Assembly (NCBI RefSeq): GCF_000384155.1
Contig: NZ_KB913031.1
Coordinates: 1,612,001 to 1,676,000 of the forward strand
Source of the DNA: Methylophilus sp. 42
Lineage (GTDB): Bacteria; Pseudomonadota; Gammaproteobacteria; Burkholderiales; Methylophilaceae
Length of the DNA: 64,000 bases
Reading direction: 5' to 3'
Positions within the stretch are counted from its first letter, which is position 1. Every line of letters begins with the position of its first letter. Shown here piece after piece: positions 1-64,000 of the stretch. The notes beneath the pieces were generated by a model that was not told the DNA's origin, did not search any database, and was given only the letters and a program-made list of their open reading frames with translations. A program made the translations under genes and the position numbers.

Positions 1-684
1 ACTTGTCGGGTACCCGGCCCCGAAGGGTTTTTTAGTGAAATTTGTTCTAATCATTCATATGGGTATGCTTTTGCTGGAAGCACTCTAGTCGGTCAAAATA
101 CCTATCTAGCTCTTGTTCCACTATTAACCAATTTAATACATAGAGAGCCTTACTCCCCAAGCCTGACCGAAGTGGGTGAGTATATTGCCAATTACCTTTC
201 AGCTACCTTTGACGATCTAAGAGTAACTATGGGACGTGATGCTATGTTTGAAGTAGCAATATTTGGATGGTGTCCTGTTCAGCAAACATTAGGACTTTTT
301 AGAATCAGGCCTGTGATCCAGCAGGGTGGAATGTATGGCATCGAATCGAGCTATGTGGACTTCTCTAATGAGCAATTTGTATATCTTGGAGATTATTCAA
401 GGGAAATTTCCGAGTTGATCACGGCAGCTATTGATGCAGAGGGAACGACCACACGGGCACCTAAGAGAGTAATTGGGCAATGCATAGGGTCAGGTGACTA
501 CCCTAGTGTCGGGGGAGACATTCAATTGGCGGTAGCAGATCGATTTGGCTTTAAGCCATATATGCTTTACCGCCCACGTATTCAACCGCCTGGCGGAGTC
601 GAGATTACTTATTTAGGTAGGGTAATAGAGGATGAATTTCTGCATTTGGGTTCAGCCTTAGTCAGCATACCTTCGTTACCATGA
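1..684 (+). CDS. Hypothetical protein, 5' end outside window; possible Ntn-hydrolase-like fold
   Basis: The reading frame is open from the first base to the stop at 682-684, so the true start lies upstream; an internal GTG at 172 is not needed. The visible 227 residues have no signal peptide or membrane segment. Near the start there is an AGSTLVGQNTYLALVPLL stretch, and later a GGDIQLAVADRFGF stretch. The combination of a glycine/serine-rich strand and a long helix loosely recalls proteasome/HslV-like Ntn-hydrolases, but I cannot confirm this and no catalytic residue can be assigned without the N-terminus. The gene is AT-rich and sits at the edge of accessory DNA with the RES gene downstream. 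The function is unknown. Confidence 0.6.
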   Translation, partial: TCRVPGPEGFFSEICSNHSYGYAFAGSTLVGQNTYLALVPLLTNLIHREPYSPSLTEVGEYIANYLSATFDDLRVTMGRDAMFEVAIFGWCPVQQTLGLFRIRPVIQQGGMYGIESSYVDFSNEQFVYLGDYSREISELITAAIDAEGTTTRAPKRVIGQCIGSGDYPSVGGDIQLAVADRFGFKPYMLYRPRIQPPGGVEITYLGRVIEDEFLHLGSALVSIPSLP

Positions 685-842
685 GAAATATGGTAGGTTT
701 CGAAGCAAATCTCTTTTTTTGATATCTAATTTGAGCACCCCTCAACCCCTTGTGCAGCAAGAGTTTTGAGCAAGTTGGCAGAGAAAATTTATTCAATCAG
801 TGCCTGTTTGTTTGTTAGTTTTCTCGTTTTTGAGTGCAAAAA

Positions 843-925
843 GCGTTTGTGCTTTCTCTCCAGAAGCGTTTGTTCTTTTTTTTCGAAGGCGTTTGTACTT
901 CAGCGTTTTGAAAGAACAAACGTAC
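843..925. repeat. Three direct 12-bp repeats at 23-bp spacing plus one inverted copy
   Basis: The core GCGTTTGTNCTT occurs at 843-854, 866-877 and 889-900, exactly 23 bp apart, with G, T and A at the variable position. A partial inverted copy (AAAGAACAAACGTAC) lies at 911-925. Such spacing, about two helical turns, is typical of repeated protein-binding sites (operators or iterons). The cluster lies about 190 bp upstream of the small gene at 1114. The binding protein is unknown. Confidence 0.7.
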
Positions 926-1039
926 AGAGTGGAAGCAGTTGCAAATGCGAACGAAAATAGGGGAGTGCAGATCCTTTATGTTCGAAAGCTAAGAAAAACC
1001 AATAAATGACCGAGTGTAAGACTAGCAAATAATCGACTC

Positions 1040-1045
1040 TATAAT
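1040..1045 (+). promoter_or_regulatory. Putative sigma-70 -10 box (TATAAT)
   Basis: A perfect TATAAT stands about 70 bp upstream of the start at 1114. No good -35 hexamer is seen at the usual distance, so the promoter may need an activator or be weak. Confidence 0.45.
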
Positions 1046-1113
1046 TAATCTCTAGGGGTTAACCTGAGTAGTGAATTTTGCAGATGAATTGTTGAATGAA
1101 ATTTGGAGAAAAT

Positions 1114-1353
1114 ATGCCGTACAAGACCACCACAAAAAATCAAGAAGTCACAGCAGTAGACGTCCAAACTATGAGCGACATGTCTCTTGATGAATACAAA
1201 GACTATTTGAGATTCGGTTTAATGTCAGTAGATCACCATGACATTCTGAGATCAGAAGCAGCTGGATATCCTCTGGCAACTAATAAAGAGCAGTTGAAAG
1301 CCCTCATAGCTTATCTCAATGAAATTTCACCAAAGGTCGGATCTTCAACCTAG
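1114..1353 (+). CDS. Small hypothetical protein, candidate antitoxin partner of the RES gene
   Basis: This encodes a 79-residue soluble, acidic protein. The ATG at 1114 is preferred over an in-frame ATG at 1096 because GGAG lies at the right distance (1105-1108). The middle is probably helical (SLDEYKDYLRFGL, then KEQLKALIAYLNEI). It is not recognisably an Xre-type helix-turn-helix protein, which is the usual partner of RES toxins. Its stop at 1351-1353 lies only four bases before the preferred ATG of the RES gene, so the two are very likely co-transcribed and translationally coupled. The antitoxin role is inferred from position and size only. Confidence 0.65.
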   Translation: MPYKTTTKNQEVTAVDVQTMSDMSLDEYKDYLRFGLMSVDHHDILRSEAAGYPLATNKEQLKALIAYLNEISPKVGSST

Positions 1354-1357
1354 TACC

Positions 1358-2716
1358 ATGTTTAATATTGACCCTATACATAAGACAATTTGTATTAAAT
1401 GTATTGGTGATGCACATCTAAAAAAGATAATTAGCGCTCATCCGAGGCATCGTAATTTCTGCACTTATTGTCAAAGTGAAGACGACTGTATTGATTTGGT
1501 TGATTTAGCTCATATATTCGATAAAGCTTTCTCAGACACTTACTCGGAGATCGATGAAAGGCTTGCTGAAGACCATGGCTATCCAACAAAGGGCGAAGAT
1601 TTATACTCAATAATCTGGAAAGAAATTCAGCCTATTGACGAGCTAATCGCAGATGATTTAAGCAAAATCATTTACTCGTTCTGGGAAAACGTTTCAATTT
1701 TTCAATCAAATCCAACTTCAGACACCTCATTTATAAAAGCTGGTGCAGAGTCCTGGTTCGAACAATACTGGGCCTCAATGAGTTACAGCTTAAAAAATGA
1801 ATGCCGTTTTCTAAATTCTGAGGCTCTAGATTTAATGAAAATGGTATTTGATGATATTGATAAAGTACCCACTTCGGACGGTAAGTCATTAATTTTAGAA
1901 ATCACGCCAGAGCATGAGTTGAGTACCTTATACCGCGCAAGGCTTTTTCAACATGATAATGATCTTGAAGAGGCTTTGCTCAACCCGGAAAAAGAGTTAG
2001 GCCCGCCGCCAAATCCAAAAGCCACAGCTGGGAGAATGAATGCTAAAGGCATATCTGTATTCTATGGAGCAAATTTGCCTGAAGTCGCATTAGCAGAAGT
2101 GCGTCCTCCAGTAGGTAGTAAAGTTGCCATCGCTAAATTCAAAGTGATTCGAGAAGTAAGGTTGCTTGATTTAACAAGATTCAAAGAGGTAGTTTCAGAA
2201 TTTGACTACAGCATTTTTGACAAACAATCTTTGAATAAAGTCCGGCGCCATAAGTTTTTAACGAAGCTAGAAGAGGAGTTGGTAAAGCCAGTCATGCCTG
2301 AACATAGTGATGCTGGTTACCTTGTCACTCAAGTTATTGCTGATTTTCTGGCAAGCCATCAAATGTTAAATCTCGATGGTGTGATTTTTCGCTCCATTCA
2401 GGTTGCGAATAAATATAGTAAACCACCTATGAACATAGTCCTGTTCAACAAGGCTAGTATTGTTATGCGTACTTTCAATAAACCTGGTCGCAAATTCACT
2501 TCTAGTTTGTACACTTTTTATGAAAATGGTGATGTGATATACGATCCGGTAATTTCGTACTTTGAGCATGGTGATTCATCAAATAACAATGGCTATTTGT
2601 TTGATGGGAAACTGCATACACTTCAGTTAATTTCGGACTCAATTCAAATAAGGGAAATTGAAAATGTTGAATACGGTGTAGATACGAAATCAGTCAGAAT
2701 AGAAAAGGGCAACTAG
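1358..2716 (+). CDS. HEPN/RES N-terminal domain plus RES-domain protein (putative NAD+-targeting toxin)
   Basis: This encodes 452 residues from the ATG at 1358; an ATG at 1319 overlaps the upstream gene and lacks a ribosome binding site. The N-terminus has two CxxC pairs (C12/C15 and C35/C38), probably binding zinc, followed by a helical region matching the HEPN/RES N-terminal domain. From about residue 190 a RES domain begins with LYRARLF (Arg193), then RMNAKGISVFYGANLPEVALAEV with the conserved Tyr and Glu, and ends with a Ser-containing segment before NIVLF. Known RES toxins such as MbcT and ParT degrade NAD+ or ADP-ribosylate a metabolic enzyme. This long two-domain form is common but little studied. 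A toxin role and NAD+ as substrate are inferred from the family. The AT-rich composition suggests horizontal acquisition. Confidence 0.75.
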   Translation: MFNIDPIHKTICIKCIGDAHLKKIISAHPRHRNFCTYCQSEDDCIDLVDLAHIFDKAFSDTYSEIDERLAEDHGYPTKGEDLYSIIWKEIQPIDELIADDLSKIIYSFWENVSIFQSNPTSDTSFIKAGAESWFEQYWASMSYSLKNECRFLNSEALDLMKMVFDDIDKVPTSDGKSLILEITPEHELSTLYRARLFQHDNDLEEALLNPEKELGPPPNPKATAGRMNAKGISVFYGANLPEVALAEVRPPVGSKVAIAKFKVIREVRLLDLTRFKEVVSEFDYSIFDKQSLNKVRRHKFLTKLEEELVKPVMPEHSDAGYLVTQVIADFLASHQMLNLDGVIFRSIQVANKYSKPPMNIVLFNKASIVMRTFNKPGRKFTSSLYTFYENGDVIYDPVISYFEHGDSSNNNGYLFDGKLHTLQLISDSIQIREIENVEYGVDTKSVRIEKGN

Positions 2717-2743
2717 GAAATTTCTTTGCTTCAGACATGTGAT

Positions 2744-2767
2744 TTTGGGGTAACTTTGGGGGTAACT
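2744..2767. repeat. Tandem 12-bp repeat (TTTGGGGTAAC type)
   Basis: Two nearly identical 12-mers, TTTTGGGGTAAC (2744-2755) and TTTGGGGGTAAC (2756-2767), follow the RES gene. G-run/TAAC repeats of this sort often lie next to tyrosine-integrase islands as arm-type binding sites, so this could mark the end of an integrated element. That link is from memory and no integrase gene is in the window. An inverted repeat AAGATATT/AATATCTT lies at 2867-2889. Confidence 0.4.
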
Positions 2768-2914
2768 ACAAAATTAATAATCCAATAATTGCCTTATTTA
2801 AAGGCTTTCATAGATTTGTTTTGTTGACCCCAGCCCACCAAACAAAGTAGTTGAAGAAGTGCTTTTAAGATATTGTTTTAAAATATCTTTCAAGTGATAT
2901 GAGTAGGGTGATAT

Positions 2915-2946
2915 AAAAAAGCCAGTCCAATGTGACTGGCTTTTTT
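2915..2946. terminator. Bidirectional rho-independent terminator
   Basis: The stem GCCAGTC/GACTGGC is flanked by A6 on the left and T6 on the right, so it can end transcripts from both directions. It separates the RES gene (plus) from the convergent gene at 2981 (minus). Confidence 0.85.
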
Positions 2947-2980
2947 ACGTCTGTTTCCAGTCGATAAAATGGTATTTTAA

Positions 2981-3364
2981 TTATCCTAGCAACAGTTCCT
3001 TTTTTAAACGCTTGCAGTAACGTCGCTTGGTGAGCGTGTTCATCTCATCAAACAGCATCATTTTCCATAAATACTTGGTTTCAACTAATTCTGCATCTAG
3101 CGTGGTTTCATCGGCATAGCTTTTTAATACTCTTTGACGGTGGCCGATACGATAGGGTGCAAATGCCCGCCTCTTAATGATGTTCAATTTGATATCAGGC
3201 GCAGTTTGTTTTCCGGATAGCCATCGATCGATCACATCTGATTTGACATCCAGTAGCTGCCTGAGCTCAGCGATGGACAGCGTTCCCAGATATTCACCAA
3301 TCTTGAGGCACCAAATTAAGCTGTATTGTGTATGTAATTTCTTTAAGCGTTTTCTGTCTTGCAT
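2981..3364 (-). CDS. Hypothetical protein with possible helix-turn-helix region
   Basis: This encodes 127 residues from the ATG at 3364, chosen because GGGAG lies five bases upstream; a longer in-frame start at 3409 has no such signal. The protein is strongly basic. The segment TLSIAELRQLLDVKSDVIDRWL reads like a helix-turn-helix (helix, turn, recognition helix), which would make it a small DNA-binding protein, but no family is recognised. The C-terminus has clusters of Lys and Arg. It stands alone, with the terminator at 2915-2946 after its stop. Confidence 0.6.
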   Translation of the reverse strand: MQDRKRLKKLHTQYSLIWCLKIGEYLGTLSIAELRQLLDVKSDVIDRWLSGKQTAPDIKLNIIKRRAFAPYRIGHRQRVLKSYADETTLDAELVETKYLWKMMLFDEMNTLTKRRYCKRLKKELLLG

Positions 3365-3594
3365 AGCAACTCCCGTAAAACCTTGCAAACCACATCCGGA
3401 TGTTAACACTTGTTTTCCATATGTTAATTAAACTGGTGTGACTATTGTTAAATAATTTGAATGTGCATTTACGGCAATGGCATTGATACACTTGTATTAA
3501 TATTCGCATAATGTATATTATGTTAAATAATGGATGAAGATGTTTACCCTGTTGCTTGAACAGAAAAAGCACGTTGTTGAAATCTGGTAAATGC

Positions 3595-4671
3595 TTAATC
3601 TGCATCGTCTGCATGCTCGTCGAAGATATCTCTGAAACGATTGGCGAGTTTTTTGAATGCGTTGAGTATGACGGGGTCAAAATGCGCTGGCTGTGTTCGT
3701 CCGTCACCTTGCATGATGATTTGCAAAGTGAGTTCATGCGTAAATGCGGATTTATATGGGCGCTTGCTGCGTAGCGCATCATATACATCACTCATCATCA
3801 TGATGCGTGCGGATAATGGGATTTCCTCGCCTTTTAAGCCATTGGGGTAACCACTGCCATCCCAGCGCTCGTGATGGTTCAAGGCGATTTCTGCACCCAT
3901 GATGGTAAATGGTGAGGTGCTTTTGCCGTGTCCCAAAATGCTGTTACCTAATACGGTATGTGTTTTCATGACCTCCCATTCCTCATCAGTGTGCGGGCCT
4001 GGCTTGAGCAAGATATGGTCCGGAATACCAATTTTTCCGACATCATGTAATGGGCTGGCATGATAAATGGTGTCAATAAAATTTGAGTCCATGCCCAAAT
4101 CGGCGGCCAGTTCCTTACAGTAAAAGGCAATGCGGTGAATATGGTCGCCGGTTTCTTTGTCCCTAAATTCGGCGGCACGCATAATGCTGAACATGGAGTC
4201 AAAATAACTGGTGAGCAATTGAGCGGTCCGCTCTTCTACTTGTATCTCCAGTGTATGGCTATAGTCAGTCAGAAAGTCGTTATATTCTTTCAGGCGCAGC
4301 AAGTTACGCACCCTGATCCAAAGCTCGGCCCTGTCTACTGGTTTGGTGACAAACTCTTCAACACCGCATTGCAAGGCACGCATTCTCGAGGTGCGGTCTA
4401 TCAGCGCCGTGAGCATAATAATTGGGATGATTTTCGTCGCTTCATTATTTTTCAATTGCTCAGCCAGCTCGAAGCCGTTCAATACCGGCATCATGGCATC
4501 CAGCAAAATCAGGTCTGGTTGATGGCTTAAGGTCATTTCAAGCGCCATTTTGCCATCGTGGGCTTGTAGTGTGGCGTAGCCTTCAGCGGTGAGCAACGCT
4601 TCCAGATAGGCGCGATTATTTTCTTCATCATCGACAATCAGAATGGTCTTGCGCGTGACTTTCATATCCAT
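3595..4671 (-). CDS. Response regulator with HD-GYP domain (putative c-di-GMP phosphodiesterase)
   Basis: This encodes 358 residues. A receiver domain (about 8-125) has the acidic pair DD14-15, phospho-acceptor Asp58 in LLDAMMP and Lys110 in VTKP. A short coiled linker leads to an HD-GYP domain (about 155-340) with HD at 209-210 in PLHDVGKIG, HHERWDGSGYP around 266-276 and a further conserved D295 in MSDVYDAL. HD-GYP proteins of the RpfG type hydrolyse c-di-GMP, and all metal-binding motifs I can check are present, so activity is likely. It is the last gene of an operon with the hybrid kinase and lone receiver upstream, which probably phosphorylate it. GGGG lies upstream of the ATG at 4671. 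Confidence 0.9.
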   Translation of the reverse strand: MDMKVTRKTILIVDDEENNRAYLEALLTAEGYATLQAHDGKMALEMTLSHQPDLILLDAMMPVLNGFELAEQLKNNEATKIIPIIMLTALIDRTSRMRALQCGVEEFVTKPVDRAELWIRVRNLLRLKEYNDFLTDYSHTLEIQVEERTAQLLTSYFDSMFSIMRAAEFRDKETGDHIHRIAFYCKELAADLGMDSNFIDTIYHASPLHDVGKIGIPDHILLKPGPHTDEEWEVMKTHTVLGNSILGHGKSTSPFTIMGAEIALNHHERWDGSGYPNGLKGEEIPLSARIMMMSDVYDALRSKRPYKSAFTHELTLQIIMQGDGRTQPAHFDPVILNAFKKLANRFRDIFDEHADDAD

Positions 4672-4713
4672 GTGCCGGGTCCCCTGCGAGCTTATTTTCT
4701 GGTGAATTCTGCT

Positions 4714-5073
4714 TTAAAGTAAGGCATCCACTGTTTGCAGAAACTCTTTATAGCGGATAGGTTTGGCGATATAGCTGTCGCACCCCGCCTGGCGCATTTT
4801 CTCTTCATCCCCCTTCATGGCAAAGGCGGTGAGCGCGATAATCTTGATATGGCTAGTTTGACTGTCTTCTTTAAGCAGTCGTGTCGCAGTCAGGCCATCC
4901 ATGCCTGGGAGCTGAATATCCATGAGGATTACTTCGGGTAACAAGCTGCGTGCAATACCAAGGCCATCCAGGGCGTTAACGGCCTGCAATACCTCGTGCC
5001 CTGCGCTTTCAAGCAACAGCTGCGCCAGTTTCATATTGTTAGGATTGTCTTCAACAATAAGTATTCTTGCCAT
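4714..5073 (-). CDS. Single-domain response regulator (CheY/DivK-like)
   Basis: This encodes 119 residues, only a receiver domain: acidic residues E8/D9, phospho-acceptor Asp52 in LMDIQLPGMDG, Thr in ALTAFAMKGDEE and Lys near residue 101 in YIAKPI. The ATG at 5073 is chosen because AGGGG lies five bases upstream and the receiver fold starts there; a longer frame would overlap the kinase gene. With no output domain it probably relays phosphate between the hybrid kinase just upstream (22 bp gap) and another protein, perhaps the HD-GYP regulator downstream. Confidence 0.88.
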   Translation of the reverse strand: MARILIVEDNPNNMKLAQLLLESAGHEVLQAVNALDGLGIARSLLPEVILMDIQLPGMDGLTATRLLKEDSQTSHIKIIALTAFAMKGDEEKMRQAGCDSYIAKPIRYKEFLQTVDALL

Positions 5074-5095
5074 GCTCGCCCCTATGTTCTTTATA

Positions 5096-8000
5096 TTATG
5101 GCTGCTTGGCCTGGCCAGCCAATGCGCGATGCACTTCACTTAAAAAGTTACCGTGATTAAATTCAGACTTTTCGAGAACGGCTAATACATGGCCCTTGAG
5201 AATGTGGTGTTCTTCAGGCGCCAGGAATTTTGAGGTGACAATAATGATAGGAATTTTTGCCGTGCGTTTGTCCTGTTTCAGCTCTTCGACTACCTCAAAA
5301 CCATTGGCTTCAGGCATCATCAAATCGAGGATAATCAGGTCAGGCTTCTGTTGCTTGGCTATTTGAGTGGCCTCATGGCCGCCATAAGCCCGCATCACCG
5401 AGTATCTTGCATGCTCAAGATAAGATGAAATGATTTCTACAGCTTTAGGGTCATCGTCGACAACCAGTACTTTCACGCTTGCTTGATCATTGGTCGGGGA
5501 TGTAAACCCCAGTTTGCCAAGCGCAGTTTGCAAATCATCGGCAGAGACCGGTTTTTGTAATACCTGTGCGGCACCAAGTGATAAGCCTCGATTACTGTCT
5601 GCGACAATAGACAGGATAACCACCGGAATATGGGCCAGTTTCTGATTGGCCTTGAGTTTAGCCAAAAATTCCCAGCCATCCATGCCCGGCAGCAAAATAT
5701 CCAGCGTAATTAAATCGGGCGGTGCAGCATCTGCCAAAATGGCCAGGGCAATTTCGGCCGTGGCCGCACGCGTCACGCGGCAATGGTCTGACTCCAGTTG
5801 CAACCTGATCAAGTCGGCGGCACGGTCATCATCCTCCAGGACCAGCACATGTGGTGATTCTTTATTTAATAACTGACTGGCGGTTTCTTTTGCCTGGTTA
5901 ATGGGGTTTGCAGGGGCCAGCAGATTGACCTTATATTGCAGCCAGACAGTGAACGTACTGCCCTCCCCTGGCGTACTGCTGACTGCGACTGCTCCGCCAT
6001 GCAGCTCTGCCAGTTTGCGCACGAGCGCTAACCCCAGTCCTGTGCCTTCAAAACGCCTGGAAAGCGTGCTTTCCAGTTGAACAAAGGGTTGGAACAGGCG
6101 CTCAATGTCCTGCGCCTCAATGCCTATCCCGGTATCAGTAATGGATATCTGGATGAATTGTTGCGCGTTACCTATGGACGCTATCTGGTGCTGCGGAATA
6201 TCTTTGATTTGCTCAAGGACGGCTGCGCGTTCAAGCAGCTTGGCTTGCAACGTAATCTGCCCGCCTTCGGGCGTAAATTTTACGGCATTCGACAACAGGT
6301 TATAAATAATCTGCTTTACCTTGCGTGCATCCAGCCACGCATTGCCCAAGTCTTCGGATAAGTCCGCTTGCAGCTTGATATGTTGCGTCGCTGCTTTTTC
6401 CTTAATAATAGAGAGGCTGTTTTGCAACAGCACTTGAACATCGGCGATCTCCGGCTCAAGCTCCATGCGGCCTGCTTCAATTTTTGACAGATCCAGTACA
6501 TCATTAATCAATGACAGCAGATGTTGCCCGCTTTCAAAAATATCACTGACGTATTCTTTTTGCTTATCGGCCAACGGCCCAACGAAGCCATCCCGCAATA
6601 TCTCGGAGAAGCCGATAATTGCATTGAGTGGTGTGCGTAGTTCATGCGACATCGTGGCCAGGAATTCAGATTTCATGCGGTCTGCTTCGAGTAGCTGCTC
6701 GTTTTTCGAGCCGATTTCTTCGCTGCGCAGGTGCAGTTGTTCGGCCAGTAACTTGAGGTCACCATATTGTTGAATATTATGCAGCGCGACACCAAGCTGC
6801 GCGGCCAAGCGCTCAATAAAGGTTTGGTCACGCTCGGTAATGACCTGGCTGGCGGCAAGCACCAGCACGGCCAGGCGCTTCTCCTGATAAGTGACCGGGC
6901 AGATGATGATGCCGGTCGGCTTGATAGACACCAGCCCCGTTTCAATAGTCAGTGATGGCAGTACATCAATATCGCTTAGTATCAGTGTCTGGTTCTTTTG
7001 AATAGCCTCACCGATTATGCCATGGCCCAATTTAAACTCATTGAGAATGTCTACCGGGGCCGCATGTGTGCTTTCAAGGCGATAGCATCCACTCCATTCG
7101 TCATAGCCATAAATGGCCGAGACCGGCAGCGCATGATTGTTGGCCAGGATATCCAGCATGCCTGACAAAATCTTCGAGCGGTCATAGTTGGCATTAAATA
7201 ACCTTAAGACCTTACTATGCGTTTGGTCATAAGTCGCTGCATGGGTTAGGTCGACTTCAATCTGTTTAAAGTCACTGACATTGCGTGCAACCATGGATAA
7301 ATGTGTCGGCACGCCATCGGCATCCTTATGCACCACAATCACCTGCGAGACCGGAATTTCTATGCCAGTACGGGTAATGTATGCCGATTCCCCGCTCCAG
7401 ACGCCAGTACTCAATGCAGCAGGAATCGCCTTGTGCTGGATTAAATCTGCCGCCCACTCTGGTCGCATATGTGCAATGCCCTGAAATGCGATGTCTTCAT
7501 TCTCACCAATGCCCAACAGCTTGCGCCCGCCTCTGTTCAGGTAAAAGTAATCCCCCTGCAGGTTCGCATTGGCGATGAGGTCCGGTGAAGCATCAAGGAT
7601 ATCCGTGAGTCGCCTTTGTTCTGCAGAGGCTTGCTTGCGAATATGGAGGTCGCGCTGAATACGCCAGATCAGCAGTGGGAAAAAAATCAAAATGGCGATA
7701 GACATCACCGCAAACAGCGTCAGCAGGTCTTTGGCGTGGCTCTGTTCAGATAGTGTGCGGTCGGTAAGCAGGTTCTGTTCTTCAAGCGACATCGCACTAA
7801 AGACCCCACGAATTTCAAGCATGTCTTCGCGGCGGATATAGTCTTTGCGTAGAATCTCTTTTAATTTATCGGCCGAAGTGGTACGTGCAGTCTCAATAAT
7901 GTGATTAAAGTAAATAATCCGCTTATCAATCAATTGCCTTAATTGGGTGATTTGCTGCTGTTGGAAGTAATTATCTTTGGTCAGTACGGCAAGTTCTGTG

Positions 8001-8290
8001 ACGTCTTTTTGCAAGTCGGCTAACGCAGCGTCGCGGCGTGTAATAGAACTATCATCAGCCGTGAGCAGAAAGCCTCGTTGTGAAACTTCCAGTTGATTGA
8101 ATAGCACCAGGCCTTTATCCAGCTTGGAGATGACTTCGTTGGTGTGGCTGACCCAGCGGTTATTTTCAGCAAAGCGCTGCAGGTAAACCATGCTGGTAAT
8201 GCCAAGCAAAACGAGTAATGCGAAGAAACTGATGAATCCATAAATAATGACGGATTCCAGCGCCCACACTTCTTTTTTTTGCGAACTCAT
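5096..8290 (-). CDS. Hybrid sensor histidine kinase with CHASE3, PAS, GAF and two receiver domains
   Basis: This encodes 1064 residues in the inner membrane. TM1 is at about 14-37, a CHASE3-type periplasmic domain at 40-185 and TM2 at about 188-210. Then come a PAS domain (about 225-345), a GAF domain (370-510) and a HisKA box with His549 in MSHELRTP. The HATPase domain shows N-box NLLSNAVKF (664-672), DTGIGI and GTGLGLAL. Two receivers follow, with phospho-acceptors Asp864 (LDILLPGMDGW) and Asp989 (LDLMMPEANGF). The signal is unknown; CHASE3 suggests an extracytoplasmic cue and GAF a cytoplasmic ligand. It leads an operon with the lone receiver and the HD-GYP gene, so a c-di-GMP output is likely. 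Confidence 0.93.
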   Translation of the reverse strand: MSSQKKEVWALESVIIYGFISFFALLVLLGITSMVYLQRFAENNRWVSHTNEVISKLDKGLVLFNQLEVSQRGFLLTADDSSITRRDAALADLQKDVTELAVLTKDNYFQQQQITQLRQLIDKRIIYFNHIIETARTTSADKLKEILRKDYIRREDMLEIRGVFSAMSLEEQNLLTDRTLSEQSHAKDLLTLFAVMSIAILIFFPLLIWRIQRDLHIRKQASAEQRRLTDILDASPDLIANANLQGDYFYLNRGGRKLLGIGENEDIAFQGIAHMRPEWAADLIQHKAIPAALSTGVWSGESAYITRTGIEIPVSQVIVVHKDADGVPTHLSMVARNVSDFKQIEVDLTHAATYDQTHSKVLRLFNANYDRSKILSGMLDILANNHALPVSAIYGYDEWSGCYRLESTHAAPVDILNEFKLGHGIIGEAIQKNQTLILSDIDVLPSLTIETGLVSIKPTGIIICPVTYQEKRLAVLVLAASQVITERDQTFIERLAAQLGVALHNIQQYGDLKLLAEQLHLRSEEIGSKNEQLLEADRMKSEFLATMSHELRTPLNAIIGFSEILRDGFVGPLADKQKEYVSDIFESGQHLLSLINDVLDLSKIEAGRMELEPEIADVQVLLQNSLSIIKEKAATQHIKLQADLSEDLGNAWLDARKVKQIIYNLLSNAVKFTPEGGQITLQAKLLERAAVLEQIKDIPQHQIASIGNAQQFIQISITDTGIGIEAQDIERLFQPFVQLESTLSRRFEGTGLGLALVRKLAELHGGAVAVSSTPGEGSTFTVWLQYKVNLLAPANPINQAKETASQLLNKESPHVLVLEDDDRAADLIRLQLESDHCRVTRAATAEIALAILADAAPPDLITLDILLPGMDGWEFLAKLKANQKLAHIPVVILSIVADSNRGLSLGAAQVLQKPVSADDLQTALGKLGFTSPTNDQASVKVLVVDDDPKAVEIISSYLEHARYSVMRAYGGHEATQIAKQQKPDLIILDLMMPEANGFEVVEELKQDKRTAKIPIIIVTSKFLAPEEHHILKGHVLAVLEKSEFNHGNFLSEVHRALAGQAKQP

Positions 8291-8509
8291 ACTGATGAAA
8301 CCTTGCGACTAAGCATTATGACTCCCTTCTTGTTTTTAACATCAAGGATCAATCAGTTTCGGTACTTGCGCTGCAAGAGCTATTAAATACTAAATTAAGA
8401 AAACACGTAAGTATTTTATTTGTATCAATTAAATTGTGTGAGGATGGTAAAGAGCACGCTGTTTATAAACGTGCGCTGAATAGCGGTCAGGTGTGTTTTA
8501 TCATTGAAT

Positions 8510-8537
8510 AAAAAAAGGGCGCTAAGCGCCCTTTTTT
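8510..8537. terminator. Bidirectional rho-independent terminator
   Basis: The stem GGGCGC/GCGCCC with loop TAA has A-run and T-run flanks. It lies just after the stop of the PEP-CTERM gene on the minus strand and insulates it from the kinase operon downstream. Confidence 0.85.
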
Positions 8538-8558
8538 GCTTACCAAATAAGTGGAAAC

Positions 8559-9074
8559 TTATTTAGCTTTACGACGGCTTACCAAGCCCATCAAGCCCAA
8601 GCCAGCCAGCATCAAAGCATATGAATCAGCTTCTGGTACTGGTGTCAGCGGGTTGATGTTGAAGCTGACATTGAAGTCACCGCCCAAAGAACCAGACAGT
8701 TTGCCGGTAGCAGTCAGGAAATAAGTACCAGCTGCCAGGCTAGTCAATGTGGTCACAGCTTCGCCGTTCGCATCGTAAAAACCATAGTTCATAAATGTCA
8801 CGTCATACTGTGCATTGTTGCCTGTGGTGATTTCTGTGATGCTGTATGAAAAATCAGACACTTGAGTCAGGTTGATTTCATAAATATCTTCAAAGTAAGA
8901 ACCTCTTGCATTCAAGGCACCGGTGTTTTTGACATAGTCTGCATCAGCAATTGCACGAATGAAATCAAGGCTTTGGCTGGTGGTGTATGGACCAAAATCT
9001 TGCGCTTGTACTGCAGAAACGGATGCAATGCCGAATACGCCAGCGACTGCAATTTTTTTCAGGGTTTGAAACAT
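8559..9074 (-). CDS. PEP-CTERM sorting-domain protein, FxDxF type
   Basis: This encodes 171 residues. A Sec signal peptide (about 1-24, ending AVQA) is followed by a beta-rich secreted domain with FEDIYEINL, close to the FxDxF motif of a known PEP-CTERM subfamily. The C-terminus has the tripartite sorting signal: VPEADS, a hydrophobic helix and the basic tail SRRKAK. The motif reads PEA rather than PEP, a known variant. Such proteins are cut and sorted by an exosortase, here probably XrtB at 43206-44108. GGAGAAG precedes the ATG. It is related in design to the pair at 18384-19425. Its role at the cell surface or in the matrix is unknown. Confidence 0.88.
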   Translation of the reverse strand: MFQTLKKIAVAGVFGIASVSAVQAQDFGPYTTSQSLDFIRAIADADYVKNTGALNARGSYFEDIYEINLTQVSDFSYSITEITTGNNAQYDVTFMNYGFYDANGEAVTTLTSLAAGTYFLTATGKLSGSLGGDFNVSFNINPLTPVPEADSYALMLAGLGLMGLVSRRKAK

Positions 9075-9264
9075 TACTACTTCTCCAAGGATTAATACAA
9101 TCTAAAAAACTATACTCATTATTTGTGACAACGGTTAGATACACAATAGTACTAACGGGCTACTCCACGGCTTATTTTTATAATCATAAAACTGCAATTT
9201 AAAAATCGTAGCCATTCTAACTGTTTACGCGATATTCTGTAAACCTAACAACATGTTTTTCAAG

Positions 9265-9286
9265 AAAAAAATGGCATTTTTAGCCA
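9265..9286 (-). terminator. Rho-independent terminator of the quinoprotein gene
   Basis: Read on the minus strand, AATGGC, a seven-base loop and GCCATT are followed by a run of seven T. It lies about 50 bp after the stop at 9338. An inverted repeat GTTTAC/GTAAAC at 9223-9244, between this terminator and the PEP-CTERM gene, may be an operator. Confidence 0.75.
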
Positions 9287-9337
9287 TTAAGCAAATGCAT
9301 AGTAATCAATCTAATTGATTGGGATTTTAAAAAAGGA

Positions 9338-11140
9338 TTAATGCTTTGACGGTAATTTAAATGTCAAAATACGGTCACCTTGTTTAAACCCAAATAGAGA
9401 GTTACCGCCACTCACTACCGCAATGTATTGTTCGCCATTCATTTGATAGGTAATTGGTGGTGCGTTGACACCGTATTCAGATGCAAATTGCCATAATGAT
9501 TGTCCAGTTTGACTATCATAGGCCGCAAACTTTCCATCACCCTCTCCGCAAAATAATAAACCGCCCGCTGTGGCTAGCACGCCGCCTACCAATGGCTGGC
9601 TGGTTTTGTGCTGCCAGGCAATCTGCCCGGATTTAAGGTCAATGGCACTTAATAAACCCCAGCGCGCATCATCTGTTGGCTCGCTGGCGGCGTAGCGGAT
9701 AGGCTTTTCACCCGCGTTGACTTCGGTTTCATGTACGCTGTATTTGATCGGGCTGTGCATGGCCGCGACATACACCTTTTGTTGATGCTCATCAACGCTG
9801 ACTGGTGACCAGTTCGCACCACCCAGTATGCCCGGGTAGACAATCGTGCCTTCAGGGCTCGGCTTTTTAAATAGATTATGTTGTGGCACAAATGGCACTG
9901 ATTTGGCCAGGAACTGCCCATTGGTGCGGTCATGAATATAGAACCAGCCCGTTTTACTGGCCTGGCCGACGGCGGCGATGGTTTTTCCCTGGTGGTTGTA
10001 GTTAAACAATACCGGCGGGCTCGCCAAATCATATCCCCATAAGTCATGTGGCACTTGCTGGTAGTGCCATTTGTATTTGCCGGTTTCTGTATCCAGTGCA
10101 ACCAGCGAAACGGTGTAAAGATTATCGCCAGGCCGGGAAACATCATTCATTTGTGGTGAAGGGTTACCCGTTCCAAAATACAGGGTATGGCTGGCGGTAT
10201 CAATGGCTGGCGTGCTCCAGGCTGAGCCACCGCCAAAGCGCGCAGCATCTGGATAGTCTTTCAGGGCGGCTTGTTCTGCCGCAATATCACGATCGAATTG
10301 ATTGCCATCAGCCGTTTTTGTTGCAAACTGCCCTTCCCAGCCTTGCTTGGGAATCGTGTCGAATTGCCATACCTGATGACCGTCATTGGCATCAAACGCC
10401 GCCAGAAAACCTGGGCGGCCATAGCGCCCGGTGACACCTATCACCGCGCCCAAGGGCGCATCACTGCGCGGGTTGTCGATATGCAGGCCGTAACCGACGC
10501 CGGTAATGCCAATAATGACTTTATGCTGATAAACCACTGGCGCCATGGCGATGCCAACGCCGGTGCCGCCGGTGACTTTACGTGTTTTATTGGGGTCAGT
10601 GCCGCTTAAGGCATCCTGGTGTTCGGTATTCACCTGATTGGCTGCCACATCAATATCCCACAATTTTTGCCCGCTCTGGGCATCAAGCGCGATCAGCCTG
10701 GCATCTACCGTGCCGATAAACACCTTGCCTTCTGCCACTGCGACACCGCGATTGGCCGGGCCACAGCACATTTGCCAGTCTGCTTTGCGCACGTGCGAGT
10801 ATTTCCATAATTGCTTGCCGCTGGCAGCATCCAGGGCTAATACATGATTAAACGGCAGGCTGACATACATGATGCCATTCACGACGATAGGCGTGGCTTG
10901 AAACGTCGCTTTAACCCCTGTTTCTACAGACCATGCCGCTTGTAACTGGGCAACATTGTGCTGATTAATCTGTGACAGCGCGGAAAAACGCTGCGATGCC
11001 ATATTTAAGCCATAACTAGGCCAATCTACCTGTTGGTGGTTTTGTGCCACCGGTTTGGTCGCTTGCGTACAGGCCAGCAGGAGGCCGCAAACTGCTGCGG
11101 TTAGGCAACGGGTAATCTGTTTGTGAGATGCCAGGTTCAT
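9338..11140 (-). CDS. PQQ-dependent dehydrogenase-like quinoprotein, lipoprotein, divergent active site
   Basis: This encodes 600 residues from the ATG at 11140; a longer frame to 11248 would put 36 extra residues before the signal. The N-terminus is a lipoprotein signal (AAVCGLLLAC), so it is probably anchored in the periplasm. The body is an eight-bladed propeller with repeated W-motifs (GKQLWKYS, GQKLWDID, GHQVWQFD, GQSLWQFA). The vicinal cysteine pair of alcohol dehydrogenases is present in QMCCGPANRG, and GTGNPSP carries the usual metal-binding Asn. However, the expected WDxD base motif reads LWGYD, and the GxSGAE motif with the metal-binding Glu reads GITGVG. It is thus a diverged member whose substrate, and even activity, is uncertain. 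No cytochrome c domain is fused. Confidence 0.82.
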   Translation of the reverse strand: MNLASHKQITRCLTAAVCGLLLACTQATKPVAQNHQQVDWPSYGLNMASQRFSALSQINQHNVAQLQAAWSVETGVKATFQATPIVVNGIMYVSLPFNHVLALDAASGKQLWKYSHVRKADWQMCCGPANRGVAVAEGKVFIGTVDARLIALDAQSGQKLWDIDVAANQVNTEHQDALSGTDPNKTRKVTGGTGVGIAMAPVVYQHKVIIGITGVGYGLHIDNPRSDAPLGAVIGVTGRYGRPGFLAAFDANDGHQVWQFDTIPKQGWEGQFATKTADGNQFDRDIAAEQAALKDYPDAARFGGGSAWSTPAIDTASHTLYFGTGNPSPQMNDVSRPGDNLYTVSLVALDTETGKYKWHYQQVPHDLWGYDLASPPVLFNYNHQGKTIAAVGQASKTGWFYIHDRTNGQFLAKSVPFVPQHNLFKKPSPEGTIVYPGILGGANWSPVSVDEHQQKVYVAAMHSPIKYSVHETEVNAGEKPIRYAASEPTDDARWGLLSAIDLKSGQIAWQHKTSQPLVGGVLATAGGLLFCGEGDGKFAAYDSQTGQSLWQFASEYGVNAPPITYQMNGEQYIAVVSGGNSLFGFKQGDRILTFKLPSKH

Positions 11141-11267
11141 ATCAAAATCCCATAAGGTATACAGATTAGTATACACGTTAACAGTGCGCTGTTGCCATGG
11201 GGAATTTAAACCACAAAACACCCAGTAGCCCGTAATGGCCATAGACATTATTAATTGGTTTGTACAA

Positions 11268-11288
11268 TAATTATCATCATGATAATTA
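11268..11288. promoter_or_regulatory. Perfect palindrome over the methyltransferase start codon
   Basis: Ten-base arms (TAATTATCAT and ATGATAATTA) flank a single central C at 11278. The ATG of the next gene at 11279 lies inside the right arm. It holds ATTATC and GATAAT hexamers but in the opposite arrangement to a classic Fur box. It may be an operator or an mRNA hairpin that hides the start. Confidence 0.6.
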
Positions 11289-12352
11289 GATTCAAAAAAT
11301 CTTCATTAGCCGTCAAACTCGCTGAGCAGGGTTGGTTGCCTGATGCATTGATTCGCCAAGGCATCAGGTCACTTTGTAAAGCCAGGCTGCAACTGATTAC
11401 CGATGATGATTGTGAGCTTGCGCAATCACGCCTGATTCAATGTATTGAGCATATACAGTTAGCAGAAATCGCCCCACTCACTGAAGAGGCACATGCAATA
11501 CATGACCAAATCCCAGCAGCGTTTTATCAATATTGTTTGGGGATGAACCGCAAATATAGCAGCAGCTTCTGGTTGCCAGATACACGAACCCTGGATGAAG
11601 CCGAGCATCTGGCGTTGGCGCAAATCTGCTCACTGGCGCGTTTGGGCGGGCCTTTACAAATACTGGAATTAGGCTGTGGCTGGGGCGCTCTGACATTGTG
11701 GATGGCCAGCCATTATCCTAATGCGCAGGTGACGGCGGTTTCAAGTTCGAGTTTGCAGCGTGAACATATCATGCAGCAAGCCAAAGCGCGCGGGCTGTCT
11801 AATATTCAGGTCATCATGGCTGACATTAACCTGTTTGACACCAAGCAAAGCTTCGACCGTGTTGTGGCTGTAGAAATGTTCGAGCCCATGCAACATTATC
11901 CGATGCTGTATGCCAAGGTGGCACGCTGGCTCAAGCCCGATGGCCTGTTTTTCAAACATATATTTGTGCATAGAAACACGCCTTATGCCTTGGGTATAAA
12001 CGACGCGGACTTGAACTTGAACGCAAGGGATCACTGGTTAAATCAGCATTTCTTCAAAGGCACAATAATGCCTAGCGACGATTTGCCGCTTTATTTTCAA
12101 GACGAGCTGAAGGTCATTAACAAATGGCGCTGGAGCGGCACGCATTACCAAAAAACGGCTAATGCCTGGCTGGCAAATATGGATAAGCACCACCATGATC
12201 TGACGCCACTTTTTCAGGCCATCTACGGTGAGGCAGATGCCGAAGTCTGGCGTCAGCGCTGGCGTATTTTCTTTATGGTTTGTGCCGAACTGTTTGGCTA
12301 TAACCACGGACAAACCTGGTGGGGCAGTCATTATCTTTTTTGCAGAAGATGA
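11279..12352 (+). CDS. SAM-dependent methyltransferase, cyclopropane-fatty-acid-synthase-like family
   Basis: This encodes 357 residues from the ATG at 11279; an in-frame TTG at 11255 is less likely. The SAM-binding motif I is LELGCGWGALTLWMA, followed by VTAVSSSSLQREHI and DRVVAVEMFEPMQHY, the pattern of CFA-synthase-like and coclaurine N-methyltransferase-like enzymes. The protein is cytoplasmic. It lacks the full-length CFA N-terminal domain and some catalytic positions cannot be checked, so the methyl acceptor (lipid or small amine) is open. It is divergent from the quinoprotein gene, with 138 bp between the starts. No Shine-Dalgarno sequence is evident. Confidence 0.8.
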   Translation: MIIRFKKSSLAVKLAEQGWLPDALIRQGIRSLCKARLQLITDDDCELAQSRLIQCIEHIQLAEIAPLTEEAHAIHDQIPAAFYQYCLGMNRKYSSSFWLPDTRTLDEAEHLALAQICSLARLGGPLQILELGCGWGALTLWMASHYPNAQVTAVSSSSLQREHIMQQAKARGLSNIQVIMADINLFDTKQSFDRVVAVEMFEPMQHYPMLYAKVARWLKPDGLFFKHIFVHRNTPYALGINDADLNLNARDHWLNQHFFKGTIMPSDDLPLYFQDELKVINKWRWSGTHYQKTANAWLANMDKHHHDLTPLFQAIYGEADAEVWRQRWRIFFMVCAELFGYNHGQTWWGSHYLFCRR

Positions 12353-12448
12353 TGCTAAAAAGTGGCCTAAGCCGACATGTACAATAGCCTGTCACAATCA
12401 GGCTCAGCGGGTGCCACCCGGGGACGGCCGTGATACACTTGCCAGCCT

Positions 12449-14419
12449 ATGAGTACGCATGCAGTTTTAGAGTGGCGCGACGGCTTGCCCTACTCTACAC
12501 AATTCGATGATGTTTATTTTTCAGTCAACCCTGATCATCCACAGCATGGGCTGGCTGAAACGCGCCATGTCTTTCTGCAGCACAACCAGTTAGAGGCAAG
12601 ATGGCAGCAACTGCCGACTGACTGTCCCAGCCATTTTGTGATTATTGAAACCGGTTTTGGCAGCGGCCTCAATTTTCTGGCTACTCTGCAATTGTGGCGT
12701 GATACTGCGCCAGCCAACGCGCACTTGCATTTTGTCAGCATAGAAATCGCCCCGTTTACCTTGCAAGACTTGCAGATGGCACATGCACATTTCCCTGAAC
12801 TGGCCGATATCAGCCAGGCTTTATGCCAACAATATCATTTATTGCAACCTGGGATTAACCAGCTTGAGCTATCGTCATTCTCTACCAGTTTGACCTTGTA
12901 TATTGGGGACAGCGAGCAGATTTTGCCGCAGCTGCAATTACAGGCGGATGCCTGGTTTCTGGATGGATTCGCGCCAGCCAAAAATCCACAAATGTGGCAG
13001 CCTTATCTATTTGAATGTATGGCCAGATGTGCGCATGCCGGGACAACATTTGCCACGTTTACCAGCGCCGGGCTGGTCAAGCGCGGTTTGCAGACGGTTG
13101 GGTTCCAGGTTGAAAAAGCACGTGGGTTTGGCAAAAAACGTGAAATGTTATGCGGCGCATGGCCTGCATCCGAACAGCTACCCTCTTCTACTTCGTTGCC
13201 TAAAGTGGCAATCATTGGTGCCGGTATTGCGGGTTGTAGTACCGCCTGGCATCTGGCCAGCTTAGGCTGCGAGGTACATGTGTTTGAACGTGCAGATCAA
13301 CTTGCCAGTGGCGCCTCTGGCAATCCCAGGGGCATGCTCTACCCACGGTTGAATGCTGAAAAACCGCAAAACGATCAATTGGCGTGGCGTAGTTACAGTT
13401 TTAGTCTGCGTCACTATGCCAGCCTGAATTTGGGTGAGGATGGCTTTCAAAGCTGTGGTTTGTTACAACTGGGCAGCAATCCTCGCGAGCATAAACGGGT
13501 ACAGAAAGTGGCCAGCCGATATGCGCATTTAGGCATGCTACAACAGCTGGATGCAACACAGGCCAGTGCACAGGCCTGTGTTAACCTGGCGCATGAGTGC
13601 CTGTATTTTGCAGCTGGCGCCTGGGTAAATCCGACCGCAGCATGTGCACGCATGATAGCCCATCCCAATATCACGTTGCATCTTCAGCAAGATATTTGCC
13701 AATTGACCTCCCAAAAGCAAGGCTGGCAGCTAGCAGATCACACCGGAACAATTAATGATTATTTTGATGCCGTGATTGTCTGTAATGCCTCAGAAGCCGC
13801 CAGCTTATTGCCAGAAAGCGGCATGTGGCTGAATCCGGTGCGTGGCCAGATGGGTATGATTGCCGGGCAGGCGTCTATGCAATCGCTCAAGGTGATTTTA
13901 TGCGGGGACGGTTACCTGACCCCACTTTCTCAAGGCCAGCATGCCATGGGGGCTACTTTTGCACCAGGTGATAGTAGTACAGAGGTTCGCGAACAAGATA
14001 ATCTGAGCAACCTCGATATGGTGAGTAGGTTGAGCCCGCAATTCGATCATGCAAGCAGCGCGGAAGTGACTTTTGCGCGCGCATCGTCCAGGTGTGGTTC
14101 CCCGGATTATTTGCCTTATGTCGGGCCTGTGCTGACGACAACAACGTTTCATGCTCAACGTACACCGATCAACGATTTCGCCGCGCTACCCGCGCCACAA
14201 GGCCTATATGTGCATGTTGCGCATGGCAGCAAAGGTTTGATGACCGCGCCTTATTGTGCAGCCATGCTGGCCAGACGCTTGTTAAGCGACTTTGGTACCA
14301 GATTGCCACAATTGACCGAAGACAGTTTCTGGCACGGTTTGCATCCGCAGCGTCATTTGTTTAAGCAGCTGGGTTGGAAGTCGTTACTAAATCCTTTTAC
14401 TGAGCAGACGTCAGCATGA
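12449..14419 (+). CDS. mnmC: Bifunctional tRNA 5-(carboxy)methylaminomethyl-2-thiouridine modification enzyme MnmC
   Basis: This encodes 656 residues, the usual length for MnmC. The N-terminal domain (about 1-240) is the SAM-dependent methyltransferase, with ETGFGSGLNFLATL and WFLDGFAPAKNPQMW. The C-terminal domain is a DAO-type FAD oxidoreductase, with the Rossmann motif VAIIGAGIAGCSTAWHLAS and GASGNPRGMLYPRLN. The enzyme converts cmnm5s2U34 to nm5s2U34 (FAD domain) and then to mnm5s2U34 (methyl domain) in certain tRNAs. A weak -35/-10 pair (GTGCCA, 17 bp, TACACT at 12434-12439) ends only nine bases before the ATG, so the transcript may have almost no leader. Its stop overlaps the next start by four bases (ATGA). 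Confidence 0.95.
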   Translation: MSTHAVLEWRDGLPYSTQFDDVYFSVNPDHPQHGLAETRHVFLQHNQLEARWQQLPTDCPSHFVIIETGFGSGLNFLATLQLWRDTAPANAHLHFVSIEIAPFTLQDLQMAHAHFPELADISQALCQQYHLLQPGINQLELSSFSTSLTLYIGDSEQILPQLQLQADAWFLDGFAPAKNPQMWQPYLFECMARCAHAGTTFATFTSAGLVKRGLQTVGFQVEKARGFGKKREMLCGAWPASEQLPSSTSLPKVAIIGAGIAGCSTAWHLASLGCEVHVFERADQLASGASGNPRGMLYPRLNAEKPQNDQLAWRSYSFSLRHYASLNLGEDGFQSCGLLQLGSNPREHKRVQKVASRYAHLGMLQQLDATQASAQACVNLAHECLYFAAGAWVNPTAACARMIAHPNITLHLQQDICQLTSQKQGWQLADHTGTINDYFDAVIVCNASEAASLLPESGMWLNPVRGQMGMIAGQASMQSLKVILCGDGYLTPLSQGQHAMGATFAPGDSSTEVREQDNLSNLDMVSRLSPQFDHASSAEVTFARASSRCGSPDYLPYVGPVLTTTTFHAQRTPINDFAALPAPQGLYVHVAHGSKGLMTAPYCAAMLARRLLSDFGTRLPQLTEDSFWHGLHPQRHLFKQLGWKSLLNPFTEQTSA

Positions 14420-16203
14420 GTGCGAGTATTCAACAGTTAAAACAGCAGTTAACGCGCACGCCGCAAGACCCTGAGTTGCATTATGAATTGGGGCGGCATT
14501 ACCTGGCACTCAAGCAAGCTGAAGATGCTGAGCAGGCTTTTCTTCAGGCATTACAATGGGCACCCGATCACCCGCAAATATTGATGCAACTCGGCAATGC
14601 GGCCAGTTTGCGTGGGGATGAAGCGGTCGCTGCCCACTATTTCAGGCAATCGCTAGCGCAAGATACACAGCAGGCTGATGTGCATTTCAACCTGGCCAAT
14701 AGCCTGCGTAAACTAGGTGAGAATACGCTGGCGATTCAACATTACCGGCAGTCACTGGCGCTGGCACCTAGGGACGCAGAGTGCCACAACAACCTGGGCA
14801 ATGCTTACCGTGAGCAAGGTCAGCTAGACTTGGCCGTGGCTGCCTATGCACAGGCCATTAAACTTGATCCGCAGCTACTGCATGCCAAAGTACACTGGAT
14901 TCATCAAAAACAGCATATGGCCGACTGGCAAGGTCTGGATGCCGCCATTGCCGAAGTGCGCGCTGCGTTAGCACAATCCCCACAGGCGCAGATCCCGCCA
15001 TTTGCATTTTTGGCGATGCCAGGGACCACGGCGGCTGAGCAACTGGCATGTGCAAGCAACTGGGCACAACTGCATTATGGCCATATACAGCCGTTAGCCG
15101 CCACCCAACAGTCTAGCCAGCCAGAAAATCAGCAGCGTATTAAAATTGCCTACCTTTCTTCTGATTTTCGTCGTCACCCCCTGGCGTATTTGGTCACAGA
15201 CGTGATTGCCGCGCACGACCATCAGCAATTCGAAGTGTTTTTATATAGCAACAGCAAAGACGATCACTCAAGCGAACGCCTAGCCTTGTTTGCCGCCGGC
15301 AATCACTGGATAGACATCACCAGCATGCCTGATGTGGCAGTCGCCGCACATATGCAACGCATGGGGATTGATGTGCTGGTAGATTTAACCGGCTATACGC
15401 AAAATAGCCGTAGCGGCATTGCCGCCTACGGCCCTGCCCGCACCCACATTAATTGGCTCGGTTATCCCGGTAGTATGGGAATGGTCAATGGTCAGCCGCT
15501 GTTTGACGCCATGATTGTGGATGGCACATTAAATGAAGTGGTTGTGGCCGAACAGCCTGTAGTGTTGCCATGCTACCAGGCAAACAATGCACAACGCCCC
15601 ATGGCTGAGGCTGACACGCGCAAAGCGCATGGCCTGCCTGAGCAGGGGTTTGTGTTTTGTTGCCTGAACCAGAGTTTTAAAATCACGCCGGATGTGTTTG
15701 CCAGTTGGATGCGCATTTTGCAGCAAGTGCCAGGCAGCGTATTGTGGTTATTGCAATGTAACCAGTGGGCAACACGGCACCTGCAAGCGCAAGCAAAAGT
15801 GGCTGGCATTGCCGCCGATCGATTGATTTTTGCGCCACGCACCAGCATTGCGCAACATATTGCCAGGCAACAGCATGCCGATCTGATGCTGGATACGGCA
15901 CCCTATAACGCGCACACCACCGCCAGTGATGCTTTATGGCAAGGGATTCCCCTGCTCACGGTGGCTGGTGATACCTTCCCGGCACGGGTCAGTGCCAGTT
16001 TACTCAAGCATATCGGGCTGGATGAATGCATCTGCGCCGATTGGACGGCGCTTGAACAGCGCGCTATCACTTTAGCGCATGATGCAAGCGCACTGGCATT
16101 GCTCAAGTCCAAAGTGAAAAGCCAGGCCGGTGTGCTGTTTGAGCCGCACACATTCTGCCTGCAATTGGAGCAGGCTTATCGGCAATTGCTGTCTCGCGCT
16201 TAG
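14416..16203 (+). CDS. TPR-repeat protein with SPINDLY-type O-GlcNAc transferase domain (GT41)
   Basis: This encodes 595 residues. Four or more tetratricopeptide repeats occupy about 1-160 (for example DPELHYELGRHYLALKQAEDAEQAF and AECHNNLGNAYREQGQLDLAVAAY). The rest is the C-terminal catalytic region of GT41, with IAYLSSDFRRHPLAYL, VDLTGYTQNSRSGI, INWLGYPGSMGM and LMLDTAPYNAHTTASDALWQGIPLLT. Bacterial members transfer a sugar from a nucleotide donor to proteins; donor and targets here are unknown. The start overlaps the mnmC stop by four bases, so the two are translationally coupled. Its stop overlaps that of the convergent transporter gene by four bases, with no visible terminator between them. 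Confidence 0.9.
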   Translation: MSASIQQLKQQLTRTPQDPELHYELGRHYLALKQAEDAEQAFLQALQWAPDHPQILMQLGNAASLRGDEAVAAHYFRQSLAQDTQQADVHFNLANSLRKLGENTLAIQHYRQSLALAPRDAECHNNLGNAYREQGQLDLAVAAYAQAIKLDPQLLHAKVHWIHQKQHMADWQGLDAAIAEVRAALAQSPQAQIPPFAFLAMPGTTAAEQLACASNWAQLHYGHIQPLAATQQSSQPENQQRIKIAYLSSDFRRHPLAYLVTDVIAAHDHQQFEVFLYSNSKDDHSSERLALFAAGNHWIDITSMPDVAVAAHMQRMGIDVLVDLTGYTQNSRSGIAAYGPARTHINWLGYPGSMGMVNGQPLFDAMIVDGTLNEVVVAEQPVVLPCYQANNAQRPMAEADTRKAHGLPEQGFVFCCLNQSFKITPDVFASWMRILQQVPGSVLWLLQCNQWATRHLQAQAKVAGIAADRLIFAPRTSIAQHIARQQHADLMLDTAPYNAHTTASDALWQGIPLLTVAGDTFPARVSASLLKHIGLDECICADWTALEQRAITLAHDASALALLKSKVKSQAGVLFEPHTFCLQLEQAYRQLLSRA

Positions 16204-17111
16204 TCAGACTCGCCAACGCTGACCGACAAGATGCCTGCGGCAATAATGCAACAGCCGCCTATCATTTCCATCACCGACATGGTTTCCTGCGCCAGAAAAT
16301 AAGCGGCAATCGCGGCCACAATCAACTCGGACATAAACAACACTGACGCCTGGATAGCGGGTATTTTGGTCACGCCATATTGCACCAGCAAAGTCGCTGA
16401 AACCAGCAATAAGGCAATCACCAAGAAAGTGATGGTCACATAGGAGGTGAAGGTTGATGCCGTGATAAACGCCATGCCAGCGATGCCAGATTGCCAAAGT
16501 AATACCGCGAATGACAAGCCAAAGACACCCAGCCATACCAGCATGCCTTTGGCTGCAATCGTTAAATGTGTGGAAAAACGGGTCATGACATTGGTTAAAG
16601 AAAAGCCAATGCCGGCAGAGAGTGCCAGCCAGTCTGAGGTGGATTGTGGCCACGGCCATGCCCATTGACCGTCGGTAAGCATTAAGACCGCGCCTAATAA
16701 AGATAGTCCTATAGCCAGTAGTTGCGGTTTATGCCAGGGCTCATGCAGCCAGACTCTTGCCAGCAATAAGGTCCATAGCGGCGACAGGTAGAACAGCAGC
16801 ATCACGCGCATGACTTCACCATCAATAATCGCCAGTACATAAGCCAGGTTGGTCCAGCCCGCGATCAGGCTTAGCCAATAGGCCGAGGCAGGGACTTGCA
16901 GTATGCAGTTGAATCGCCGCCAAAACAGCATGCTACCTATCAGCAACGCCAGGCTATAACTCAATAAACTGGATTGCACGCCAGACAAGCCGATATCGTT
17001 TAGCAGGCGGTAGGGATACCAGATAATGCCCCAGCATAACGCGCCATAGATCAAGGCCGCTGAAGCCGTATATTTTTGCCCGGAAGCTTTTTGTTTATGT
17101 GGCAGGCTCAC
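16200..17111 (-). CDS. EamA/DMT-superfamily transporter
   Basis: This encodes 303 residues with about ten hydrophobic helices in two homologous halves, the standard EamA arrangement. The start is a GTG at 17111, with only 15 bp to the divergent dapC ATG; the next in-frame Met is far inside. Family members export amino acids or other metabolites or move sugars, and the substrate here cannot be read from the sequence. The first 20 codons overlap the dapC promoter, so expression of the two may interfere. Confidence 0.85.
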   Translation of the reverse strand: MSLPHKQKASGQKYTASAALIYGALCWGIIWYPYRLLNDIGLSGVQSSLLSYSLALLIGSMLFWRRFNCILQVPASAYWLSLIAGWTNLAYVLAIIDGEVMRVMLLFYLSPLWTLLLARVWLHEPWHKPQLLAIGLSLLGAVLMLTDGQWAWPWPQSTSDWLALSAGIGFSLTNVMTRFSTHLTIAAKGMLVWLGVFGLSFAVLLWQSGIAGMAFITASTFTSYVTITFLVIALLLVSATLLVQYGVTKIPAIQASVLFMSELIVAAIAAYFLAQETMSVMEMIGGCCIIAAGILSVSVGESD

Positions 17112-17118
17112 TTATAAT
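17091..17118 (+). promoter_or_regulatory. Sigma-70 promoter for dapC, predicting an almost leaderless mRNA
   Basis: TTGTTT (17091-17096), a 16-bp spacer and a perfect TATAAT (17113-17118) precede the dapC ATG at 17127. Transcription would start about two bases before the ATG or on it, and no Shine-Dalgarno sequence is present. Confidence 0.65.
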
Positions 17119-17126
17119 ACACACCT

Positions 17127-18317
17127 ATGAATCCAAATTTAAACCTACTTCAGCCCTATCCGTTTCAACGCTTGCGCGATCTGTTTCAAGGCCTGACGCC
17201 TAACCCGGCGTTTAGTCCTGTCAACCTGTCGATCGGCGAGCCTAAACACGCCACGCCGAGTATCATTAGTGACGCACTCGCCAGTAATCTGGGGGGATTG
17301 GCCAGCTATCCTACCACAATCGGTGTACCGGCCTTGCGTGAAGCGATTAATCAATGGCTGCAACGTCGCTACAACATTCCCGCCCTCAATATCGATAAAG
17401 CGATTTTGCCGGTGAATGGCAGCCGCGAGGCCTTGTTTGCCTTTGCGCAGGCAGTCATTGATACCAGCGTTGCACAACAGCCAGTAGTGATTTCACCCAA
17501 CCCGTTTTACCAGATTTATGAAGGTGCGGCCTTTTTAGCCGGTGCGCAGCCCTACTTTATCAACACCACGCCAGACAATGACTTTGTGATGGACCTGACA
17601 CAAGTACCGGTCGATATCCTCAAGCGTACCCAATTGGTGTTTGTATGCAGCCCAGGTAACCCATCGGGCAAGGTCATGGATATTCAGGCCTGGAAAACCC
17701 TGTTTGAGCTGTCCGACCAATACGGTTTTGTGATTGCGTCAGATGAGTGTTATTCAGAGATCTATTTTGATGAGAATAATCCACCGGTTGGCGCATTGCA
17801 GGCAGCACATCAGCTAGGTCGCGACTTTAGCCGTGTCGTCATGTTCAGCTCACTCTCCAAACGCTCGAATGTGCCTGGCATGCGTTCTGGCTTTGTCGCA
17901 GGCGATGCAGATATTGTTGAGAAATTTGCCTTGTATCGCACCTACCACGGCTGCGCCATGAACCCGGCAGTGCAAGCTGCCAGTGTAGTGGCCTGGAATG
18001 ACGAAGCACATGTGATTCATAACCGTGCTTTATACAGCGAGAAGTTCAGCACGGTCACACCACTGCTGCAACAAGTCTGGCCACACACGCAGTTGCCAGA
18101 TGCGGCATTTTATTTATGGATTAACATACAAAAAGACGACACCGTTGTTGCCAGGCAGTTGTATCAGGAGTTGAATATTACGGTGTTGCCAGGCTCTTTT
18201 CTGGCGCGTGAAGCGCATGGCCTCAACCCCGGCAAAGGCTTTATTCGTATGGCGCTGGTGGCGTCGACTGAAGAAACGATTGCCGCCGCCCAAAGAATAA
18301 AGGACTACCTCAAGTAA
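17127..18317 (+). CDS. dapC: Succinyldiaminopimelate aminotransferase DapC
   Basis: This encodes 396 residues, a fold-type I PLP aminotransferase. The start MNPNLNLLQPYPFQRL is typical of proteobacterial DapC. SIGEPKHATP binds the substrate carboxylate, NPSGK is the conserved turn, DECYSEIYF carries the PLP-binding Asp and Tyr, and the Schiff-base lysine is Lys245 in SSLSKRSNVPGMRSGF. The enzyme makes N-succinyl-LL-diaminopimelate precursor in lysine and peptidoglycan synthesis. It is monocistronic, with its own promoter and a terminator at 18335-18369. No N-succinyltransferase gene (dapD) is nearby in the window. Confidence 0.93.
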   Translation: MNPNLNLLQPYPFQRLRDLFQGLTPNPAFSPVNLSIGEPKHATPSIISDALASNLGGLASYPTTIGVPALREAINQWLQRRYNIPALNIDKAILPVNGSREALFAFAQAVIDTSVAQQPVVISPNPFYQIYEGAAFLAGAQPYFINTTPDNDFVMDLTQVPVDILKRTQLVFVCSPGNPSGKVMDIQAWKTLFELSDQYGFVIASDECYSEIYFDENNPPVGALQAAHQLGRDFSRVVMFSSLSKRSNVPGMRSGFVAGDADIVEKFALYRTYHGCAMNPAVQAASVVAWNDEAHVIHNRALYSEKFSTVTPLLQQVWPHTQLPDAAFYLWINIQKDDTVVARQLYQELNITVLPGSFLAREAHGLNPGKGFIRMALVASTEETIAAAQRIKDYLK

Positions 18318-18334
18318 TAAACATGTATTAAAAC

Positions 18335-18369
18335 AAAAAAGCCGGTTGCAAATGCAAACCGGCTTTTTT
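18335..18369. terminator. Bidirectional rho-independent terminator
   Basis: GCCGGTT-GCA pairs with TGC-AACCGGC, with one bulged base, between A6 and T7 runs. It ends dapC (plus) and the PEP-CTERM pair (minus). Confidence 0.88.
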
Positions 18370-18383
18370 ATGACAAGCAAAAA

Positions 18384-18899
18384 TTAAGCAAATTTTCTGC
18401 GAGCAATCAAACCAATGATACCCAAACCAACCAGCATCAGTGCATTAGACTCTGGTTCTGGCACTGGCACTGTTTCGTGTGCAGTAAACGTCAGTTTATT
18501 TGACAGGGTAACGTTTAACGCACCTGGATTAAACTTGAACACATAATCATTGCCAGCGGCAAGATCAATAAACGTAAACGTTGTCGTCGCACCGAAGGTT
18601 AACAGTGGAATATTGTAGGATGTGATTAAAGTATTTGAAGAGTTATACAGGCTGAAAGTAGAGCCAACACCGATACCCAGCAACGCTTTAAAGTCTACAG
18701 TGACCGTAGAGTCGGAGCTCAAGTCAAAGGTGTATAGGTCTGGCAACCAAAAGGCACCAACCTGTAACAAAGACTGATCAACCACTGGACCTGCATTCAA
18801 GTCAGCCAGATCAGTCACGTTTGTGGTCGCAAACGCCTGATGTGAGAAACTGATGGCAGAGATTAATGCCATAGATCCCAATACATTAGATACTTTCAT
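18384..18899 (-). CDS. PEP-CTERM sorting-domain protein
   Basis: This encodes 171 residues. A signal peptide (about 1-24, ending QAFA) precedes a beta-rich domain with LYTFDLSSDSTVTVDF and FKFNPGALNVTLSNKLTF. The C-terminus is a textbook PEP-CTERM signal: PVPEPES, a hydrophobic helix, then ARRKFA. It is a probable substrate of exosortase XrtB. GGAG lies five bases before the ATG. It is 37 bp downstream of the sister gene at 18937 and surely co-transcribed with it. Confidence 0.9.
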   Translation of the reverse strand: MKVSNVLGSMALISAISFSHQAFATTNVTDLADLNAGPVVDQSLLQVGAFWLPDLYTFDLSSDSTVTVDFKALLGIGVGSTFSLYNSSNTLITSYNIPLLTFGATTTFTFIDLAAGNDYVFKFNPGALNVTLSNKLTFTAHETVPVPEPESNALMLVGLGIIGLIARRKFA

Positions 18900-18936
18900 A
18901 CCTACTCCTCAATTAAAAAAACAAGAAAACTTTTAA

Positions 18937-19425
18937 TTAAGCAGAATGTGATTTACGCAAAGACACCAGACCCATCATGGTCAGGCCAACCAGCATTAAC
19001 AAGCCCAGATCTGGCTCAGGTACTGGGGTAGTCACATTAAAGCTCAAGAAATATTGTCCGCCGCTAAAACCATCAGCCGTGCCAGAGACACGTAATTGGT
19101 AAGCACCTGGCGTCAGGATCGATGGCGTTGTTAACAAGTTGTTGTCAATATCGTACAGGCCATAAGTAAAAGTGCTATCTACGATATTGTAGGCAGCGTC
19201 AGGCATTTCAGTAATAAAGTAAGAAAGTGAGGCTGGTACTTGAAGGTCAAGATCAAACACATCATTAAATGTGAAGCCGCCAATCACACCTGCATCGCGG
19301 TTAACAACACCTAGCAGATCTGTGGTGCCATAACTCAAAGTCACATTGGTCGCTTGCGCATAACCAGTGAAGGCAATCATTGCCGCGGTGACAATTGATA
19401 ATTTTTTCAGCCAATGCATGAACAT
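18937..19425 (-). CDS. PEP-CTERM sorting-domain protein, FxDxF type
   Basis: This encodes 162 residues. A signal peptide ends near YAQA (about residue 25). FTFNDVFDLDL resembles the FxDxF motif, and the FFLSFNV-like C-terminal strand (QYFLSFNVTTPVPEPD) matches the design of the protein at 8559-9074. The C-terminus is PVPEPD, a hydrophobic helix and the basic tail LRKSHSA. It is first in a two-gene unit whose upstream region holds two minus-strand sequences with sigma-54 spacing. GAGGAG precedes the ATG. Confidence 0.9.
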   Translation of the reverse strand: MFMHWLKKLSIVTAAMIAFTGYAQATNVTLSYGTTDLLGVVNRDAGVIGGFTFNDVFDLDLQVPASLSYFITEMPDAAYNIVDSTFTYGLYDIDNNLLTTPSILTPGAYQLRVSGTADGFSGGQYFLSFNVTTPVPEPDLGLLMLVGLTMMGLVSLRKSHSA

Positions 19426-19554
19426 GGTAATTCTCCTCAGTACAGTTAATTATTAGCCATCTTATTATTTAATACGGCTATTTTATATAGCCCATATTGG
19501 CCAATTACTTCATTTTTATTTATTTGTTGTTTATCTTTTTTTTGGTTATTTCTA

Positions 19555-19570
19555 AGCAAAAAGCAGACCA
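19555..19570 (-). promoter_or_regulatory. Putative sigma-54 (RpoN) promoter of the PEP-CTERM pair
   Basis: On the minus strand this reads TGGTCTGCTTTTTGCT: the GG and GC pairs are exactly 12 bp apart and the -12 half is a full TTGCT. It lies about 130 bp upstream of the start at 19425. PEP-CTERM genes in other betaproteobacteria are known to depend on RpoN with PrsK/PrsR. Confidence 0.55.
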
Positions 19571-19645
19571 GCGCAAGTGAAATCGTTTAACAGGCTGATT
19601 TTATTAGTATTTTTACGCTTGTAACAATAAGCCAACTAGGATGGA

Positions 19646-19661
19646 TGCATGAATTGCACCA
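19646..19661 (-). promoter_or_regulatory. Second putative sigma-54 promoter
   Basis: On the minus strand this reads TGGTGCAATTCATGCA, again with GG and GC 12 bp apart. It is a poorer match at -12 (ATGCA) and would give a leader of about 210 bases, so it is less likely than the site at 19555. Confidence 0.3.
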
Positions 19662-19787
19662 CTTTTCAGAACGAAATGTTTGTAATGCACCATTTCAATG
19701 CGTCTATTTTACTCGCGTCTTGGGGAAAGTAGTAAAGAAATTTGTCAGAAATATGACAGCATCATGAATGCTTTACAGGGGTAGGCA

Positions 19788-19821
19788 TTCATTCTTGGAT
19801 GTTTAAACATCCAAGAATGAA
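19788..19821. repeat. 34-bp perfect palindrome downstream of galE
   Basis: Two 17-base arms (TTCATTCTTGGATGTTT and its complement) meet without a spacer at the centre TTTAAA. It begins ten bases after the galE stop on the minus strand. In RNA it would form a long hairpin but is not followed by a T-run, so it is not a standard terminator; it may stabilise the 3' end or bind a dimeric protein. Confidence 0.8.
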
Positions 19822-19831
19822 AGTTACTGGA

Positions 19832-20800
19832 CTATTGTTTTTGCTCCCATTGCCATGCATGCGTCACAATGGTGTCCAGCGCAGTATAGGTCGGTTGCCA
19901 CGCCAATATGCTTCTGGCACGCTTGGCATCAGCCACCAGTCTGGCTGGATCCCCTTCACGTCTTGGGCCGTTAATCACCGTGACCTGTTTGCCTGATACC
20001 TTCTGCACGGCATCAATTACTTCTTGCACCGAAAAACCTGAACCATTTCCCAGATTAAAGCGGTCGCTAGCACCGCCTTTATTTAAGTATTCCAATGCTG
20101 CCAAGTGCGCAGCGCATAAATCCACAATATGGATATAGTCGCGAATGCAGGTACCATCGGGGGTGTCGTAATCACGGCCAAATACCTGGATATTTTCGCG
20201 CCGACCGGAAGCTGCCTGCAGAATTAAAGGAATCAAGTGGGTTTCCGGATCATGACGCTCCCCCAATTGCCCCTCAGGGTCGGCCCCAGCCGCATTAAAG
20301 TAACGCAAGCATACCGAGCGCAGATCAAATGCTTTCTCATAGTCGGCCAGCACTTGTTCTATCATCCACTTTGACCGCCCATAAGGATTCAATGGGCGAT
20401 TAGGATGTGCTTCATCAATAGGCACGTAATCTGGCTCGCCAAATACTGCCGCAGTCGATGAGAAAATGAATTTCTTCACTTCAAATTGTAACATGGCATC
20501 TAGCAGGTTCAGCGTATTGGTCACATTGTTACGGTAGTAGATATCTGGCTTGCGCACGGACTCACCTACCTGGATATAAGAGGCAAAATGCATAACCGCC
20601 TCTGGCTGATGCTGCTTAAATACTTGGGCCAGGCATGCTGGGTCTGCCAAATCACCCTCAACAAAGGTGCCACCTAGCACCGCATCGCGGTGACCACTGG
20701 ACAAATTATCCAGTGTGATCACCTCGTGGCCGGCGCCCAGCAACATTTTGACCATATGTGAGCCAATATAACCTGCCCCACCTACTACTAGAACTCGCAT
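19832..20800 (-). CDS. galE: UDP-glucose 4-epimerase
   Basis: This encodes 322 residues, an extended SDR. The NAD motif is VGGAGYIGSHMVKML at the N-terminus, the catalytic Ser-Ser-Thr is in FSSTAAVFGEP and the YxxxK in NPYGRSKWMIEQ; RYFNAAGADPEG and DGTCIRDYIHI are GalE hallmarks. It interconverts UDP-glucose and UDP-galactose (or the N-acetyl forms), supplying donors for the exopolysaccharide. It lies 69 bp after the WecG-like gene on the same strand and is probably co-transcribed with it. Confidence 0.93.
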   Translation of the reverse strand: MRVLVVGGAGYIGSHMVKMLLGAGHEVITLDNLSSGHRDAVLGGTFVEGDLADPACLAQVFKQHQPEAVMHFASYIQVGESVRKPDIYYRNNVTNTLNLLDAMLQFEVKKFIFSSTAAVFGEPDYVPIDEAHPNRPLNPYGRSKWMIEQVLADYEKAFDLRSVCLRYFNAAGADPEGQLGERHDPETHLIPLILQAASGRRENIQVFGRDYDTPDGTCIRDYIHIVDLCAAHLAALEYLNKGGASDRFNLGNGSGFSVQEVIDAVQKVSGKQVTVINGPRREGDPARLVADAKRARSILAWQPTYTALDTIVTHAWQWEQKQ

Positions 20801-20869
20801 TGTTGAATCCTTTCAGATGCTGCTATTTAATAAACTGTTTAAAAAATCTCAAGTTAGCCTAGAGTGTTT

Positions 20870-21631
20870 TTACTTGCTTTCTTTGAATGCAATATATAAA
20901 AATTGGATGATATCTACTGAATATCTTTTCAATAGTCTTTTGGGCTCCTGGCACAACCTGAATAGCCACTCCAAGCGTAGCTTTTGTATTACGATGGGTG
21001 CGCGAATCTTATTGCCTGACCAAAAATCGAAGAGTGCGCCAACGCCGAAAATGTAAGAAGCATTGAGTTGGCTCTGATTTGTCAAAATCCACTTCTCTTG
21101 CATTGGATTACCCATCGCAACAAGTAGAATATCTGTACCTGCGGTATTAATCGTGCCCACAATTTCATCATTGTCTTGATGGTCAAAATAGCCGTCTCTC
21201 ACACCTACAACTTGGTGCCGTGGAAAACGTAAAGCAATATATTCTTTTGCTTTCAAAACTACTTCTGGTTTGGCGCCAAGCAGGAAAATATTTAACTGTT
21301 CAGGATGATGTGATAAGAAAAAAGGCGAAAAGTCCGTACCATTTAAATTATCGCTAAATGTTTTTCCATGTACGAGTTTGGACGCTATATTTAAGGCAAT
21401 ACCGTCATTGGCAATTAATACATTTTCAATATCAGGGGTTGATGCCTGAAATAGCGCACGACAGTTGACAATGAAGTTGCTATTAGCAAATAGTAATATC
21501 GTTTTTTTTGATTGCTGTCGACGCTGCTGCAATATTTTAAGTAAATGCTCTGAGGTCGTGCTTAGAATTGAAACGCCAGCGATATTAATTAAATCAGTTG
21601 AGGTTTCTGCCTCACGATGAGAATGAGTCAT
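20870..21631 (-). CDS. WecG/TagA/CpsF family glycosyltransferase
   Basis: This encodes 253 residues. The family signatures are visible: ANSNFIVNCRALFQ, NDGIALNIASKLVHG, NGTDFSPFFL, IFLLGAKPEVVLKAKEYI, LLVAMGNPMQEKWI and IFGVGALFDFWSGNKIRAP. Members transfer N-acetylmannosamine-type sugars (often ManNAcA) to a polyprenyl-linked acceptor at the membrane surface. Here it probably adds one sugar of the exopolysaccharide repeat. It is followed by galE on the same strand and is divergent from the GMC oxidoreductase gene. Confidence 0.9.
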   Translation of the reverse strand: MTHSHREAETSTDLINIAGVSILSTTSEHLLKILQQRRQQSKKTILLFANSNFIVNCRALFQASTPDIENVLIANDGIALNIASKLVHGKTFSDNLNGTDFSPFFLSHHPEQLNIFLLGAKPEVVLKAKEYIALRFPRHQVVGVRDGYFDHQDNDEIVGTINTAGTDILLVAMGNPMQEKWILTNQSQLNASYIFGVGALFDFWSGNKIRAPIVIQKLRLEWLFRLCQEPKRLLKRYSVDIIQFLYIAFKESK

Positions 21632-21810
21632 GAATTACTTTCGGGCAGTTGGTCAGTGTTAGATGGCATTCGGCCACCACCCCATTGGCATTATTTAATA
21701 GTTTTAAAGTGTATTTTTGCGATTCTACACCAGAAAATATTCAGTTTCGTCAGAAGACTATCATTTAAAATAGCACGATAAAATGTATTTTTCGTTAAAA
21801 AACTGCGGGG

Positions 21811-21826
21811 TGGAAAAAATGCCGCA
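21811..21826 (+). promoter_or_regulatory. Weak candidate sigma-54 promoter of the GMC gene
   Basis: TGGAAAAAATGCCGCA has GG and GC 12 bp apart and lies about 73 bp before the ATG at 21899, but it lacks the CAC after GG and the TT before GC. It is listed because two better matches occur in the same region. Confidence 0.25.
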
Positions 21827-21898
21827 TTATGTTGTATGCTTGTGCTAGTTAGTCTGCTTTGTACTCTGCAGATGTTCAGCTAGATTGGTTATACAGCA

Positions 21899-23578
21899 AT
21901 GATAAAAAACATCTCCGAAATTCCCTCCGATACACAGCTTGAAGCTGATGTTTGCATTATAGGTTCTGGTGCTGCTGGGCTAGCTGTAGCACTTTCACTT
22001 GCTGGCCGTGGGCTCAAGATTATTTTACTAGAATCTGGTACAGAAGTATTTTCTAAAAAAACGCAGAAACTATATGCCGGTGAATTGGCTGATGAAAAGC
22101 TACACAGCCCGCCTGATAAATACCGACATCGACGCTTCGGAGGTTCCACCGCTATTTGGGGCGGGCGTTGCATGCCATTTGACCCTATTGATTTTAAGCA
22201 ACGTGATTACATCCCGCAAAGTGGCTGGCCTATCACCCATGCCGATTTGGCGCCCTACTTTCCTGTTGCCAATAGATTACTTGAGGCCGGTGAGTATGCT
22301 TACGATGCAGACACAGTATTTGGCATAAACAAGCCTATGTTTCAAGGCTTCGCCAGTGATATCTTAATGACCAATAACATGGAGCGATTTTCATGTCCAA
22401 CCAACGTCGGTAGTCGCTATCGTCAACGATTGTCACTGGCAGATGATATTCAAGTAATCTTGGGGGCAAACTGTACTGGCATTAGACTCAATACTACTGC
22501 CGACCACGTTGATCATCTGGATGTCGCTAGTCTGGATGGTAAAAAAATGGCAGTTAAAGCCAAACAAATAGTAGTAGCAACAGGAGGCATTGAGGTTGCT
22601 CGACTGCTATTAGCATCAAATGATATTTGCAAAACTGGCATAGGTAACCAGCAAGATCTGGTGGGGCGCTATTATCAGTGCCATATTGCAGGCAATCTAG
22701 GCAAACTAACTATTTTAGGGCCTACATCAAATGTGAGGCATGGCTATGAGGTCTCTGCTGAAGGTATTTATTGTCGACGACGGCTTTCTCTTACCGAGGA
22801 AACTCAACAAAAAATAAAAGCAGGCAACATGGTTGCCAGGTTGCACTTCCCCAAAATCGTTGACCCCTCACATAAGGTTGGTGTTTTATCAGGACTGTTC
22901 CTAGCTAAAAATTTTATTAGTTACGAATATGGAAAGCGTCTCAAAGATGGCCAGGCATCTTTGAGTACATACTTAAAGCATTTTTCTAATATCATTTTAG
23001 ATCCCATTGATACATTTAGGTTTCTGTATCACTGGCTGACTAAGCGGACATTAGCAAAGCGCAAATTCCCCTCTGTCATTCTAAGTAATAAAAGTAACCA
23101 GTTCACTTTAGAAATTCATAGTGAGCAGTACCCAAACCCTGATAGTCGCATCACTTTAATTGATGAATGCGACGCACTTGGAATGCCGCGCGTGAAGGTT
23201 GATTGGCGATATTTACCTGCTGATATTGAGTCTGTACGTCGCTCATTGGATGTATTTGTTGAGGAATTCAGGAAAAGTGGCGTCGGTAACTTTGAATTCG
23301 ATGCCTCAAAATTGGAAGAAGATTTGACTCGATTCGGTGCCTACGGCGGTCATCATATTGGCACTGCCAGAATGGGCAAAGATCCAGAAACTTCAGTGGT
23401 GGATGCTAACTGTAAGGTGCATCATGTAGATAATCTTTATATCGCCAGTTCAGCAGTTTTCCCGACCAGTGGCCAGGCCAACCCAACACTTACAATTGCT
23501 GCACTTAGCCTGCGGCTGGCAGATCATCTCGCGCAAAAAATGCAGGCGCCCTGTCAATCAAAGCACGTGGTTATTTGA
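21899..23578 (+). CDS. GMC-family FAD-dependent oxidoreductase
   Basis: This encodes 559 residues. The N-terminal FAD motif is VCIIGSGAAGLAVALSL with a Glu about 20 residues on (LLESGTE). RFGGSTAIWGGRCMPF follows, and the C-terminal GMC domain has GGHHIGTARMGKDPETSVVDANCKVH and SSAVFPTSGQANPTLTIAAL. The His in GGHHIG is the likely catalytic base. Members oxidise alcohols and sugars; the substrate here is unknown. It is followed after 10 bp by an SDR and then an acyltransferase, forming a small plus-strand unit at the edge of the polysaccharide region, so it may oxidise a sugar precursor or residue. Confidence 0.87.
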   Translation: MIKNISEIPSDTQLEADVCIIGSGAAGLAVALSLAGRGLKIILLESGTEVFSKKTQKLYAGELADEKLHSPPDKYRHRRFGGSTAIWGGRCMPFDPIDFKQRDYIPQSGWPITHADLAPYFPVANRLLEAGEYAYDADTVFGINKPMFQGFASDILMTNNMERFSCPTNVGSRYRQRLSLADDIQVILGANCTGIRLNTTADHVDHLDVASLDGKKMAVKAKQIVVATGGIEVARLLLASNDICKTGIGNQQDLVGRYYQCHIAGNLGKLTILGPTSNVRHGYEVSAEGIYCRRRLSLTEETQQKIKAGNMVARLHFPKIVDPSHKVGVLSGLFLAKNFISYEYGKRLKDGQASLSTYLKHFSNIILDPIDTFRFLYHWLTKRTLAKRKFPSVILSNKSNQFTLEIHSEQYPNPDSRITLIDECDALGMPRVKVDWRYLPADIESVRRSLDVFVEEFRKSGVGNFEFDASKLEEDLTRFGAYGGHHIGTARMGKDPETSVVDANCKVHHVDNLYIASSAVFPTSGQANPTLTIAALSLRLADHLAQKMQAPCQSKHVVI

Positions 23579-23588
23579 GGTAATGTAA

Positions 23589-24560
23589 ATGAAAGTATTG
23601 ATTCTTGGTGCGACCGGTCACGTTGGTAGTCGCTTAGTTACGCATCTCAATCGGCAAGGTTACGAAACAATAGCCGCATCCAGAGGGCGTTTAAATACGA
23701 ACATTCCAGGGCGTATCACGCTTGATAGTTTAAACCTGGAGGCATTGACTCATTACCTCAAAGGCGTTGATGCCGTGGTCAATTGTGTTGCTGGTGATAA
23801 ACACTCAATTGGTAAAGGGGCTGATATCTTGGTACAAGCTGCGATCGTTGCAGGTAAACCAAAGATCATCCACTTGAGTACGATGTCTGTCTATGGCGGT
23901 CATGAGGGGAATATTACTGAATCTCACGCATTTGATCCAACTTACGGCTGGTACGCTGCTGCAAAATGTGAAGCTGAGACTTATATGCAAAAATATGCGG
24001 CGGCTGGCGGGCAAGTTATTTCATTTAGACCTGGATGCGTACATGGGCCTGGTAGCCACCTATGGGTAAGCCGCCCTGCAAACTTGTTAAGAACATATAG
24101 GCTTGGGGATTTAGGTGATGCTGGCGATGGTTGGAGTAACCTAGTGCATGTGGATGATGTCGTGCGTGCCATTCATGTAGGTTTGAAGATATCTAAAAAA
24201 GCGGGGGAGGCGTTGTTTTACAACCTGGCAGCCCCTGATAGCCCGCGATGGAATCAATATTTGTTTGATCTGGCTAATGGTATTGACGCGACGCCGATTA
24301 AACGTATCAGTCGACTGCAACTCAAGCTGGACTCAAAAATACTGAGCCCAGCGATTAAAATTGCACAAATTTTGTGCCGTAAAGCAAGGCGGGATGCTTC
24401 TTGGTTACCAGAACCGCTTCCACCTAGCCTATCCAGACTTTTTGAGCAGCATATTTTTCTGAATGCTGAGAAGTTTAGCAACGAATATGATTTTACTTAC
24501 ATGAGTTATGCACAAAGCCTTCAGGAGTCTATCTCCTGGTATAACGATATTAAGTATTAG
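23589..24560 (+). CDS. NAD(P)-dependent epimerase/dehydratase (extended SDR)
   Basis: This encodes 323 residues. The Rossmann motif is LILGATGHVGSRLVTHL and the active-site Ser and YxxxK are in LSTMSVYGG and GWYAAAKCEAE. FRPGCVHGPGSH and NLVHVDDVVRAI are typical nucleotide-sugar SDR segments. It probably modifies a sugar nucleotide together with the GMC oxidoreductase 10 bp upstream, but the substrate is not clear. GAGGT lies eight bases before the ATG. Confidence 0.85.
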   Translation: MKVLILGATGHVGSRLVTHLNRQGYETIAASRGRLNTNIPGRITLDSLNLEALTHYLKGVDAVVNCVAGDKHSIGKGADILVQAAIVAGKPKIIHLSTMSVYGGHEGNITESHAFDPTYGWYAAAKCEAETYMQKYAAAGGQVISFRPGCVHGPGSHLWVSRPANLLRTYRLGDLGDAGDGWSNLVHVDDVVRAIHVGLKISKKAGEALFYNLAAPDSPRWNQYLFDLANGIDATPIKRISRLQLKLDSKILSPAIKIAQILCRKARRDASWLPEPLPPSLSRLFEQHIFLNAEKFSNEYDFTYMSYAQSLQESISWYNDIKY

Positions 24561-24573
24561 CAACATAGATCAT

Positions 24574-25650
24574 ATGAAAACAGAGACAAATAACAGGTAT
24601 GCTTTTGCAGATGGTCTACGAGGGTTGGCGGCACTCTGGGTAGTCTTTTACCATTTATTTCATGGTGATCATGTGACCCAACTAAGCCTGTTTCTTGGAC
24701 ATTCATTATCTGCCATTATTTTTGAATACGGTAATCTCGGGGTTCCCATATTTTTTGTATTAAGTGGCTTTGTCATGGCTGTGACTACCAACAAAAAAAT
24801 TATGGGTGTTTTGCAATCAGTCAAATTCATGCTTAGAAGATTCATAAGACTTTCCCCACCCTACTATTTTGGGATTATAGTTACCCTGATACTTTTATAC
24901 GTTAAGACCCGCTTTGTAGAGCCAACCATTTCACTTCCAGATATGAAAGCTATTGTTGCCCATGTGTTTTACATGCAAGGGTTTTTAGGTATCAAACAAA
25001 TCAATGTTGTGTACTGGACACTGTGCTATGAAATTCAGTTTTATTTGGTATTTAGCCTAGTGATTTATTTGGCCTCTCGCTTCAGCCAAGACAGCCTTAA
25101 TCATTTTCTTGTATTGATATTCTTCACCATGCCAGGCCTATTATGGCTGGGGCTGGTATCTGAGCTAACTCCCCTGCAAACTTATGCAAGTCACCATCTC
25201 GTCTTTATCAACTATTGGTATGCGTTTAGCGCAGGTGCGGTCGTTGGCTGGTCAATAACCCGTTATAACAGGTTTTATTTTGAAAAATATTTGATGCTAT
25301 TTTATGTAGCAACCATAGCCATTGGATATATCAAAATGGATGCATTCGCAGTTACTGCAGGTTTAACGGCTTTGATTCTACATCTGGCATTATATAAAAA
25401 CAAAATGGATAGCTGGTTAAACTTTAAGCCATTACAGACTCTAGGCTTAATTTCTTACAGTTTATATTTAATACATAATAATCTGCTTGGTATTGTTGCT
25501 CGGCTTATCAGAAAAACGCTAGATACAGGAGTTGTCACAGATCTGATCGTTGCGATAGTATGTACTTTGACTTGCTTGATTTCCGCGTTTTTAATGTATA
25601 TGTATATTGAAAAACCAGTCATCAAGCTTAGCCAAAAGATTAAGTATTAA
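24574..25650 (+). CDS. Acyltransferase family 3 membrane protein (OafA/NodX-like)
   Basis: This encodes 358 residues from the ATG at 24574, just after the SDR stop; an upstream ATG at 24508 lies inside the SDR gene. The family start DGLRGLAALWVVFYHLFHG carries the conserved Arg and His, followed by FFVLSGFVMA and RRFIRLSPPYYFG. About ten membrane helices are visible. Such enzymes move acetyl or other acyl groups to sugars across the inner membrane. It is the first of three family members in the window, so the exopolysaccharide is probably acylated at more than one position. Confidence 0.87.
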   Translation: MKTETNNRYAFADGLRGLAALWVVFYHLFHGDHVTQLSLFLGHSLSAIIFEYGNLGVPIFFVLSGFVMAVTTNKKIMGVLQSVKFMLRRFIRLSPPYYFGIIVTLILLYVKTRFVEPTISLPDMKAIVAHVFYMQGFLGIKQINVVYWTLCYEIQFYLVFSLVIYLASRFSQDSLNHFLVLIFFTMPGLLWLGLVSELTPLQTYASHHLVFINYWYAFSAGAVVGWSITRYNRFYFEKYLMLFYVATIAIGYIKMDAFAVTAGLTALILHLALYKNKMDSWLNFKPLQTLGLISYSLYLIHNNLLGIVARLIRKTLDTGVVTDLIVAIVCTLTCLISAFLMYMYIEKPVIKLSQKIKY

Positions 25651-25665
25651 GTAGCCTCAGAAGGT

Positions 25666-27081
25666 TTATTCAAGTTTGATTAAGTCCCCTGTTACACTAG
25701 ATGGCCCTTCTATGCCGCTGGTTGCAACCACTGTAATATCGTAATCATCCAGAGGCCAGGTAAATGTAACTGCCTGGTCATTCTCTAAATTATAGGAGTC
25801 ATAAATCACATAATCGTTTTTTTGTGGATTGCGAATAACAAATCTTAATTTAGCACCACCAGTGGTTTTTGCTTTAAGTTGATACTTAATGCCTTTCTTA
25901 GGTTTAGCCCAGTCAATCGTACTCACAGAGCGTCCTGAGGAGTTAGCCTGCACAATCGGCTCTTCTGTAGCGTCGAATTCTAATACTTGCTTATACGAAT
26001 TAAATTTACCAAGTACATTACATGAGGTTTCGCACTTTTCACTGTCTGGCAAATAATTGTACCCCCTCACCCATGGCCCCCTCATAGATAATATATTTAG
26101 ATTCTTGTTCGCTTGATAGCTAACACCATTACCATCGACCCAACCTTGCACTGAAGTAACCGCTCTTAACGCTGAATGCAGTCCTCTAAACTCAGCATAA
26201 GATAAATTTGTAGTCGTCCATGTATTTGCACCGATCTCCGAGTAAATAACAAATGGTGTACCGTAATTTCTATCAACAACATATGCGCCATAAGTTTTAA
26301 GCGTATTTGCAATTTTCTTAATCAATGGTGTTTGAATTGATGCTGTATTAAAACTAGGAGGCAACATCAATAATGTACCTTCTGGAATTGAGCCTGTGTA
26401 GTTACCTGTGTTGTTATCAGTAGAGGTAGAGGGGAAAACGTAATCTTTAGATAAAGCATTATCTGTGAGCGATATTGCTAAGGCATGTCTAAACATGCTA
26501 TCACCATCATCTACTTCATGCTTTCGAATCATGCCTGCGCAGGCCGCGATACCCGTTGCTCGCCCACCATGATAGAAATGTGCTGGATCACCCCATCCAC
26601 GACCATCAAGGGGAGTCCAAGCATATAGCAATGTCGTCCATTCACCATTTACTTTTTTCAATCGATAAAATGAGTGAATGATTTTGTTCTCAACATCAAA
26701 TACATCTGCATGGGCATCAGCCCCTGATGCTGGTAAAACATCCTCAGGCCAATGAGGAATTGTAATTTCTGATGTCAGCACCTCTGCATCTCTATCATGC
26801 ACACCACCATAACCTGGACCAACCTTGAGCGTTACGGATGAGTGACTTGCATCTGTAAGAAAGCAAGAGGCGGAATATGCTGGCGTGTAAGCAGTTGGGT
26901 TATAAAGAGAATTGGGAATCACATAGTTTGAAAAAACTGGTGAAACTGGCCGACTATTCCAAAATGAGTCTAATGCAAACGGACGCTCATATGTACCATA
27001 ATCTACTGAAAAAGCGTTTGTAGCGAACAGAAAATTAACTATGATTAATTGGCTAGCTAATTTGGCTTTGCGATACTTCAT
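25666..27081 (-). CDS. Secreted protein of unknown function, paralogue of the gene at 29620
   Basis: This encodes 471 residues. A signal peptide (about 1-25, ending NAFS) is followed by a conserved domain with FALDSFWNSRPVSPVF, IPHWPEDVLPASGADAHAD, HGGRATGIAACAGMIRKHE, HALAISLTDNAL and GAYVVDRNYGTPFVIYSE. The many invariant His, Asp and Glu residues shared with the paralogue suggest an enzyme, perhaps acting on polysaccharide, but no known family is recognised. The last 90 residues (from about SGRSVSTIDWAKPKKG) look like a beta-sandwich module. It has a good AAGGAG site before the ATG. A terminator (27200-27223) separates it from the gene upstream, so it is likely to have its own promoter. 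Confidence 0.75.
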   Translation of the reverse strand: MKYRKAKLASQLIIVNFLFATNAFSVDYGTYERPFALDSFWNSRPVSPVFSNYVIPNSLYNPTAYTPAYSASCFLTDASHSSVTLKVGPGYGGVHDRDAEVLTSEITIPHWPEDVLPASGADAHADVFDVENKIIHSFYRLKKVNGEWTTLLYAWTPLDGRGWGDPAHFYHGGRATGIAACAGMIRKHEVDDGDSMFRHALAISLTDNALSKDYVFPSTSTDNNTGNYTGSIPEGTLLMLPPSFNTASIQTPLIKKIANTLKTYGAYVVDRNYGTPFVIYSEIGANTWTTTNLSYAEFRGLHSALRAVTSVQGWVDGNGVSYQANKNLNILSMRGPWVRGYNYLPDSEKCETSCNVLGKFNSYKQVLEFDATEEPIVQANSSGRSVSTIDWAKPKKGIKYQLKAKTTGGAKLRFVIRNPQKNDYVIYDSYNLENDQAVTFTWPLDDYDITVVATSGIEGPSSVTGDLIKLE

Positions 27082-27199
27082 CTTGGAACTCCTTTTAGCA
27101 ATCTCATGAAATTATTTATTTGTTATATTTTATTAACTAATATTTACATGATAAAAGATTAATTGCTATTGATGTAGTAATTATTTTTAAATTAGAAAT

Positions 27200-27223
27200 A
27201 AAAAAAGGCACCTAAGTGCCTTT
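27200..27223 (-). terminator. Rho-independent terminator within the eps train
   Basis: On the minus strand AAAGGCAC, loop TTAG and GTGCCTTT are followed by a T-run. It lies 17 bases after the acyltransferase stop at 27240 and probably marks the end of the long minus-strand transcript. Confidence 0.85.
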
Positions 27224-27239
27224 AAACATTTGATAAGTA

Positions 27240-28370
27240 TCATGAGGAGCGAAGCAATGCTCGAGACTTTTCTCTAAAAGGTTTCTCTATTAATAAATAA
27301 GTAATATGCGAAACTATAAATGCTATCAACAAAAATAGAGTAATTAACCCTGCTGCTTCCAGGGCAGAGAATTGTGGTGTTGATATCCCATGGATCATCA
27401 ATTCTGGTCGGTGAAATAATATTCGGATAACTTGCTGATAGCACCAAAGTACCGCGCCATGAGCCATATATAGTGAATAAGAAATGGTTCCTAGCCATAC
27501 AAGCCATGCATGTGAAAGAATCCTTTTAAAGACATTTGCAGGGCTGAGGGTGATAGCCGCAATCAATAATGCACTGACTGGATATATGAAGAGCGCTGTA
27601 CCAGTATATCCTTGCGCTGTGGACGCAATAATAATGATCCAGAATATTGAGAGAGGAATAAGCCATATACTTAACTTATATACCCCATCATGAGGATATT
27701 TTTTTACTTTTTGTATACCGTAGGCAGTTAAGCATCCAACAAAAAAACCAGCTAAGCATCTCAGCATGAAATTGTAATGTTCCGGATCAAATGCATACAA
27801 AACATAAATGCTGACAATTGCAATCGACGCAAAAACTAGCGTTTTAAACTCTCTGAACCAGTGGATGATGAGTGCAAAAATAACATACGTATAGAACTCC
27901 GCGCTAATTGACCATGCTGGGCTATTAAAGGACATAGCGGTTTCATTAGGCCAGAAAGCTTTTACTAGAAAAAGCTCTCTTAAAAAAGCAGCTAAATTAT
28001 TTTGTACAAACGGTGCTTTACTATGGCTTTCAATACCAAAGTAGGCTTGCAAAATATATTTGAGGGTTTCAATCCCTAATGCAACAAGTAGAAAAGTTAG
28101 ATGTACCGGATATAAACGGCCAAATCGCAGGAATTGAAACTGTAGAACCTCTTTTGCAGAGTTCAGCTTATTGCCATAAGCTGAGTAAATTACAAAGCCC
28201 GACAAAACAAAAAACAAGTCGACCATGATCCCGCCACCTCTAATTAACGGGATCTGATGCAGAAAACTATTCCAGCCTGGAATGTGGTACATCACTACGA
28301 TTAAAGCAGCTATACCGCGAATACTCTCTAACTCATCAATTTTATTTTTATTATTTGCAATCGAGCTCAT
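27240..28370 (-). CDS. Acyltransferase family 3 membrane protein
   Basis: This encodes 376 residues. It opens with ELESIRGIAALIVVMYHIPG, followed by LFFVLSGFVIYSAYG and FLRFGRLYPVHLTF, the family core. About ten membrane helices are present. It is predicted to acylate a sugar of the exopolysaccharide in the inner membrane. It is the last gene before the terminator at 27200, 32 bp after the glycosyltransferase upstream. Confidence 0.87.
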   Translation of the reverse strand: MSSIANNKNKIDELESIRGIAALIVVMYHIPGWNSFLHQIPLIRGGGIMVDLFFVLSGFVIYSAYGNKLNSAKEVLQFQFLRFGRLYPVHLTFLLVALGIETLKYILQAYFGIESHSKAPFVQNNLAAFLRELFLVKAFWPNETAMSFNSPAWSISAEFYTYVIFALIIHWFREFKTLVFASIAIVSIYVLYAFDPEHYNFMLRCLAGFFVGCLTAYGIQKVKKYPHDGVYKLSIWLIPLSIFWIIIIASTAQGYTGTALFIYPVSALLIAAITLSPANVFKRILSHAWLVWLGTISYSLYMAHGAVLWCYQQVIRILFHRPELMIHGISTPQFSALEAAGLITLFLLIAFIVSHITYLLIEKPFREKSRALLRSS

Positions 28371-28402
28371 TTTGCTTACTTTCAGATTAATACGTTATCA
28401 AG

Positions 28403-29587
28403 TTAGTCTTTTCTGGACTTTACCCATTCCACTTGCCTGTTCACAAAAAAACCAAGATATAGCTTGATTTTACGGAAAGCATAGACAGGAGCAAATGTTA
28501 GTAATGCTTTCATCGATAAGATATTGCGGCCGTGTTTTATCCAGGCGATTAAAACAAAACTATTGAAAATCACAAATAACAATACTCCCGCTCCCCATGG
28601 GAAAAGCTGCCCAGAGATTAGAGCAATGCAGGCTGAAATACTTGCAAATACGAATGCAAGCAAAAATAGTAATGCGAGCGGTGGGACGCATAAATCAAGC
28701 GCCATAGCGATCATTTGAATGTCAAAGGTTTTAAGTCCGCGCCACAATAATGGTAGCCCTTCTTGGGCAATCATCCCGAGATGCCCGTGCTCCCAGCGTT
28801 TACGTTGAGATTGTTCTCCTTCACTATGCTCTGGAAACAAGCTACTTACAAAAGCCTCGGGGCAAAACTTTGGCGCCAATTGCTGATTTGTCAGGTCAAT
28901 ACCCAGTTTCATATCTTCTACAATACTGCCATGTGCTAAATTGGCATCAGCTATTTGTTTCCAAGGAAAAGCCATACCAGAGCCCATAAGCAGCATCGGC
29001 ATTCTTAAGCGATAGAATCCAAGCGCGCGCGTCCAACTTTTTACAACATAAGCAAATTCGGACAATCGGGTAGGCACTTTGGCTTCTGCCGGAGATTGAA
29101 TAAGGTATAACCCTTGTACCGCCCGCTGATGCAACGTGACTGCCTGAGCAAGTGCGGAAATACAGTCTTTGGAAATCTGGCAATCTGCATCAAAAATAAC
29201 CAGAATTTCGGGCGGATTTTGCTTTAAAAATTGAATGCCATAATCTAGCGCATACCCCTTACCACGAAGGTCTTTATTTTGCCGTTCAATCGCCTCCACC
29301 CCCATTGCTCGCGCTAACTCAGCAGTATTATCTACACAATTGTCTGCAATAACGACTATACGGGTATGCTCAGTCGCTTGTGCTTGAATAGAGCGTAAAG
29401 TTTCCTGTATGCCTTTAGCTTCGTTGTGCGCTGGGATAAGTACCGCAACGCTCGCCAAGGAGTTTTCAATTTTTCTTAACTTAAAGCCGGGCAAAACTGC
29501 AAACAGAATTTGAATGGAAAATACTATGACAGGAATAGCCAGGATGATAAAAACTATCCAGTAAAGCCCACTTAAAATACTTTCCAT
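28403..29587 (-). CDS. Membrane glycosyltransferase family 2
   Basis: This encodes 394 residues. One N-terminal helix (about 7-30) precedes a GT-A domain with VAVLIPAHNEAKGIQETL, ADNCVDNT, the metal-binding FDADC, VEDMK and the QRKRW motif (QxxRW). Three C-terminal helices complete the processive-type layout. It probably adds a sugar to the lipid-linked repeat unit from the cytoplasmic face. It is in the eps train between the secreted paralogue (29620) and an acyltransferase. Confidence 0.9.
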   Translation of the reverse strand: MESILSGLYWIVFIILAIPVIVFSIQILFAVLPGFKLRKIENSLASVAVLIPAHNEAKGIQETLRSIQAQATEHTRIVVIADNCVDNTAELARAMGVEAIERQNKDLRGKGYALDYGIQFLKQNPPEILVIFDADCQISKDCISALAQAVTLHQRAVQGLYLIQSPAEAKVPTRLSEFAYVVKSWTRALGFYRLRMPMLLMGSGMAFPWKQIADANLAHGSIVEDMKLGIDLTNQQLAPKFCPEAFVSSLFPEHSEGEQSQRKRWEHGHLGMIAQEGLPLLWRGLKTFDIQMIAMALDLCVPPLALLFLLAFVFASISACIALISGQLFPWGAGVLLFVIFNSFVLIAWIKHGRNILSMKALLTFAPVYAFRKIKLYLGFFVNRQVEWVKSRKD

Positions 29588-29619
29588 TCTCTTCTTATCC
29601 CTATGCTTTTACGAAATAA

Positions 29620-31017
29620 TTACTGATCTTTTAATAAAGTAGCAGAAATGCTTGATTGGTTATCGACACCACTCGTTAATACTAATTTTGGTACGAAACT
29701 ATCTACTGGCCATTCAAAAGTGACTGACTGTCCATCTGGCACATTGCCAGTTTCATAGACTAATTTTCGCGTAGCACCATCAAGTACTTTTAAGTTTAAC
29801 TGTGCACCACCAGTCGCCGTGACGGATAGTTTATAGCGCTCACCTTTTTTAGGCTTAGCCCACAAAACCGTGTGCATTGAGCGACCAGATTCATTGGATT
29901 GTACTGTTTTACGGCCGCTTCCGGAAAAAACAATGGATTGATTATAAGAGTCATATTTTCCTAGTGCCTGCCCGGACTCTAGGTACCATGGTCCTCTCAT
30001 AGATAAAACATTTACATTTGCATTGGGTTGGAAGTTGTTTCCTTCAGCATCAAGGTAACCGGAGACTGATGTTACCTTGCGTAATTGTTTGCGGAGTAAT
30101 TGTAACTCCTCAGCTGCGGCATTGTTCCAAAGCCCCTTGTGTATATCTAGTGAACCGCCTCGTTCTACATAAATTACGTAAGGTGTCCCATAGTTTTCAT
30201 CTACAACATAGGCTCCGTGCACTTGTAATGTTTTGGCAATCTTCTTGATTTCTGGCGTCTTGAATACATTAATATCGAAATCTGCAGGCAACATGATGAG
30301 CGATCCTTCAGAAATCGGTCCCTTGTTTTTATCCACAAAACGATCAGAAATTGTCGCAGGAAAAATATAAGGCGGATTTGCTGATAGTGAGTTATGTGTC
30401 AAAGAAATGGCTAGCGCATGATGATAGAGTGGCTCGCCATCACTAATTTCATGTTTGCGAATGATGCCTGCACAGGCAGGAACGCCTGTCGCACGAGCGC
30501 CTTGATGGTAATGTGCCGCATCTGCCCAACCTGAGCCTTTCATCGGCATCCATCCATAATGCGTGGCTCTCCATTCACCATCTACCTTTTTCAACTGCCA
30601 GAAAGAGTGGATTATGCCAGTTGCTACATCAAAAATATCCGCGTGCCCATCACCCCCGCTCGCTGGAATTAAGTCAGCAGGCCAATGAGGAAGTATTAGC
30701 TCCTCATGAAAGGTTTCTGCATCAGCATCAAAGACCCCTTTTTGTCCCTTTGTACCCTTAATTTTCATAGGCTGATCTGAGGCAGTTGCATAGAAACAAC
30801 CCGTAGAATATTGGCCATTGTGGATGGATGGGAAGTAGTCAGAAGTCGGAATCACGAAGTCACTAAATACCGGATTCAACGGTTTACTGTTCCACAAAGA
30901 GTTTTTAGCAAAAGGGGTTAAATAAGTTTGGTCTTGAGCACCGTAGCTCACTTCATTGCTGCAACCAATACATAAAGATATTAATGTGGCAGAGATTAGT
31001 TTAAAACTTTTCACCAT
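29620..31017 (-). CDS. Secreted, possibly lipid-anchored protein, paralogue of the gene at 25666
   Basis: This encodes 465 residues from the ATG at 31017; the frame opens at a TTG at 31029 that I do not favour. The N-terminus is a signal peptide ending CIGCSN, which may be a lipoprotein cleavage site although the box is not canonical. The core repeats the paralogue's motifs: FAKNSLWNSKPLNPVF, LPHWPADLIPASGGDGHAD, RATGVPACAGIIRKHE, HALAISLTHNSL and GAYVVDENYGTPYVIYVE, then a C-terminal beta-rich module with SGRSMHTVLWAKPKKG. No family is recognised. Its place inside the eps train suggests a role in processing, modifying or anchoring the polysaccharide. Confidence 0.75.
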   Translation of the reverse strand: MVKSFKLISATLISLCIGCSNEVSYGAQDQTYLTPFAKNSLWNSKPLNPVFSDFVIPTSDYFPSIHNGQYSTGCFYATASDQPMKIKGTKGQKGVFDADAETFHEELILPHWPADLIPASGGDGHADIFDVATGIIHSFWQLKKVDGEWRATHYGWMPMKGSGWADAAHYHQGARATGVPACAGIIRKHEISDGEPLYHHALAISLTHNSLSANPPYIFPATISDRFVDKNKGPISEGSLIMLPADFDINVFKTPEIKKIAKTLQVHGAYVVDENYGTPYVIYVERGGSLDIHKGLWNNAAAEELQLLRKQLRKVTSVSGYLDAEGNNFQPNANVNVLSMRGPWYLESGQALGKYDSYNQSIVFSGSGRKTVQSNESGRSMHTVLWAKPKKGERYKLSVTATGGAQLNLKVLDGATRKLVYETGNVPDGQSVTFEWPVDSFVPKLVLTSGVDNQSSISATLLKDQ

Positions 31018-31034
31018 AATATTATCCAATACTG

Positions 31035-32255
31035 TTAGTTAGCCTCAGAAATGTAACTGGAAAGCTTGGAAAGCTCTTTGTCCAGATTGAATTCGTTTTC
31101 AACATATATTCTGGCTGCCTGACTTATACGCACACGTAAATCTGGATCTTTGATATAGCGTGATATGGCATTCTTTAAAGCGTCTTCATCTGCGGGCGGG
31201 ACAATCAGTCCGGTGACACCGTGTTCAATCAACTCACTCACTCCGCCAACATTAGTACCCACTACCGGAATACCAGAAGCCATGGCCTCCATAAATGACA
31301 CAGGAACGCCTTCTGCAAAACTGGGTAAGACGAAAATATCACTTTCCAATAGTTTGGCTCTCACAGTATGTTGGTTCGCGTAGCCATGAAACAAAATATT
31401 TTCTTTTAAATCATTCTTAGCCACCAGCTGTTCCAGGTGAACTCTTTCTGGGCCATCGCCAATCAATGTTAATTCAAAAGTTGTACCTTCTTGCTTCAGT
31501 TTAATCAGGCTATTAATCATTACGCCCACCCCTTTTTCAGGGGCCAATCGGCCCACATAAATGAGCTTTGTAGGCTGGCCTTGAACAGCAGTTGGTGCAG
31601 ATTGAGATTGCACCGTTTGATAATGGTTAAAATCAATCCCGCAATGCACAATTTTTAATTTATGCCAGTCAGCGGCGTCTGAAAACAGCATAATCTGGCT
31701 TTGGCAATAGTGGCTAATGCATGCCACAAACTTAGAGTACTTAAGTTTTAAGTCAAGCGCCCACACTAATGGTTCAAAGAAAATATGGGGGCCATGTATG
31801 GTGATACTGTACCCTACCCCCGATTGCAAAGATGCCAGCATGGTAATCGTGCCACTGCTATCACCAAAATGATTATGTACATGCTCAATTTGATGTTTTT
31901 TTAATAGCTGTACCAAAAGCAGGGATTCCTGAAAATAAAAAAGCTGATACAAAAATCCTTTAATACCAGGTCTGGCGCTTTTCAGCGCAATTTTCCAGGC
32001 ATGTAAATAGCGTCTGGTATTAAATAATAATCCCTGAATATTTAACCAGGCGAGCAAAAGCGGATTAAATGGTAATAGGTAATCTGTTTCATCAAAGATT
32101 TTTTTTACCTCTGGGCTGATTAAATGCTCACTGCCCGGTTCGTTAGTCGAAATGGTAAAGACTTGATGCCCCAATTGGCGCAATCCCGCTACTTCCCTTT
32201 GAATAAAAGTATCGGTGGCTCTTGGATAGATACTGGTGAAATAAGCAATACGCAT
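31035..32255 (-). CDS. Glycosyltransferase family 4
   Basis: This encodes 406 residues from the ATG at 32255 (MRIAYFTSIYPRATDTF); the frame extends to 32297 but the GT-B fold begins here. The C-terminal nucleotide-sugar-binding domain shows KLIYVGRLAPEKGVGVMI and the acidic motif FAEGVPVSFMEAMASGIPVVGTNVGG. It is a retaining, soluble enzyme acting at the inner-membrane face, probably adding a sugar to the repeat unit. It lies 21 bp after the Gfo/Idh gene upstream. Confidence 0.9.
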   Translation of the reverse strand: MRIAYFTSIYPRATDTFIQREVAGLRQLGHQVFTISTNEPGSEHLISPEVKKIFDETDYLLPFNPLLLAWLNIQGLLFNTRRYLHAWKIALKSARPGIKGFLYQLFYFQESLLLVQLLKKHQIEHVHNHFGDSSGTITMLASLQSGVGYSITIHGPHIFFEPLVWALDLKLKYSKFVACISHYCQSQIMLFSDAADWHKLKIVHCGIDFNHYQTVQSQSAPTAVQGQPTKLIYVGRLAPEKGVGVMINSLIKLKQEGTTFELTLIGDGPERVHLEQLVAKNDLKENILFHGYANQHTVRAKLLESDIFVLPSFAEGVPVSFMEAMASGIPVVGTNVGGVSELIEHGVTGLIVPPADEDALKNAISRYIKDPDLRVRISQAARIYVENEFNLDKELSKLSSYISEAN

Positions 32256-32318
32256 TTGATGCACTCTTGAGATGATGTGATTTAAAAAGTCAGCCACTAG
32301 GCTGACTTTAGAGTTAGT

Positions 32319-33467
32319 TTATGGCTTGAGTGCATGCGCCCAAGGCATAGGCGGCTGTTCTGGACATGAAGTTTTCATTATCTGCACACCGGTATTATCG
32401 CGCGCATTCTGTATCGCCAAAGTGACTTCATTCAAATGCAACGCAAAGTCCGCAGAGGTTCTAGGCGGACGTTGCTCCTTAATCGCGCTTAATAATTCCA
32501 TTGGTCCTAAGGCAAAATTCATTTTCGTATTACCTTTTTTAGGCCCCATGGGGTGCGATGGGCCTGACAGTTTTAGCTTTCTTGTAAACAAGCTGTTAAT
32601 CAATTTTCTATGTAAGACATAACGGCGTCTGGTTTTTACAACCGCTGCGTTATTCCAGGACTCATTTACTTCGATGACGCCTTGCTCGCAAATAATACGC
32701 AGCCCGTGATTGTGCGGTGCAACAATCCCGCAGGTGATACGTGCGATCAGCCCACATTTGAAAAATAAAGTCGCTGTAGAATAATCAGGTGCTGTTCGTT
32801 GATTATTTGGTAACTTATCTTTGATGATCTCTGCCGAGGCCGCAATCACCTTTTCTATCGGACCAAAAATCATCATCAGCCAGGATAAATAATATCCAGC
32901 GTGTTCCAGAGTGCAGCCTACTTTGAACTCATCTTCAGCTGGCCATGGCGCACCAGACTCACTGATCCATTTTTGATAAGGGGCTTGCGATATAAAGTCA
33001 TCATCCAGCTCCGCATAAACCAGCAGTGGTTTGCCCATGAGCTTTTCACGTACAGCCAGCCAAACTGTCTGTGCCACCTGGCTTAAATAGCTACAGGGCG
33101 CTGAGGCGAGATAAAGGTCTTTTTCAGCGGCAATTCTATGTAATTCAAAAGCATCTTCCATCTTGATGCTAAGCGGTTTCTCGCTATAAACATTGTAGCC
33201 GGCCTCAAGGCACGACTTGCTCACTGTAAAGTGGGCGTGCGGATTGGTCAGATTTAAGATCAGCATTGGCCGCTCTTGGGTATCTGAAGGATTAAGCAAC
33301 TCTTCCAAAGACGCTGCAGTAGGCACATGCCAATAGTCAGCAAAAACCTTTAGTCGTTGCTGATTGATATCATAGGCCTTCAGTACTTTAACTTCTGGAA
33401 AAGTTTGCAGGGATCGCATGTAAAAATCAGCGACATATCCAGTCCCTATAATTGAAACGGTGTACAT
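32319..33467 (-). CDS. Gfo/Idh/MocA-family oxidoreductase
   Basis: This encodes 382 residues from the ATG at 33467, which gives MYTVSIIGTGYVADFYMRSL; a start at 33518 adds 17 residues without family support. The Rossmann motif is at the very N-terminus and YSEKPLSIKMEDAFEL contains the EKP signature with catalytic-site Lys. Members act on sugars or sugar nucleotides with NAD(P). In this setting it probably makes a modified sugar donor. The protein is cytoplasmic. Confidence 0.85.
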   Translation of the reverse strand: MYTVSIIGTGYVADFYMRSLQTFPEVKVLKAYDINQQRLKVFADYWHVPTAASLEELLNPSDTQERPMLILNLTNPHAHFTVSKSCLEAGYNVYSEKPLSIKMEDAFELHRIAAEKDLYLASAPCSYLSQVAQTVWLAVREKLMGKPLLVYAELDDDFISQAPYQKWISESGAPWPAEDEFKVGCTLEHAGYYLSWLMMIFGPIEKVIAASAEIIKDKLPNNQRTAPDYSTATLFFKCGLIARITCGIVAPHNHGLRIICEQGVIEVNESWNNAAVVKTRRRYVLHRKLINSLFTRKLKLSGPSHPMGPKKGNTKMNFALGPMELLSAIKEQRPPRTSADFALHLNEVTLAIQNARDNTGVQIMKTSCPEQPPMPWAHALKP

Positions 33468-33543
33468 AACCAACCACTTATAAAATAAAAAACTTTTTTT
33501 GCTTGTGCTGTCGCTCATGATTAAAGCGCAAGCACGCTAATCA

Positions 33544-34968
33544 TCAAGTACTGTGTACTTTCAATTCATGTGACTGCATTTTTGTTTGTGACAATTTAAC
33601 GCTGCTGAGCGATATACCAACAGTAAACCATAAATACCATTCATAAATGAGATAGTCGATGAGGTTGTCTGAGTAGGACATAAACAAGTATTCAATCATC
33701 ATTACAATAACCATGAAGATCAATAATTTGTTTCTTTTATATACAGTTAAAAGAGCCTTAAGATGTGCATATAAAAGATACAAAAATGAGAGTAGTCCAA
33801 ATATTCCAAGTTCAAAGAACAACTGCACATAAACGCTGTGAGCATTAATTTCTACAGTTTGCATTTGATATGCGTTAGCCTTGATAATGCTTGTAGAGTA
33901 ATGAATAAAGCTCGCTAGCCCGTACCCAAACAAATAATGCGTTTTTGACATCCAGTTTATGGCATCAGTCCATACTTGTTTACGCCATGCATATGAATTC
34001 AATCGACCATACCCATCGGCACCAAAGTTTGAGCCCTGGGCCAAATCCATCACACGGTCCCTGATCTCTGGAATTAATAGTGCCAAAAATGGCGCGAGTA
34101 GAACTGGGAGCAAGAGTTTTCTCTCATGAAATGAAGCATACAAAAGAAAAAATACATAACAAGCAACCCATGTAGACCTGGTCTTTGTCATCAACAAGAA
34201 AAAGCATAAAAGCACTATGTATACCGGCAAAAACTTATTAAATGTTGGAGAAACCAAAGATGGCTTAGCTCTCCACAAATAAAAGGAAACGGTAATTACA
34301 ATGACCAGATATGGGGCATAAGTATTCGGATGGGGAAAGGTGCTTTGTAGACGAAGGCCTTCATTCAAAGAGTGATAAAAACCACTCAGGCCGAATGTCA
34401 TACTAAGTATTGCATAGATTGATGGGATAAACGATGAGTACACAATCATCTTCATCCACTTAGAGAAGTCTTCCTGTGTTTGAACAACATAGAGCCCAAG
34501 TGTAAACATTGAACAATAAGAAACAAATAATAAAAAAACCTTCAAGCTTGCAACGAATGCTGGCGCATAAAATATTGAAACAAAAGCAAGCGTGAGAAAA
34601 ATGATCCAAGATAGCTTGATTGAATCAAGTTTTATATCGTATTTAAGTGGTTTTTCAAAAACCATCAGTATCGCGATAAGAATAACTAAAGCGTTTAGAA
34701 CTGCACCTAAACCGAAGCTACCTAATTTGATTGCATTGAAAATTGAGTCTAAAGAGGCTCGACTTAGAATAACCAATATGAAGAAAAAATATCTGTTAAA
34801 TACAAATACTAAGCCCAATATAATCGCAACCGGCAATGCGGCAAGATAGGCATAGTGCTTTCCTGAAATCTGAACCAATATAAGTGAAACTAACCCAAAA
34901 AATAAGGCTGCAAAAACTGCCAACAGTGAAAATATCACTTTTGATTTGTTAATGTTTAATTGGGCCAT
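33544..34968 (-). CDS. O-antigen ligase/Wzy-type polymerase family membrane protein
   Basis: This encodes 474 residues with about 12 hydrophobic helices and a large periplasmic loop. The loop (about 340-380) contains FGYGLASFIHYSTS and the following EINAHSVYVQLFFELGIFGLLSF, which matches the conserved His of the O-antigen ligase family (Wzy_C). It is the only Wzy candidate in the region, so it most likely polymerises repeat units on the periplasmic side after flipping by the transporter at 40931. Confidence 0.87.
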   Translation of the reverse strand: MAQLNINKSKVIFSLLAVFAALFFGLVSLILVQISGKHYAYLAALPVAIILGLVFVFNRYFFFILVILSRASLDSIFNAIKLGSFGLGAVLNALVILIAILMVFEKPLKYDIKLDSIKLSWIIFLTLAFVSIFYAPAFVASLKVFLLFVSYCSMFTLGLYVVQTQEDFSKWMKMIVYSSFIPSIYAILSMTFGLSGFYHSLNEGLRLQSTFPHPNTYAPYLVIVITVSFYLWRAKPSLVSPTFNKFLPVYIVLLCFFLLMTKTRSTWVACYVFFLLYASFHERKLLLPVLLAPFLALLIPEIRDRVMDLAQGSNFGADGYGRLNSYAWRKQVWTDAINWMSKTHYLFGYGLASFIHYSTSIIKANAYQMQTVEINAHSVYVQLFFELGIFGLLSFLYLLYAHLKALLTVYKRNKLLIFMVIVMMIEYLFMSYSDNLIDYLIYEWYLWFTVGISLSSVKLSQTKMQSHELKVHST

Positions 34969-35027
34969 TTCTGCAACCTGTATGTCATCTCAATTATTTA
35001 ATCATTATTATTGTAAGCAATTGAGTT

Positions 35028-36110
35028 TTATTGATCTAACAACTCAACACTTACAAACTGGCGACGCTTGATTTTTCTGGTCACCCAGTTTTTTACGGCA
35101 TACCACTCATCAAGCTCCCTGCTATTTTTGAGTGTAAAAAACATATACTTGATTAGCATACATAAAGTATGGCGTGTAGATAATACCTTGCGATAAGCTA
35201 ATTCTCGTGACAATCCATTTGACTTGCCGAGTACACGGCTTAAATTATCTGACATCTTATTGAATCTGCTTGCCAGATCATGATGGGATACATTAGGCAC
35301 TATTTCTAGCACTGTACCACCATATGTGCAAAATGGAGCCGGATCAAACCTTTCAATACTGTGCCTGGCTGAAAACGAAGCCGCAAGATATCGTGAAATT
35401 TTAATCGAGAGTGAAATTTGGTCTAAAAACTTTTTAGCCCCTACATTATTGCCATGCCATCTGTATTTGATTAACACCTCATCAATATTGAGGCACTTCC
35501 CCAGCACACCTAGCTGGCCAAATAAATAGTAATCCTCGGCCAATCCATTCACGACTAGTTGCTCAGACTCAGGTAGAAGATTGATAAAATCGATACCATA
35601 CCTCATAGCTAAAGCTTGAATTGTCGAAAACCGCATCATCACTGTCGGATGTATGATTGGATTTTTAAAGAAAAAAGCTGCTTGTAACCTTGCAATATCC
35701 GTAGGGACTTTAATTAAGCCGGTCTCTTTACCTTCAGCATCAATTTTTAATGCGTGACCACCAATGACGTCAATATGCGGATGGCGCGCAAAAGCCGCCA
35801 AAGACTTTTCCATCCTATCGGGAAACGCGACATCATCTGCATCATGGCGCATGACAAAATCGCATTGACACAGCTCAAGACCTTTGTTTAATAATCCAGA
35901 CAAGCCCACTGCGTCTAAAAACTGGAATACCACTATACGCTGGTCAGCCTTTGCGTAATCAAGCGCCATCTCATAGCTGCCGTCAGTAGAGCCATGATCC
36001 AGTACAATCAAACGCCAGTCAGAAAAGTTTTGATTAATTATGCTATCTATTGCTTCTGCGAGATAAGCGACACCATTTTTTACCGGGAGTAATACATCTA
36101 TTTTAGCCAT
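35028..36110 (-). CDS. Glycosyltransferase family 2
   Basis: This encodes 360 residues. The GT-A domain begins at residue 3: IDVLLPVKNGVAYLAEAIDS, then LDHGSTDGSYE and a DxD-like RHDADDVAFPDRM. There are no membrane helices. It is predicted to add one sugar to the lipid-linked repeat. A 59-bp gap separates it from the polymerase gene downstream. Confidence 0.9.
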   Translation of the reverse strand: MAKIDVLLPVKNGVAYLAEAIDSIINQNFSDWRLIVLDHGSTDGSYEMALDYAKADQRIVVFQFLDAVGLSGLLNKGLELCQCDFVMRHDADDVAFPDRMEKSLAAFARHPHIDVIGGHALKIDAEGKETGLIKVPTDIARLQAAFFFKNPIIHPTVMMRFSTIQALAMRYGIDFINLLPESEQLVVNGLAEDYYLFGQLGVLGKCLNIDEVLIKYRWHGNNVGAKKFLDQISLSIKISRYLAASFSARHSIERFDPAPFCTYGGTVLEIVPNVSHHDLASRFNKMSDNLSRVLGKSNGLSRELAYRKVLSTRHTLCMLIKYMFFTLKNSRELDEWYAVKNWVTRKIKRRQFVSVELLDQ

Positions 36111-36131
36111 GTTCGAGGCCCTGTTTATTCG

Positions 36132-36947
36132 CTAAAAGTATTTTGATTTTTTGACAGGTTTGTTTGATCTGGCAACAAACAACTCTTTCGCAATCGTAAA
36201 ATGCAAACGCGCTCGTCCAGTTCTTCCCCTCACTCTTGCAACTACAGCTCTAAAGAGCCTCATAATAATATTACGATAACCCAACATTTCACGATGCGTA
36301 TAATAAGCTAAAGCAATTTGCTCATTAATAATTTTTTGATCATTCATATTTACATTAAGATATTTCGCTTCATAAGCTTTCACTCGATAAAAGTAAGCCT
36401 CTTTTTCTCGCAAGTAATATGCGGCCCACTCTTGATCTTCAGCTGAAAAAACCTCCTCTAAAAATGGCCGTTGCTGAATATGCAATGTTTTTAACATCGT
36501 ACAAGAATTAGACGCTGCCAGATCTAGACTAAAATTATATTTAGTTACCATTGCTGGCTCCCAATTCTCACTTTCATTAATAGCGGGAGTCAAACAAAAC
36601 CCAAGGTAGTTCTCAATCGAAAAACTCTCTAACGCCAATCCCTTTTCAATTAAAGAGCGATCATTCAAGAGGACATGTGAGCTTATGATTAATACAAGTT
36701 CAGTTTTTACATAGTCTACGCCGATATTAATTGCCTTCGAAAAGTTGAACTCCTCATCAGGATAATCAACAACTTGAAGACCTAGCTTTTTGATAGCTTC
36801 TTTTTGGCTATAGTCTTTTGATGAATCAACAATCACATAATCAGATGGAGGGATCGTTTGCATTTTTAAGGCATCTAGAACCTTAAGTAGCAAAGGTAGG
36901 CTATTGTATGTTCGGATAACAGCCGTATAGTCTTTATGTGTTCTCAT
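36132..36947 (-). CDS. Glycosyltransferase family 2
   Basis: This encodes 271 residues from the ATG at 36947, two bases after the stop of the upstream acyltransferase; a TTG at 36953 is the frame opening. YTAVIRTYNSLPLLLKVLDAL, YVIVDSSKDYS and FNFSKAINIG belong to the GT2 nucleotide-binding region. The usual DxD is not obvious: the expected place reads ISSHVLL. The C-terminus is basic. It is likely to be a rhamnosyltransferase-like enzyme, with moderate certainty on activity. Confidence 0.82.
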   Translation of the reverse strand: MRTHKDYTAVIRTYNSLPLLLKVLDALKMQTIPPSDYVIVDSSKDYSQKEAIKKLGLQVVDYPDEEFNFSKAINIGVDYVKTELVLIISSHVLLNDRSLIEKGLALESFSIENYLGFCLTPAINESENWEPAMVTKYNFSLDLAASNSCTMLKTLHIQQRPFLEEVFSAEDQEWAAYYLREKEAYFYRVKAYEAKYLNVNMNDQKIINEQIALAYYTHREMLGYRNIIMRLFRAVVARVRGRTGRARLHFTIAKELFVARSNKPVKKSKYF

Positions 36948-36949
36948 TA

Positions 36950-38971
36950 TCAAAAACTCGAAATCGGATTGAAAAAACTATTAATTACAGATAGCGATGT
37001 ACCATTCTTTAAAATCCAGCCAGGACTAAAATGATTATCATCCCAAAAAATTGGTGCATTATTAGCATCAAAATAATCACAACTACCTCTTTTACAAAAA
37101 GTGCTTCTCAAATCAACTGTGATTAAATGGTTTTTACTTTTTAACCGATTTACTACTGCATCTAAGAACATGTCGCCATTATTACTAGCCCATTCTTTAT
37201 CAATATAAGTTGAGGGTGGCTTAACTCCCCACATCCGATATCTTTTCCAGACATGGCCGATTGCTACAGGCGAGTATGGTGTTGGTTTAACAATCACCAC
37301 TTTGACTTTCTTTTCAATTAGCGTATCCAGAAACTCAGCCATGCTGTTTATTGCATAATCTCTATTTTGCTCAATATTTAGTTCAGGACAATGCGGATAT
37401 TTCTTGGCACAAACCCCAGGTCTATCCCAATCAATAGAGTACCAGTTACCTGAAATCACAATCACATCAAATTGGCTTTTTTGAATTAAACGCTCAATTT
37501 TCTGAAAGCTTTGATCGCAGCTCCACCCTTGATCATGTCTATTTAATCCTGGCAAAGGCGGACAGCCAATCGTAATAGCAAATGTTACAGATGCGTTTTT
37601 TAAGTTATGTACAAACCATGGGTACAAATGCTCGGCATGAGAGTCTCCCATAAGCAAAACCTTTTGCTGTGCACTCTCATTTAACGTTAAAGTCTGCAGT
37701 GATTGAGCCGGCAGTAGTTTAGAGTTTTCATACTTACCTGGAAGTTTTAAAGCTGTTGAATATTCTTCTGGATAAGAAATAATATTTGGTCTGTTTGCAG
37801 CGCCATTAGTCCATACAATGGCGGTCACCAATATGCAAACCAGACCATAAGGAATCACTACTTTTAACAAACTATACAGCGAAACATTTTTCGTGCGGAA
37901 TACTTGCTCAATCCATCGATAAGAAATGTAGCCAAAGATAATACTTAGTATTAATCCGGCAACTGCAATAGACTTGGGGACAACAGCTAATCCATAAAAG
38001 TTGATTGCGATGACGACTGGCCAATGCCACAAGTAAATTGAGTAGGACCAGTTGCCTAAAGACTGAGTAACTTTATTAGACTCAAGCCTGGACCAAAACG
38101 AATTCGATTCCTCAGCCAAAATATAAATAGCTGTAGCAATCACCGGAATAAGTGCGAAGCGTCCTGGCCAAACTGACTCCCATACCCCACCACGACCCAA
38201 CCAGACACATGCAGCAAACATTGCCACCGATAAACACTTAAAATAGCCCGCATGCTGCTTAACCCATAAATTGAGTTTGGTATTCTTCAACAAAAGTACA
38301 TGGCCACCAATAAGCATTTCCCAAGCTCGTGAAGGCAAAGAGAAAAAGGCTTTGGGCTGATCAATTAATGTTAAATGTAGTGAATAAAAAAATGACGAAA
38401 GTGTCAGCGTTAGCAATATTAAATTCAACAGTTGCTTGGAGTCTAGTCGCTTACTCCAGCCAGAACTCACTTCCGTGGCTACTTTGTAAAGTGCAAAAAC
38501 TATCAGCGGATAAGCACAATAAAACTGCCACTCGACAGACAATGACCAACTGTGCAAAAACCATCTTTCTTCAATCCCTGAGGAGAAGTAACCTACACCC
38601 TTGGCAAACTCAGCATTGCTTATAAACAAGAGTGCTTTGATCGCACTCTCGGCAAACTTCATATAGTCATCGGCAGGTAATAAAATAGCCCCAAACAAGC
38701 TCAATGCTAAAACTAGCCCAATAAGCGCAGGCCATATTCTTGTCGCACGCGAATAAATAAACTTGATATAGCTAAAGCTATTCTTATCGAGCATATTCAC
38801 AATAATTTGAGTCATCAAATACCCGGAAATTACAAAGAATATGTCTACCCCAATAAACCCAACGCCAAAGCCTTTGACTTTAAAATGATAGAAGACGACA
38901 GATACTACAGCTAATGCTCTAAGTGCATTAATATCATATCGAAAATTGGGTTTTAACAGGTTCTTATTCAC
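36950..38971 (-). CDS. Acyltransferase family 3 with C-terminal SGNH domain (OafA-like)
   Basis: This encodes 673 residues from a GTG at 38971. The N-terminal half is an acyltransferase-3 membrane domain: RYDINALRALAVVSVVFYH, GVDIFFVISGYLMTQII and SLSVEWQFYCAYP, with ten or more helices. The C-terminal part (about 430-670) is a periplasmic SGNH domain with GDSHAEHLYPWF (catalytic Ser), VISGNWY and WDDNHFSPGW (Asp/His). Such fusions, like OafA, move an acetyl group through the membrane and place it on a sugar. It is the largest of the three acyltransferases here. The downstream gene starts two bases after its stop. Confidence 0.92.
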   Translation of the reverse strand: MNKNLLKPNFRYDINALRALAVVSVVFYHFKVKGFGVGFIGVDIFFVISGYLMTQIIVNMLDKNSFSYIKFIYSRATRIWPALIGLVLALSLFGAILLPADDYMKFAESAIKALLFISNAEFAKGVGYFSSGIEERWFLHSWSLSVEWQFYCAYPLIVFALYKVATEVSSGWSKRLDSKQLLNLILLTLTLSSFFYSLHLTLIDQPKAFFSLPSRAWEMLIGGHVLLLKNTKLNLWVKQHAGYFKCLSVAMFAACVWLGRGGVWESVWPGRFALIPVIATAIYILAEESNSFWSRLESNKVTQSLGNWSYSIYLWHWPVVIAINFYGLAVVPKSIAVAGLILSIIFGYISYRWIEQVFRTKNVSLYSLLKVVIPYGLVCILVTAIVWTNGAANRPNIISYPEEYSTALKLPGKYENSKLLPAQSLQTLTLNESAQQKVLLMGDSHAEHLYPWFVHNLKNASVTFAITIGCPPLPGLNRHDQGWSCDQSFQKIERLIQKSQFDVIVISGNWYSIDWDRPGVCAKKYPHCPELNIEQNRDYAINSMAEFLDTLIEKKVKVVIVKPTPYSPVAIGHVWKRYRMWGVKPPSTYIDKEWASNNGDMFLDAVVNRLKSKNHLITVDLRSTFCKRGSCDYFDANNAPIFWDDNHFSPGWILKNGTSLSVINSFFNPISSF

Positions 38972-39007
38972 AGCATGCTTAAATTGTTTGTTAGCCGTTA
39001 GGTGGAG

Positions 39008-39958
39008 TTATTTGATTAAGTGATTTTGATACTGATTGATAATCGACTCTCTCAATTTTAAATAGGTGTCCTTATTTTTAATTTGGAGATAGTCTGTTTC
39101 AGATGGAAGGACTTCTTCAGTGTTTGTTTTGTACCAAAAAAGATCTAGGAACGAGGCGATTCGAGCATCATTCTCAGGCTCTGCATGAATGAAAATAACA
39201 GGAACTTGCATAGCAAGACAGGGTAATGCAACATGAATTCTGTTGGTAATAACGAGTTTACTGGCACATAAATCATTTAGCCTGGCTTCAGCCAATTCTA
39301 CTTTCCTGGGTGCAGCTGTGTTTTCTTCGCAATTTTGTGTTGCATATTGAATATTCTTTATCTGGTACTTATCAATAATGCTATTCAACAAATGTCTTGC
39401 GTCACTAGTGTGACCGTCAGGATTATTTAAATGTGCATCAACAACTAGGCATTCAATGGTTTTTTCAACATCACGCTTATTGAGTGTTAACGTGGGGCAG
39501 CCAGAGTAATAGGCATTGATACCAACCGAGCTTAATGCCGTTTGCGTCGCAAAATCTCTACAACCTATCGGAGTATGTTCTTTAAAATAGTTAACTGCTT
39601 GCTTTGAATTTAAGATGTGTTTGTTTGCTAGATGAAAGCCTATAAAGATCGGAGTAATAGCCTTAGTGGGTGGAAATGAGTTTTCATCATGAGAAAACCA
39701 GCCATTTAAGATAGCCTTGCGTTTAAATATTGAGAAAACCTTTGAAAGTCTTTCTCTTGGAACATATTTAACATTAAAATCGAGAGCTCTCAAAAGATCA
39801 TGGCTAGCAATAGACTGCACCTCGTCACCAATATTGGTTAACTTGGGATAGGAAAGTACATATACACTTTTTTTGTCATATATCAATCCATTAAGTGGTG
39901 AGCGCAATATCAAATCTCTAATATTTAATAAAGTTTTCTTAATTTGTTTTTTTATCAT
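39008..39958 (-). CDS. Polysaccharide pyruvyl transferase family protein
   Basis: This encodes 316 residues. YPKLTNIGDEVQSIASHDLL near the N-terminus, FIGFHLANKHIL and a C-terminal LCASKLVITNRIHVALPCLAMQVPVIFI match the family, including the conserved RIH. It would attach pyruvate from PEP as a ketal to a sugar, giving the polymer negative charge. It is cytoplasmic or membrane-associated. Confidence 0.87.
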   Translation of the reverse strand: MIKKQIKKTLLNIRDLILRSPLNGLIYDKKSVYVLSYPKLTNIGDEVQSIASHDLLRALDFNVKYVPRERLSKVFSIFKRKAILNGWFSHDENSFPPTKAITPIFIGFHLANKHILNSKQAVNYFKEHTPIGCRDFATQTALSSVGINAYYSGCPTLTLNKRDVEKTIECLVVDAHLNNPDGHTSDARHLLNSIIDKYQIKNIQYATQNCEENTAAPRKVELAEARLNDLCASKLVITNRIHVALPCLAMQVPVIFIHAEPENDARIASFLDLFWYKTNTEEVLPSETDYLQIKNKDTYLKLRESIINQYQNHLIK

Positions 39959-40007
39959 TTCAACATCGACCTAAAATAAATATCTAAATAATGCCATTGA
40001 GCCCAGA

Positions 40008-40901
40008 TTAAAGTAAGGATCTTAGCTTTCTGAACACTCTTGTAACTAGTAAAGACTCAATTTTATTTTTATAAGCCTTATGCTCTTGTAACGAGCCTTC
40101 GATGAAGGGATATTCAAATAAAATATTGAGAACATTTTGTGGGATTGAATATAAATTATCTAATTTAGAATGTATTGACAATAATTCATTCAGAAAGCTA
40201 CCTGAAGGAGGCGGTAAATTTTTAGGAATCTTATATATCGAGTAAATTTCATTCCACAGGTGAACACAAAAACTATTCTTGATAATTTCATTCGATGCAT
40301 CCTTTAGTGAAGGGTCGAAGAAGTAACTCATATCATTAAAGTTTATGGGGTAAAACAGATGCTTATCTACCACCTGATCGACCATTTGCAACTCACTCAC
40401 TGTTTTGGTAATTAATCTGGGGCCGATTTCCCCCCAAACAAATTCTTTACCAATTTCGCTAAGCTTTTTTGACACCAGATTATTAAATTGCTCATTGTCA
40501 GAGAACATGACGGCACCATTAACCAACTCATCACTTTCCCAACCAAAAACAAAGGATCCCTGTTTGCTCTCAGCAAGTGCAATCCATTCGTTGACATTCT
40601 TTAAGCAAAACACATCAGTGTCGAACCACCAACCAGCCTTTAACTTACATAATTCATATCTAAATGCATCAGAGAAGGCGGCGAGATTTCCCTTCTTCCC
40701 TGCTTGTGTGTATGAATAGACTTCAGAGAGTGGCAAAACCTCCCTCCCATCCTTGAGTATTGCACCATCTGGTATGGCTAATTCGCCATAAGAGTAAACA
40801 TGTACTTTAAAGCCGTTCTTTACGAATGACTCAATACACTTGGCTTCGTACAGTGATAGCGAATTCCCCACCCATAAAAAATTTGCAATATCTGCGTGCA
40901 T
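40008..40901 (-). CDS. DXD-containing glycosyltransferase (GT32-like/capsular synthesis type)
   Basis: This encodes 297 residues. FLWVGNSLSLYEAKCIESFVKNG at the start and AFRYELCKLKAGWWFDTDVFCL in the middle are typical of glycosyltransferases with a DXD motif (Asp-Thr-Asp). GWESDELVNGAVMFS and the late VHLWNEIY support the fold. It probably adds a sugar to the repeat unit. The gene is very AT-rich. Confidence 0.87.
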   Translation of the reverse strand: MHADIANFLWVGNSLSLYEAKCIESFVKNGFKVHVYSYGELAIPDGAILKDGREVLPLSEVYSYTQAGKKGNLAAFSDAFRYELCKLKAGWWFDTDVFCLKNVNEWIALAESKQGSFVFGWESDELVNGAVMFSDNEQFNNLVSKKLSEIGKEFVWGEIGPRLITKTVSELQMVDQVVDKHLFYPINFNDMSYFFDPSLKDASNEIIKNSFCVHLWNEIYSIYKIPKNLPPPSGSFLNELLSIHSKLDNLYSIPQNVLNILFEYPFIEGSLQEHKAYKNKIESLLVTRVFRKLRSLL

Positions 40902-40930
40902 GTTAAATATTCCAAGTCATCTAAATTAAT

Positions 40931-42412
40931 TCACTCAAACCGTTTAAATTTTTTCAGAACTGTTGTTAAAACTTTCAAGAGTTCTGATTCAGGACCAGAT
41001 GGCTTATTCATCAGTAGCCATAACAATAAATTCAAACCGGCATAAACAAGAAAAGCAGAGAGCACCATACCTATGACCTGTAGTACTAACTCAAATGTGC
41101 TACTACTCTCAAATGAAGCATTTGTTTGAATCACCAAGAGAAAATACGCCATACTAAGCACACTGGCGACAGCTCTAGCATTTGAGTTCACTTGCTCCCA
41201 TATGCTGATCCCTAACATCTTACTAATCAAATGCATATTAATCAGTAGCGATATTGACCCACTGATGGCACGGCCGAAAATAACGCCCATTAGTCCAAAA
41301 TAAAACAAACCGCCGATAATTATAGGCAGCCTAATAATGAAATTAAGCATATCTCTATAAAAAAGAGTTTTTGTTTTACCAACAGCCATTGCAATTGGGT
41401 GCACTTGGGAGCCAATTGTCTGTAAAACATATATACATGAAATAACTTGAATGACCTGAACTGAAGGCAGCCACTTTGCCCCCATAAGTAATAAAACCAA
41501 GGGGTAAGAAATCGCAGCAAAACCAATGCCAAGCGGCAATGCGATGGCTGTAATAAGTGTTTGAGATTTTACATATGCATTTCGCAATCTCTCTTTATCT
41601 TCAGCAATATGAGAGAAACCCGGAAAGAGAGTGTTTTCAAGTGGCTGGATGGCTTCACGTGTTGGAAGCCCAGCCAAGTTATCGCCCACAGTATAGAAAC
41701 CTAAAGATTTACTTCCTAGCTGACTTCCAATTAACAGTTGATCAAATTTCCAATTTAGGGTGTTTACAATTTTACCAAGTGTAAGCCAAATCGAAAAAGA
41801 CCAGATATCACGAAGGTGCAGATAAGTAAACTTAGGTTTATAACTTATGATGAGATAAGAAACTAAAACCCCAACAAGCTGAGAAGTAATAACGCCAGCA
41901 ATCAATGCCCAATAACTGCGGAACGAAAAGGCAAAAATTACTGAAACAATAACTGACATTAACTTCTGGGACACTGAGACCACAAATTCTTGCCAAAAAA
42001 TTAACTTTTTAGTCAATACAACCATCTTAGGGTTTGTAAAGCCCGAGATCAGAATTGAGCCACTAATAATCCACATGATATTAATGAGTCTTGGATCGTG
42101 ATAATAGTTGGCTACAAGGCCTGAACTTAAGCAAAATAACAATGCAAGAAAAGCTCCCCTTGTTAGATTCAGACTCCAGGCTGTGTGAAAGTGCTCCTCT
42201 GATGGTTCTTTGATATGAATTAAAGCAGACGCCAAAGATAAATCTGTTACGGCCTCTATAATTGCAAGTAAGGCTAGAACAATTGCAACCAAACCAAAGT
42301 CTTCAGGTGTTAATAATCTGGCAAGTATTATCGTGCTGATTAGGGCCAGAAAATTAATGATTAGTTTCGCAGCGCCCAGCCAGAACACTCCGATAAAAAG
42401 CTTTTCTTTCAT
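40931..42412 (-). CDS. Lipopolysaccharide/exopolysaccharide flippase (WzxC-like, MOP superfamily)
   Basis: This encodes 493 residues with about 12-14 hydrophobic helices. The start LIINFLALISTIILARLLTPEDFGLVAIVLAL and the later QLLIGSQLGSKSLGFYTVGDNLAGLP match the WzxC/polysaccharide-synthesis group. It is predicted to flip undecaprenyl-linked repeat units to the periplasm for polymerisation. AGG lies five bases before the ATG. It starts 71 bp after epsI, beginning the sugar-specific part of the train. Confidence 0.92.
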   Translation of the reverse strand: MKEKLFIGVFWLGAAKLIINFLALISTIILARLLTPEDFGLVAIVLALLAIIEAVTDLSLASALIHIKEPSEEHFHTAWSLNLTRGAFLALLFCLSSGLVANYYHDPRLINIMWIISGSILISGFTNPKMVVLTKKLIFWQEFVVSVSQKLMSVIVSVIFAFSFRSYWALIAGVITSQLVGVLVSYLIISYKPKFTYLHLRDIWSFSIWLTLGKIVNTLNWKFDQLLIGSQLGSKSLGFYTVGDNLAGLPTREAIQPLENTLFPGFSHIAEDKERLRNAYVKSQTLITAIALPLGIGFAAISYPLVLLLMGAKWLPSVQVIQVISCIYVLQTIGSQVHPIAMAVGKTKTLFYRDMLNFIIRLPIIIGGLFYFGLMGVIFGRAISGSISLLINMHLISKMLGISIWEQVNSNARAVASVLSMAYFLLVIQTNASFESSSTFELVLQVIGMVLSAFLVYAGLNLLLWLLMNKPSGPESELLKVLTTVLKKFKRFE

Positions 42413-42483
42413 TTATACCTGTCAGGAGTTTAAGTATTGGGCTCCCCTAAAAGCCAATACTTAATATTCAACTAATTTTATTT

Positions 42484-43197
42484 TTATGGAACGAGTAAAC
42501 CGGGGCTTTTCTGCTCGACTGCCAGAACAAACTCTTTGATAAAGCGCTCTTGCAGCGCATAAGCCTCGCTAGCCTTCTCTTCATCAGAAATCGCTGAAGA
42601 AACCCTGACTAGAATACCATCATCCAGACGTCCTTTAAGTAACCCGTCTTCAATAATTTTTGAGCGCATCTGCAATCCAGATGTCATGGTTCGATCACCA
42701 ACTCGAATCCAGTAACTCACTGCCTCAAGATGGCTCTGACCATAATAGAGCTGCTGCTTACCAATGATTTGTGCATTTTTGCTCAGGTTGGAAAACACTT
42801 TCTCTTTCGACTTGAGCATTTGATAACCTTGCGCCGGATAACAGATATCTGGCTGGTGTATTTTCACATCCTGGCGCTGCTCTTTGGCATAAGCTAGCGC
42901 AACCATGACTTGCTGACCATCCTTGTTTACATAAGTACGCATTAAGGTGTCATCGTACAACTGGTTAATCAGGCTTTTTTCATCACTAACCATACTGACT
43001 TGTGGTGCTGACTGTTGAATCTCCATCCAGTCGTTAATCACGCGTGGAATATTCTCTTCAAAATTGCTCTCATTTTTTGCAAAATGCGCATGTGGTTTTA
43101 GAAACGTTGCTAGCCCTGAAAATACGAGGCTAATTAGCAATAACTGTAGCGCTGATATCAGCTTTACATGTGGTAGTTTGAGGTACAGGTCTTTCAT
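42484..43197 (-). CDS. epsI: EpsI, exosortase-associated protein
   Basis: This encodes 237 residues. One N-terminal membrane helix (about 14-33) leads into a periplasmic EpsI domain: VNKDGQQVMVALAYAKEQRQD, then HQPDICYPAQGYQM with the family's conserved Cys, and VSYWIRVGD. EpsI is sometimes fused to the exosortase C-terminus; here it is separate, eight bases after xrtB. Its exact job in sorting or polymer export is not established. Confidence 0.92.
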   Translation of the reverse strand: MKDLYLKLPHVKLISALQLLLISLVFSGLATFLKPHAHFAKNESNFEENIPRVINDWMEIQQSAPQVSMVSDEKSLINQLYDDTLMRTYVNKDGQQVMVALAYAKEQRQDVKIHQPDICYPAQGYQMLKSKEKVFSNLSKNAQIIGKQQLYYGQSHLEAVSYWIRVGDRTMTSGLQMRSKIIEDGLLKGRLDDGILVRVSSAISDEEKASEAYALQERFIKEFVLAVEQKSPGLLVP

Positions 43198-43205
43198 TGC
43201 TATCG

Positions 43206-44108
43206 CTAATCCTGGCTCAGTAAGCTCTTAATGTTAAATTTTTCAGCAATCTTTTGAATCACGGAATCAATCACGATAATCAAAATGAGTGCAGTCAGAA
43301 AAAGCACCATGCCAGAGAAGTTATGCAAGAAACCCTGCCCTGCTTCGTCGCCCATGTGGTATGTAATCAGTGCCAGTGTGCAAACACGCAGCACATTGGA
43401 TGTAAAAGATACGGGCACAATTAACACTGCCAGTAATACATTGCGCCAGAAGGCCTGATGGTTAATCACATTAATATACAGCAAGCCTATAGCCTCTAAT
43501 GTGAACAAAGAGTTAAGCCCGGCACAGGCATCAGCGACCAGCAGTTTATATTGGCCAATTTGCAGAATTACCCCTGAACGCGCGATCGGGTAATCAAGCG
43601 CATAGAGCAGATGATCGGCAGCATAGGAGACGGCAATCTTCATGGGCTGCGTCAATATATCAATGACTGAGGCTGGCCATGGCATTAAAAATATAAAAAA
43701 GAATAATGCAAACCAATATTTGTAAGCGATTTGCAAGCCAAATAACAGGCAAATCACCCCGCACAATATCAAGACCAGTGACAGGATAGAGAATATATAA
43801 ACGCTTTGCGAATATCCAACAATGTAGATACTGGCGCCAATCAATATTAAAAACCAACCCAATATTGGAGATGGCTTAAAAGACTGAGGCTTTTCTAAAA
43901 TTTGTTTAGTTTTAAAATAAAAAAACCAGATGCCTATGCCCAACACAATCGGGCCGTGTGATTGCGTATCGTTATTCCAAACCGTGGTGAACAAGTCATA
44001 AAAAACGGGTACAAACAGCACAAGGACTGACAGCAGTATTGCCAAGTATCCTAACAGTTTTTGGCGAGTGCCATAGTTGTCAGTCATTGGCAGTGACGAT
44101 AGCGACAT
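43206..44108 (-). CDS. xrtB: Exosortase B
   Basis: This encodes 300 residues with about eight membrane helices. All three catalytic residues of exosortases are visible: Cys195 in VADACAGLNSL, Arg241 in SNVLRV and His262 in FLHNFSG. Exosortases cut PEP-CTERM proteins at the sorting signal after Sec export, as sortases do in Gram-positives. The gene order with EpsD, E, F, G, I and L identifies the B type. The three PEP-CTERM proteins in this window are likely substrates. It is six bases from epsG and nine from epsI. Confidence 0.95.
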   Translation of the reverse strand: MSLSSLPMTDNYGTRQKLLGYLAILLSVLVLFVPVFYDLFTTVWNNDTQSHGPIVLGIGIWFFYFKTKQILEKPQSFKPSPILGWFLILIGASIYIVGYSQSVYIFSILSLVLILCGVICLLFGLQIAYKYWFALFFFIFLMPWPASVIDILTQPMKIAVSYAADHLLYALDYPIARSGVILQIGQYKLLVADACAGLNSLFTLEAIGLLYINVINHQAFWRNVLLAVLIVPVSFTSNVLRVCTLALITYHMGDEAGQGFLHNFSGMVLFLTALILIIVIDSVIQKIAEKFNIKSLLSQD

Positions 44109-44113
44109 ATTAA

Positions 44114-44980
44114 CTAGTCCACATTCAATGCGACTTGCACTTCAATGCCTAACCCACGACAAGTTTCAATCGCATCTTGGGTATCTTTGAAGGTGGTTTT
44201 ATGTTGTTGTGTGGAAATTAACACGCCCCCCACTTTTTTGGCAACAATTTGAGCGTCAGAGGATTCGAGTATAGGGGATGTATCAATAATAATGACATCG
44301 AATTGCTCTGAAAATGTAGCGAGCAGTTCATCAAGTGTATTTTTATTTAGCAACTCTTGCGGATTGGGTGGTACAGCTCCCGCAGTTAACACGCTCAGAT
44401 TGAGCAAAGATGAAATCCTTACGACCACATCAATAGAAGCGCGACCAACCAAGATGTCTGACAAGCCATGATTATTATTGAGTTTAAATAACTTATGTTG
44501 TTGTGGTGATCTCAGGTTGGCATCAATAAGTAAGGTACGTTCACCAAGCTGAGAGAATACCACTGCCAAATTACCTGCAAGGTTACTCACACCATCGCCA
44601 CCTTTGGGTGAGGATATGGCGATGGTTTTAAATCCACGCTCAAACCAGCGTAGCATCAAGTGTGTCCGTAATGAACGCAAAGACTCAACTTGCTTTGAAA
44701 AAGGATCAAAAGCGGCCACAAGGGTGTTGCTAAAAGAAGTTTTTTCCGGCGTTAAATACGGATAATCGAACTGATAGGATAAAGCTTGATTGATATCTTC
44801 CATCGTAACAAAGCCCAATGCCAGTGCCGCCTCTCCAAAGCGCATAGACTTTTCTTTCTGGAATTTCAATATGCGCTCAGCGTCTTTATCCGTGATTTTC
44901 CCCATATCAAGCAAGAGGTGCCCAATACTGGAAGACACCGTTTTCAACGGCGCTTTGTTTTCTGTTTCAATAATATTCAT
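44114..44980 (-). CDS. epsG: EpsG, BY-kinase-like chain-length regulator with N-terminal MshEN-type domain
   Basis: This encodes 288 residues. Residues 18-41 and 47-70 form two 24-residue motifs with a five-residue spacer, matching the two-motif MshEN c-di-GMP-binding layout: motif 2 runs RFGEAALALGFV to LSYQ, while motif 1 has Ser in place of Arg at position 1. A BY-kinase domain follows. Walker A' is TLLIDANLRSP and Walker B is FDVIIIDTSP, but Walker A reads SPKGGDGVSN with Val131 where Lys is expected. No tyrosine-rich tail is present. It pairs with EpsF (46 bp upstream) to form the Wzc-like unit that sets polymer length. Whether it still hydrolyses ATP or phosphorylates is open. Confidence 0.92.
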   Translation of the reverse strand: MNIIETENKAPLKTVSSSIGHLLLDMGKITDKDAERILKFQKEKSMRFGEAALALGFVTMEDINQALSYQFDYPYLTPEKTSFSNTLVAAFDPFSKQVESLRSLRTHLMLRWFERGFKTIAISSPKGGDGVSNLAGNLAVVFSQLGERTLLIDANLRSPQQHKLFKLNNNHGLSDILVGRASIDVVVRISSLLNLSVLTAGAVPPNPQELLNKNTLDELLATFSEQFDVIIIDTSPILESSDAQIVAKKVGGVLISTQQHKTTFKDTQDAIETCRGLGIEVQVALNVD

Positions 44981-45026
44981 ACGCGATCACTTTGCTTGAT
45001 AAATTGTTTTGATGACAAGTGAGCCT

Positions 45027-46382
45027 TTAGGCGGTTTTGATACTGTATTCATAAACTGGAATTTCACCCAATGAAAGGATGTCATCTTTACTGCGCACGC
45101 GGCGATCCAAAAACTCGGCCACTAACGCAAAAAAACAGCCTAGCATTGTGCCTACAATCAGTGAGAATGGAATAATCAGCAGTAAACTCGGGTTGTTAGG
45201 TGAGGATGGCGGTGTAGCCGTTTCCAATACGGCAATATCCGCTTGATTTGATTGGCCCTCTAATATGGTCTGACTGAAGCGGTTATTGACAGAGGCGAGT
45301 GCATTTTGAGCGATTTCAACCTCTTTCTCCATAATTGAAAGTTCTGAGCGGGATCTGTTTAACGTCAGTACTTTTTGTTTTTGGCGTTCCAATTGTGTTT
45401 TAACATCACCTAAACGCTGAGAGTTAATATTTGCACTGTTACTCAAACCAACAACAGTCCTGTCAATTTCTGTTTGCAGCTGGCTTCTGAGTTTTGAGGC
45501 CTCGGCTTCGGCAGCAATGTAGGATGGATGGTTTTTGCTATATCGCTGGCCCATTTCGGCCAGTTTTGACTCGGCCGTGACTAGGTTTACTCGCAAATTC
45601 TGGATGATGGGGTTGAGCGCAACATCAGGTGAGTCGCTCATATTTTTTGCGGCATCGTTTCTTCTAGAGTTGGCGTCTATTGATTGCGATTGCATCAAAC
45701 TATACTGAGTGGATAAGTCCCTTAATTTAGAGCTCTCCACATCGTAAGTATCTAATATACTCGTCAACCCATGCTCCTGTTGATAGTTTGAAAGTTTTTC
45801 CTGAGCTTTCTGCAAGTTATCACGTAATACTTTGGTTTGCTCAGACAAATAATGTGAGGCTTTAATCGCTGGGTCCATCTTTAACTTCAGGCTTACATTG
45901 ATATAGGATTCAGCGAATGCATTTGCCATCGTTGCTGCAAATGTAGGCTCTACACCTTTATAGGAAATGTTAATGACACTACTCTCCCTTGAAGGTGTTA
46001 CATCCAATTTGCTAGATAAGCGATCAGCTAACCAGTCGACAATGTCCGATTTAACATTGCCACTCTTAGTGGCATTGGCGTAGTCACGCTTGATAGAGTC
46101 TATTTCTATCAGATTTAAATGCTTAACTACATCAACTGCTACATTCTTACTTTTAATAATGTCAATTTGAGTACCCATATAGCCTGGTAATAATTGAGCC
46201 GGCATGGATACGCCAGTCACTGGATCTACCCCTTTGTAGTTAAGCAGTACTGTCGCTGTCGCTAAAAAGTTTTTCGGCAGCAGCATGCTCACTGTCACTG
46301 CTGTCAGTAAAGTAATCACCGCTACCAGTAAGATGATGTAACGTCGAACTTTTAAGATTATTGCTAGTTGTAAAAAATTCAT
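45027..46382 (-). CDS. epsF: EpsF, chain-length determinant (Wzz-type) protein
   Basis: This encodes 451 residues. TM1 is at about 15-36 and TM2 at about 405-427 (LLLIIPFSLIVGTMLGCFFALVAE), with a long periplasmic coiled-coil between them (about 180-380). PPSSPNNPSLLL before TM2 is the proline-rich Wzz motif. It is the polysaccharide co-polymerase partner of EpsG and sets chain length and links to the outer-membrane channel EpsE. Confidence 0.93.
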   Translation of the reverse strand: MNFLQLAIILKVRRYIILLVAVITLLTAVTVSMLLPKNFLATATVLLNYKGVDPVTGVSMPAQLLPGYMGTQIDIIKSKNVAVDVVKHLNLIEIDSIKRDYANATKSGNVKSDIVDWLADRLSSKLDVTPSRESSVINISYKGVEPTFAATMANAFAESYINVSLKLKMDPAIKASHYLSEQTKVLRDNLQKAQEKLSNYQQEHGLTSILDTYDVESSKLRDLSTQYSLMQSQSIDANSRRNDAAKNMSDSPDVALNPIIQNLRVNLVTAESKLAEMGQRYSKNHPSYIAAEAEASKLRSQLQTEIDRTVVGLSNSANINSQRLGDVKTQLERQKQKVLTLNRSRSELSIMEKEVEIAQNALASVNNRFSQTILEGQSNQADIAVLETATPPSSPNNPSLLLIIPFSLIVGTMLGCFFALVAEFLDRRVRSKDDILSLGEIPVYEYSIKTA

Positions 46383-46399
46383 ATGGCTGCCTGATTAAA

Positions 46400-47428
46400 T
46401 TAAAGCAAACTTTCTTCGATGAACAACACATCTTCGTCCATCAGGGTGCTTGTGAGATCGGATGATTGTTTGACCAATGCGCCTTCCGCATTTTTACGAT
46501 GCAACTTCACTGAACGTTGTGTTCCACGTACGGTTAAACCGCCTGCTTTTGCAATTGCTTGCATTATCGTCATATTCTTATCAATCTTGTACATGCCAGG
46601 GCGTTGTACTTCACCATAAATGTAAACTTGCGGCGCTTTGGGAATATAAACGACATCACCAGGCGTGAGCTCTTTATTTAATTCACTGGCAGGAGATCTA
46701 AACAAGTCATCGATATTGATCTCCTGAGTAACTGCCGTGCCAGATCGAGAGGTCGTAAAAAACAACGTTTCGCCAGCTGTTTCGTTTGCACCGCCAGCCA
46801 ATGCGACGAAATCACTAATTTTACGCGTACCTCCTTGAATGCCGTATTTACCTGGTCTCAATACCTGACCAGCAACAGCCACATCGCGCACACTAATATA
46901 AACGGTCTCTCCACCAACCAATCCTAGATCTTGCACATTCAAATTACGATGCTCAATCACTTCATTCAAATCATATTCGCTACGTTTTTCACCGCGCACT
47001 ACAGTGATAATTTCTGAGGCTTCAGAGGTTAAACCACCAGCTTCCGCGAGAATATCTTTCACATCAGTTGGGTGCGTGATGGGATATCTGCCAGGTTTAA
47101 GGACACCACCCAATACAGAGACTGTTTTGCTTTTAAACTCGAGAATTAACACCGAAACCTGAGGATTGGCAATAAAGCCGCCACGTTTCAATTGCTCTGC
47201 AATTCTTTTTTCCGCTTGAATGGTAGTTAAACCACCTACACCAACCTCACCAATTAAAGGTAGTGTAATTTCACCAGTTTCAGCTACTCGCGTTTCCCGC
47301 GTTAAATCAGCATCGCCATATACAACTATTCTAAGAGAGTCCCCTGCACCGAGCGTATAGTCTGCATGGGCTAACGCACTAAACAGCGTAAACACCGCTA
47401 CTAATAAATATTTAAAATATCGCGTCAT
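46400..47428 (-). CDS. epsE: EpsE, polysaccharide export protein (Wza-like)
   Basis: This encodes 342 residues. A signal peptide (about 1-22, ending AHA) precedes the poly_export motif DYTLGAGDSLRIVVYGD and several SLBB domains (SVLGGVLKPGRYPI, AVAGQVLRPGKYGIQ, YIYGEVQRPGMYKID). It forms the outer-membrane or periplasmic export channel for the polymer, working with EpsF/EpsG. It is 17 bases upstream of epsF. Confidence 0.93.
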   Translation of the reverse strand: MTRYFKYLLVAVFTLFSALAHADYTLGAGDSLRIVVYGDADLTRETRVAETGEITLPLIGEVGVGGLTTIQAEKRIAEQLKRGGFIANPQVSVLILEFKSKTVSVLGGVLKPGRYPITHPTDVKDILAEAGGLTSEASEIITVVRGEKRSEYDLNEVIEHRNLNVQDLGLVGGETVYISVRDVAVAGQVLRPGKYGIQGGTRKISDFVALAGGANETAGETLFFTTSRSGTAVTQEINIDDLFRSPASELNKELTPGDVVYIPKAPQVYIYGEVQRPGMYKIDKNMTIMQAIAKAGGLTVRGTQRSVKLHRKNAEGALVKQSSDLTSTLMDEDVLFIEESLL

Positions 47429-47495
47429 ACTCTTGTTCTCTTCAATTTAAAATTTCGGAATAGTTAACCACGAGAAGATTAACTTTTTATTTACT

Positions 47496-48377
47496 TTATT
47501 GGACGACTACTTTTTTTGAATCACTTGCAACTGAACCTGCTCTAGTTTCGAATACCTCAACTTTGGCAAGCGCCTTTAACCGATTAATTTCTTTTGCAAC
47601 ATACTCCTGCTGACGTTTGTCTGTGAGCATATGAGTCGCAATTTGTTCTGCTTGTGATGCTTGAACAGAGTATGGCTCAATTGACGATATAGACTTTACG
47701 ATCACCTTATTAGTATCGTGAGCAAATAACAAATCCCCCGTTTTAAGATTTTTTATTTTGTCTAACAACGGGAGCGGTAAGCCATCCGTAGAAAATCGAT
47801 TATTCACAGTCTGATATTTAATCCCTTTTTCATCCAGCAACTGACGCAGTAAGTCCAAGCTCGTCACTTCAGACTCTAACCAATGTAAGTCCAATTGATC
47901 AACGTTGTTCTCGAATACAGTGTCAACTGTATTAAATATTTTACGCTGAGAAAAGTATTGCGGATGTTCGCCAATAAACTGCTGTATTTCCTTATCGTTA
48001 GGAGGTGGCAATTTAGCCAGTTTTTTAGCAATATAGGCCTGAGCATAAACCTGAGCTTTGGCGGAGGTGATAGCCTCTTGCACCTCTGGGGTACGATCTA
48101 AATTTAATTTTAAAGATTCTTGTACCAAAAGCTGCCTGTCAATTAAACCAGTTATCAATTTTTGAGACAACTGCACAGGGTCATTTACTTTGGTTTTAAT
48201 TTTCTGCAACTCTATCTTGAGCTGAGCAACTGTAATTTCATCTCCGTTAACTTGGGCAACTATTTGCGACGTTTGTTTAGTTGACTCACCTGATGAGCAA
48301 GCCGCCAGAAACACAGTATATGTGGCAGGATTAAGTAATATTTTAATTATTATTCTTTTATACAAAATGAATCCCAT
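47496..48377 (-). CDS. epsD: EpsD, exosortase-linked peptidyl-prolyl isomerase-like protein
   Basis: This encodes 293 residues. The signal ends AACSSGES, a probable lipobox, so it is likely a periplasmic lipoprotein. A SurA_N-like helical region (INVNGDEITVAQLKIELQKI-type, about 40-140) precedes a poorly conserved parvulin-like part. EpsD proteins occur next to XrtB and may help fold the export machinery or PEP-CTERM proteins. It lies nine bases after epsL. Confidence 0.88.
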   Translation of the reverse strand: MGFILYKRIIIKILLNPATYTVFLAACSSGESTKQTSQIVAQVNGDEITVAQLKIELQKIKTKVNDPVQLSQKLITGLIDRQLLVQESLKLNLDRTPEVQEAITSAKAQVYAQAYIAKKLAKLPPPNDKEIQQFIGEHPQYFSQRKIFNTVDTVFENNVDQLDLHWLESEVTSLDLLRQLLDEKGIKYQTVNNRFSTDGLPLPLLDKIKNLKTGDLLFAHDTNKVIVKSISSIEPYSVQASQAEQIATHMLTDKRQQEYVAKEINRLKALAKVEVFETRAGSVASDSKKVVVQ

Positions 48378-48386
48378 TAGTAAAGA

Positions 48387-49583
48387 TTAAATTTTCAACT
48401 CAATATTCACACTGGTCAGCGTGTCATCAAAGTTGAATCTGGAGACATTTGAATTACGGCTAGACTTCGTACTTCTTAAGGAAAAACCTATGTTTTTTGT
48501 TGGATTCCATCCAATAAAGCCTGCAAAAGCATCCTCTTTATCCAACCGGCTAGAGTCAAATTGTCCTCGGCCACCAAAATCCCTTTCAGTGTATCTAAGA
48601 TTGATACCTGCTTGAATTTTAGAAGTGACTTCATAAGAAATTTGTGCAGTAACCGTGTCTGAAATTGAGTACGCGGTAGATTCAGTTTCAAATGGGGCTA
48701 AAATTCTCGTCAAACCAAAACTCGACTTAATTTTGCCTGTAATCATTAAATCATAATTCAAATATCCAACATAAGATTGGTAGTTTCGAATAGTGAAGTT
48801 ATCGTATTCTCTTTCAAGATAGCCTATCTTGCCAATTAGTTTGCTCCTACCTGGATCCTGCAAAAATAAATCTACCTCATATTCCCTTTCAGAGTATCCA
48901 TTATCAAAAGCAATTATAGGGTCAAGAGGTCGTTTTTTATATTCCCCCTTCCTTGAGTGACCAAGGAAGGTAATCATTGCTCCAGAAGGAAAGCTGTAAG
49001 CGGCTCCGTAATCTAAACCGGTAGAGTCAAAATCAGAGATTGCCGTAAATGTTTCAGTATTCTCAAGGCTTGCTTGGCTAACGCCTAATATCAAGCTCCA
49101 AACTTTATGAGGTGAGTATTGTGCTCTGAACTGATTATCTGTCAGCGTTCTAATATTTCTTGTGGTATTTAAGAAATCACCAAAGCTGTTGAGAGATTGG
49201 GTTCTTTGGGACGACAAAGTGCCAGTTAAGTTTGGAGTTAAAGACCAAAGCCATGATCCATTGTAGTTGGTGGCTGCAAAGTCAAGATAGTCGTTTTCAT
49301 TATATTTATTATCCACATACGAAATATCCAAAACGAATCGCTGCAAAGAATATGTTTTGTCTAATTTCACCCCAAAAATTGAAGTCGTGATTTGCTCAGC
49401 AACCTCATTATTAGAGCGTCTGAACAAATTACTATCATAGGTTTTATTCATTGAGGCTTTAAACTGTAGCGTATCTAGCTCATCAGCCATACTTATAAGT
49501 GGCATTGCAACAAAGATTAGTGCGGCCCAGTATTGAATTGGTCGATGTAGATTTACTTTATGGGATTGCTTGCAGGGTGACAT
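48387..49583 (-). CDS. epsL: EpsL, outer-membrane beta-barrel protein of the XrtB/eps system
   Basis: This encodes 398 residues. A signal peptide ends at about residue 33 (ISMA), and the rest is alternating beta strands with aromatic girdles ending in LTSVNIELKI, consistent with a barrel of 16 or more strands. It is predicted to be the outer-membrane pore or docking partner for the polymer. It is the first gene of the long minus-strand train; a sigma-54-like promoter lies 163 bp upstream (49746-49761). Confidence 0.88.
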   Translation of the reverse strand: MSPCKQSHKVNLHRPIQYWAALIFVAMPLISMADELDTLQFKASMNKTYDSNLFRRSNNEVAEQITTSIFGVKLDKTYSLQRFVLDISYVDNKYNENDYLDFAATNYNGSWLWSLTPNLTGTLSSQRTQSLNSFGDFLNTTRNIRTLTDNQFRAQYSPHKVWSLILGVSQASLENTETFTAISDFDSTGLDYGAAYSFPSGAMITFLGHSRKGEYKKRPLDPIIAFDNGYSEREYEVDLFLQDPGRSKLIGKIGYLEREYDNFTIRNYQSYVGYLNYDLMITGKIKSSFGLTRILAPFETESTAYSISDTVTAQISYEVTSKIQAGINLRYTERDFGGRGQFDSSRLDKEDAFAGFIGWNPTKNIGFSLRSTKSSRNSNVSRFNFDDTLTSVNIELKI

Positions 49584-49648
49584 GAGTTTTTAAGCAATAA
49601 CAAATATGATATTTGAGTTACATTCTAACCTGTAAACATGCATTTATT

Positions 49649-49675
49649 GCTACCAAAATTTAACTTTTTGGTAGC
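49649..49675. promoter_or_regulatory. Inverted repeat in the epsL-epsB divergent region
   Basis: Ten-base perfect arms GCTACCAAAA/TTTTGGTAGC are separated by seven bases. It is between the predicted sigma-54 start site and the epsL ATG, so it would lie in the epsL leader RNA as a stable hairpin or act as an operator. Confidence 0.6.
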
Positions 49676-49745
49676 TGCAATGAGAATTATTAAATCAGCT
49701 TTACAGTATACGCAAGCTTTCAAGTCGGTTTTATGACATTTAGGC

Positions 49746-49761
49746 TGCATTCGCACTGCCA
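49746..49761 (-). promoter_or_regulatory. Putative sigma-54 promoter of the eps train
   Basis: On the minus strand this reads TGGCAGTGCGAATGCA. The -24 half TGGCA matches the consensus, the -12 half ends TGCA, and GG and GC are exactly 12 bp apart. It would drive epsL, epsD and the genes after them. Confidence 0.5.
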
Positions 49762-49825
49762 TTCGGCGATTGATGTTAAGCATTAATTTGGTTAAACTCA
49801 AACGGTATATAGAAATAAGTAATCC

Positions 49826-51235
49826 ATGAAAAAAACTATCAGACCGCCAATTAGAACAATCTCCGGATTATCTTCGGGGCCTCGAAGCCCCCTTTACTTC
49901 ATCGAATCCATTGTAGAGCCCCTCGTATTAGTCTTTTTTATGTGGGGCATTTTTATTTATTTCGAAGACAGAATTCCTATCTCTATCTTCTTCACCTCGA
50001 TATTGCTGTTTTCGGTGACTTTTCCTAGCGGTGCAAAAATTCGCCTGGGATTTTGGAAAATGGTGCGGGATGTCATTTTTCAATGGCTTTTGCTTGCGGG
50101 CATGGTGCTTGTATTTGCTCGGATTACGGGCTACATCACGCTGTATACCCCAGAAATTATATACACCTGGTTAATAGGAACGCCGATCGCCCAGATTCTT
50201 GCGTTAACGGCGCTAAAGGAGCTCTCTCCGTTCTTTATCAGCCTGCAGGGCCCTATCAAAAATGCAGTCATTATCGGCCTCAATGAACAAGGCCTGGCCG
50301 TAGCAAACAACTTGCTGGCAGATGAGTATAGCCGGGTTTCCGTATTGGGGTTCTTTGAGGATCGTGCCCCGGAGCGTGCGCCGCAAGACCATGGCTTTGA
50401 AATTCTGGGCGCCCTGACGGACATTCCTGCCTATTGCAAAAGCAACCAGATTCATACGATCTATATTGCGTTGCCAATGTCTAGTCACCCGCGTATTTTG
50501 AAATTGTTGGATGATTTAAAAGACACCACCGCTTCCATCTACTTTGTGCCGGATATTTTCGTCACAGACTTGATTCAAGGCCGTGTGTCTGACGTCAATG
50601 GCATTCCGGTAGTGTCGGTATGTGAAACACCTTTTACCGGCGTGGATGGTTTAATTAAACGCACAGCAGATATTTTGTTCTCGCTGTTTGTACTGATATT
50701 GATTTCACCTATCTTGTTAGGGGTCGCCTTAGGGGTGAAACTCACCTCCCCTGGCCCCATTATTTTCAAGCAACGGCGCTATGGTTTGGATGGTGAGGAA
50801 ATTCTGGTCTATAAGTTCCGTTCAATGACTGTTACGGAAGATGGCGTTACAGTCACTCAGGCAACAAGGAATGACCAGAGAATTACTCCGCTGGGTGCCT
50901 TCCTGCGTAAATCATCATTAGATGAGTTGCCGCAGTTTATTAATGTGTTGCAAGGACGCATGAGTGTCGTTGGCCCACGCCCGCATGCCGTGGCGCATAA
51001 CGAAGAGTACCGCAAGCTGATTAAAGGCTATATGGTGCGTCATAAGGTAAAACCGGGCATTACCGGCTGGGCACAGGTCAATGGCTTCCGTGGCGAAACC
51101 GACACGCTGGAAAAGATGGAGCAGCGCGTGCACTATGACCTGGAGTATTTACGCAATTGGAGCCCGCGTCTGGACATGCTGATCGTGGCTAAAACAGCCT
51201 GGTTAACCATCGTCGGCCAGGATGGTGCTTATTAG
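49826..51235 (+). CDS. epsB: Undecaprenyl-phosphate glucose phosphotransferase (initiating enzyme)
   Basis: This encodes 469 residues, a polyisoprenyl-phosphate hexose-1-phosphate transferase. Four N-terminal helices lead to a CoA-binding-like Rossmann region (about 145-255), then a fifth membrane segment (about 283-300) and the catalytic domain with KQRRYGLDGEEILVYKFRSM, SLDELPQFINVLQGRMSVVGPRPHA and KPGITGWAQVNGFRGET. It transfers a sugar phosphate, probably glucose-1-phosphate, to undecaprenyl phosphate and so starts the repeat unit. It is divergent from epsL with its own terminator at 51259. Confidence 0.93.
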   Translation: MKKTIRPPIRTISGLSSGPRSPLYFIESIVEPLVLVFFMWGIFIYFEDRIPISIFFTSILLFSVTFPSGAKIRLGFWKMVRDVIFQWLLLAGMVLVFARITGYITLYTPEIIYTWLIGTPIAQILALTALKELSPFFISLQGPIKNAVIIGLNEQGLAVANNLLADEYSRVSVLGFFEDRAPERAPQDHGFEILGALTDIPAYCKSNQIHTIYIALPMSSHPRILKLLDDLKDTTASIYFVPDIFVTDLIQGRVSDVNGIPVVSVCETPFTGVDGLIKRTADILFSLFVLILISPILLGVALGVKLTSPGPIIFKQRRYGLDGEEILVYKFRSMTVTEDGVTVTQATRNDQRITPLGAFLRKSSLDELPQFINVLQGRMSVVGPRPHAVAHNEEYRKLIKGYMVRHKVKPGITGWAQVNGFRGETDTLEKMEQRVHYDLEYLRNWSPRLDMLIVAKTAWLTIVGQDGAY

Positions 51236-51258
51236 CAATAAGCGCATAGCGTTAAACA

Positions 51259-51288
51259 ATGCCCGCCTCATAATGGCGGGCATTTTTA
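51259..51288. terminator. Rho-independent terminator after epsB and ugd
   Basis: ATGCCCGCC and GGCGGGCAT form a nine-bp stem followed by a T-rich tail. It lies between the epsB stop and the convergent ugd stop at 51290. The T tail favours the plus strand; only a short A-rich flank lies on the other side. Confidence 0.88.
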
Positions 51289-51289
51289 T

Positions 51290-52456
51290 TTAATCAAGTC
51301 CAAATAGATCTCGGGTGTAGACTTTACTCATCACATCCTCTAACTCATTTGTTTTTCGGTTAGTGACAATCACATCAGCCACTTGTTTAAAGTGGTTTAA
51401 GTCACTTATCACCTTGGAGTGATAAAACTCTTCAGCCTCCAATGCAGGTTCATAAACAACCACCTCAATGCCACGCGCTTTTATGCGCTTCATAATGCCC
51501 TGAATAGACGATGCCCTGAAATTATCTGAGCCTGTTTTCATCGCCAGTCGATAGATACCTACCACCTTGGGGTTTTGTTTAATAATACTCATAGCAACAA
51601 AATCTTTGCGCGTCGTATTGGCATCCACAATGGCATTGATGAGGTTCTGCGGTACCTGCGAGTAATTTGCTAACAATTGCTTGGTATCTTTAGGCAAACA
51701 GTAGCCGCCATAGCCAAATGATGGGTTGTTGTAGTGATTGCCAATACGTGGATCCATACAAACGCCTTCAATAATCTGGCGCGTATTCAAATTATGTGTC
51801 TCGGCATAAGTGTCCAGCTCGTTAAAATAAGCGACACGCATGGCAAGAAAGGTATTGGCAAACAACTTGATAGCTTCGGCCTCGGAGCTATTGGTTAACA
51901 GGACAGGTGTATCTGGCTTGAGGCTGCTATCTTTAAGTAAGTTGGCAAACTTCTGTGCTCGCTCAGACACCTCGCCAACCACAATGCGCGATGGATGCAA
52001 GTTATCGTATAGCGCTTTGCCTTCACGTAAAAACTCCGGCGAGAAAATCAAGTTGCCACAGTTGAGCTTGGCACGGATTTTTTCAGTATAGCCAACAGGA
52101 ACCGTCGACTTGATTACCATGACTGCCTCAGGGTTGATGGCCATCACATCTTTAATCACCGCCTCAACAGATTTTGTATTGAAGTAATTGGTTTCTGCAT
52201 CGTAATCGGTGGGGGTAGCAATTACCACAAACTCGGCATTTGTATAGGCTTCGTTTTTATCAGTAGTTGCTTTGAAGTTTAATGATTTGTTAACCAAGAA
52301 ATCTTCAATTTCATGATCAGCAATAGGAGATTTCTTTTGGTTAAGTAGTGCCACTTTCTCCGCCACAATATCCAGCGCAACAATTTCATTTTTTTGCGCT
52401 AACAAAACCGCAAGCGACAAGCCCACATAACCAGTACCAGCAATAGCAATTTTCAT
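51290..52456 (-). CDS. ugd: UDP-glucose 6-dehydrogenase/nucleotide-sugar dehydrogenase
   Basis: This encodes 388 residues. The N-terminal NAD motif is [36 protein letters not shown] and the catalytic Cys in [15 protein letters not shown] follow. The C-terminal domain holds [17 protein letters not shown]. It oxidises UDP-glucose (or a similar donor) to the uronic acid. The product could feed an acidic sugar into the exopolysaccharide. It is at the edge of the eps region on the minus strand, separate from the main train. Confidence 0.92.
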
Positions 52457-52518
52457 TAGGACAGCTCACAGATCATTAATAAAAAATTCACAGATAGTAA
52501 CAATATAAAATATTTATG

Positions 52519-53478
52519 TTATTTAATTAGAATATGTGATGCCATTGCATTCAACATTCCCCCCACCCAATCCGTACGCAAGCAATCCAATATATTTACA
52601 TCGCCCATGCCACGTAGCCAGGTGAGTTGGCGTTTAGCGAGCTGGCGAGTGGCGTATACACCATGCTCACCCAAAGTTGGTAAATCAATATCACCATTCA
52701 AATATTGCAACGCTTGCCGGTAACCAACGCAGCGCATACTGGGACTATCCACAGTGAGTTGCGGATACTCAAGCAACAAGCTTTTTACCTCATCCACAAA
52801 GCCATGCTTGAGCATGATCTGAAAGCGTTCGGCAATGCGCTGATGCAAGACACCGCGATCACTTGGCATCAAGGCAAGTTTAAGGATATTGAACGGTAGC
52901 GATACTTTTTGCGACTGCGCACGTAAAGCACTCATGGATTTACCGCTGATGCGATAAACCTCTAATGCGCGTTCTATGCGCTGCGAGTCTGTGGTGTGAA
53001 TCTTGGCAGCAACTGCCGGATCGATGCTAGCCAATTGCGCATGCATTGCTGGCCAGCCTACAGCATTCGCCTCCGCTTCAATCTGGGCGCGGATGGTTAA
53101 ATCCGCTTCAGGCAGATCACTCAGGCCATGTTGCAAGGCATTGAAATACAACATAGTGCCACCGACCAGCACTGGGATACGACCATGAGCAGTCGCTGTA
53201 TGCATCAGTGCCAGGGCATCTTTGGCAAATTGTGCCGCGGAGTATTGTTCCAGCGGTGAAATAAGGTCAATCAAGTGATGCGGCGCCTGGCGCAAGGTCT
53301 CGGCGTCGGGTTTAGCAGTGCCGATATCCATGCCGCGATACACCAGTGCGGAATCAACACTGATAATTTCAACCGGAAAGCGCTGTGCTAAAGCAATGGT
53401 CGCCGCGGTTTTACCGCTAGCGGTGGGACCCATTAAAAAGATTGCCGGTGGCAAACCGGCATGATGATTGGTGTTCAT
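52519..53478 (-). CDS. miaA: tRNA dimethylallyltransferase MiaA
   Basis: This encodes 319 residues. The P-loop is FLMGPTASGKTAATIAL, followed by ISVDSALVYRGMDIGTAKP (catalytic Asp), VGGTMLYFNAL and a C-terminal YATRQLAKRQLTWLRG. It adds a dimethylallyl group to A37 of tRNAs reading UNN codons. Here it is the last gene of the H4MPT operon strand, 47 bp after pcd; it has no known link to C1 metabolism and probably just shares the transcript. Confidence 0.94.
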   Translation of the reverse strand: MNTNHHAGLPPAIFLMGPTASGKTAATIALAQRFPVEIISVDSALVYRGMDIGTAKPDAETLRQAPHHLIDLISPLEQYSAAQFAKDALALMHTATAHGRIPVLVGGTMLYFNALQHGLSDLPEADLTIRAQIEAEANAVGWPAMHAQLASIDPAVAAKIHTTDSQRIERALEVYRISGKSMSALRAQSQKVSLPFNILKLALMPSDRGVLHQRIAERFQIMLKHGFVDEVKSLLLEYPQLTVDSPSMRCVGYRQALQYLNGDIDLPTLGEHGVYATRQLAKRQLTWLRGMGDVNILDCLRTDWVGGMLNAMASHILIK

Positions 53479-53525
53479 GCAGTTGAAACTGGGCTAACGA
53501 AAACTATTGACGCAGAATACTGAAA

Positions 53526-53897
53526 CTAATCGTATTTGACGTAGCTGAAGCGCAGGTCACTCTCTGGCGTACCTTCCAGTGCAGAGCCTGCTTGTAACTG
53601 CGGCTGCCATTGCACTACCTCTTCAATTTTGCGTGCCAGTTCGATGTCTTTCATCGTAATGCCTTTGGCGCTGTGTGTGCACAGTTTGACGATGACGAAG
53701 GCATAGGACACGGTTAAGTCTGGATGATGCCAGGCAGCTTCGGCCAGATGACCAACGGTGTTGACCACCATCAGTGTGCCCTTCCAGCTGTTGGTTTTAT
53801 ATTTACGGCGGATCCAGCCATCCTCATACACCCAATGCGGTAATGATTCAGAAAAATGTTGCTGGATTTCTTGCTCGGTGAGTACCTGATCGGTCAT
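53526..53897 (-). CDS. Pterin-4a-carbinolamine dehydratase
   Basis: This encodes 123 residues. AEAAWHHPDLTVSYAFVIVKLCTH carries the conserved His-His-Pro and the later His, and ITMKDIELARKIEEV completes the family pattern. The classic role is to dehydrate 4a-hydroxy-tetrahydropterin after aromatic amino acid hydroxylation, but no hydroxylase is near. Its position behind the H4MPT genes suggests a job in pterin cofactor synthesis or repair; that is inference. Confidence 0.9.
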   Translation of the reverse strand: MTDQVLTEQEIQQHFSESLPHWVYEDGWIRRKYKTNSWKGTLMVVNTVGHLAEAAWHHPDLTVSYAFVIVKLCTHSAKGITMKDIELARKIEEVVQWQPQLQAGSALEGTPESDLRFSYVKYD

Positions 53898-53957
53898 AAC
53901 GCCCTCCTGACTATAGGCTACTAAAGCGTTACAGTATACCTCAGCTCGCCGTCGAGC

Positions 53958-54809
53958 TTAAGCGCGGCTTTCTTTCAGTAATGAAAGCATGGCGGTGATC
54001 ACCGTCAGGTCGGCACTGGTGCCTGGATTAATCTTTTCCTGCTTGAGTGACTGATCCCATTTTAGTAAATCAGGCATGTAGTGTTTCGGGTTCTCCAGGG
54101 CAACAAAGGCCTGGTAATGCACACCGGCGGCCAGCTGTACTTCTACTGCTCTGGCCTGGCCATATTTTCTGGCGATATGGCTGTCTGGTACGCTCGCCAG
54201 CCAATATAAATAAACGGCCGTTAATGCCCAGGCAGGTCGCTGCCAGCGTTGGTAACAATCAGTGTAAAGTGGTATCGCAGCCGTAAAAATACTGGCATAG
54301 CCATCCGCATACTGGCGTGCCAGCATGTCATTCGCGCTCGCTAATTGCATAGCTTCCAGCAAGGTGATTTGCGGCGCCTGTGATACATCATGTTCGTCTC
54401 GCTGACCCATGCCGGCCGGGCTGACCAGGCGGATGCCCTCATAGACCGAGGCTGCATCGTCCACGGTGGTTTGCTGTAACACTTGCTGTAAACCTGCTGA
54501 CAGCGATAACTGTGGATATTGCAGGTAAGCTTGTACCACTGGGGCCGCCAGCAAAACAATGCCCAAATTGGTATTGCAGCCTACTTTGGCGTGGGTCGCC
54601 TGCAAAGCGTGCAAAATACGCTGGCCCAGTGTCCTGCTGCCGAATAGCTGATCATCACACAATGCTGGCGCAGAAACTTCGGCGCTATGGATAAAGTCCT
54701 GCACCCGCATGCCATGGCCATCGGCAAAGATATGCACATTGCCAGGCTTGAGGGCTTCCAGTTCGGCCAGGCAGGCGTTCAGGTAGGCTTGCTGTACGGC
54801 TGCGCTCAT
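53958..54809 (-). CDS. CitG/MdcB-like triphosphoribosyl-dephospho-CoA synthase family protein
   Basis: This encodes 283 residues. ALKPGNVHIFADGHGM, CNTNLGIVLLAAP and NPGTSADLTVITAML are the family motifs. CitG makes the prosthetic group of citrate lyase, but no citrate lyase or malonate decarboxylase gene is nearby. It overlaps the ATP-grasp gene by four bases (ATGA), so it belongs to the H4MPT set, where such a gene is common in methylotrophs and may act in cofactor biosynthesis. Its true substrate is not established. Confidence 0.85.
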   Translation of the reverse strand: MSAAVQQAYLNACLAELEALKPGNVHIFADGHGMRVQDFIHSAEVSAPALCDDQLFGSRTLGQRILHALQATHAKVGCNTNLGIVLLAAPVVQAYLQYPQLSLSAGLQQVLQQTTVDDAASVYEGIRLVSPAGMGQRDEHDVSQAPQITLLEAMQLASANDMLARQYADGYASIFTAAIPLYTDCYQRWQRPAWALTAVYLYWLASVPDSHIARKYGQARAVEVQLAAGVHYQAFVALENPKHYMPDLLKWDQSLKQEKINPGTSADLTVITAMLSLLKESRA

Positions 54810-55717
54810 GGCTGGCCTTCTGCCACGTTGGCCAATTGCAGTAAATCATTCACCAATACATCGGCAATCTCAAAATGGGTAATGCTTTGCAGGCCGCGCC
54901 AGGCTGGAATACTGTTGACTTCGATCACCCATAACTTGCCATGTTTATCGCGCATCACATCTACGCCAGCATAATCAATGCCGACAGCCTGCGCAGCTTT
55001 GACGCCAATGTCAGCCACATCGACCTCATCACATGCGCTGCAGCGTGCACCACGCGCCACGTTATGCAGCCAGCTATCGCCCTGCCGTTTCATGACTGCA
55101 ATGGGCTCGCCGCGCACTACAAATACGCGGTAATCATGTTGATAAGGGCCGCAATCAATCTTCTCTTGCAGGTAATAAACGCCATCGACGAACTGGTCTT
55201 GCGGCAGCGCAAACTGAGCGCGTGTTTCGATTAAGCGTACGCCCTTGCCTTGTGAACCGAATAGCGGCTTGATCACCAGAGTTTTCCCGGTATCCAGCGC
55301 TTGCTGCATAATGCTATGCGCCACGTCACGGTGCTCGCACACCCAGGTATTAGGCGTGGCCACGCCCTGCTCAACCAGCAATTGGCTGGTCAGGCCTTTG
55401 TCCACCGTGGTTTCAATGGCACGCGCGTGGTTATAAATGGTCATCCCCTGGCGTTGCAAGGTATGCAAAAGATTCATGCGCGTGATAATTTGCTGCGTAG
55501 TACCGGCAGCGACACCACGTACAAATGCCAATGGTGCGCACTGACTCAAACCGGGAATATGTACAGTGACCTGCTGTTGAGCAATACTGATATGGCAACT
55601 ATCGAGTGACACCATATGTGCATGCCAGCCGCGGCGTGCAAATGCCTGTGCCAGGCTTTGGCCATGCCAGCCACCAGCCTGGGCCACTTCGTCAGTGAAA
55701 ATGGGAATAACTTGCAT
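54806..55717 (-). CDS. RimK-like ATP-grasp ligase of the H4MPT cluster
   Basis: This encodes 303 residues from the ATG at 55717; the frame opens at a GTG at 55747 with no better signal. The ATP-grasp parts are visible: TLVIKPLFGSQGKGVRLIE (ATP-binding), DYRVFVVRGEPIAVMKR, and VDVMRDKHGKLWVIEVNSIPAW (metal ligands). RimK-type ligases add glutamate to an acceptor; in archaea MptN glutamylates H4MPT. A role in adding the glutamate-type side chain to methanopterin is plausible but unproved. Confidence 0.87.
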   Translation of the reverse strand: MQVIPIFTDEVAQAGGWHGQSLAQAFARRGWHAHMVSLDSCHISIAQQQVTVHIPGLSQCAPLAFVRGVAAGTTQQIITRMNLLHTLQRQGMTIYNHARAIETTVDKGLTSQLLVEQGVATPNTWVCEHRDVAHSIMQQALDTGKTLVIKPLFGSQGKGVRLIETRAQFALPQDQFVDGVYYLQEKIDCGPYQHDYRVFVVRGEPIAVMKRQGDSWLHNVARGARCSACDEVDVADIGVKAAQAVGIDYAGVDVMRDKHGKLWVIEVNSIPAWRGLQSITHFEIADVLVNDLLQLANVAEGQP

Positions 55718-55834
55718 AAGGCAGTTTCTAAAAAATAACGCGGGCACATTGCATCTAATGCATTGTATCCCGCGCTTTTATTACTCGTGTGTGTATTTCT
55801 TTAGGGTGTATATTTCTTTAGTAAAACTTTAAAT

Positions 55835-56809
55835 TTAACTACCAAATGATTGATTCAAAAGGTCTTCGTTGAATTTTCCGGCAAAGAATGTTTTGCCTGA
55901 TTTAAGGTTGGTCACGCTTACTTTGGCTGGCGAGAACAACATCGGGTCAATCTGATAAAAGTCCATGTTCACCGCTTTAAACACGTCGGCAAATGGGCGG
56001 CCATAGTCTTTAGAGGATGACGAAGGTAATTGTTGAGCCAACTGCTCAGCAGCGGCATCGTCAGTATTGACGAACAGCTGCACAAAACCACCAAACAGGA
56101 TGGCGTCATTGGTACGGCCCATGCCGACAATAAAGTCTGGCGATGGCGCAGGGATAGGTGCAACGCCATAGCCATCGACAATGGCACTCAAGTCAAAATG
56201 CAAGGTATGACATTTGTGCAATGCAACCTCCAGCACGCGCGCGGTCACTTGCAGTGAACCGGCAACGCTGCGTGTGGGCGTCAGAATAAAAGTCAGCTTG
56301 TTGGCGGGTAAACCGGTGTCCCTGGCCACTTTTTCAATTACTTGCACTGGCGGCACTTTATCGGTTTCCAGTACTAATACCGTTTGTTCGCCTTTGTCGC
56401 TGTAGTTGATGTCCTTAAACACCTCTTCGCGCTGTGCAATGGCACGGGCAGGGCCACTACCGAGTGAGAAAAACTTTTCGTGTGACAATGCCCAGCCGGC
56501 ATATTGACTGCCCAGGCAGGCAATCACCGGCTGTTTGGCCGTCACCACGACACTCAGTGGCCAGTTGGCAAACTGTGGCACATGGCGCAAAGCGACGCTA
56601 CCCAAGCCACCCATGCAAATTTCGGCAATAATACGGCCAGCTTCCAGCCCGCCCGGCGCCTGAATGCCGGCGTCAACGATGGTCGCGCCGCTTTCATGCG
56701 TAGATACCGCACAGCCCAGGGCTGGTGCGTTGGCAATCAGCTCGGCCACCAGCGGTGCACTATACTGCTGTACGCTAATGGATGTTGAATTCGATGTTGT
56801 CACAGACAT
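55835..56809 (-). CDS. mch: Methenyltetrahydromethanopterin cyclohydrolase
   Basis: This encodes 324 residues, full length for the family. VSTHESGATIVDAGIQAPGGLEAG near the N-terminus, ICMGGLGSV, FSLGSGPARAIA and the C-terminal MLFSPAKVSVTNLKSGKTF are typical. The enzyme converts methenyl-H4MPT to formyl-H4MPT in formaldehyde oxidation. GGGGGA lies before the ATG. Its start is inside the end of the orf17-type gene (35-base overlap), a sign of tight coupling. Confidence 0.96.
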   Translation of the reverse strand: MSVTTSNSTSISVQQYSAPLVAELIANAPALGCAVSTHESGATIVDAGIQAPGGLEAGRIIAEICMGGLGSVALRHVPQFANWPLSVVVTAKQPVIACLGSQYAGWALSHEKFFSLGSGPARAIAQREEVFKDINYSDKGEQTVLVLETDKVPPVQVIEKVARDTGLPANKLTFILTPTRSVAGSLQVTARVLEVALHKCHTLHFDLSAIVDGYGVAPIPAPSPDFIVGMGRTNDAILFGGFVQLFVNTDDAAAEQLAQQLPSSSSKDYGRPFADVFKAVNMDFYQIDPMLFSPAKVSVTNLKSGKTFFAGKFNEDLLNQSFGS

Positions 56810-57872
56810 AAGTCCCCCATAATTTTTCTAAACGTGTTTTTTTATCCAGCAAAGCCTGTTGTACTTCGCGGTCTGATTGCCCTTCTGCATAGACACTGCA
56901 AATGGGTTGCCCGGCAGTGATATTGCCACCACAAGGCCTGTCTTCCAGCCAGTCTGGAAAGCTTAACTGGCTGACATCTATCGTTTTTCTCGCATACATG
57001 ATGCAATGACTTGCCGCGTTTGTTTGTTGCGCTAGCGCAGGCACAGCCTCATGCAGGCAACTGGCTATATGCGCTTGTATTAATGGCAGCGCCATATATA
57101 AACGCATACTGGCACTCAGCCTTGGATTGACTTCAATGACATGTAAAGTGCCCTCATGCCAAATCGCATCAATACTATTGATGCCAACCAAACCTAATGC
57201 TGGCACCAGTGCCTGCAATACATGATTTGCGGCTTCATATAGCAACGCATCATGCAAGCGCGTGGCGCCAGCATAAGCGTAACTGTCTGCATGTTGCCTG
57301 AGTGCATGCACACCTATCAAGGTGACAGACTGCGCATGCGCTAAAAATAATATACCTATTGCCTGCCCCGGCTGGAATGCTTGCCAGTAGCCACGCTCAA
57401 CTTCATCCATCTCGGATTGCCAATGTTGTACATGGCTGCCACCGCACTGCCCTGCCTGCTTATATAACCACTGCCCTGTTGCTGGTTGAGTGTCAGTAAT
57501 TGACGGCGACTGCACACTATGTACATTGCAACATGCCTTTAGCCATTGCGGGGTTTTCACACGACCAACCGTTGCGGGCAGATTAGCGAGTAAAGCATAA
57601 CGGGCAGACAACACATGGTAGCTTGCCAGATTGGCTTCCAATCCCGAGCCGATCAAGACTGCATCGGGCTGAAAAGCATCTAATGCTGCAAACAAACCTG
57701 CCATTTCATCGCCAGGCTGCTGTTCGCATAGACCTGGCCATTGATATACCGATTGTGCGGCCTGCCGCGTATCCGCATCTGCAAACGCATCGACGGCGAA
57801 TACGCTAAATCCCTCTTGTTGCGCCATCTGGCTATAGATGCGCGCACTTTGAGACAAGATTGCCAGCCGCAA
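56775..57872 (-). CDS. ATP-grasp protein of the methylotrophy cluster (orf17 type)
   Basis: This encodes 365 residues. The start is a TTG at 57872, supported by AAGGTG that overlaps the mtdB stop. An N-terminal Rossmann-like part (RLAILSQSARIYSQMA) is followed by ATP-grasp features (QWLYKQAGQCGGSHVQHW, and GTLHVIEVNPRLSASMRLY with the metal-binding Glu and Asn). It corresponds to orf17 of Methylobacterium extorquens, which is needed for H4MPT synthesis. The acceptor is unknown. It is eight bases after mtdB and overlaps mch. Confidence 0.85.
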   Translation of the reverse strand: MRLAILSQSARIYSQMAQQEGFSVFAVDAFADADTRQAAQSVYQWPGLCEQQPGDEMAGLFAALDAFQPDAVLIGSGLEANLASYHVLSARYALLANLPATVGRVKTPQWLKACCNVHSVQSPSITDTQPATGQWLYKQAGQCGGSHVQHWQSEMDEVERGYWQAFQPGQAIGILFLAHAQSVTLIGVHALRQHADSYAYAGATRLHDALLYEAANHVLQALVPALGLVGINSIDAIWHEGTLHVIEVNPRLSASMRLYMALPLIQAHIASCLHEAVPALAQQTNAASHCIMYARKTIDVSQLSFPDWLEDRPCGGNITAGQPICSVYAEGQSDREVQQALLDKKTRLEKLWGTYVCDNIEFNIH

Positions 57873-57880
57873 GAATCACC

Positions 57881-58774
57881 TTATTCTACGTGCGCACAGG
57901 CATATTCATAGGCCTGATGGTAATCAATATGCATCGGGCTTTCGCTTTGCAACATCTGCTCCAGCAATTTGTTCTGTGTGACATACTTCAGTTGACCAAT
58001 GGCCAACGCGCCAAACCCTGCTACTTGCGTACCCTCAATCAGGCCGCCATTAGAGAAGGTATCGACACCCTCAATCCCGGAGGGCGGCACGGCGTTAACA
58101 TCAGCCACGACTTTCAGCGTTTTGGAGTTGGCAAACTGGGCCACTTCCAGCACACGAATGCCTGCTGGTGTTGCGCACAACGCAACGGTTGCTTCATTTA
58201 AGACGGCAATTTTGGCGGCTTCAGTACTGCCATCAACGACTTGTAATGTCACGCCATAGCTGGAGGACAATTTATCCACATAGGCTTGCATGCTCTCTAC
58301 GCCAGCATGCGCCACCATAAATACCGTCGATCCCTGGCGGGCAGCAATCAATGCGGCGGTGGAGCCAACAGTGCCACTGGCACCAAAAATAGCGATTTTT
58401 TCTTTGCCCAGGCCGCTGCCAGATTTTTGCAAATAGAAATCAACCTTGGCCAGCATGGCGGCCGCGGTGGTAAATGCACCAGAAGGATCAGAGAATGTGT
58501 GACATTCAAATGGCTTAAACATGGCACTGCGTGCCTGTTTCTGCATTTCGAGAGCAACCTGGATATCGCGGCCACCAAAGAACAGCGCCTGTTGCTTTAA
58601 ACCACTCGGACTGCGGGAGAAAATCGCATCTTGCGTCAGCGCAACGATTTCATTCAAGGTCACATCGGTGTAAGAAATAATTTTTTCGTAGCCGGCATCA
58701 AACGCCATATTCACATCAAATGGGCTGGCATTTTTTGCGGCTGTAAACAAATGCATAATACTGGTTTTTTTCAT
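57881..58774 (-). CDS. mtdB: Methylene-tetrahydromethanopterin dehydrogenase
   Basis: This encodes 297 residues from the ATG at 58774, chosen for the G-rich Shine-Dalgarno just upstream; the frame extends to 58825. MHLFTAAKNASPFDVNMAFDAGY and FGGRDIQVALEMQ mark the substrate domain, and IAIFGASGTVGSTAALIAA is the NAD(P)-binding loop. It oxidises methylene-H4MPT to methenyl-H4MPT with NAD(P), just before the step of Mch. This is a hallmark methylotrophy gene. The expected fae gene is not in the window. Confidence 0.95.
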   Translation of the reverse strand: MKKTSIMHLFTAAKNASPFDVNMAFDAGYEKIISYTDVTLNEIVALTQDAIFSRSPSGLKQQALFFGGRDIQVALEMQKQARSAMFKPFECHTFSDPSGAFTTAAAMLAKVDFYLQKSGSGLGKEKIAIFGASGTVGSTAALIAARQGSTVFMVAHAGVESMQAYVDKLSSSYGVTLQVVDGSTEAAKIAVLNEATVALCATPAGIRVLEVAQFANSKTLKVVADVNAVPPSGIEGVDTFSNGGLIEGTQVAGFGALAIGQLKYVTQNKLLEQMLQSESPMHIDYHQAYEYACAHVE

Positions 58775-58894
58775 TATTCCCCCCCGGAACCGTTCGTTAA
58801 TCAAACCTACAGCCAATATACACACTTCCAGCGCAGTTCAAAATAAAGAGTAGACCGTGAAAATCATAACTTTTCAAAATTATCTTAAAAAGTT

Positions 58895-59869
58895 TTAATT
58901 TGCCACATCTTCTATCTTAATACATGCAGGCTGATTCACTGCCGCGCTGACCAGAAAACCGAGCGTGGTCTGCTCGGCATATTCTTTAAAGAGTTGCATT
59001 TGCATGCCGACCGCCTCGGCACGCGATGGGAGCAGCACAAAACCGGTCGGCCCCCAGGAGGTTTGCCCGACACCGGCATAGCCCTGCTGCTGCAATGTTT
59101 GCAAGATACCGGCGACCGCTTTGCTGGCATAGGCGCCGCCTTGTGCAGGCGCAAAGTACTCAGCATTATAGGCTTGCAGTGCACCGATAAACTGGCTGAA
59201 CCCGGCAAAGTCTTGCTCGATGAGTGCTGGCAGGCCCAGGCTCAATAACTGTTGCTGTATCGCTTGTGTGGCCGCCAATGATTGTGGTGCCAACTGTTTG
59301 AATGCGGTTTTCTCGCCTTGTCCGTGCAGGCCATCGCGACTGTTGTCCATAATCAATAAAAAATGCCAGTCGGACGGAAACGCATGGCGCGCCAGCATAG
59401 GTGGCACTATCGTCTGCGCATTGCGGCCACCATCAATCACCAAACCACCATGTTCAAACGTGGCGATGCCTATGCCTGAACGGGCGCCACGCTGGTGAAT
59501 CGCAGCAATCGCGGCGGCTTCTACTGGTCTATCTAATAAACTGTTGGCTGCTGCGCCTAACGCCAGGGCCATTTGTGTGCCTGAGCCCAGGCCGCCATGA
59601 CGTGGAATCGCCTGTTGAATGGTCACGTTCAGCTCGGCATGCGTTTCGCAGGCAGCTAAATGGCGTTGCAATATGACAGAGGCCCATGGATCCAATGCCA
59701 GCTGTTGCGGGCCGCCACTGATGCTTAATGAAGTTTGAAAGGCATCAATCGCGACGCCGACGCTGCCAAACTGACGTTGAGTCTCTCGACTCAAGTTGAA
59801 AAAACCGAGATGTAGGCGACCATAAGTGGTCACAGTGACCGTGCGCTCTGCGGGAATTACTGCATTCAT
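58895..59869 (-). CDS. mptG: Beta-ribofuranosylaminobenzene 5'-phosphate synthase
   Basis: This encodes 324 residues, a GHMP-like fold: TYGRLHLGFFNLSRETQRQFGSVG at the start, PRHGGLGSGTQMALALG (the glycine-rich loop), GARSGIGIATFEHGG and TSWGPTGFVL. It condenses p-aminobenzoate (as a 4-hydroxybenzoate analogue) with PRPP in the first committed step of methanopterin synthesis. It corresponds to orf4 in M. extorquens. It is first in the minus-strand H4MPT run; the 120-bp gap to mtdB contains an inverted repeat AACTTTT/AAAAGTT. Confidence 0.92.
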   Translation of the reverse strand: MNAVIPAERTVTVTTYGRLHLGFFNLSRETQRQFGSVGVAIDAFQTSLSISGGPQQLALDPWASVILQRHLAACETHAELNVTIQQAIPRHGGLGSGTQMALALGAAANSLLDRPVEAAAIAAIHQRGARSGIGIATFEHGGLVIDGGRNAQTIVPPMLARHAFPSDWHFLLIMDNSRDGLHGQGEKTAFKQLAPQSLAATQAIQQQLLSLGLPALIEQDFAGFSQFIGALQAYNAEYFAPAQGGAYASKAVAGILQTLQQQGYAGVGQTSWGPTGFVLLPSRAEAVGMQMQLFKEYAEQTTLGFLVSAAVNQPACIKIEDVAN

Positions 59870-59922
59870 GGCGTTTTATTATATTGATGCTAAAAAAAAT
59901 GAATTGCCACCCTTACGGCGAC

Positions 59923-59951
59923 GTGACATTAAAACATGATTTTGGCATAAT
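59923..59951 (+). promoter_or_regulatory. Sigma-70 promoter of ppsA and adjoining inverted repeat
   Basis: GTGACA (59923-59928), a 17-bp spacer and CATAAT (59946-59951) give a good promoter about 115 bp before the ppsA ATG. An inverted repeat AATGAC-N10-GTCATT (59949-59970) overlaps the -10 box and the start point, a common place for a repressor site. Confidence 0.5.
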
Positions 59952-60072
59952 GACCGCTATAAAAGTCATTCTGTAATCAGACGATGTCCGGCAAACAGCC
60001 TCTATTTATCGAATTCAATCCGTTGCATTCCGCGATAGATTACCACCAGTTTTAAATAATTAAGGGTTTTAT

Positions 60073-62445
60073 ATGGTAAGTCATGTTATTCCATTTGAGA
60101 ATCTACGAAACACTGATGTGCCGTCCGTAGGGGGCAAAAATGCTTCTTTGGGCGAAATGATTTCTCAACTCACAGCCAAGGGCGTACGCGTACCTACCGG
60201 CTTTGCGACCACCGCGGATGCTTATCGTGAGTTTTTGGCACAAGGTGGATTAAACAACAAGATCAACGACTTGCTTGATAAACTGAATGCAGACGACACC
60301 CAGGAATTGGCCCGTGTTGGTTCACAAATTCGCCAGTGGATTATGGAAGCCGAGTTTCCACAAGCGCTGCAAACAGCGATTGCTGAAAACTATGCCAAAC
60401 TGATTGAAAGATCAGCACAAGGCACTACCTTCGCGGTGCGTTCATCTGCGACGGCAGAAGACTTGCCGGATGCCTCTTTCGCCGGTCAGCAAGAGTCTTT
60501 CCTGAATATCCATGGCCTGGAAAACATTAACCACGCCATTAAAGAAGTATTTGCTTCTTTGTATAACGACCGTGCGATCTCCTACCGCGTACACAAAGGC
60601 TTTGTGCATGCAGATGTGGCTTTGTCCGCAGGCGTGCAACAAATGGTGCGTTCAGACATCGGCTGTGCCGGTGTGATGTTTACCATTGACACTGAATCTG
60701 GTCACCGCGATGTCGCGTTCATCACCTCCTCTTATGGTTTAGGTGAAACCGTGGTACAAGGCGCCGTCAACCCGGATGAGTTCTATGTGCATAAACCATT
60801 GCTGGCACAAGGCAAGCCAGCCATCGTCCGCCGTACTATGGGTTCAAAACTGATCAAAATGATCTTTTCTGATGCTACCCAGGCAGGTAAATCCACGCAT
60901 ACCGTGGACGTTGATGCTGCAGAAAGCAATCGTTACTCCCTGACAGACGCAGATATTCTGGAACTGGCTAGCTACGCGATGACGATTGAGCAACACTATG
61001 GCTGCCCAATGGACATTGAGTGGGGTAAAAACGGCCTGGATAACAAGCTGTACATCCTGCAAGCACGTCCTGAGACAGTAAAATCGCAAGAAGCGGCTAA
61101 AAACGTGACCGAAACCTTCAAACTGCAAAAGCACTCTTCAGTGCCTGTGGTTGCCGGCCGTGCCGTGACGCAGAAAGTAGGCGTGGGCCCGGTACGTATC
61201 GTGCTGGATCCGGCCGATATGCATGAAGTTCAACCAGGCGACGTGCTGGTTGCCGACATGACCGACCCTAACTGGGAACCCGTGATGAAGCGTGCCAGCG
61301 CACTGGTGACCAACCGTGGCGGCCGTACCTGCCATGCGGCGATTATTGCGCGTGAACTGGGTATCCCGGCGATTGTCGGCTCAGTGAATGCCACAGATTT
61401 GCTGCGTGATGGCGAAATGGTGACAGTGTCTTGTGCTGAAGGTGAAACTGGTTTTGTTTACCATGGCGCCCTGGACTTCGAAGTGTCTACGCAATCTAAC
61501 AGCGCACTGGCAAAACCACCTTGCAAGATCATGATGAACGTCGGCAACCCTGACATGGCGTTTACCTTTGCTCAAACACCAAACGATGGTGTAGGCCTGG
61601 CACGTTTGGAGTTCGTAATTAACAACATGGTTGGCATTCACCCGAAAGCCATCTTGAATGTCGATGCCATGCCAGCGGCCATTCAGGCAACGATCAAAAA
61701 CCGTGCACGTGGCTATGCCAGCCCAAAACAGTTTTATATTGATAAAGTGACAGAGGGTGTCGCAACCATTGCGGCCGCTTTCTATCCAAAACCAGTGATT
61801 GTACGTACGTCAGACTTCAAGTCTAACGAGTACAAAAAACTGGTTGGCGGTGACATTTATGAGCCGGATGAAGAAAACCCGATGATCGGTTTCCGTGGTG
61901 CGGCGCGTTATATGGCAGAAGACTTTAAAGAGTGCTTTGCCATGGAATGCCAGGCCATGAAAAAAGTGCGCGATGAACTGGGCCTGACCAACGTTGAGTT
62001 GATGATCCCATTTGTACGTACGTTGGAAGAAGCACGTGCCGTGACTGAAATCATGGCAGAGAACGGCCTCAAACGCGGTGAAAACGGCCTGCGCCTGATC
62101 ATGATGTGTGAAATCCCGGCCAATGCCTTGCTGGCAGAACAGTTCCTGGAATACTTCGATGGTTTCTCCATCGGCTCTAACGACCTGACCCAGCTGACAT
62201 TAGGCATGGACCGTGACTCCGGCATTTTGGCAGACGGGTTTGACGAGCGTAACGATGCGGTGAAAGTATTGCTGAAAATGGCGATCAACACCTGTAACCG
62301 CTTAGGCAAATACGTCGGCATTTGTGGTCAGGGCCCTTCTGACCATGAAGACTTTGCCGAATGGCTGGTGGCTGAGGGCATCCAGTCTGTGTCACTCAAC
62401 CCTGACACAGTGGTTGCCACTTGGCAGCGTTTGACCAAGAAGTAA
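60073..62445 (+). CDS. ppsA: Phosphoenolpyruvate synthase
   Basis: This encodes 790 residues, the family's usual length. The ATP-grasp-like N-terminal domain has [11 protein letters not shown] and [21 protein letters not shown]. The swivelling domain has the phospho-His in [15 protein letters not shown]. The C-terminal TIM barrel carries [39 protein letters not shown] and the Cys in GICGQGPSD. It makes PEP from pyruvate and ATP for gluconeogenesis, which obligate methylotrophs need for sugar synthesis. AAGGG precedes the ATG. It is followed by its regulator. Confidence 0.97.
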
Positions 62446-62486
62446 ACCTAGGTAGTAAACTTTAGCAATCAACTCAAGGCGTTACC

Positions 62487-63290
62487 ATGAATCACCGTTC
62501 TGTTTTTATTATTTCTGATGGCACGGGGATTACAGCTGGCGCCTTGAGCAAACTGCTGGAACACTTTCCGAATACCAAGTTCACCACTACTCGCCTGCCC
62601 TTCACGGACAATGACGAGAAAGTGCAAGCCGCTTTTGAGCATATCCAGAAGGTGGCTGCCCAGGATGGTATTCGCCCGATTGTGATTATGTCTGTCGGCA
62701 ATGGCGAACACCGCAATCACCTCAAGCAGGCCAATGCCTACTTTATTGATTTATTCCACCGTTTTATTTACCCGCTAGGCTCGGAGCTTAATCAGGAGCC
62801 ACTGACGGGTGCCAGCATTGCGTATAGCGCCATGGGCAACAGCTACTCTGAGCGCATGGAAGCCATTAATTTCACGCTCAATCATGATGACGGCATGACC
62901 AATACCGGTCTGGATGAAGCTGAAGTGATTCTGATTGGTGTGTCCCGCTGCGGTAAAACACCGACCAGCATTTACCTGGCCATGCAGTTTGGCATTAAAG
63001 CGGCCAACTACCCATTGATTCCAGAAGACTTTGAACGTGGCGCCTTACCTGCGGCTTTGCAAAAAAATATCGACAAGATTTTTGGCCTGACCATCAAGCC
63101 CGAGCGTTTGCACTCTGTGCGTAACGAACGCCGCCCTGATAGTTTTTATGCCTCACTGGATAACTGCCGCAAGGAAATTGAAATTGCTGAAGGCATGATG
63201 CGCAGTGCAGGCATTCCCTGGGCAGACTCCACCAGTCGTTCAATTGAAGAACTCTCTGCGCTGATCCTGCAAAAAATTCGCCAGCGCTAA
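62487..63290 (+). CDS. ppsR: PEP synthase regulatory protein (kinase/pyrophosphorylase)
   Basis: This encodes 267 residues of the DUF299 family. RSVFIISDGTGITAGALSKLL at the start and VILIGVSRCGKTPTSIYLAM (P-loop-like, with ADP binding) are diagnostic. It phosphorylates PpsA on a Thr next to the catalytic His using ADP, and reverses this with phosphate. It is 41 bp after ppsA and co-transcribed. Its stop lies inside the terminator at 63279-63304. Confidence 0.95.
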   Translation: MNHRSVFIISDGTGITAGALSKLLEHFPNTKFTTTRLPFTDNDEKVQAAFEHIQKVAAQDGIRPIVIMSVGNGEHRNHLKQANAYFIDLFHRFIYPLGSELNQEPLTGASIAYSAMGNSYSERMEAINFTLNHDDGMTNTGLDEAEVILIGVSRCGKTPTSIYLAMQFGIKAANYPLIPEDFERGALPAALQKNIDKIFGLTIKPERLHSVRNERRPDSFYASLDNCRKEIEIAEGMMRSAGIPWADSTSRSIEELSALILQKIRQR

Positions 63291-63304
63291 GGCTGGCGTT
63301 TTTT
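63279..63304 (+). terminator. Rho-independent terminator of ppsA-ppsR
   Basis: CGCCAGC, a six-base loop and GCTGGCG are followed by six T. It overlaps the ppsR stop codon. A second hairpin GGCGGC/GCCGCC at 63315-63331 has no T-run. Confidence 0.9.
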
Positions 63305-63349
63305 AAACCCTGACGGCGGCTTCTCGCCGCCTGACTTATCATGCAAACA

Positions 63350-64000
63350 TTACGCTGCCATCGCCATTTCACGCATTGGCGCTGCTTGCACTCTTGCAGT
63401 TTGTGGTTTCAACATATCCCCACGCCAAAAGTAATAAAACTCACGACAAACACTGAGGAAAGTGTGCTGTGAACCCAGCGCATTAAACAATGGCAGGTTT
63501 CTGTCCACCATCTGGCGGTAACTATGGGATTGTTTGTGCGAAATATGGCGTAGCGACAGCAGCAGGCATTTTGCCATGCGCATGCGTTCTTTAAATACCG
63601 CGGGTTCAAAACCGCGAACCAGCGTGACTTGTTCAAAAGCATCCATGACTTGTGTTTCGTGGCGAGTCATCGCCGTCTTATCCAAATCATACCAATGCTT
63701 GAATAATTCATCCTGCGTGACCATGGCGACAGGCGTGCTGCCATTAAATACTTTGGCCTGGCTCATGGCCGCAATGGCTTTGATATCGCGTACCCAGAAT
63801 GAGAAAAATTCGCGAATCACCGGCAAAATACTTGGAATTTCAGCAGGATCAATGCTGGCAATAAAACGGTCGACCGCATGTCGATAATGGCTGCCATCAC
63901 AAGGAATATCTTTCAGGAAAGCACTGACACGAATAATGATGAACTCGCGCTGTACCAGCACACGCTCACTCACACCCTGCCCGGTCAGCAACTTGACGTA
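63350..64000 (-). CDS. Hypothetical protein, 5' end outside window
   Basis: The frame is open from the window end to the stop at 63350-63352, giving 216 visible residues; the start is beyond the edge, and a TTG at 63991 is not needed. The protein looks soluble and helical with repeated pairs of aromatic residues (IREFFSFWVRDIKAIAAMS and VCREFYYFWRGDML), two related-looking segments that may be an internal repeat. No family is recognised and no catalytic motif is clear. Confidence 0.65.
   Translation of the reverse strand, partial: YVKLLTGQGVSERVLVQREFIIIRVSAFLKDIPCDGSHYRHAVDRFIASIDPAEIPSILPVIREFFSFWVRDIKAIAAMSQAKVFNGSTPVAMVTQDELFKHWYDLDKTAMTRHETQVMDAFEQVTLVRGFEPAVFKERMRMAKCLLLSLRHISHKQSHSYRQMVDRNLPLFNALGSQHTFLSVCREFYYFWRGDMLKPQTARVQAAPMREMAMAA

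Follow-up and report, generated by a model that had tools for sequence, protein, structure and literature searches.

EpsG of Methylophilus sp. 42, a BY-kinase-like protein with an MshEN-type motif, putative c-di-GMP binding and no Walker A lysine

Described systems and the eps locus

The accepted view of Wzy-type polysaccharide export is that BY-kinases drive it by cycles of phosphorylation. In Wzc, the unphosphorylated protein is an octamer that is held together by the tyrosine tail and broken by progressive phosphorylation of this tail, and the kinase-dead variant K540M is octameric (PMC8285477, available extracts). For EcpK of Myxococcus and HfsB of Caulobacter, on the other hand, it has been proposed that they act on their PCP-2 partners by binding, without phosphorylation (extracts of PMC12004946). 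A direct input of c-di-GMP into exopolysaccharide production through an MshEN domain is described for the E. coli glycosyltransferase NfrB (PMC8669469, in the extracts at hand).

With VcMshE (PDB ID: 5HTL; NCBIfam model NF053729), EpsG of Methylophilus sp. 42 has in common two 24-residue motifs with a five-residue spacer, the Gly and Gln contact residues and four predicted helices. It differs from VcMshE in the four residues named in Table 1 and in having no match to the C-subdomain, and its motif is fused to a BY-kinase-like domain, whereas that of MshE is fused to a secretion ATPase. The fold of Wzc and CapB (PDB IDs: 3LA6 and 4JMP) and their EX2RX2R motif are found in EpsG as well, but these two proteins are active autokinases with the lysine and a tyrosine tail. 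Like EcpK and HfsB, EpsG is a stand-alone protein of the BY-kinase fold without catalytic lysine and tyrosine tail that has a kinase-less PCP-2 partner, and its inactivity is predicted. Unlike EcpK, in which all three Walker motifs are lost (PMC12004946, in part), EpsG keeps Asp153 and the Walker B Asp233 and has the MshEN-type motif; the paper on EcpK (PMC12004946), in its main text as available, contains none of the words MshEN, c-di-GMP and EpsG. The likeness to NfrB lies in MshEN as a direct c-di-GMP input, with binding putative in EpsG, but NfrB is the synthase itself, whereas the target of EpsG would be the co-polymerase in Wzy-type export.

The initial annotation proposed that c-di-GMP, and not autophosphorylation, may set chain length, so that EpsG would feed this signal directly into exopolysaccharide assembly; the idea stands as a proposal and has a forerunner. 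The discussion of a 2016 paper on MshEN lists exopolysaccharide biosynthesis of a Methylobacillus sp. among the MshEN cases, citing the methanolan paper, and the name EpsG is not found in its main text as available (PMC5013675). MshEN in a Methylobacillus exopolysaccharide protein had thus already been mentioned, BY pseudokinases were known, and what seems to be new is their combination. No paper bringing the two together was among the matches listed in a search of the open-licence literature, mostly of titles and abstract openings, and because of this scope the evidence for novelty is weak. Expression data exist for an epsG gene of Herbaspirillum that is said to code for a glucosyltransferase (extracts of PMC4195743); this may be another epsG or a misassigned one.

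The window, that is, the whole stretch of DNA analysed, comprises 64,000 nucleotides of a genome that consists of one contig of 2.97 Mb. The coordinates originally given for epsG were correct (Table 1); the strand, which had been left unstated, is minus, and the plus strand is riddled with stops. The gene belongs to an exopolysaccharide cluster of the exosortase-B type that lies entirely on the minus strand, with epsL, epsD, epsE and, beside epsG, epsF upstream, and with xrtB and epsI downstream. The B-type EpsI match (42484-43197, minus strand) reaches 198 bits, below its 220-bit cut-off, and adjoins the clear exosortase B. EpsG scores 360.4 bits with the EpsG family model TIGR03029 (cut-off 313.8 bits). 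Since this match begins with model position 2 at residue 16, the MshEN region is part of the family model, and EpsG shares the full-length match of a family that is named as a tyrosine kinase. The family name presumably derives from EpsG of Methylobacillus sp. 12S. Proteins above the TIGR03029 cut-off occur in 50 of the 150 genomes searched in the family, in 8 of 369 at the level of the class and in 5 of 398 at that of the phylum, and the closest relative among the loci from named genomes is in Methylophilus sp. 14 (84% identity).

The Pfam matches listed for the partner EpsF are to Wzz and GNVR domains, with no P-loop family among them. It was found at 64 of 66 loci with an MshEN-bearing EpsG, always upstream and on the same strand, and no more than 270 bases away in 62 of the 64; the two loci where it was not found (L085 and L103) lie on contigs, 3.8 and 3.2 kb long, whose first bases come just before epsG. 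EpsE is present at 54 of the 66 loci. XrtB was found at 38 of them within the limited flank, and an obligatory link to XrtB is thus unsupported. GGDEF domains gave 46 matches in the source genome.

Table 1. Positions of epsG, its parts and its neighbours within the window
Feature	Position	Strand	Details
epsG	44114..44980	-	288 aa; ATG at 44980, stop 44116-44114
MshEN-type two-motif region (putative c-di-GMP binding), residues 18-70	44771..44929	-	NF053729; profile and fold match to MshE 5HTL
Motif 1, residues 18-41	44858..44929	-	Ser18, Lys28, Ala34 for MshE Arg9, Ile19, Leu25
Motif 2, residues 47-70	44771..44842	-	Phe48 for MshE Leu39; Phe in 66/67 homologues
BY-kinase-like P-loop domain, about residues 84-286	44123..44731	-	AlphaFold2 pLDDT 92.8, pTM 0.85
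EX2RX2R, residues 99-105	44666..44686	-	E 66, R 67, R 66 of 67
Degenerate Walker A SPKGGDGVSN, residues 124-133	44582..44611	-	Val131 for Lys
Walker A' LLIDANLR, residues 150-157	44510..44533	-	Asp153 kept, Asn155 for Asp
epsF, polysaccharide co-polymerase partner	45027..46382	-	TIGR03017 521 bits; Pfam Wzz and GNVR
xrtB, exosortase B	43206..44108	-	TIGR03113 332 bits
epsE, polysaccharide export protein	46400..47428	-	TIGR03028

The N-terminal MshEN-type region

Residues 18-41 (SIGHLLLDMGKITDKDAERILKFQ) and 47-70 (RFGEAALALGFVTMEDINQALSYQ) form the two motifs as the initial annotation had described them, each of 24 residues with a five-residue spacer between them, with Gly at positions 3 and 10 and a terminal Gln, and with Ser opening motif 1 and Arg opening motif 2. 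Positions 3 and 24 of the two motifs correspond to G20 and Q41 and to G49 and Q70. A two-motif pattern, written and loosened with the EpsG sequence already known, had one match in the 37,561 residues of six-frame segments of at least 60 residues in the window and none in 300 shuffles. The model NF053729 matched residues 19-70 with 44.1 bits (cut-off 38), or 46.9 bits in a search of the whole genome, where at E ≤0.001 it had three matches, EpsG and two secretion ATPase frames of 574 and 581 residues. A profile of 67 EpsG N-termini aligned in register with MshE 5HTL (E 8.6e-11) and matched PilF and PilB domains too; with the single EpsG sequence, full-length PilF was found at E 1.9e-6 and MshE at E 0.0029. 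The predicted N-terminal domain has four helices and a mean pLDDT of 79.3, with values of at least 87 in all blocks across residues 21-70. Its top Foldseek match was 5HTL, the structure of MshE with c-di-GMP (rmsd 1.9 over 59 columns), and ranks 1-16 were all of the GSPII/MshEN type, with no E-value below 0.001 for this small domain. The relaxed motif published in 2016 (PMC5013675, in part) is fitted by motif 2, and motif 1 fails it at Ser18 and Lys28; the region is therefore labelled MshEN-type and not a proven MshEN receptor. The earlier reading as MshEN is thus favoured by profile, fold and conservation pattern, but motif 1 is weaker than had been suggested. Judged by sequence and structural model, the assignment of residues 18-70 as an MshEN-type motif is supported, and c-di-GMP binding is putative.

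A Pfam search for MshEN had been named as a check of this reading. EpsG gave no match to PF05157 even at E up to 10, and none of 51 EpsG rows was matched at E ≤0.01. The result is a false negative for EpsG, because the model covers only the part that follows the motif. In the PilB-like ATPase of the same genome PF05157 matches residues 67-154, directly after the motif, and the NF053729 match stops one base before PF05157 starts. At G000:C1:643089-643511 (L001, L169), NF053729 and PF05157, both MshE-related, lie on adjacent, non-overlapping halves. In the source genome PF05157 has six matches, compared with the three of NF053729. PF05157 models the C-subdomain, which is missing from EpsG, and it was discarded as a test of the motif. 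NCBIfam has separate models for the motif (NF053729) and for the family (TIGR03029). For binding of c-di-GMP the N-subdomain alone suffices (PMC5013675, available part), and surveys by PF05157 alone will overlook short MshEN-type proteins like EpsG.

Conservation was assessed in an alignment (A3) of 67 rows, consisting of EpsG from the window and 66 of 80 loci from named genomes; left out were 13 loci without MshEN and L131, the motif 1 of which is degenerate, without Gly at position 3 and without the final Gln. NF053729 matched at E ≤0.001 in all 67 rows and in 49 of 51 EpsG rows of another set. The fusion, for which the initial annotation had called for a survey of XrtB-linked EpsG proteins, is a trait of the family. 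G20, G49 and Q70, equivalent to MshE Gly11, Gly40 and Gln61, are invariant in the 67 rows, and Q41, equivalent to Gln32, is present in 63. The four positions rank 1, 2, 3 and 6 of 53 for conservation; their mean entropy is 0.10 bits, and the remaining 49 positions average 1.89. In MshE these four residues make backbone and side-chain hydrogen bonds to c-di-GMP (PMC5013675, in part). When MshE Arg9, Asp12 or Gln32 is changed singly, the cost is about fivefold at most (same extracts of PMC5013675), and a conserved Gln is therefore no proof of tight binding.

Other positions have changed. At the position of Arg9, 32 of the 67 rows have Ser and 8 have Arg; at that of Leu25 (motif 1 position 17), 33 have Ala and 5 have Leu; and at that of Leu39 Phe is almost universal (Table 1). 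The relaxed motif is met by motif 1 in 2 of the 67 rows, by motif 2 in 36 and by both in one, and at the sequence level the EpsG family deviates from the published 2016 pattern in a constant manner. At the positions of Arg9, Leu25 and Leu39 the first-guanine site is altered, and a Phe beside a small residue could replace the leucine stack there. At motif 1 position 11, 55 of the 67 rows have Lys, Arg or Asn. The non-binder XpsE has Arg at this position, among several changes (PMC5013675, in part), and PilF GSPII-C, which according to the available extracts of PMC11731258 binds c-di-GMP about like MshE, has Lys there in the profile alignment. With Lys or Leu as the opener of motif I, binding by PilF GSPII-B is reported at 6 or 2 nM (PMC11731258, in part), and a reconstructed PilF GSPII-A no longer bound when motif II opened with Ser in place of Arg (extract of PMC12002112).

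These deviations bear on a reading in which MshEN is a retained fold that serves as a non-binding docking surface, with EpsG being simply a BY-pseudokinase scaffold of the EcpK or HfsB type. Motif 1 is off MshE Arg9, Ile19 and Leu25 throughout the family, as the low counts of an Arg opener, of Leu at position 17 and of the relaxed motif indicate, and XpsE-like MshEN domains are known to have lost binding (PMC5013675, available part). Yet XpsE lost several of the contact residues themselves (G11V, G40L and Q61V), while their equivalents are among the most conserved positions of EpsG, and docking alone predicts no invariance of ligand contacts. A docking role is accordingly judged unlikely, with a real chance nonetheless of being correct.

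The kinase half and its evolution

The kinase half of EpsG carries EX2RX2R, which we take to be the oligomerisation motif of CapB. Its predicted structure superimposes on Wzc 3LA6 with an rmsd of 1.3 over 204 columns, and CapB 4JMP was matched as well. A Val at the Lys position of Walker A and the lack of a Tyr-rich tail had been pointed out at the outset, and both hold; the only Tyr residues are at 69, 73 and 75, with none after residue 75. Position 155 is Asn in EpsG and Asp in 31 of 32 Lys-bearing MshEN-less kinases. The score with TIGR01007, the model of the active BY-kinase type, is 144.9 bits versus a cut-off of 108.05, with both the Walker A Lys and the C-terminal Tyr cluster missing, and no second protein of the source genome lies above this cut-off. 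From the sequence, the kinase chemistry of EpsG looks lost, as the Walker A Lys is missing, the kinase domain and tail contain no Tyr, and the genome has no other protein above the TIGR01007 cut-off. That Lys126 of the KGG stretch stands in for the missing Lys was ruled out, as Lys is found there in 2 of 67 rows only. PDB titles record Wzc-K540M with MgADP, and loss of the Lys alone is therefore no sign of lost nucleotide binding.

The traits that the initial annotation had singled out in EpsG are real, but they are no peculiarity of one protein and are what EpsG proteins usually show. Of the 67 A3 rows, 56 lack the Walker A Lys and 11 keep it, and Arg takes its place in 31. The Lys is likewise missing in 45 of 49 motif-aligned rows of a set of 50 relatives and in 5 of 5 further relatives; the fiftieth relative, L056, has neither the motif nor the Lys. 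For comparison, 33 MshEN-less BY-kinases were taken, 13 of them from the named genomes and the other 20 from within the same bacterial family; 32 have the Lys and 31 a Tyr tail, defined as at least two Tyr beyond the point aligned to residue 276. By the same definition no tail was found in any of 96 MshEN-labelled rows, 95 of which truly carry MshEN. The A3 rows end a few residues past the domain, and in MshEN-bearing rows up to 40 further residues show no Tyr cluster; within the last 30 residues of the 67 rows there is no Tyr in 50, one in 15 and two in 2. The closest control comes from the MshEN-less kinases of the same bacterial family: fifteen stand-alone ones, taken from their sequences as the putative XrtA-associated type, carry GKS or GKT, and their last residues are YY or YYY. 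The name tyrosine kinase of TIGR03029 is at variance with EpsG here and with most surveyed relatives, which lack the Walker A Lys, and with the MshEN-labelled rows, which lack the tail.

EpsG could still be an active ATPase or kinase in which Arg or another residue replaces the Lys and which phosphorylates another protein. Much of the active site is indeed retained across the 67 rows (Gly130 in 64, Ser or Thr132 in 63, Asp153 in 67 and the Walker B Asp233 in 63), and the frequent Arg, the Lys kept in some rows and the NCBIfam name fit such activity. In the present protein, however, Val131 is combined with Asn155 and the kinase domain and tail are free of Tyr, and residue 131 differs even between near relatives, being Ala in L036 (80% identical) and L063 (84%). 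Retained catalysis is for these reasons considered improbable.

Residues 131 and 155 vary together. Where position 131 is neither Lys nor Arg, position 155 is Asn in 22 of 25 rows, and where it is Lys or Arg, position 155 is Asp in 39 of 42; the coupling is strong in these counts and not significant across independent pairs. An LMW-PTP neighbour as a trace of a lost phosphotyrosine cycle was also considered, with an LMW-PTP signature used for the neighbour search. The signature was found at none of the 66 loci with MshEN-EpsG. It is missing from the other 14 loci too, and its absence is therefore uninformative; one LMW-PTP-like gene lies in the source genome, far from the eps cluster.

In a quick tree, in which 58 of 125 inner branches have a support below 80, a single branch with a support of 98 separates the MshEN-labelled kinases from the rest, L056 being wrongly labelled as MshEN. 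To thin the tree, 21 of the set of 50 relatives were removed by hand; the loci come from two collections that may share genomes, and the tree shows no difference between L053 and L121. Because this one branch divides the labels, the gain of MshEN and the loss of the tail can be counted only once, as a joint event. The Lys state changed at least six times across the tree, and a comparison by independent pairs for co-evolution of MshEN gain and Lys loss yielded one pair only. The Lys is kept in 15 of the 95 MshEN-bearing tree rows, all without a tail, and 10 of these belong to one Rubrivivax-Rhizobacter clade.

The members of this clade (L108, L109, L112-L115, L118, L119, L122 and L124) have MshEN-EpsG with GKS or GKT and no Tyr tail, and they are a possible intermediate stage. 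L056 (G309), a frame of 257 residues, is an EpsG-like pseudokinase without MshEN that stands beside MshEN-bearing rows (support 81), perhaps after a secondary loss of MshEN. L162 (G096), a frame of 659 residues on a very long branch, is BY-kinase-like with Val at the Walker A Lys position, no Tyr cluster and no MshEN. As L056 without the motif, L131 with its degenerate motif and the MshEN-less L162 all lack the Lys, its loss does not need MshEN. One acquisition of MshEN in the EpsG clade may have swapped a phosphotyrosine switch for a c-di-GMP switch, after which the kinase site would have decayed in two grades, one charged (Lys or Arg131 with Asp155) and one neutral (Val, Ala, Cys, Ser, Thr or Ile131 with Asn155). 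The clade would then be a class of PCP-2 systems that works independently of phosphorylation. This history is put forward tentatively, as a possibility that is open to considerable doubt.

Proposed control of EpsF by c-di-GMP

The preferred reading, held to be somewhat probable, is that EpsG is a BY-pseudokinase partner of EpsF that is switched by c-di-GMP, with putative binding, predicted inactivity and presumed control of EpsF. It is based on predicted fold, motif, conservation, family-wide co-occurrence and gene neighbourhood. EpsG would be a cytoplasmic protein that pairs with the co-polymerase EpsF in export of the Wzx/Wzy type. It retains the predicted BY-kinase fold, EX2RX2R and the first Walker A' Asp, while the Walker A Lys, the second Asp of Walker A' and the Tyr tail are gone. 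In place of tyrosine phosphorylation, c-di-GMP would bind to the four-helix MshEN bundle, a 53-residue N-terminal receptor. Binding would make the EpsG/EpsF complex switch between assembly and disassembly, and the state of the complex would set polymerisation and export. Since EpsG is without the tail that holds the Wzc octamer together, its assembly must differ from that of Wzc, and as a natural counterpart of K540M without the tail it should be unable to run the Wzc cycle. In the model for EcpK and HfsB the driver is left open, and MshEN may offer one in the form of c-di-GMP.

A further possibility is that c-di-GMP tunes the stability, location or membrane recruitment of EpsG and not EpsF assembly or chain length. 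HfsB affects the stability of HfsA in Caulobacter (PMC12004946, in part), and everything said here about chain length derives from sequence and predicted structure. The adjacency of EpsF and the homology to BY-kinases favour direct action on the co-polymerase, and an effect limited to stability or location is given only a small chance.

If c-di-GMP does switch EpsG as a pseudokinase partner of EpsF, the main biofilm signal would be coupled directly to polymer assembly in a proteobacterial family, and this would tell what drives co-polymerases of the pseudokinase type, a point raised by the work on EcpK. The family name "tyrosine kinase" would then need correcting, and if the tentative history of one MshEN acquisition is also true, many annotated tyrosine kinases would be c-di-GMP receptors.
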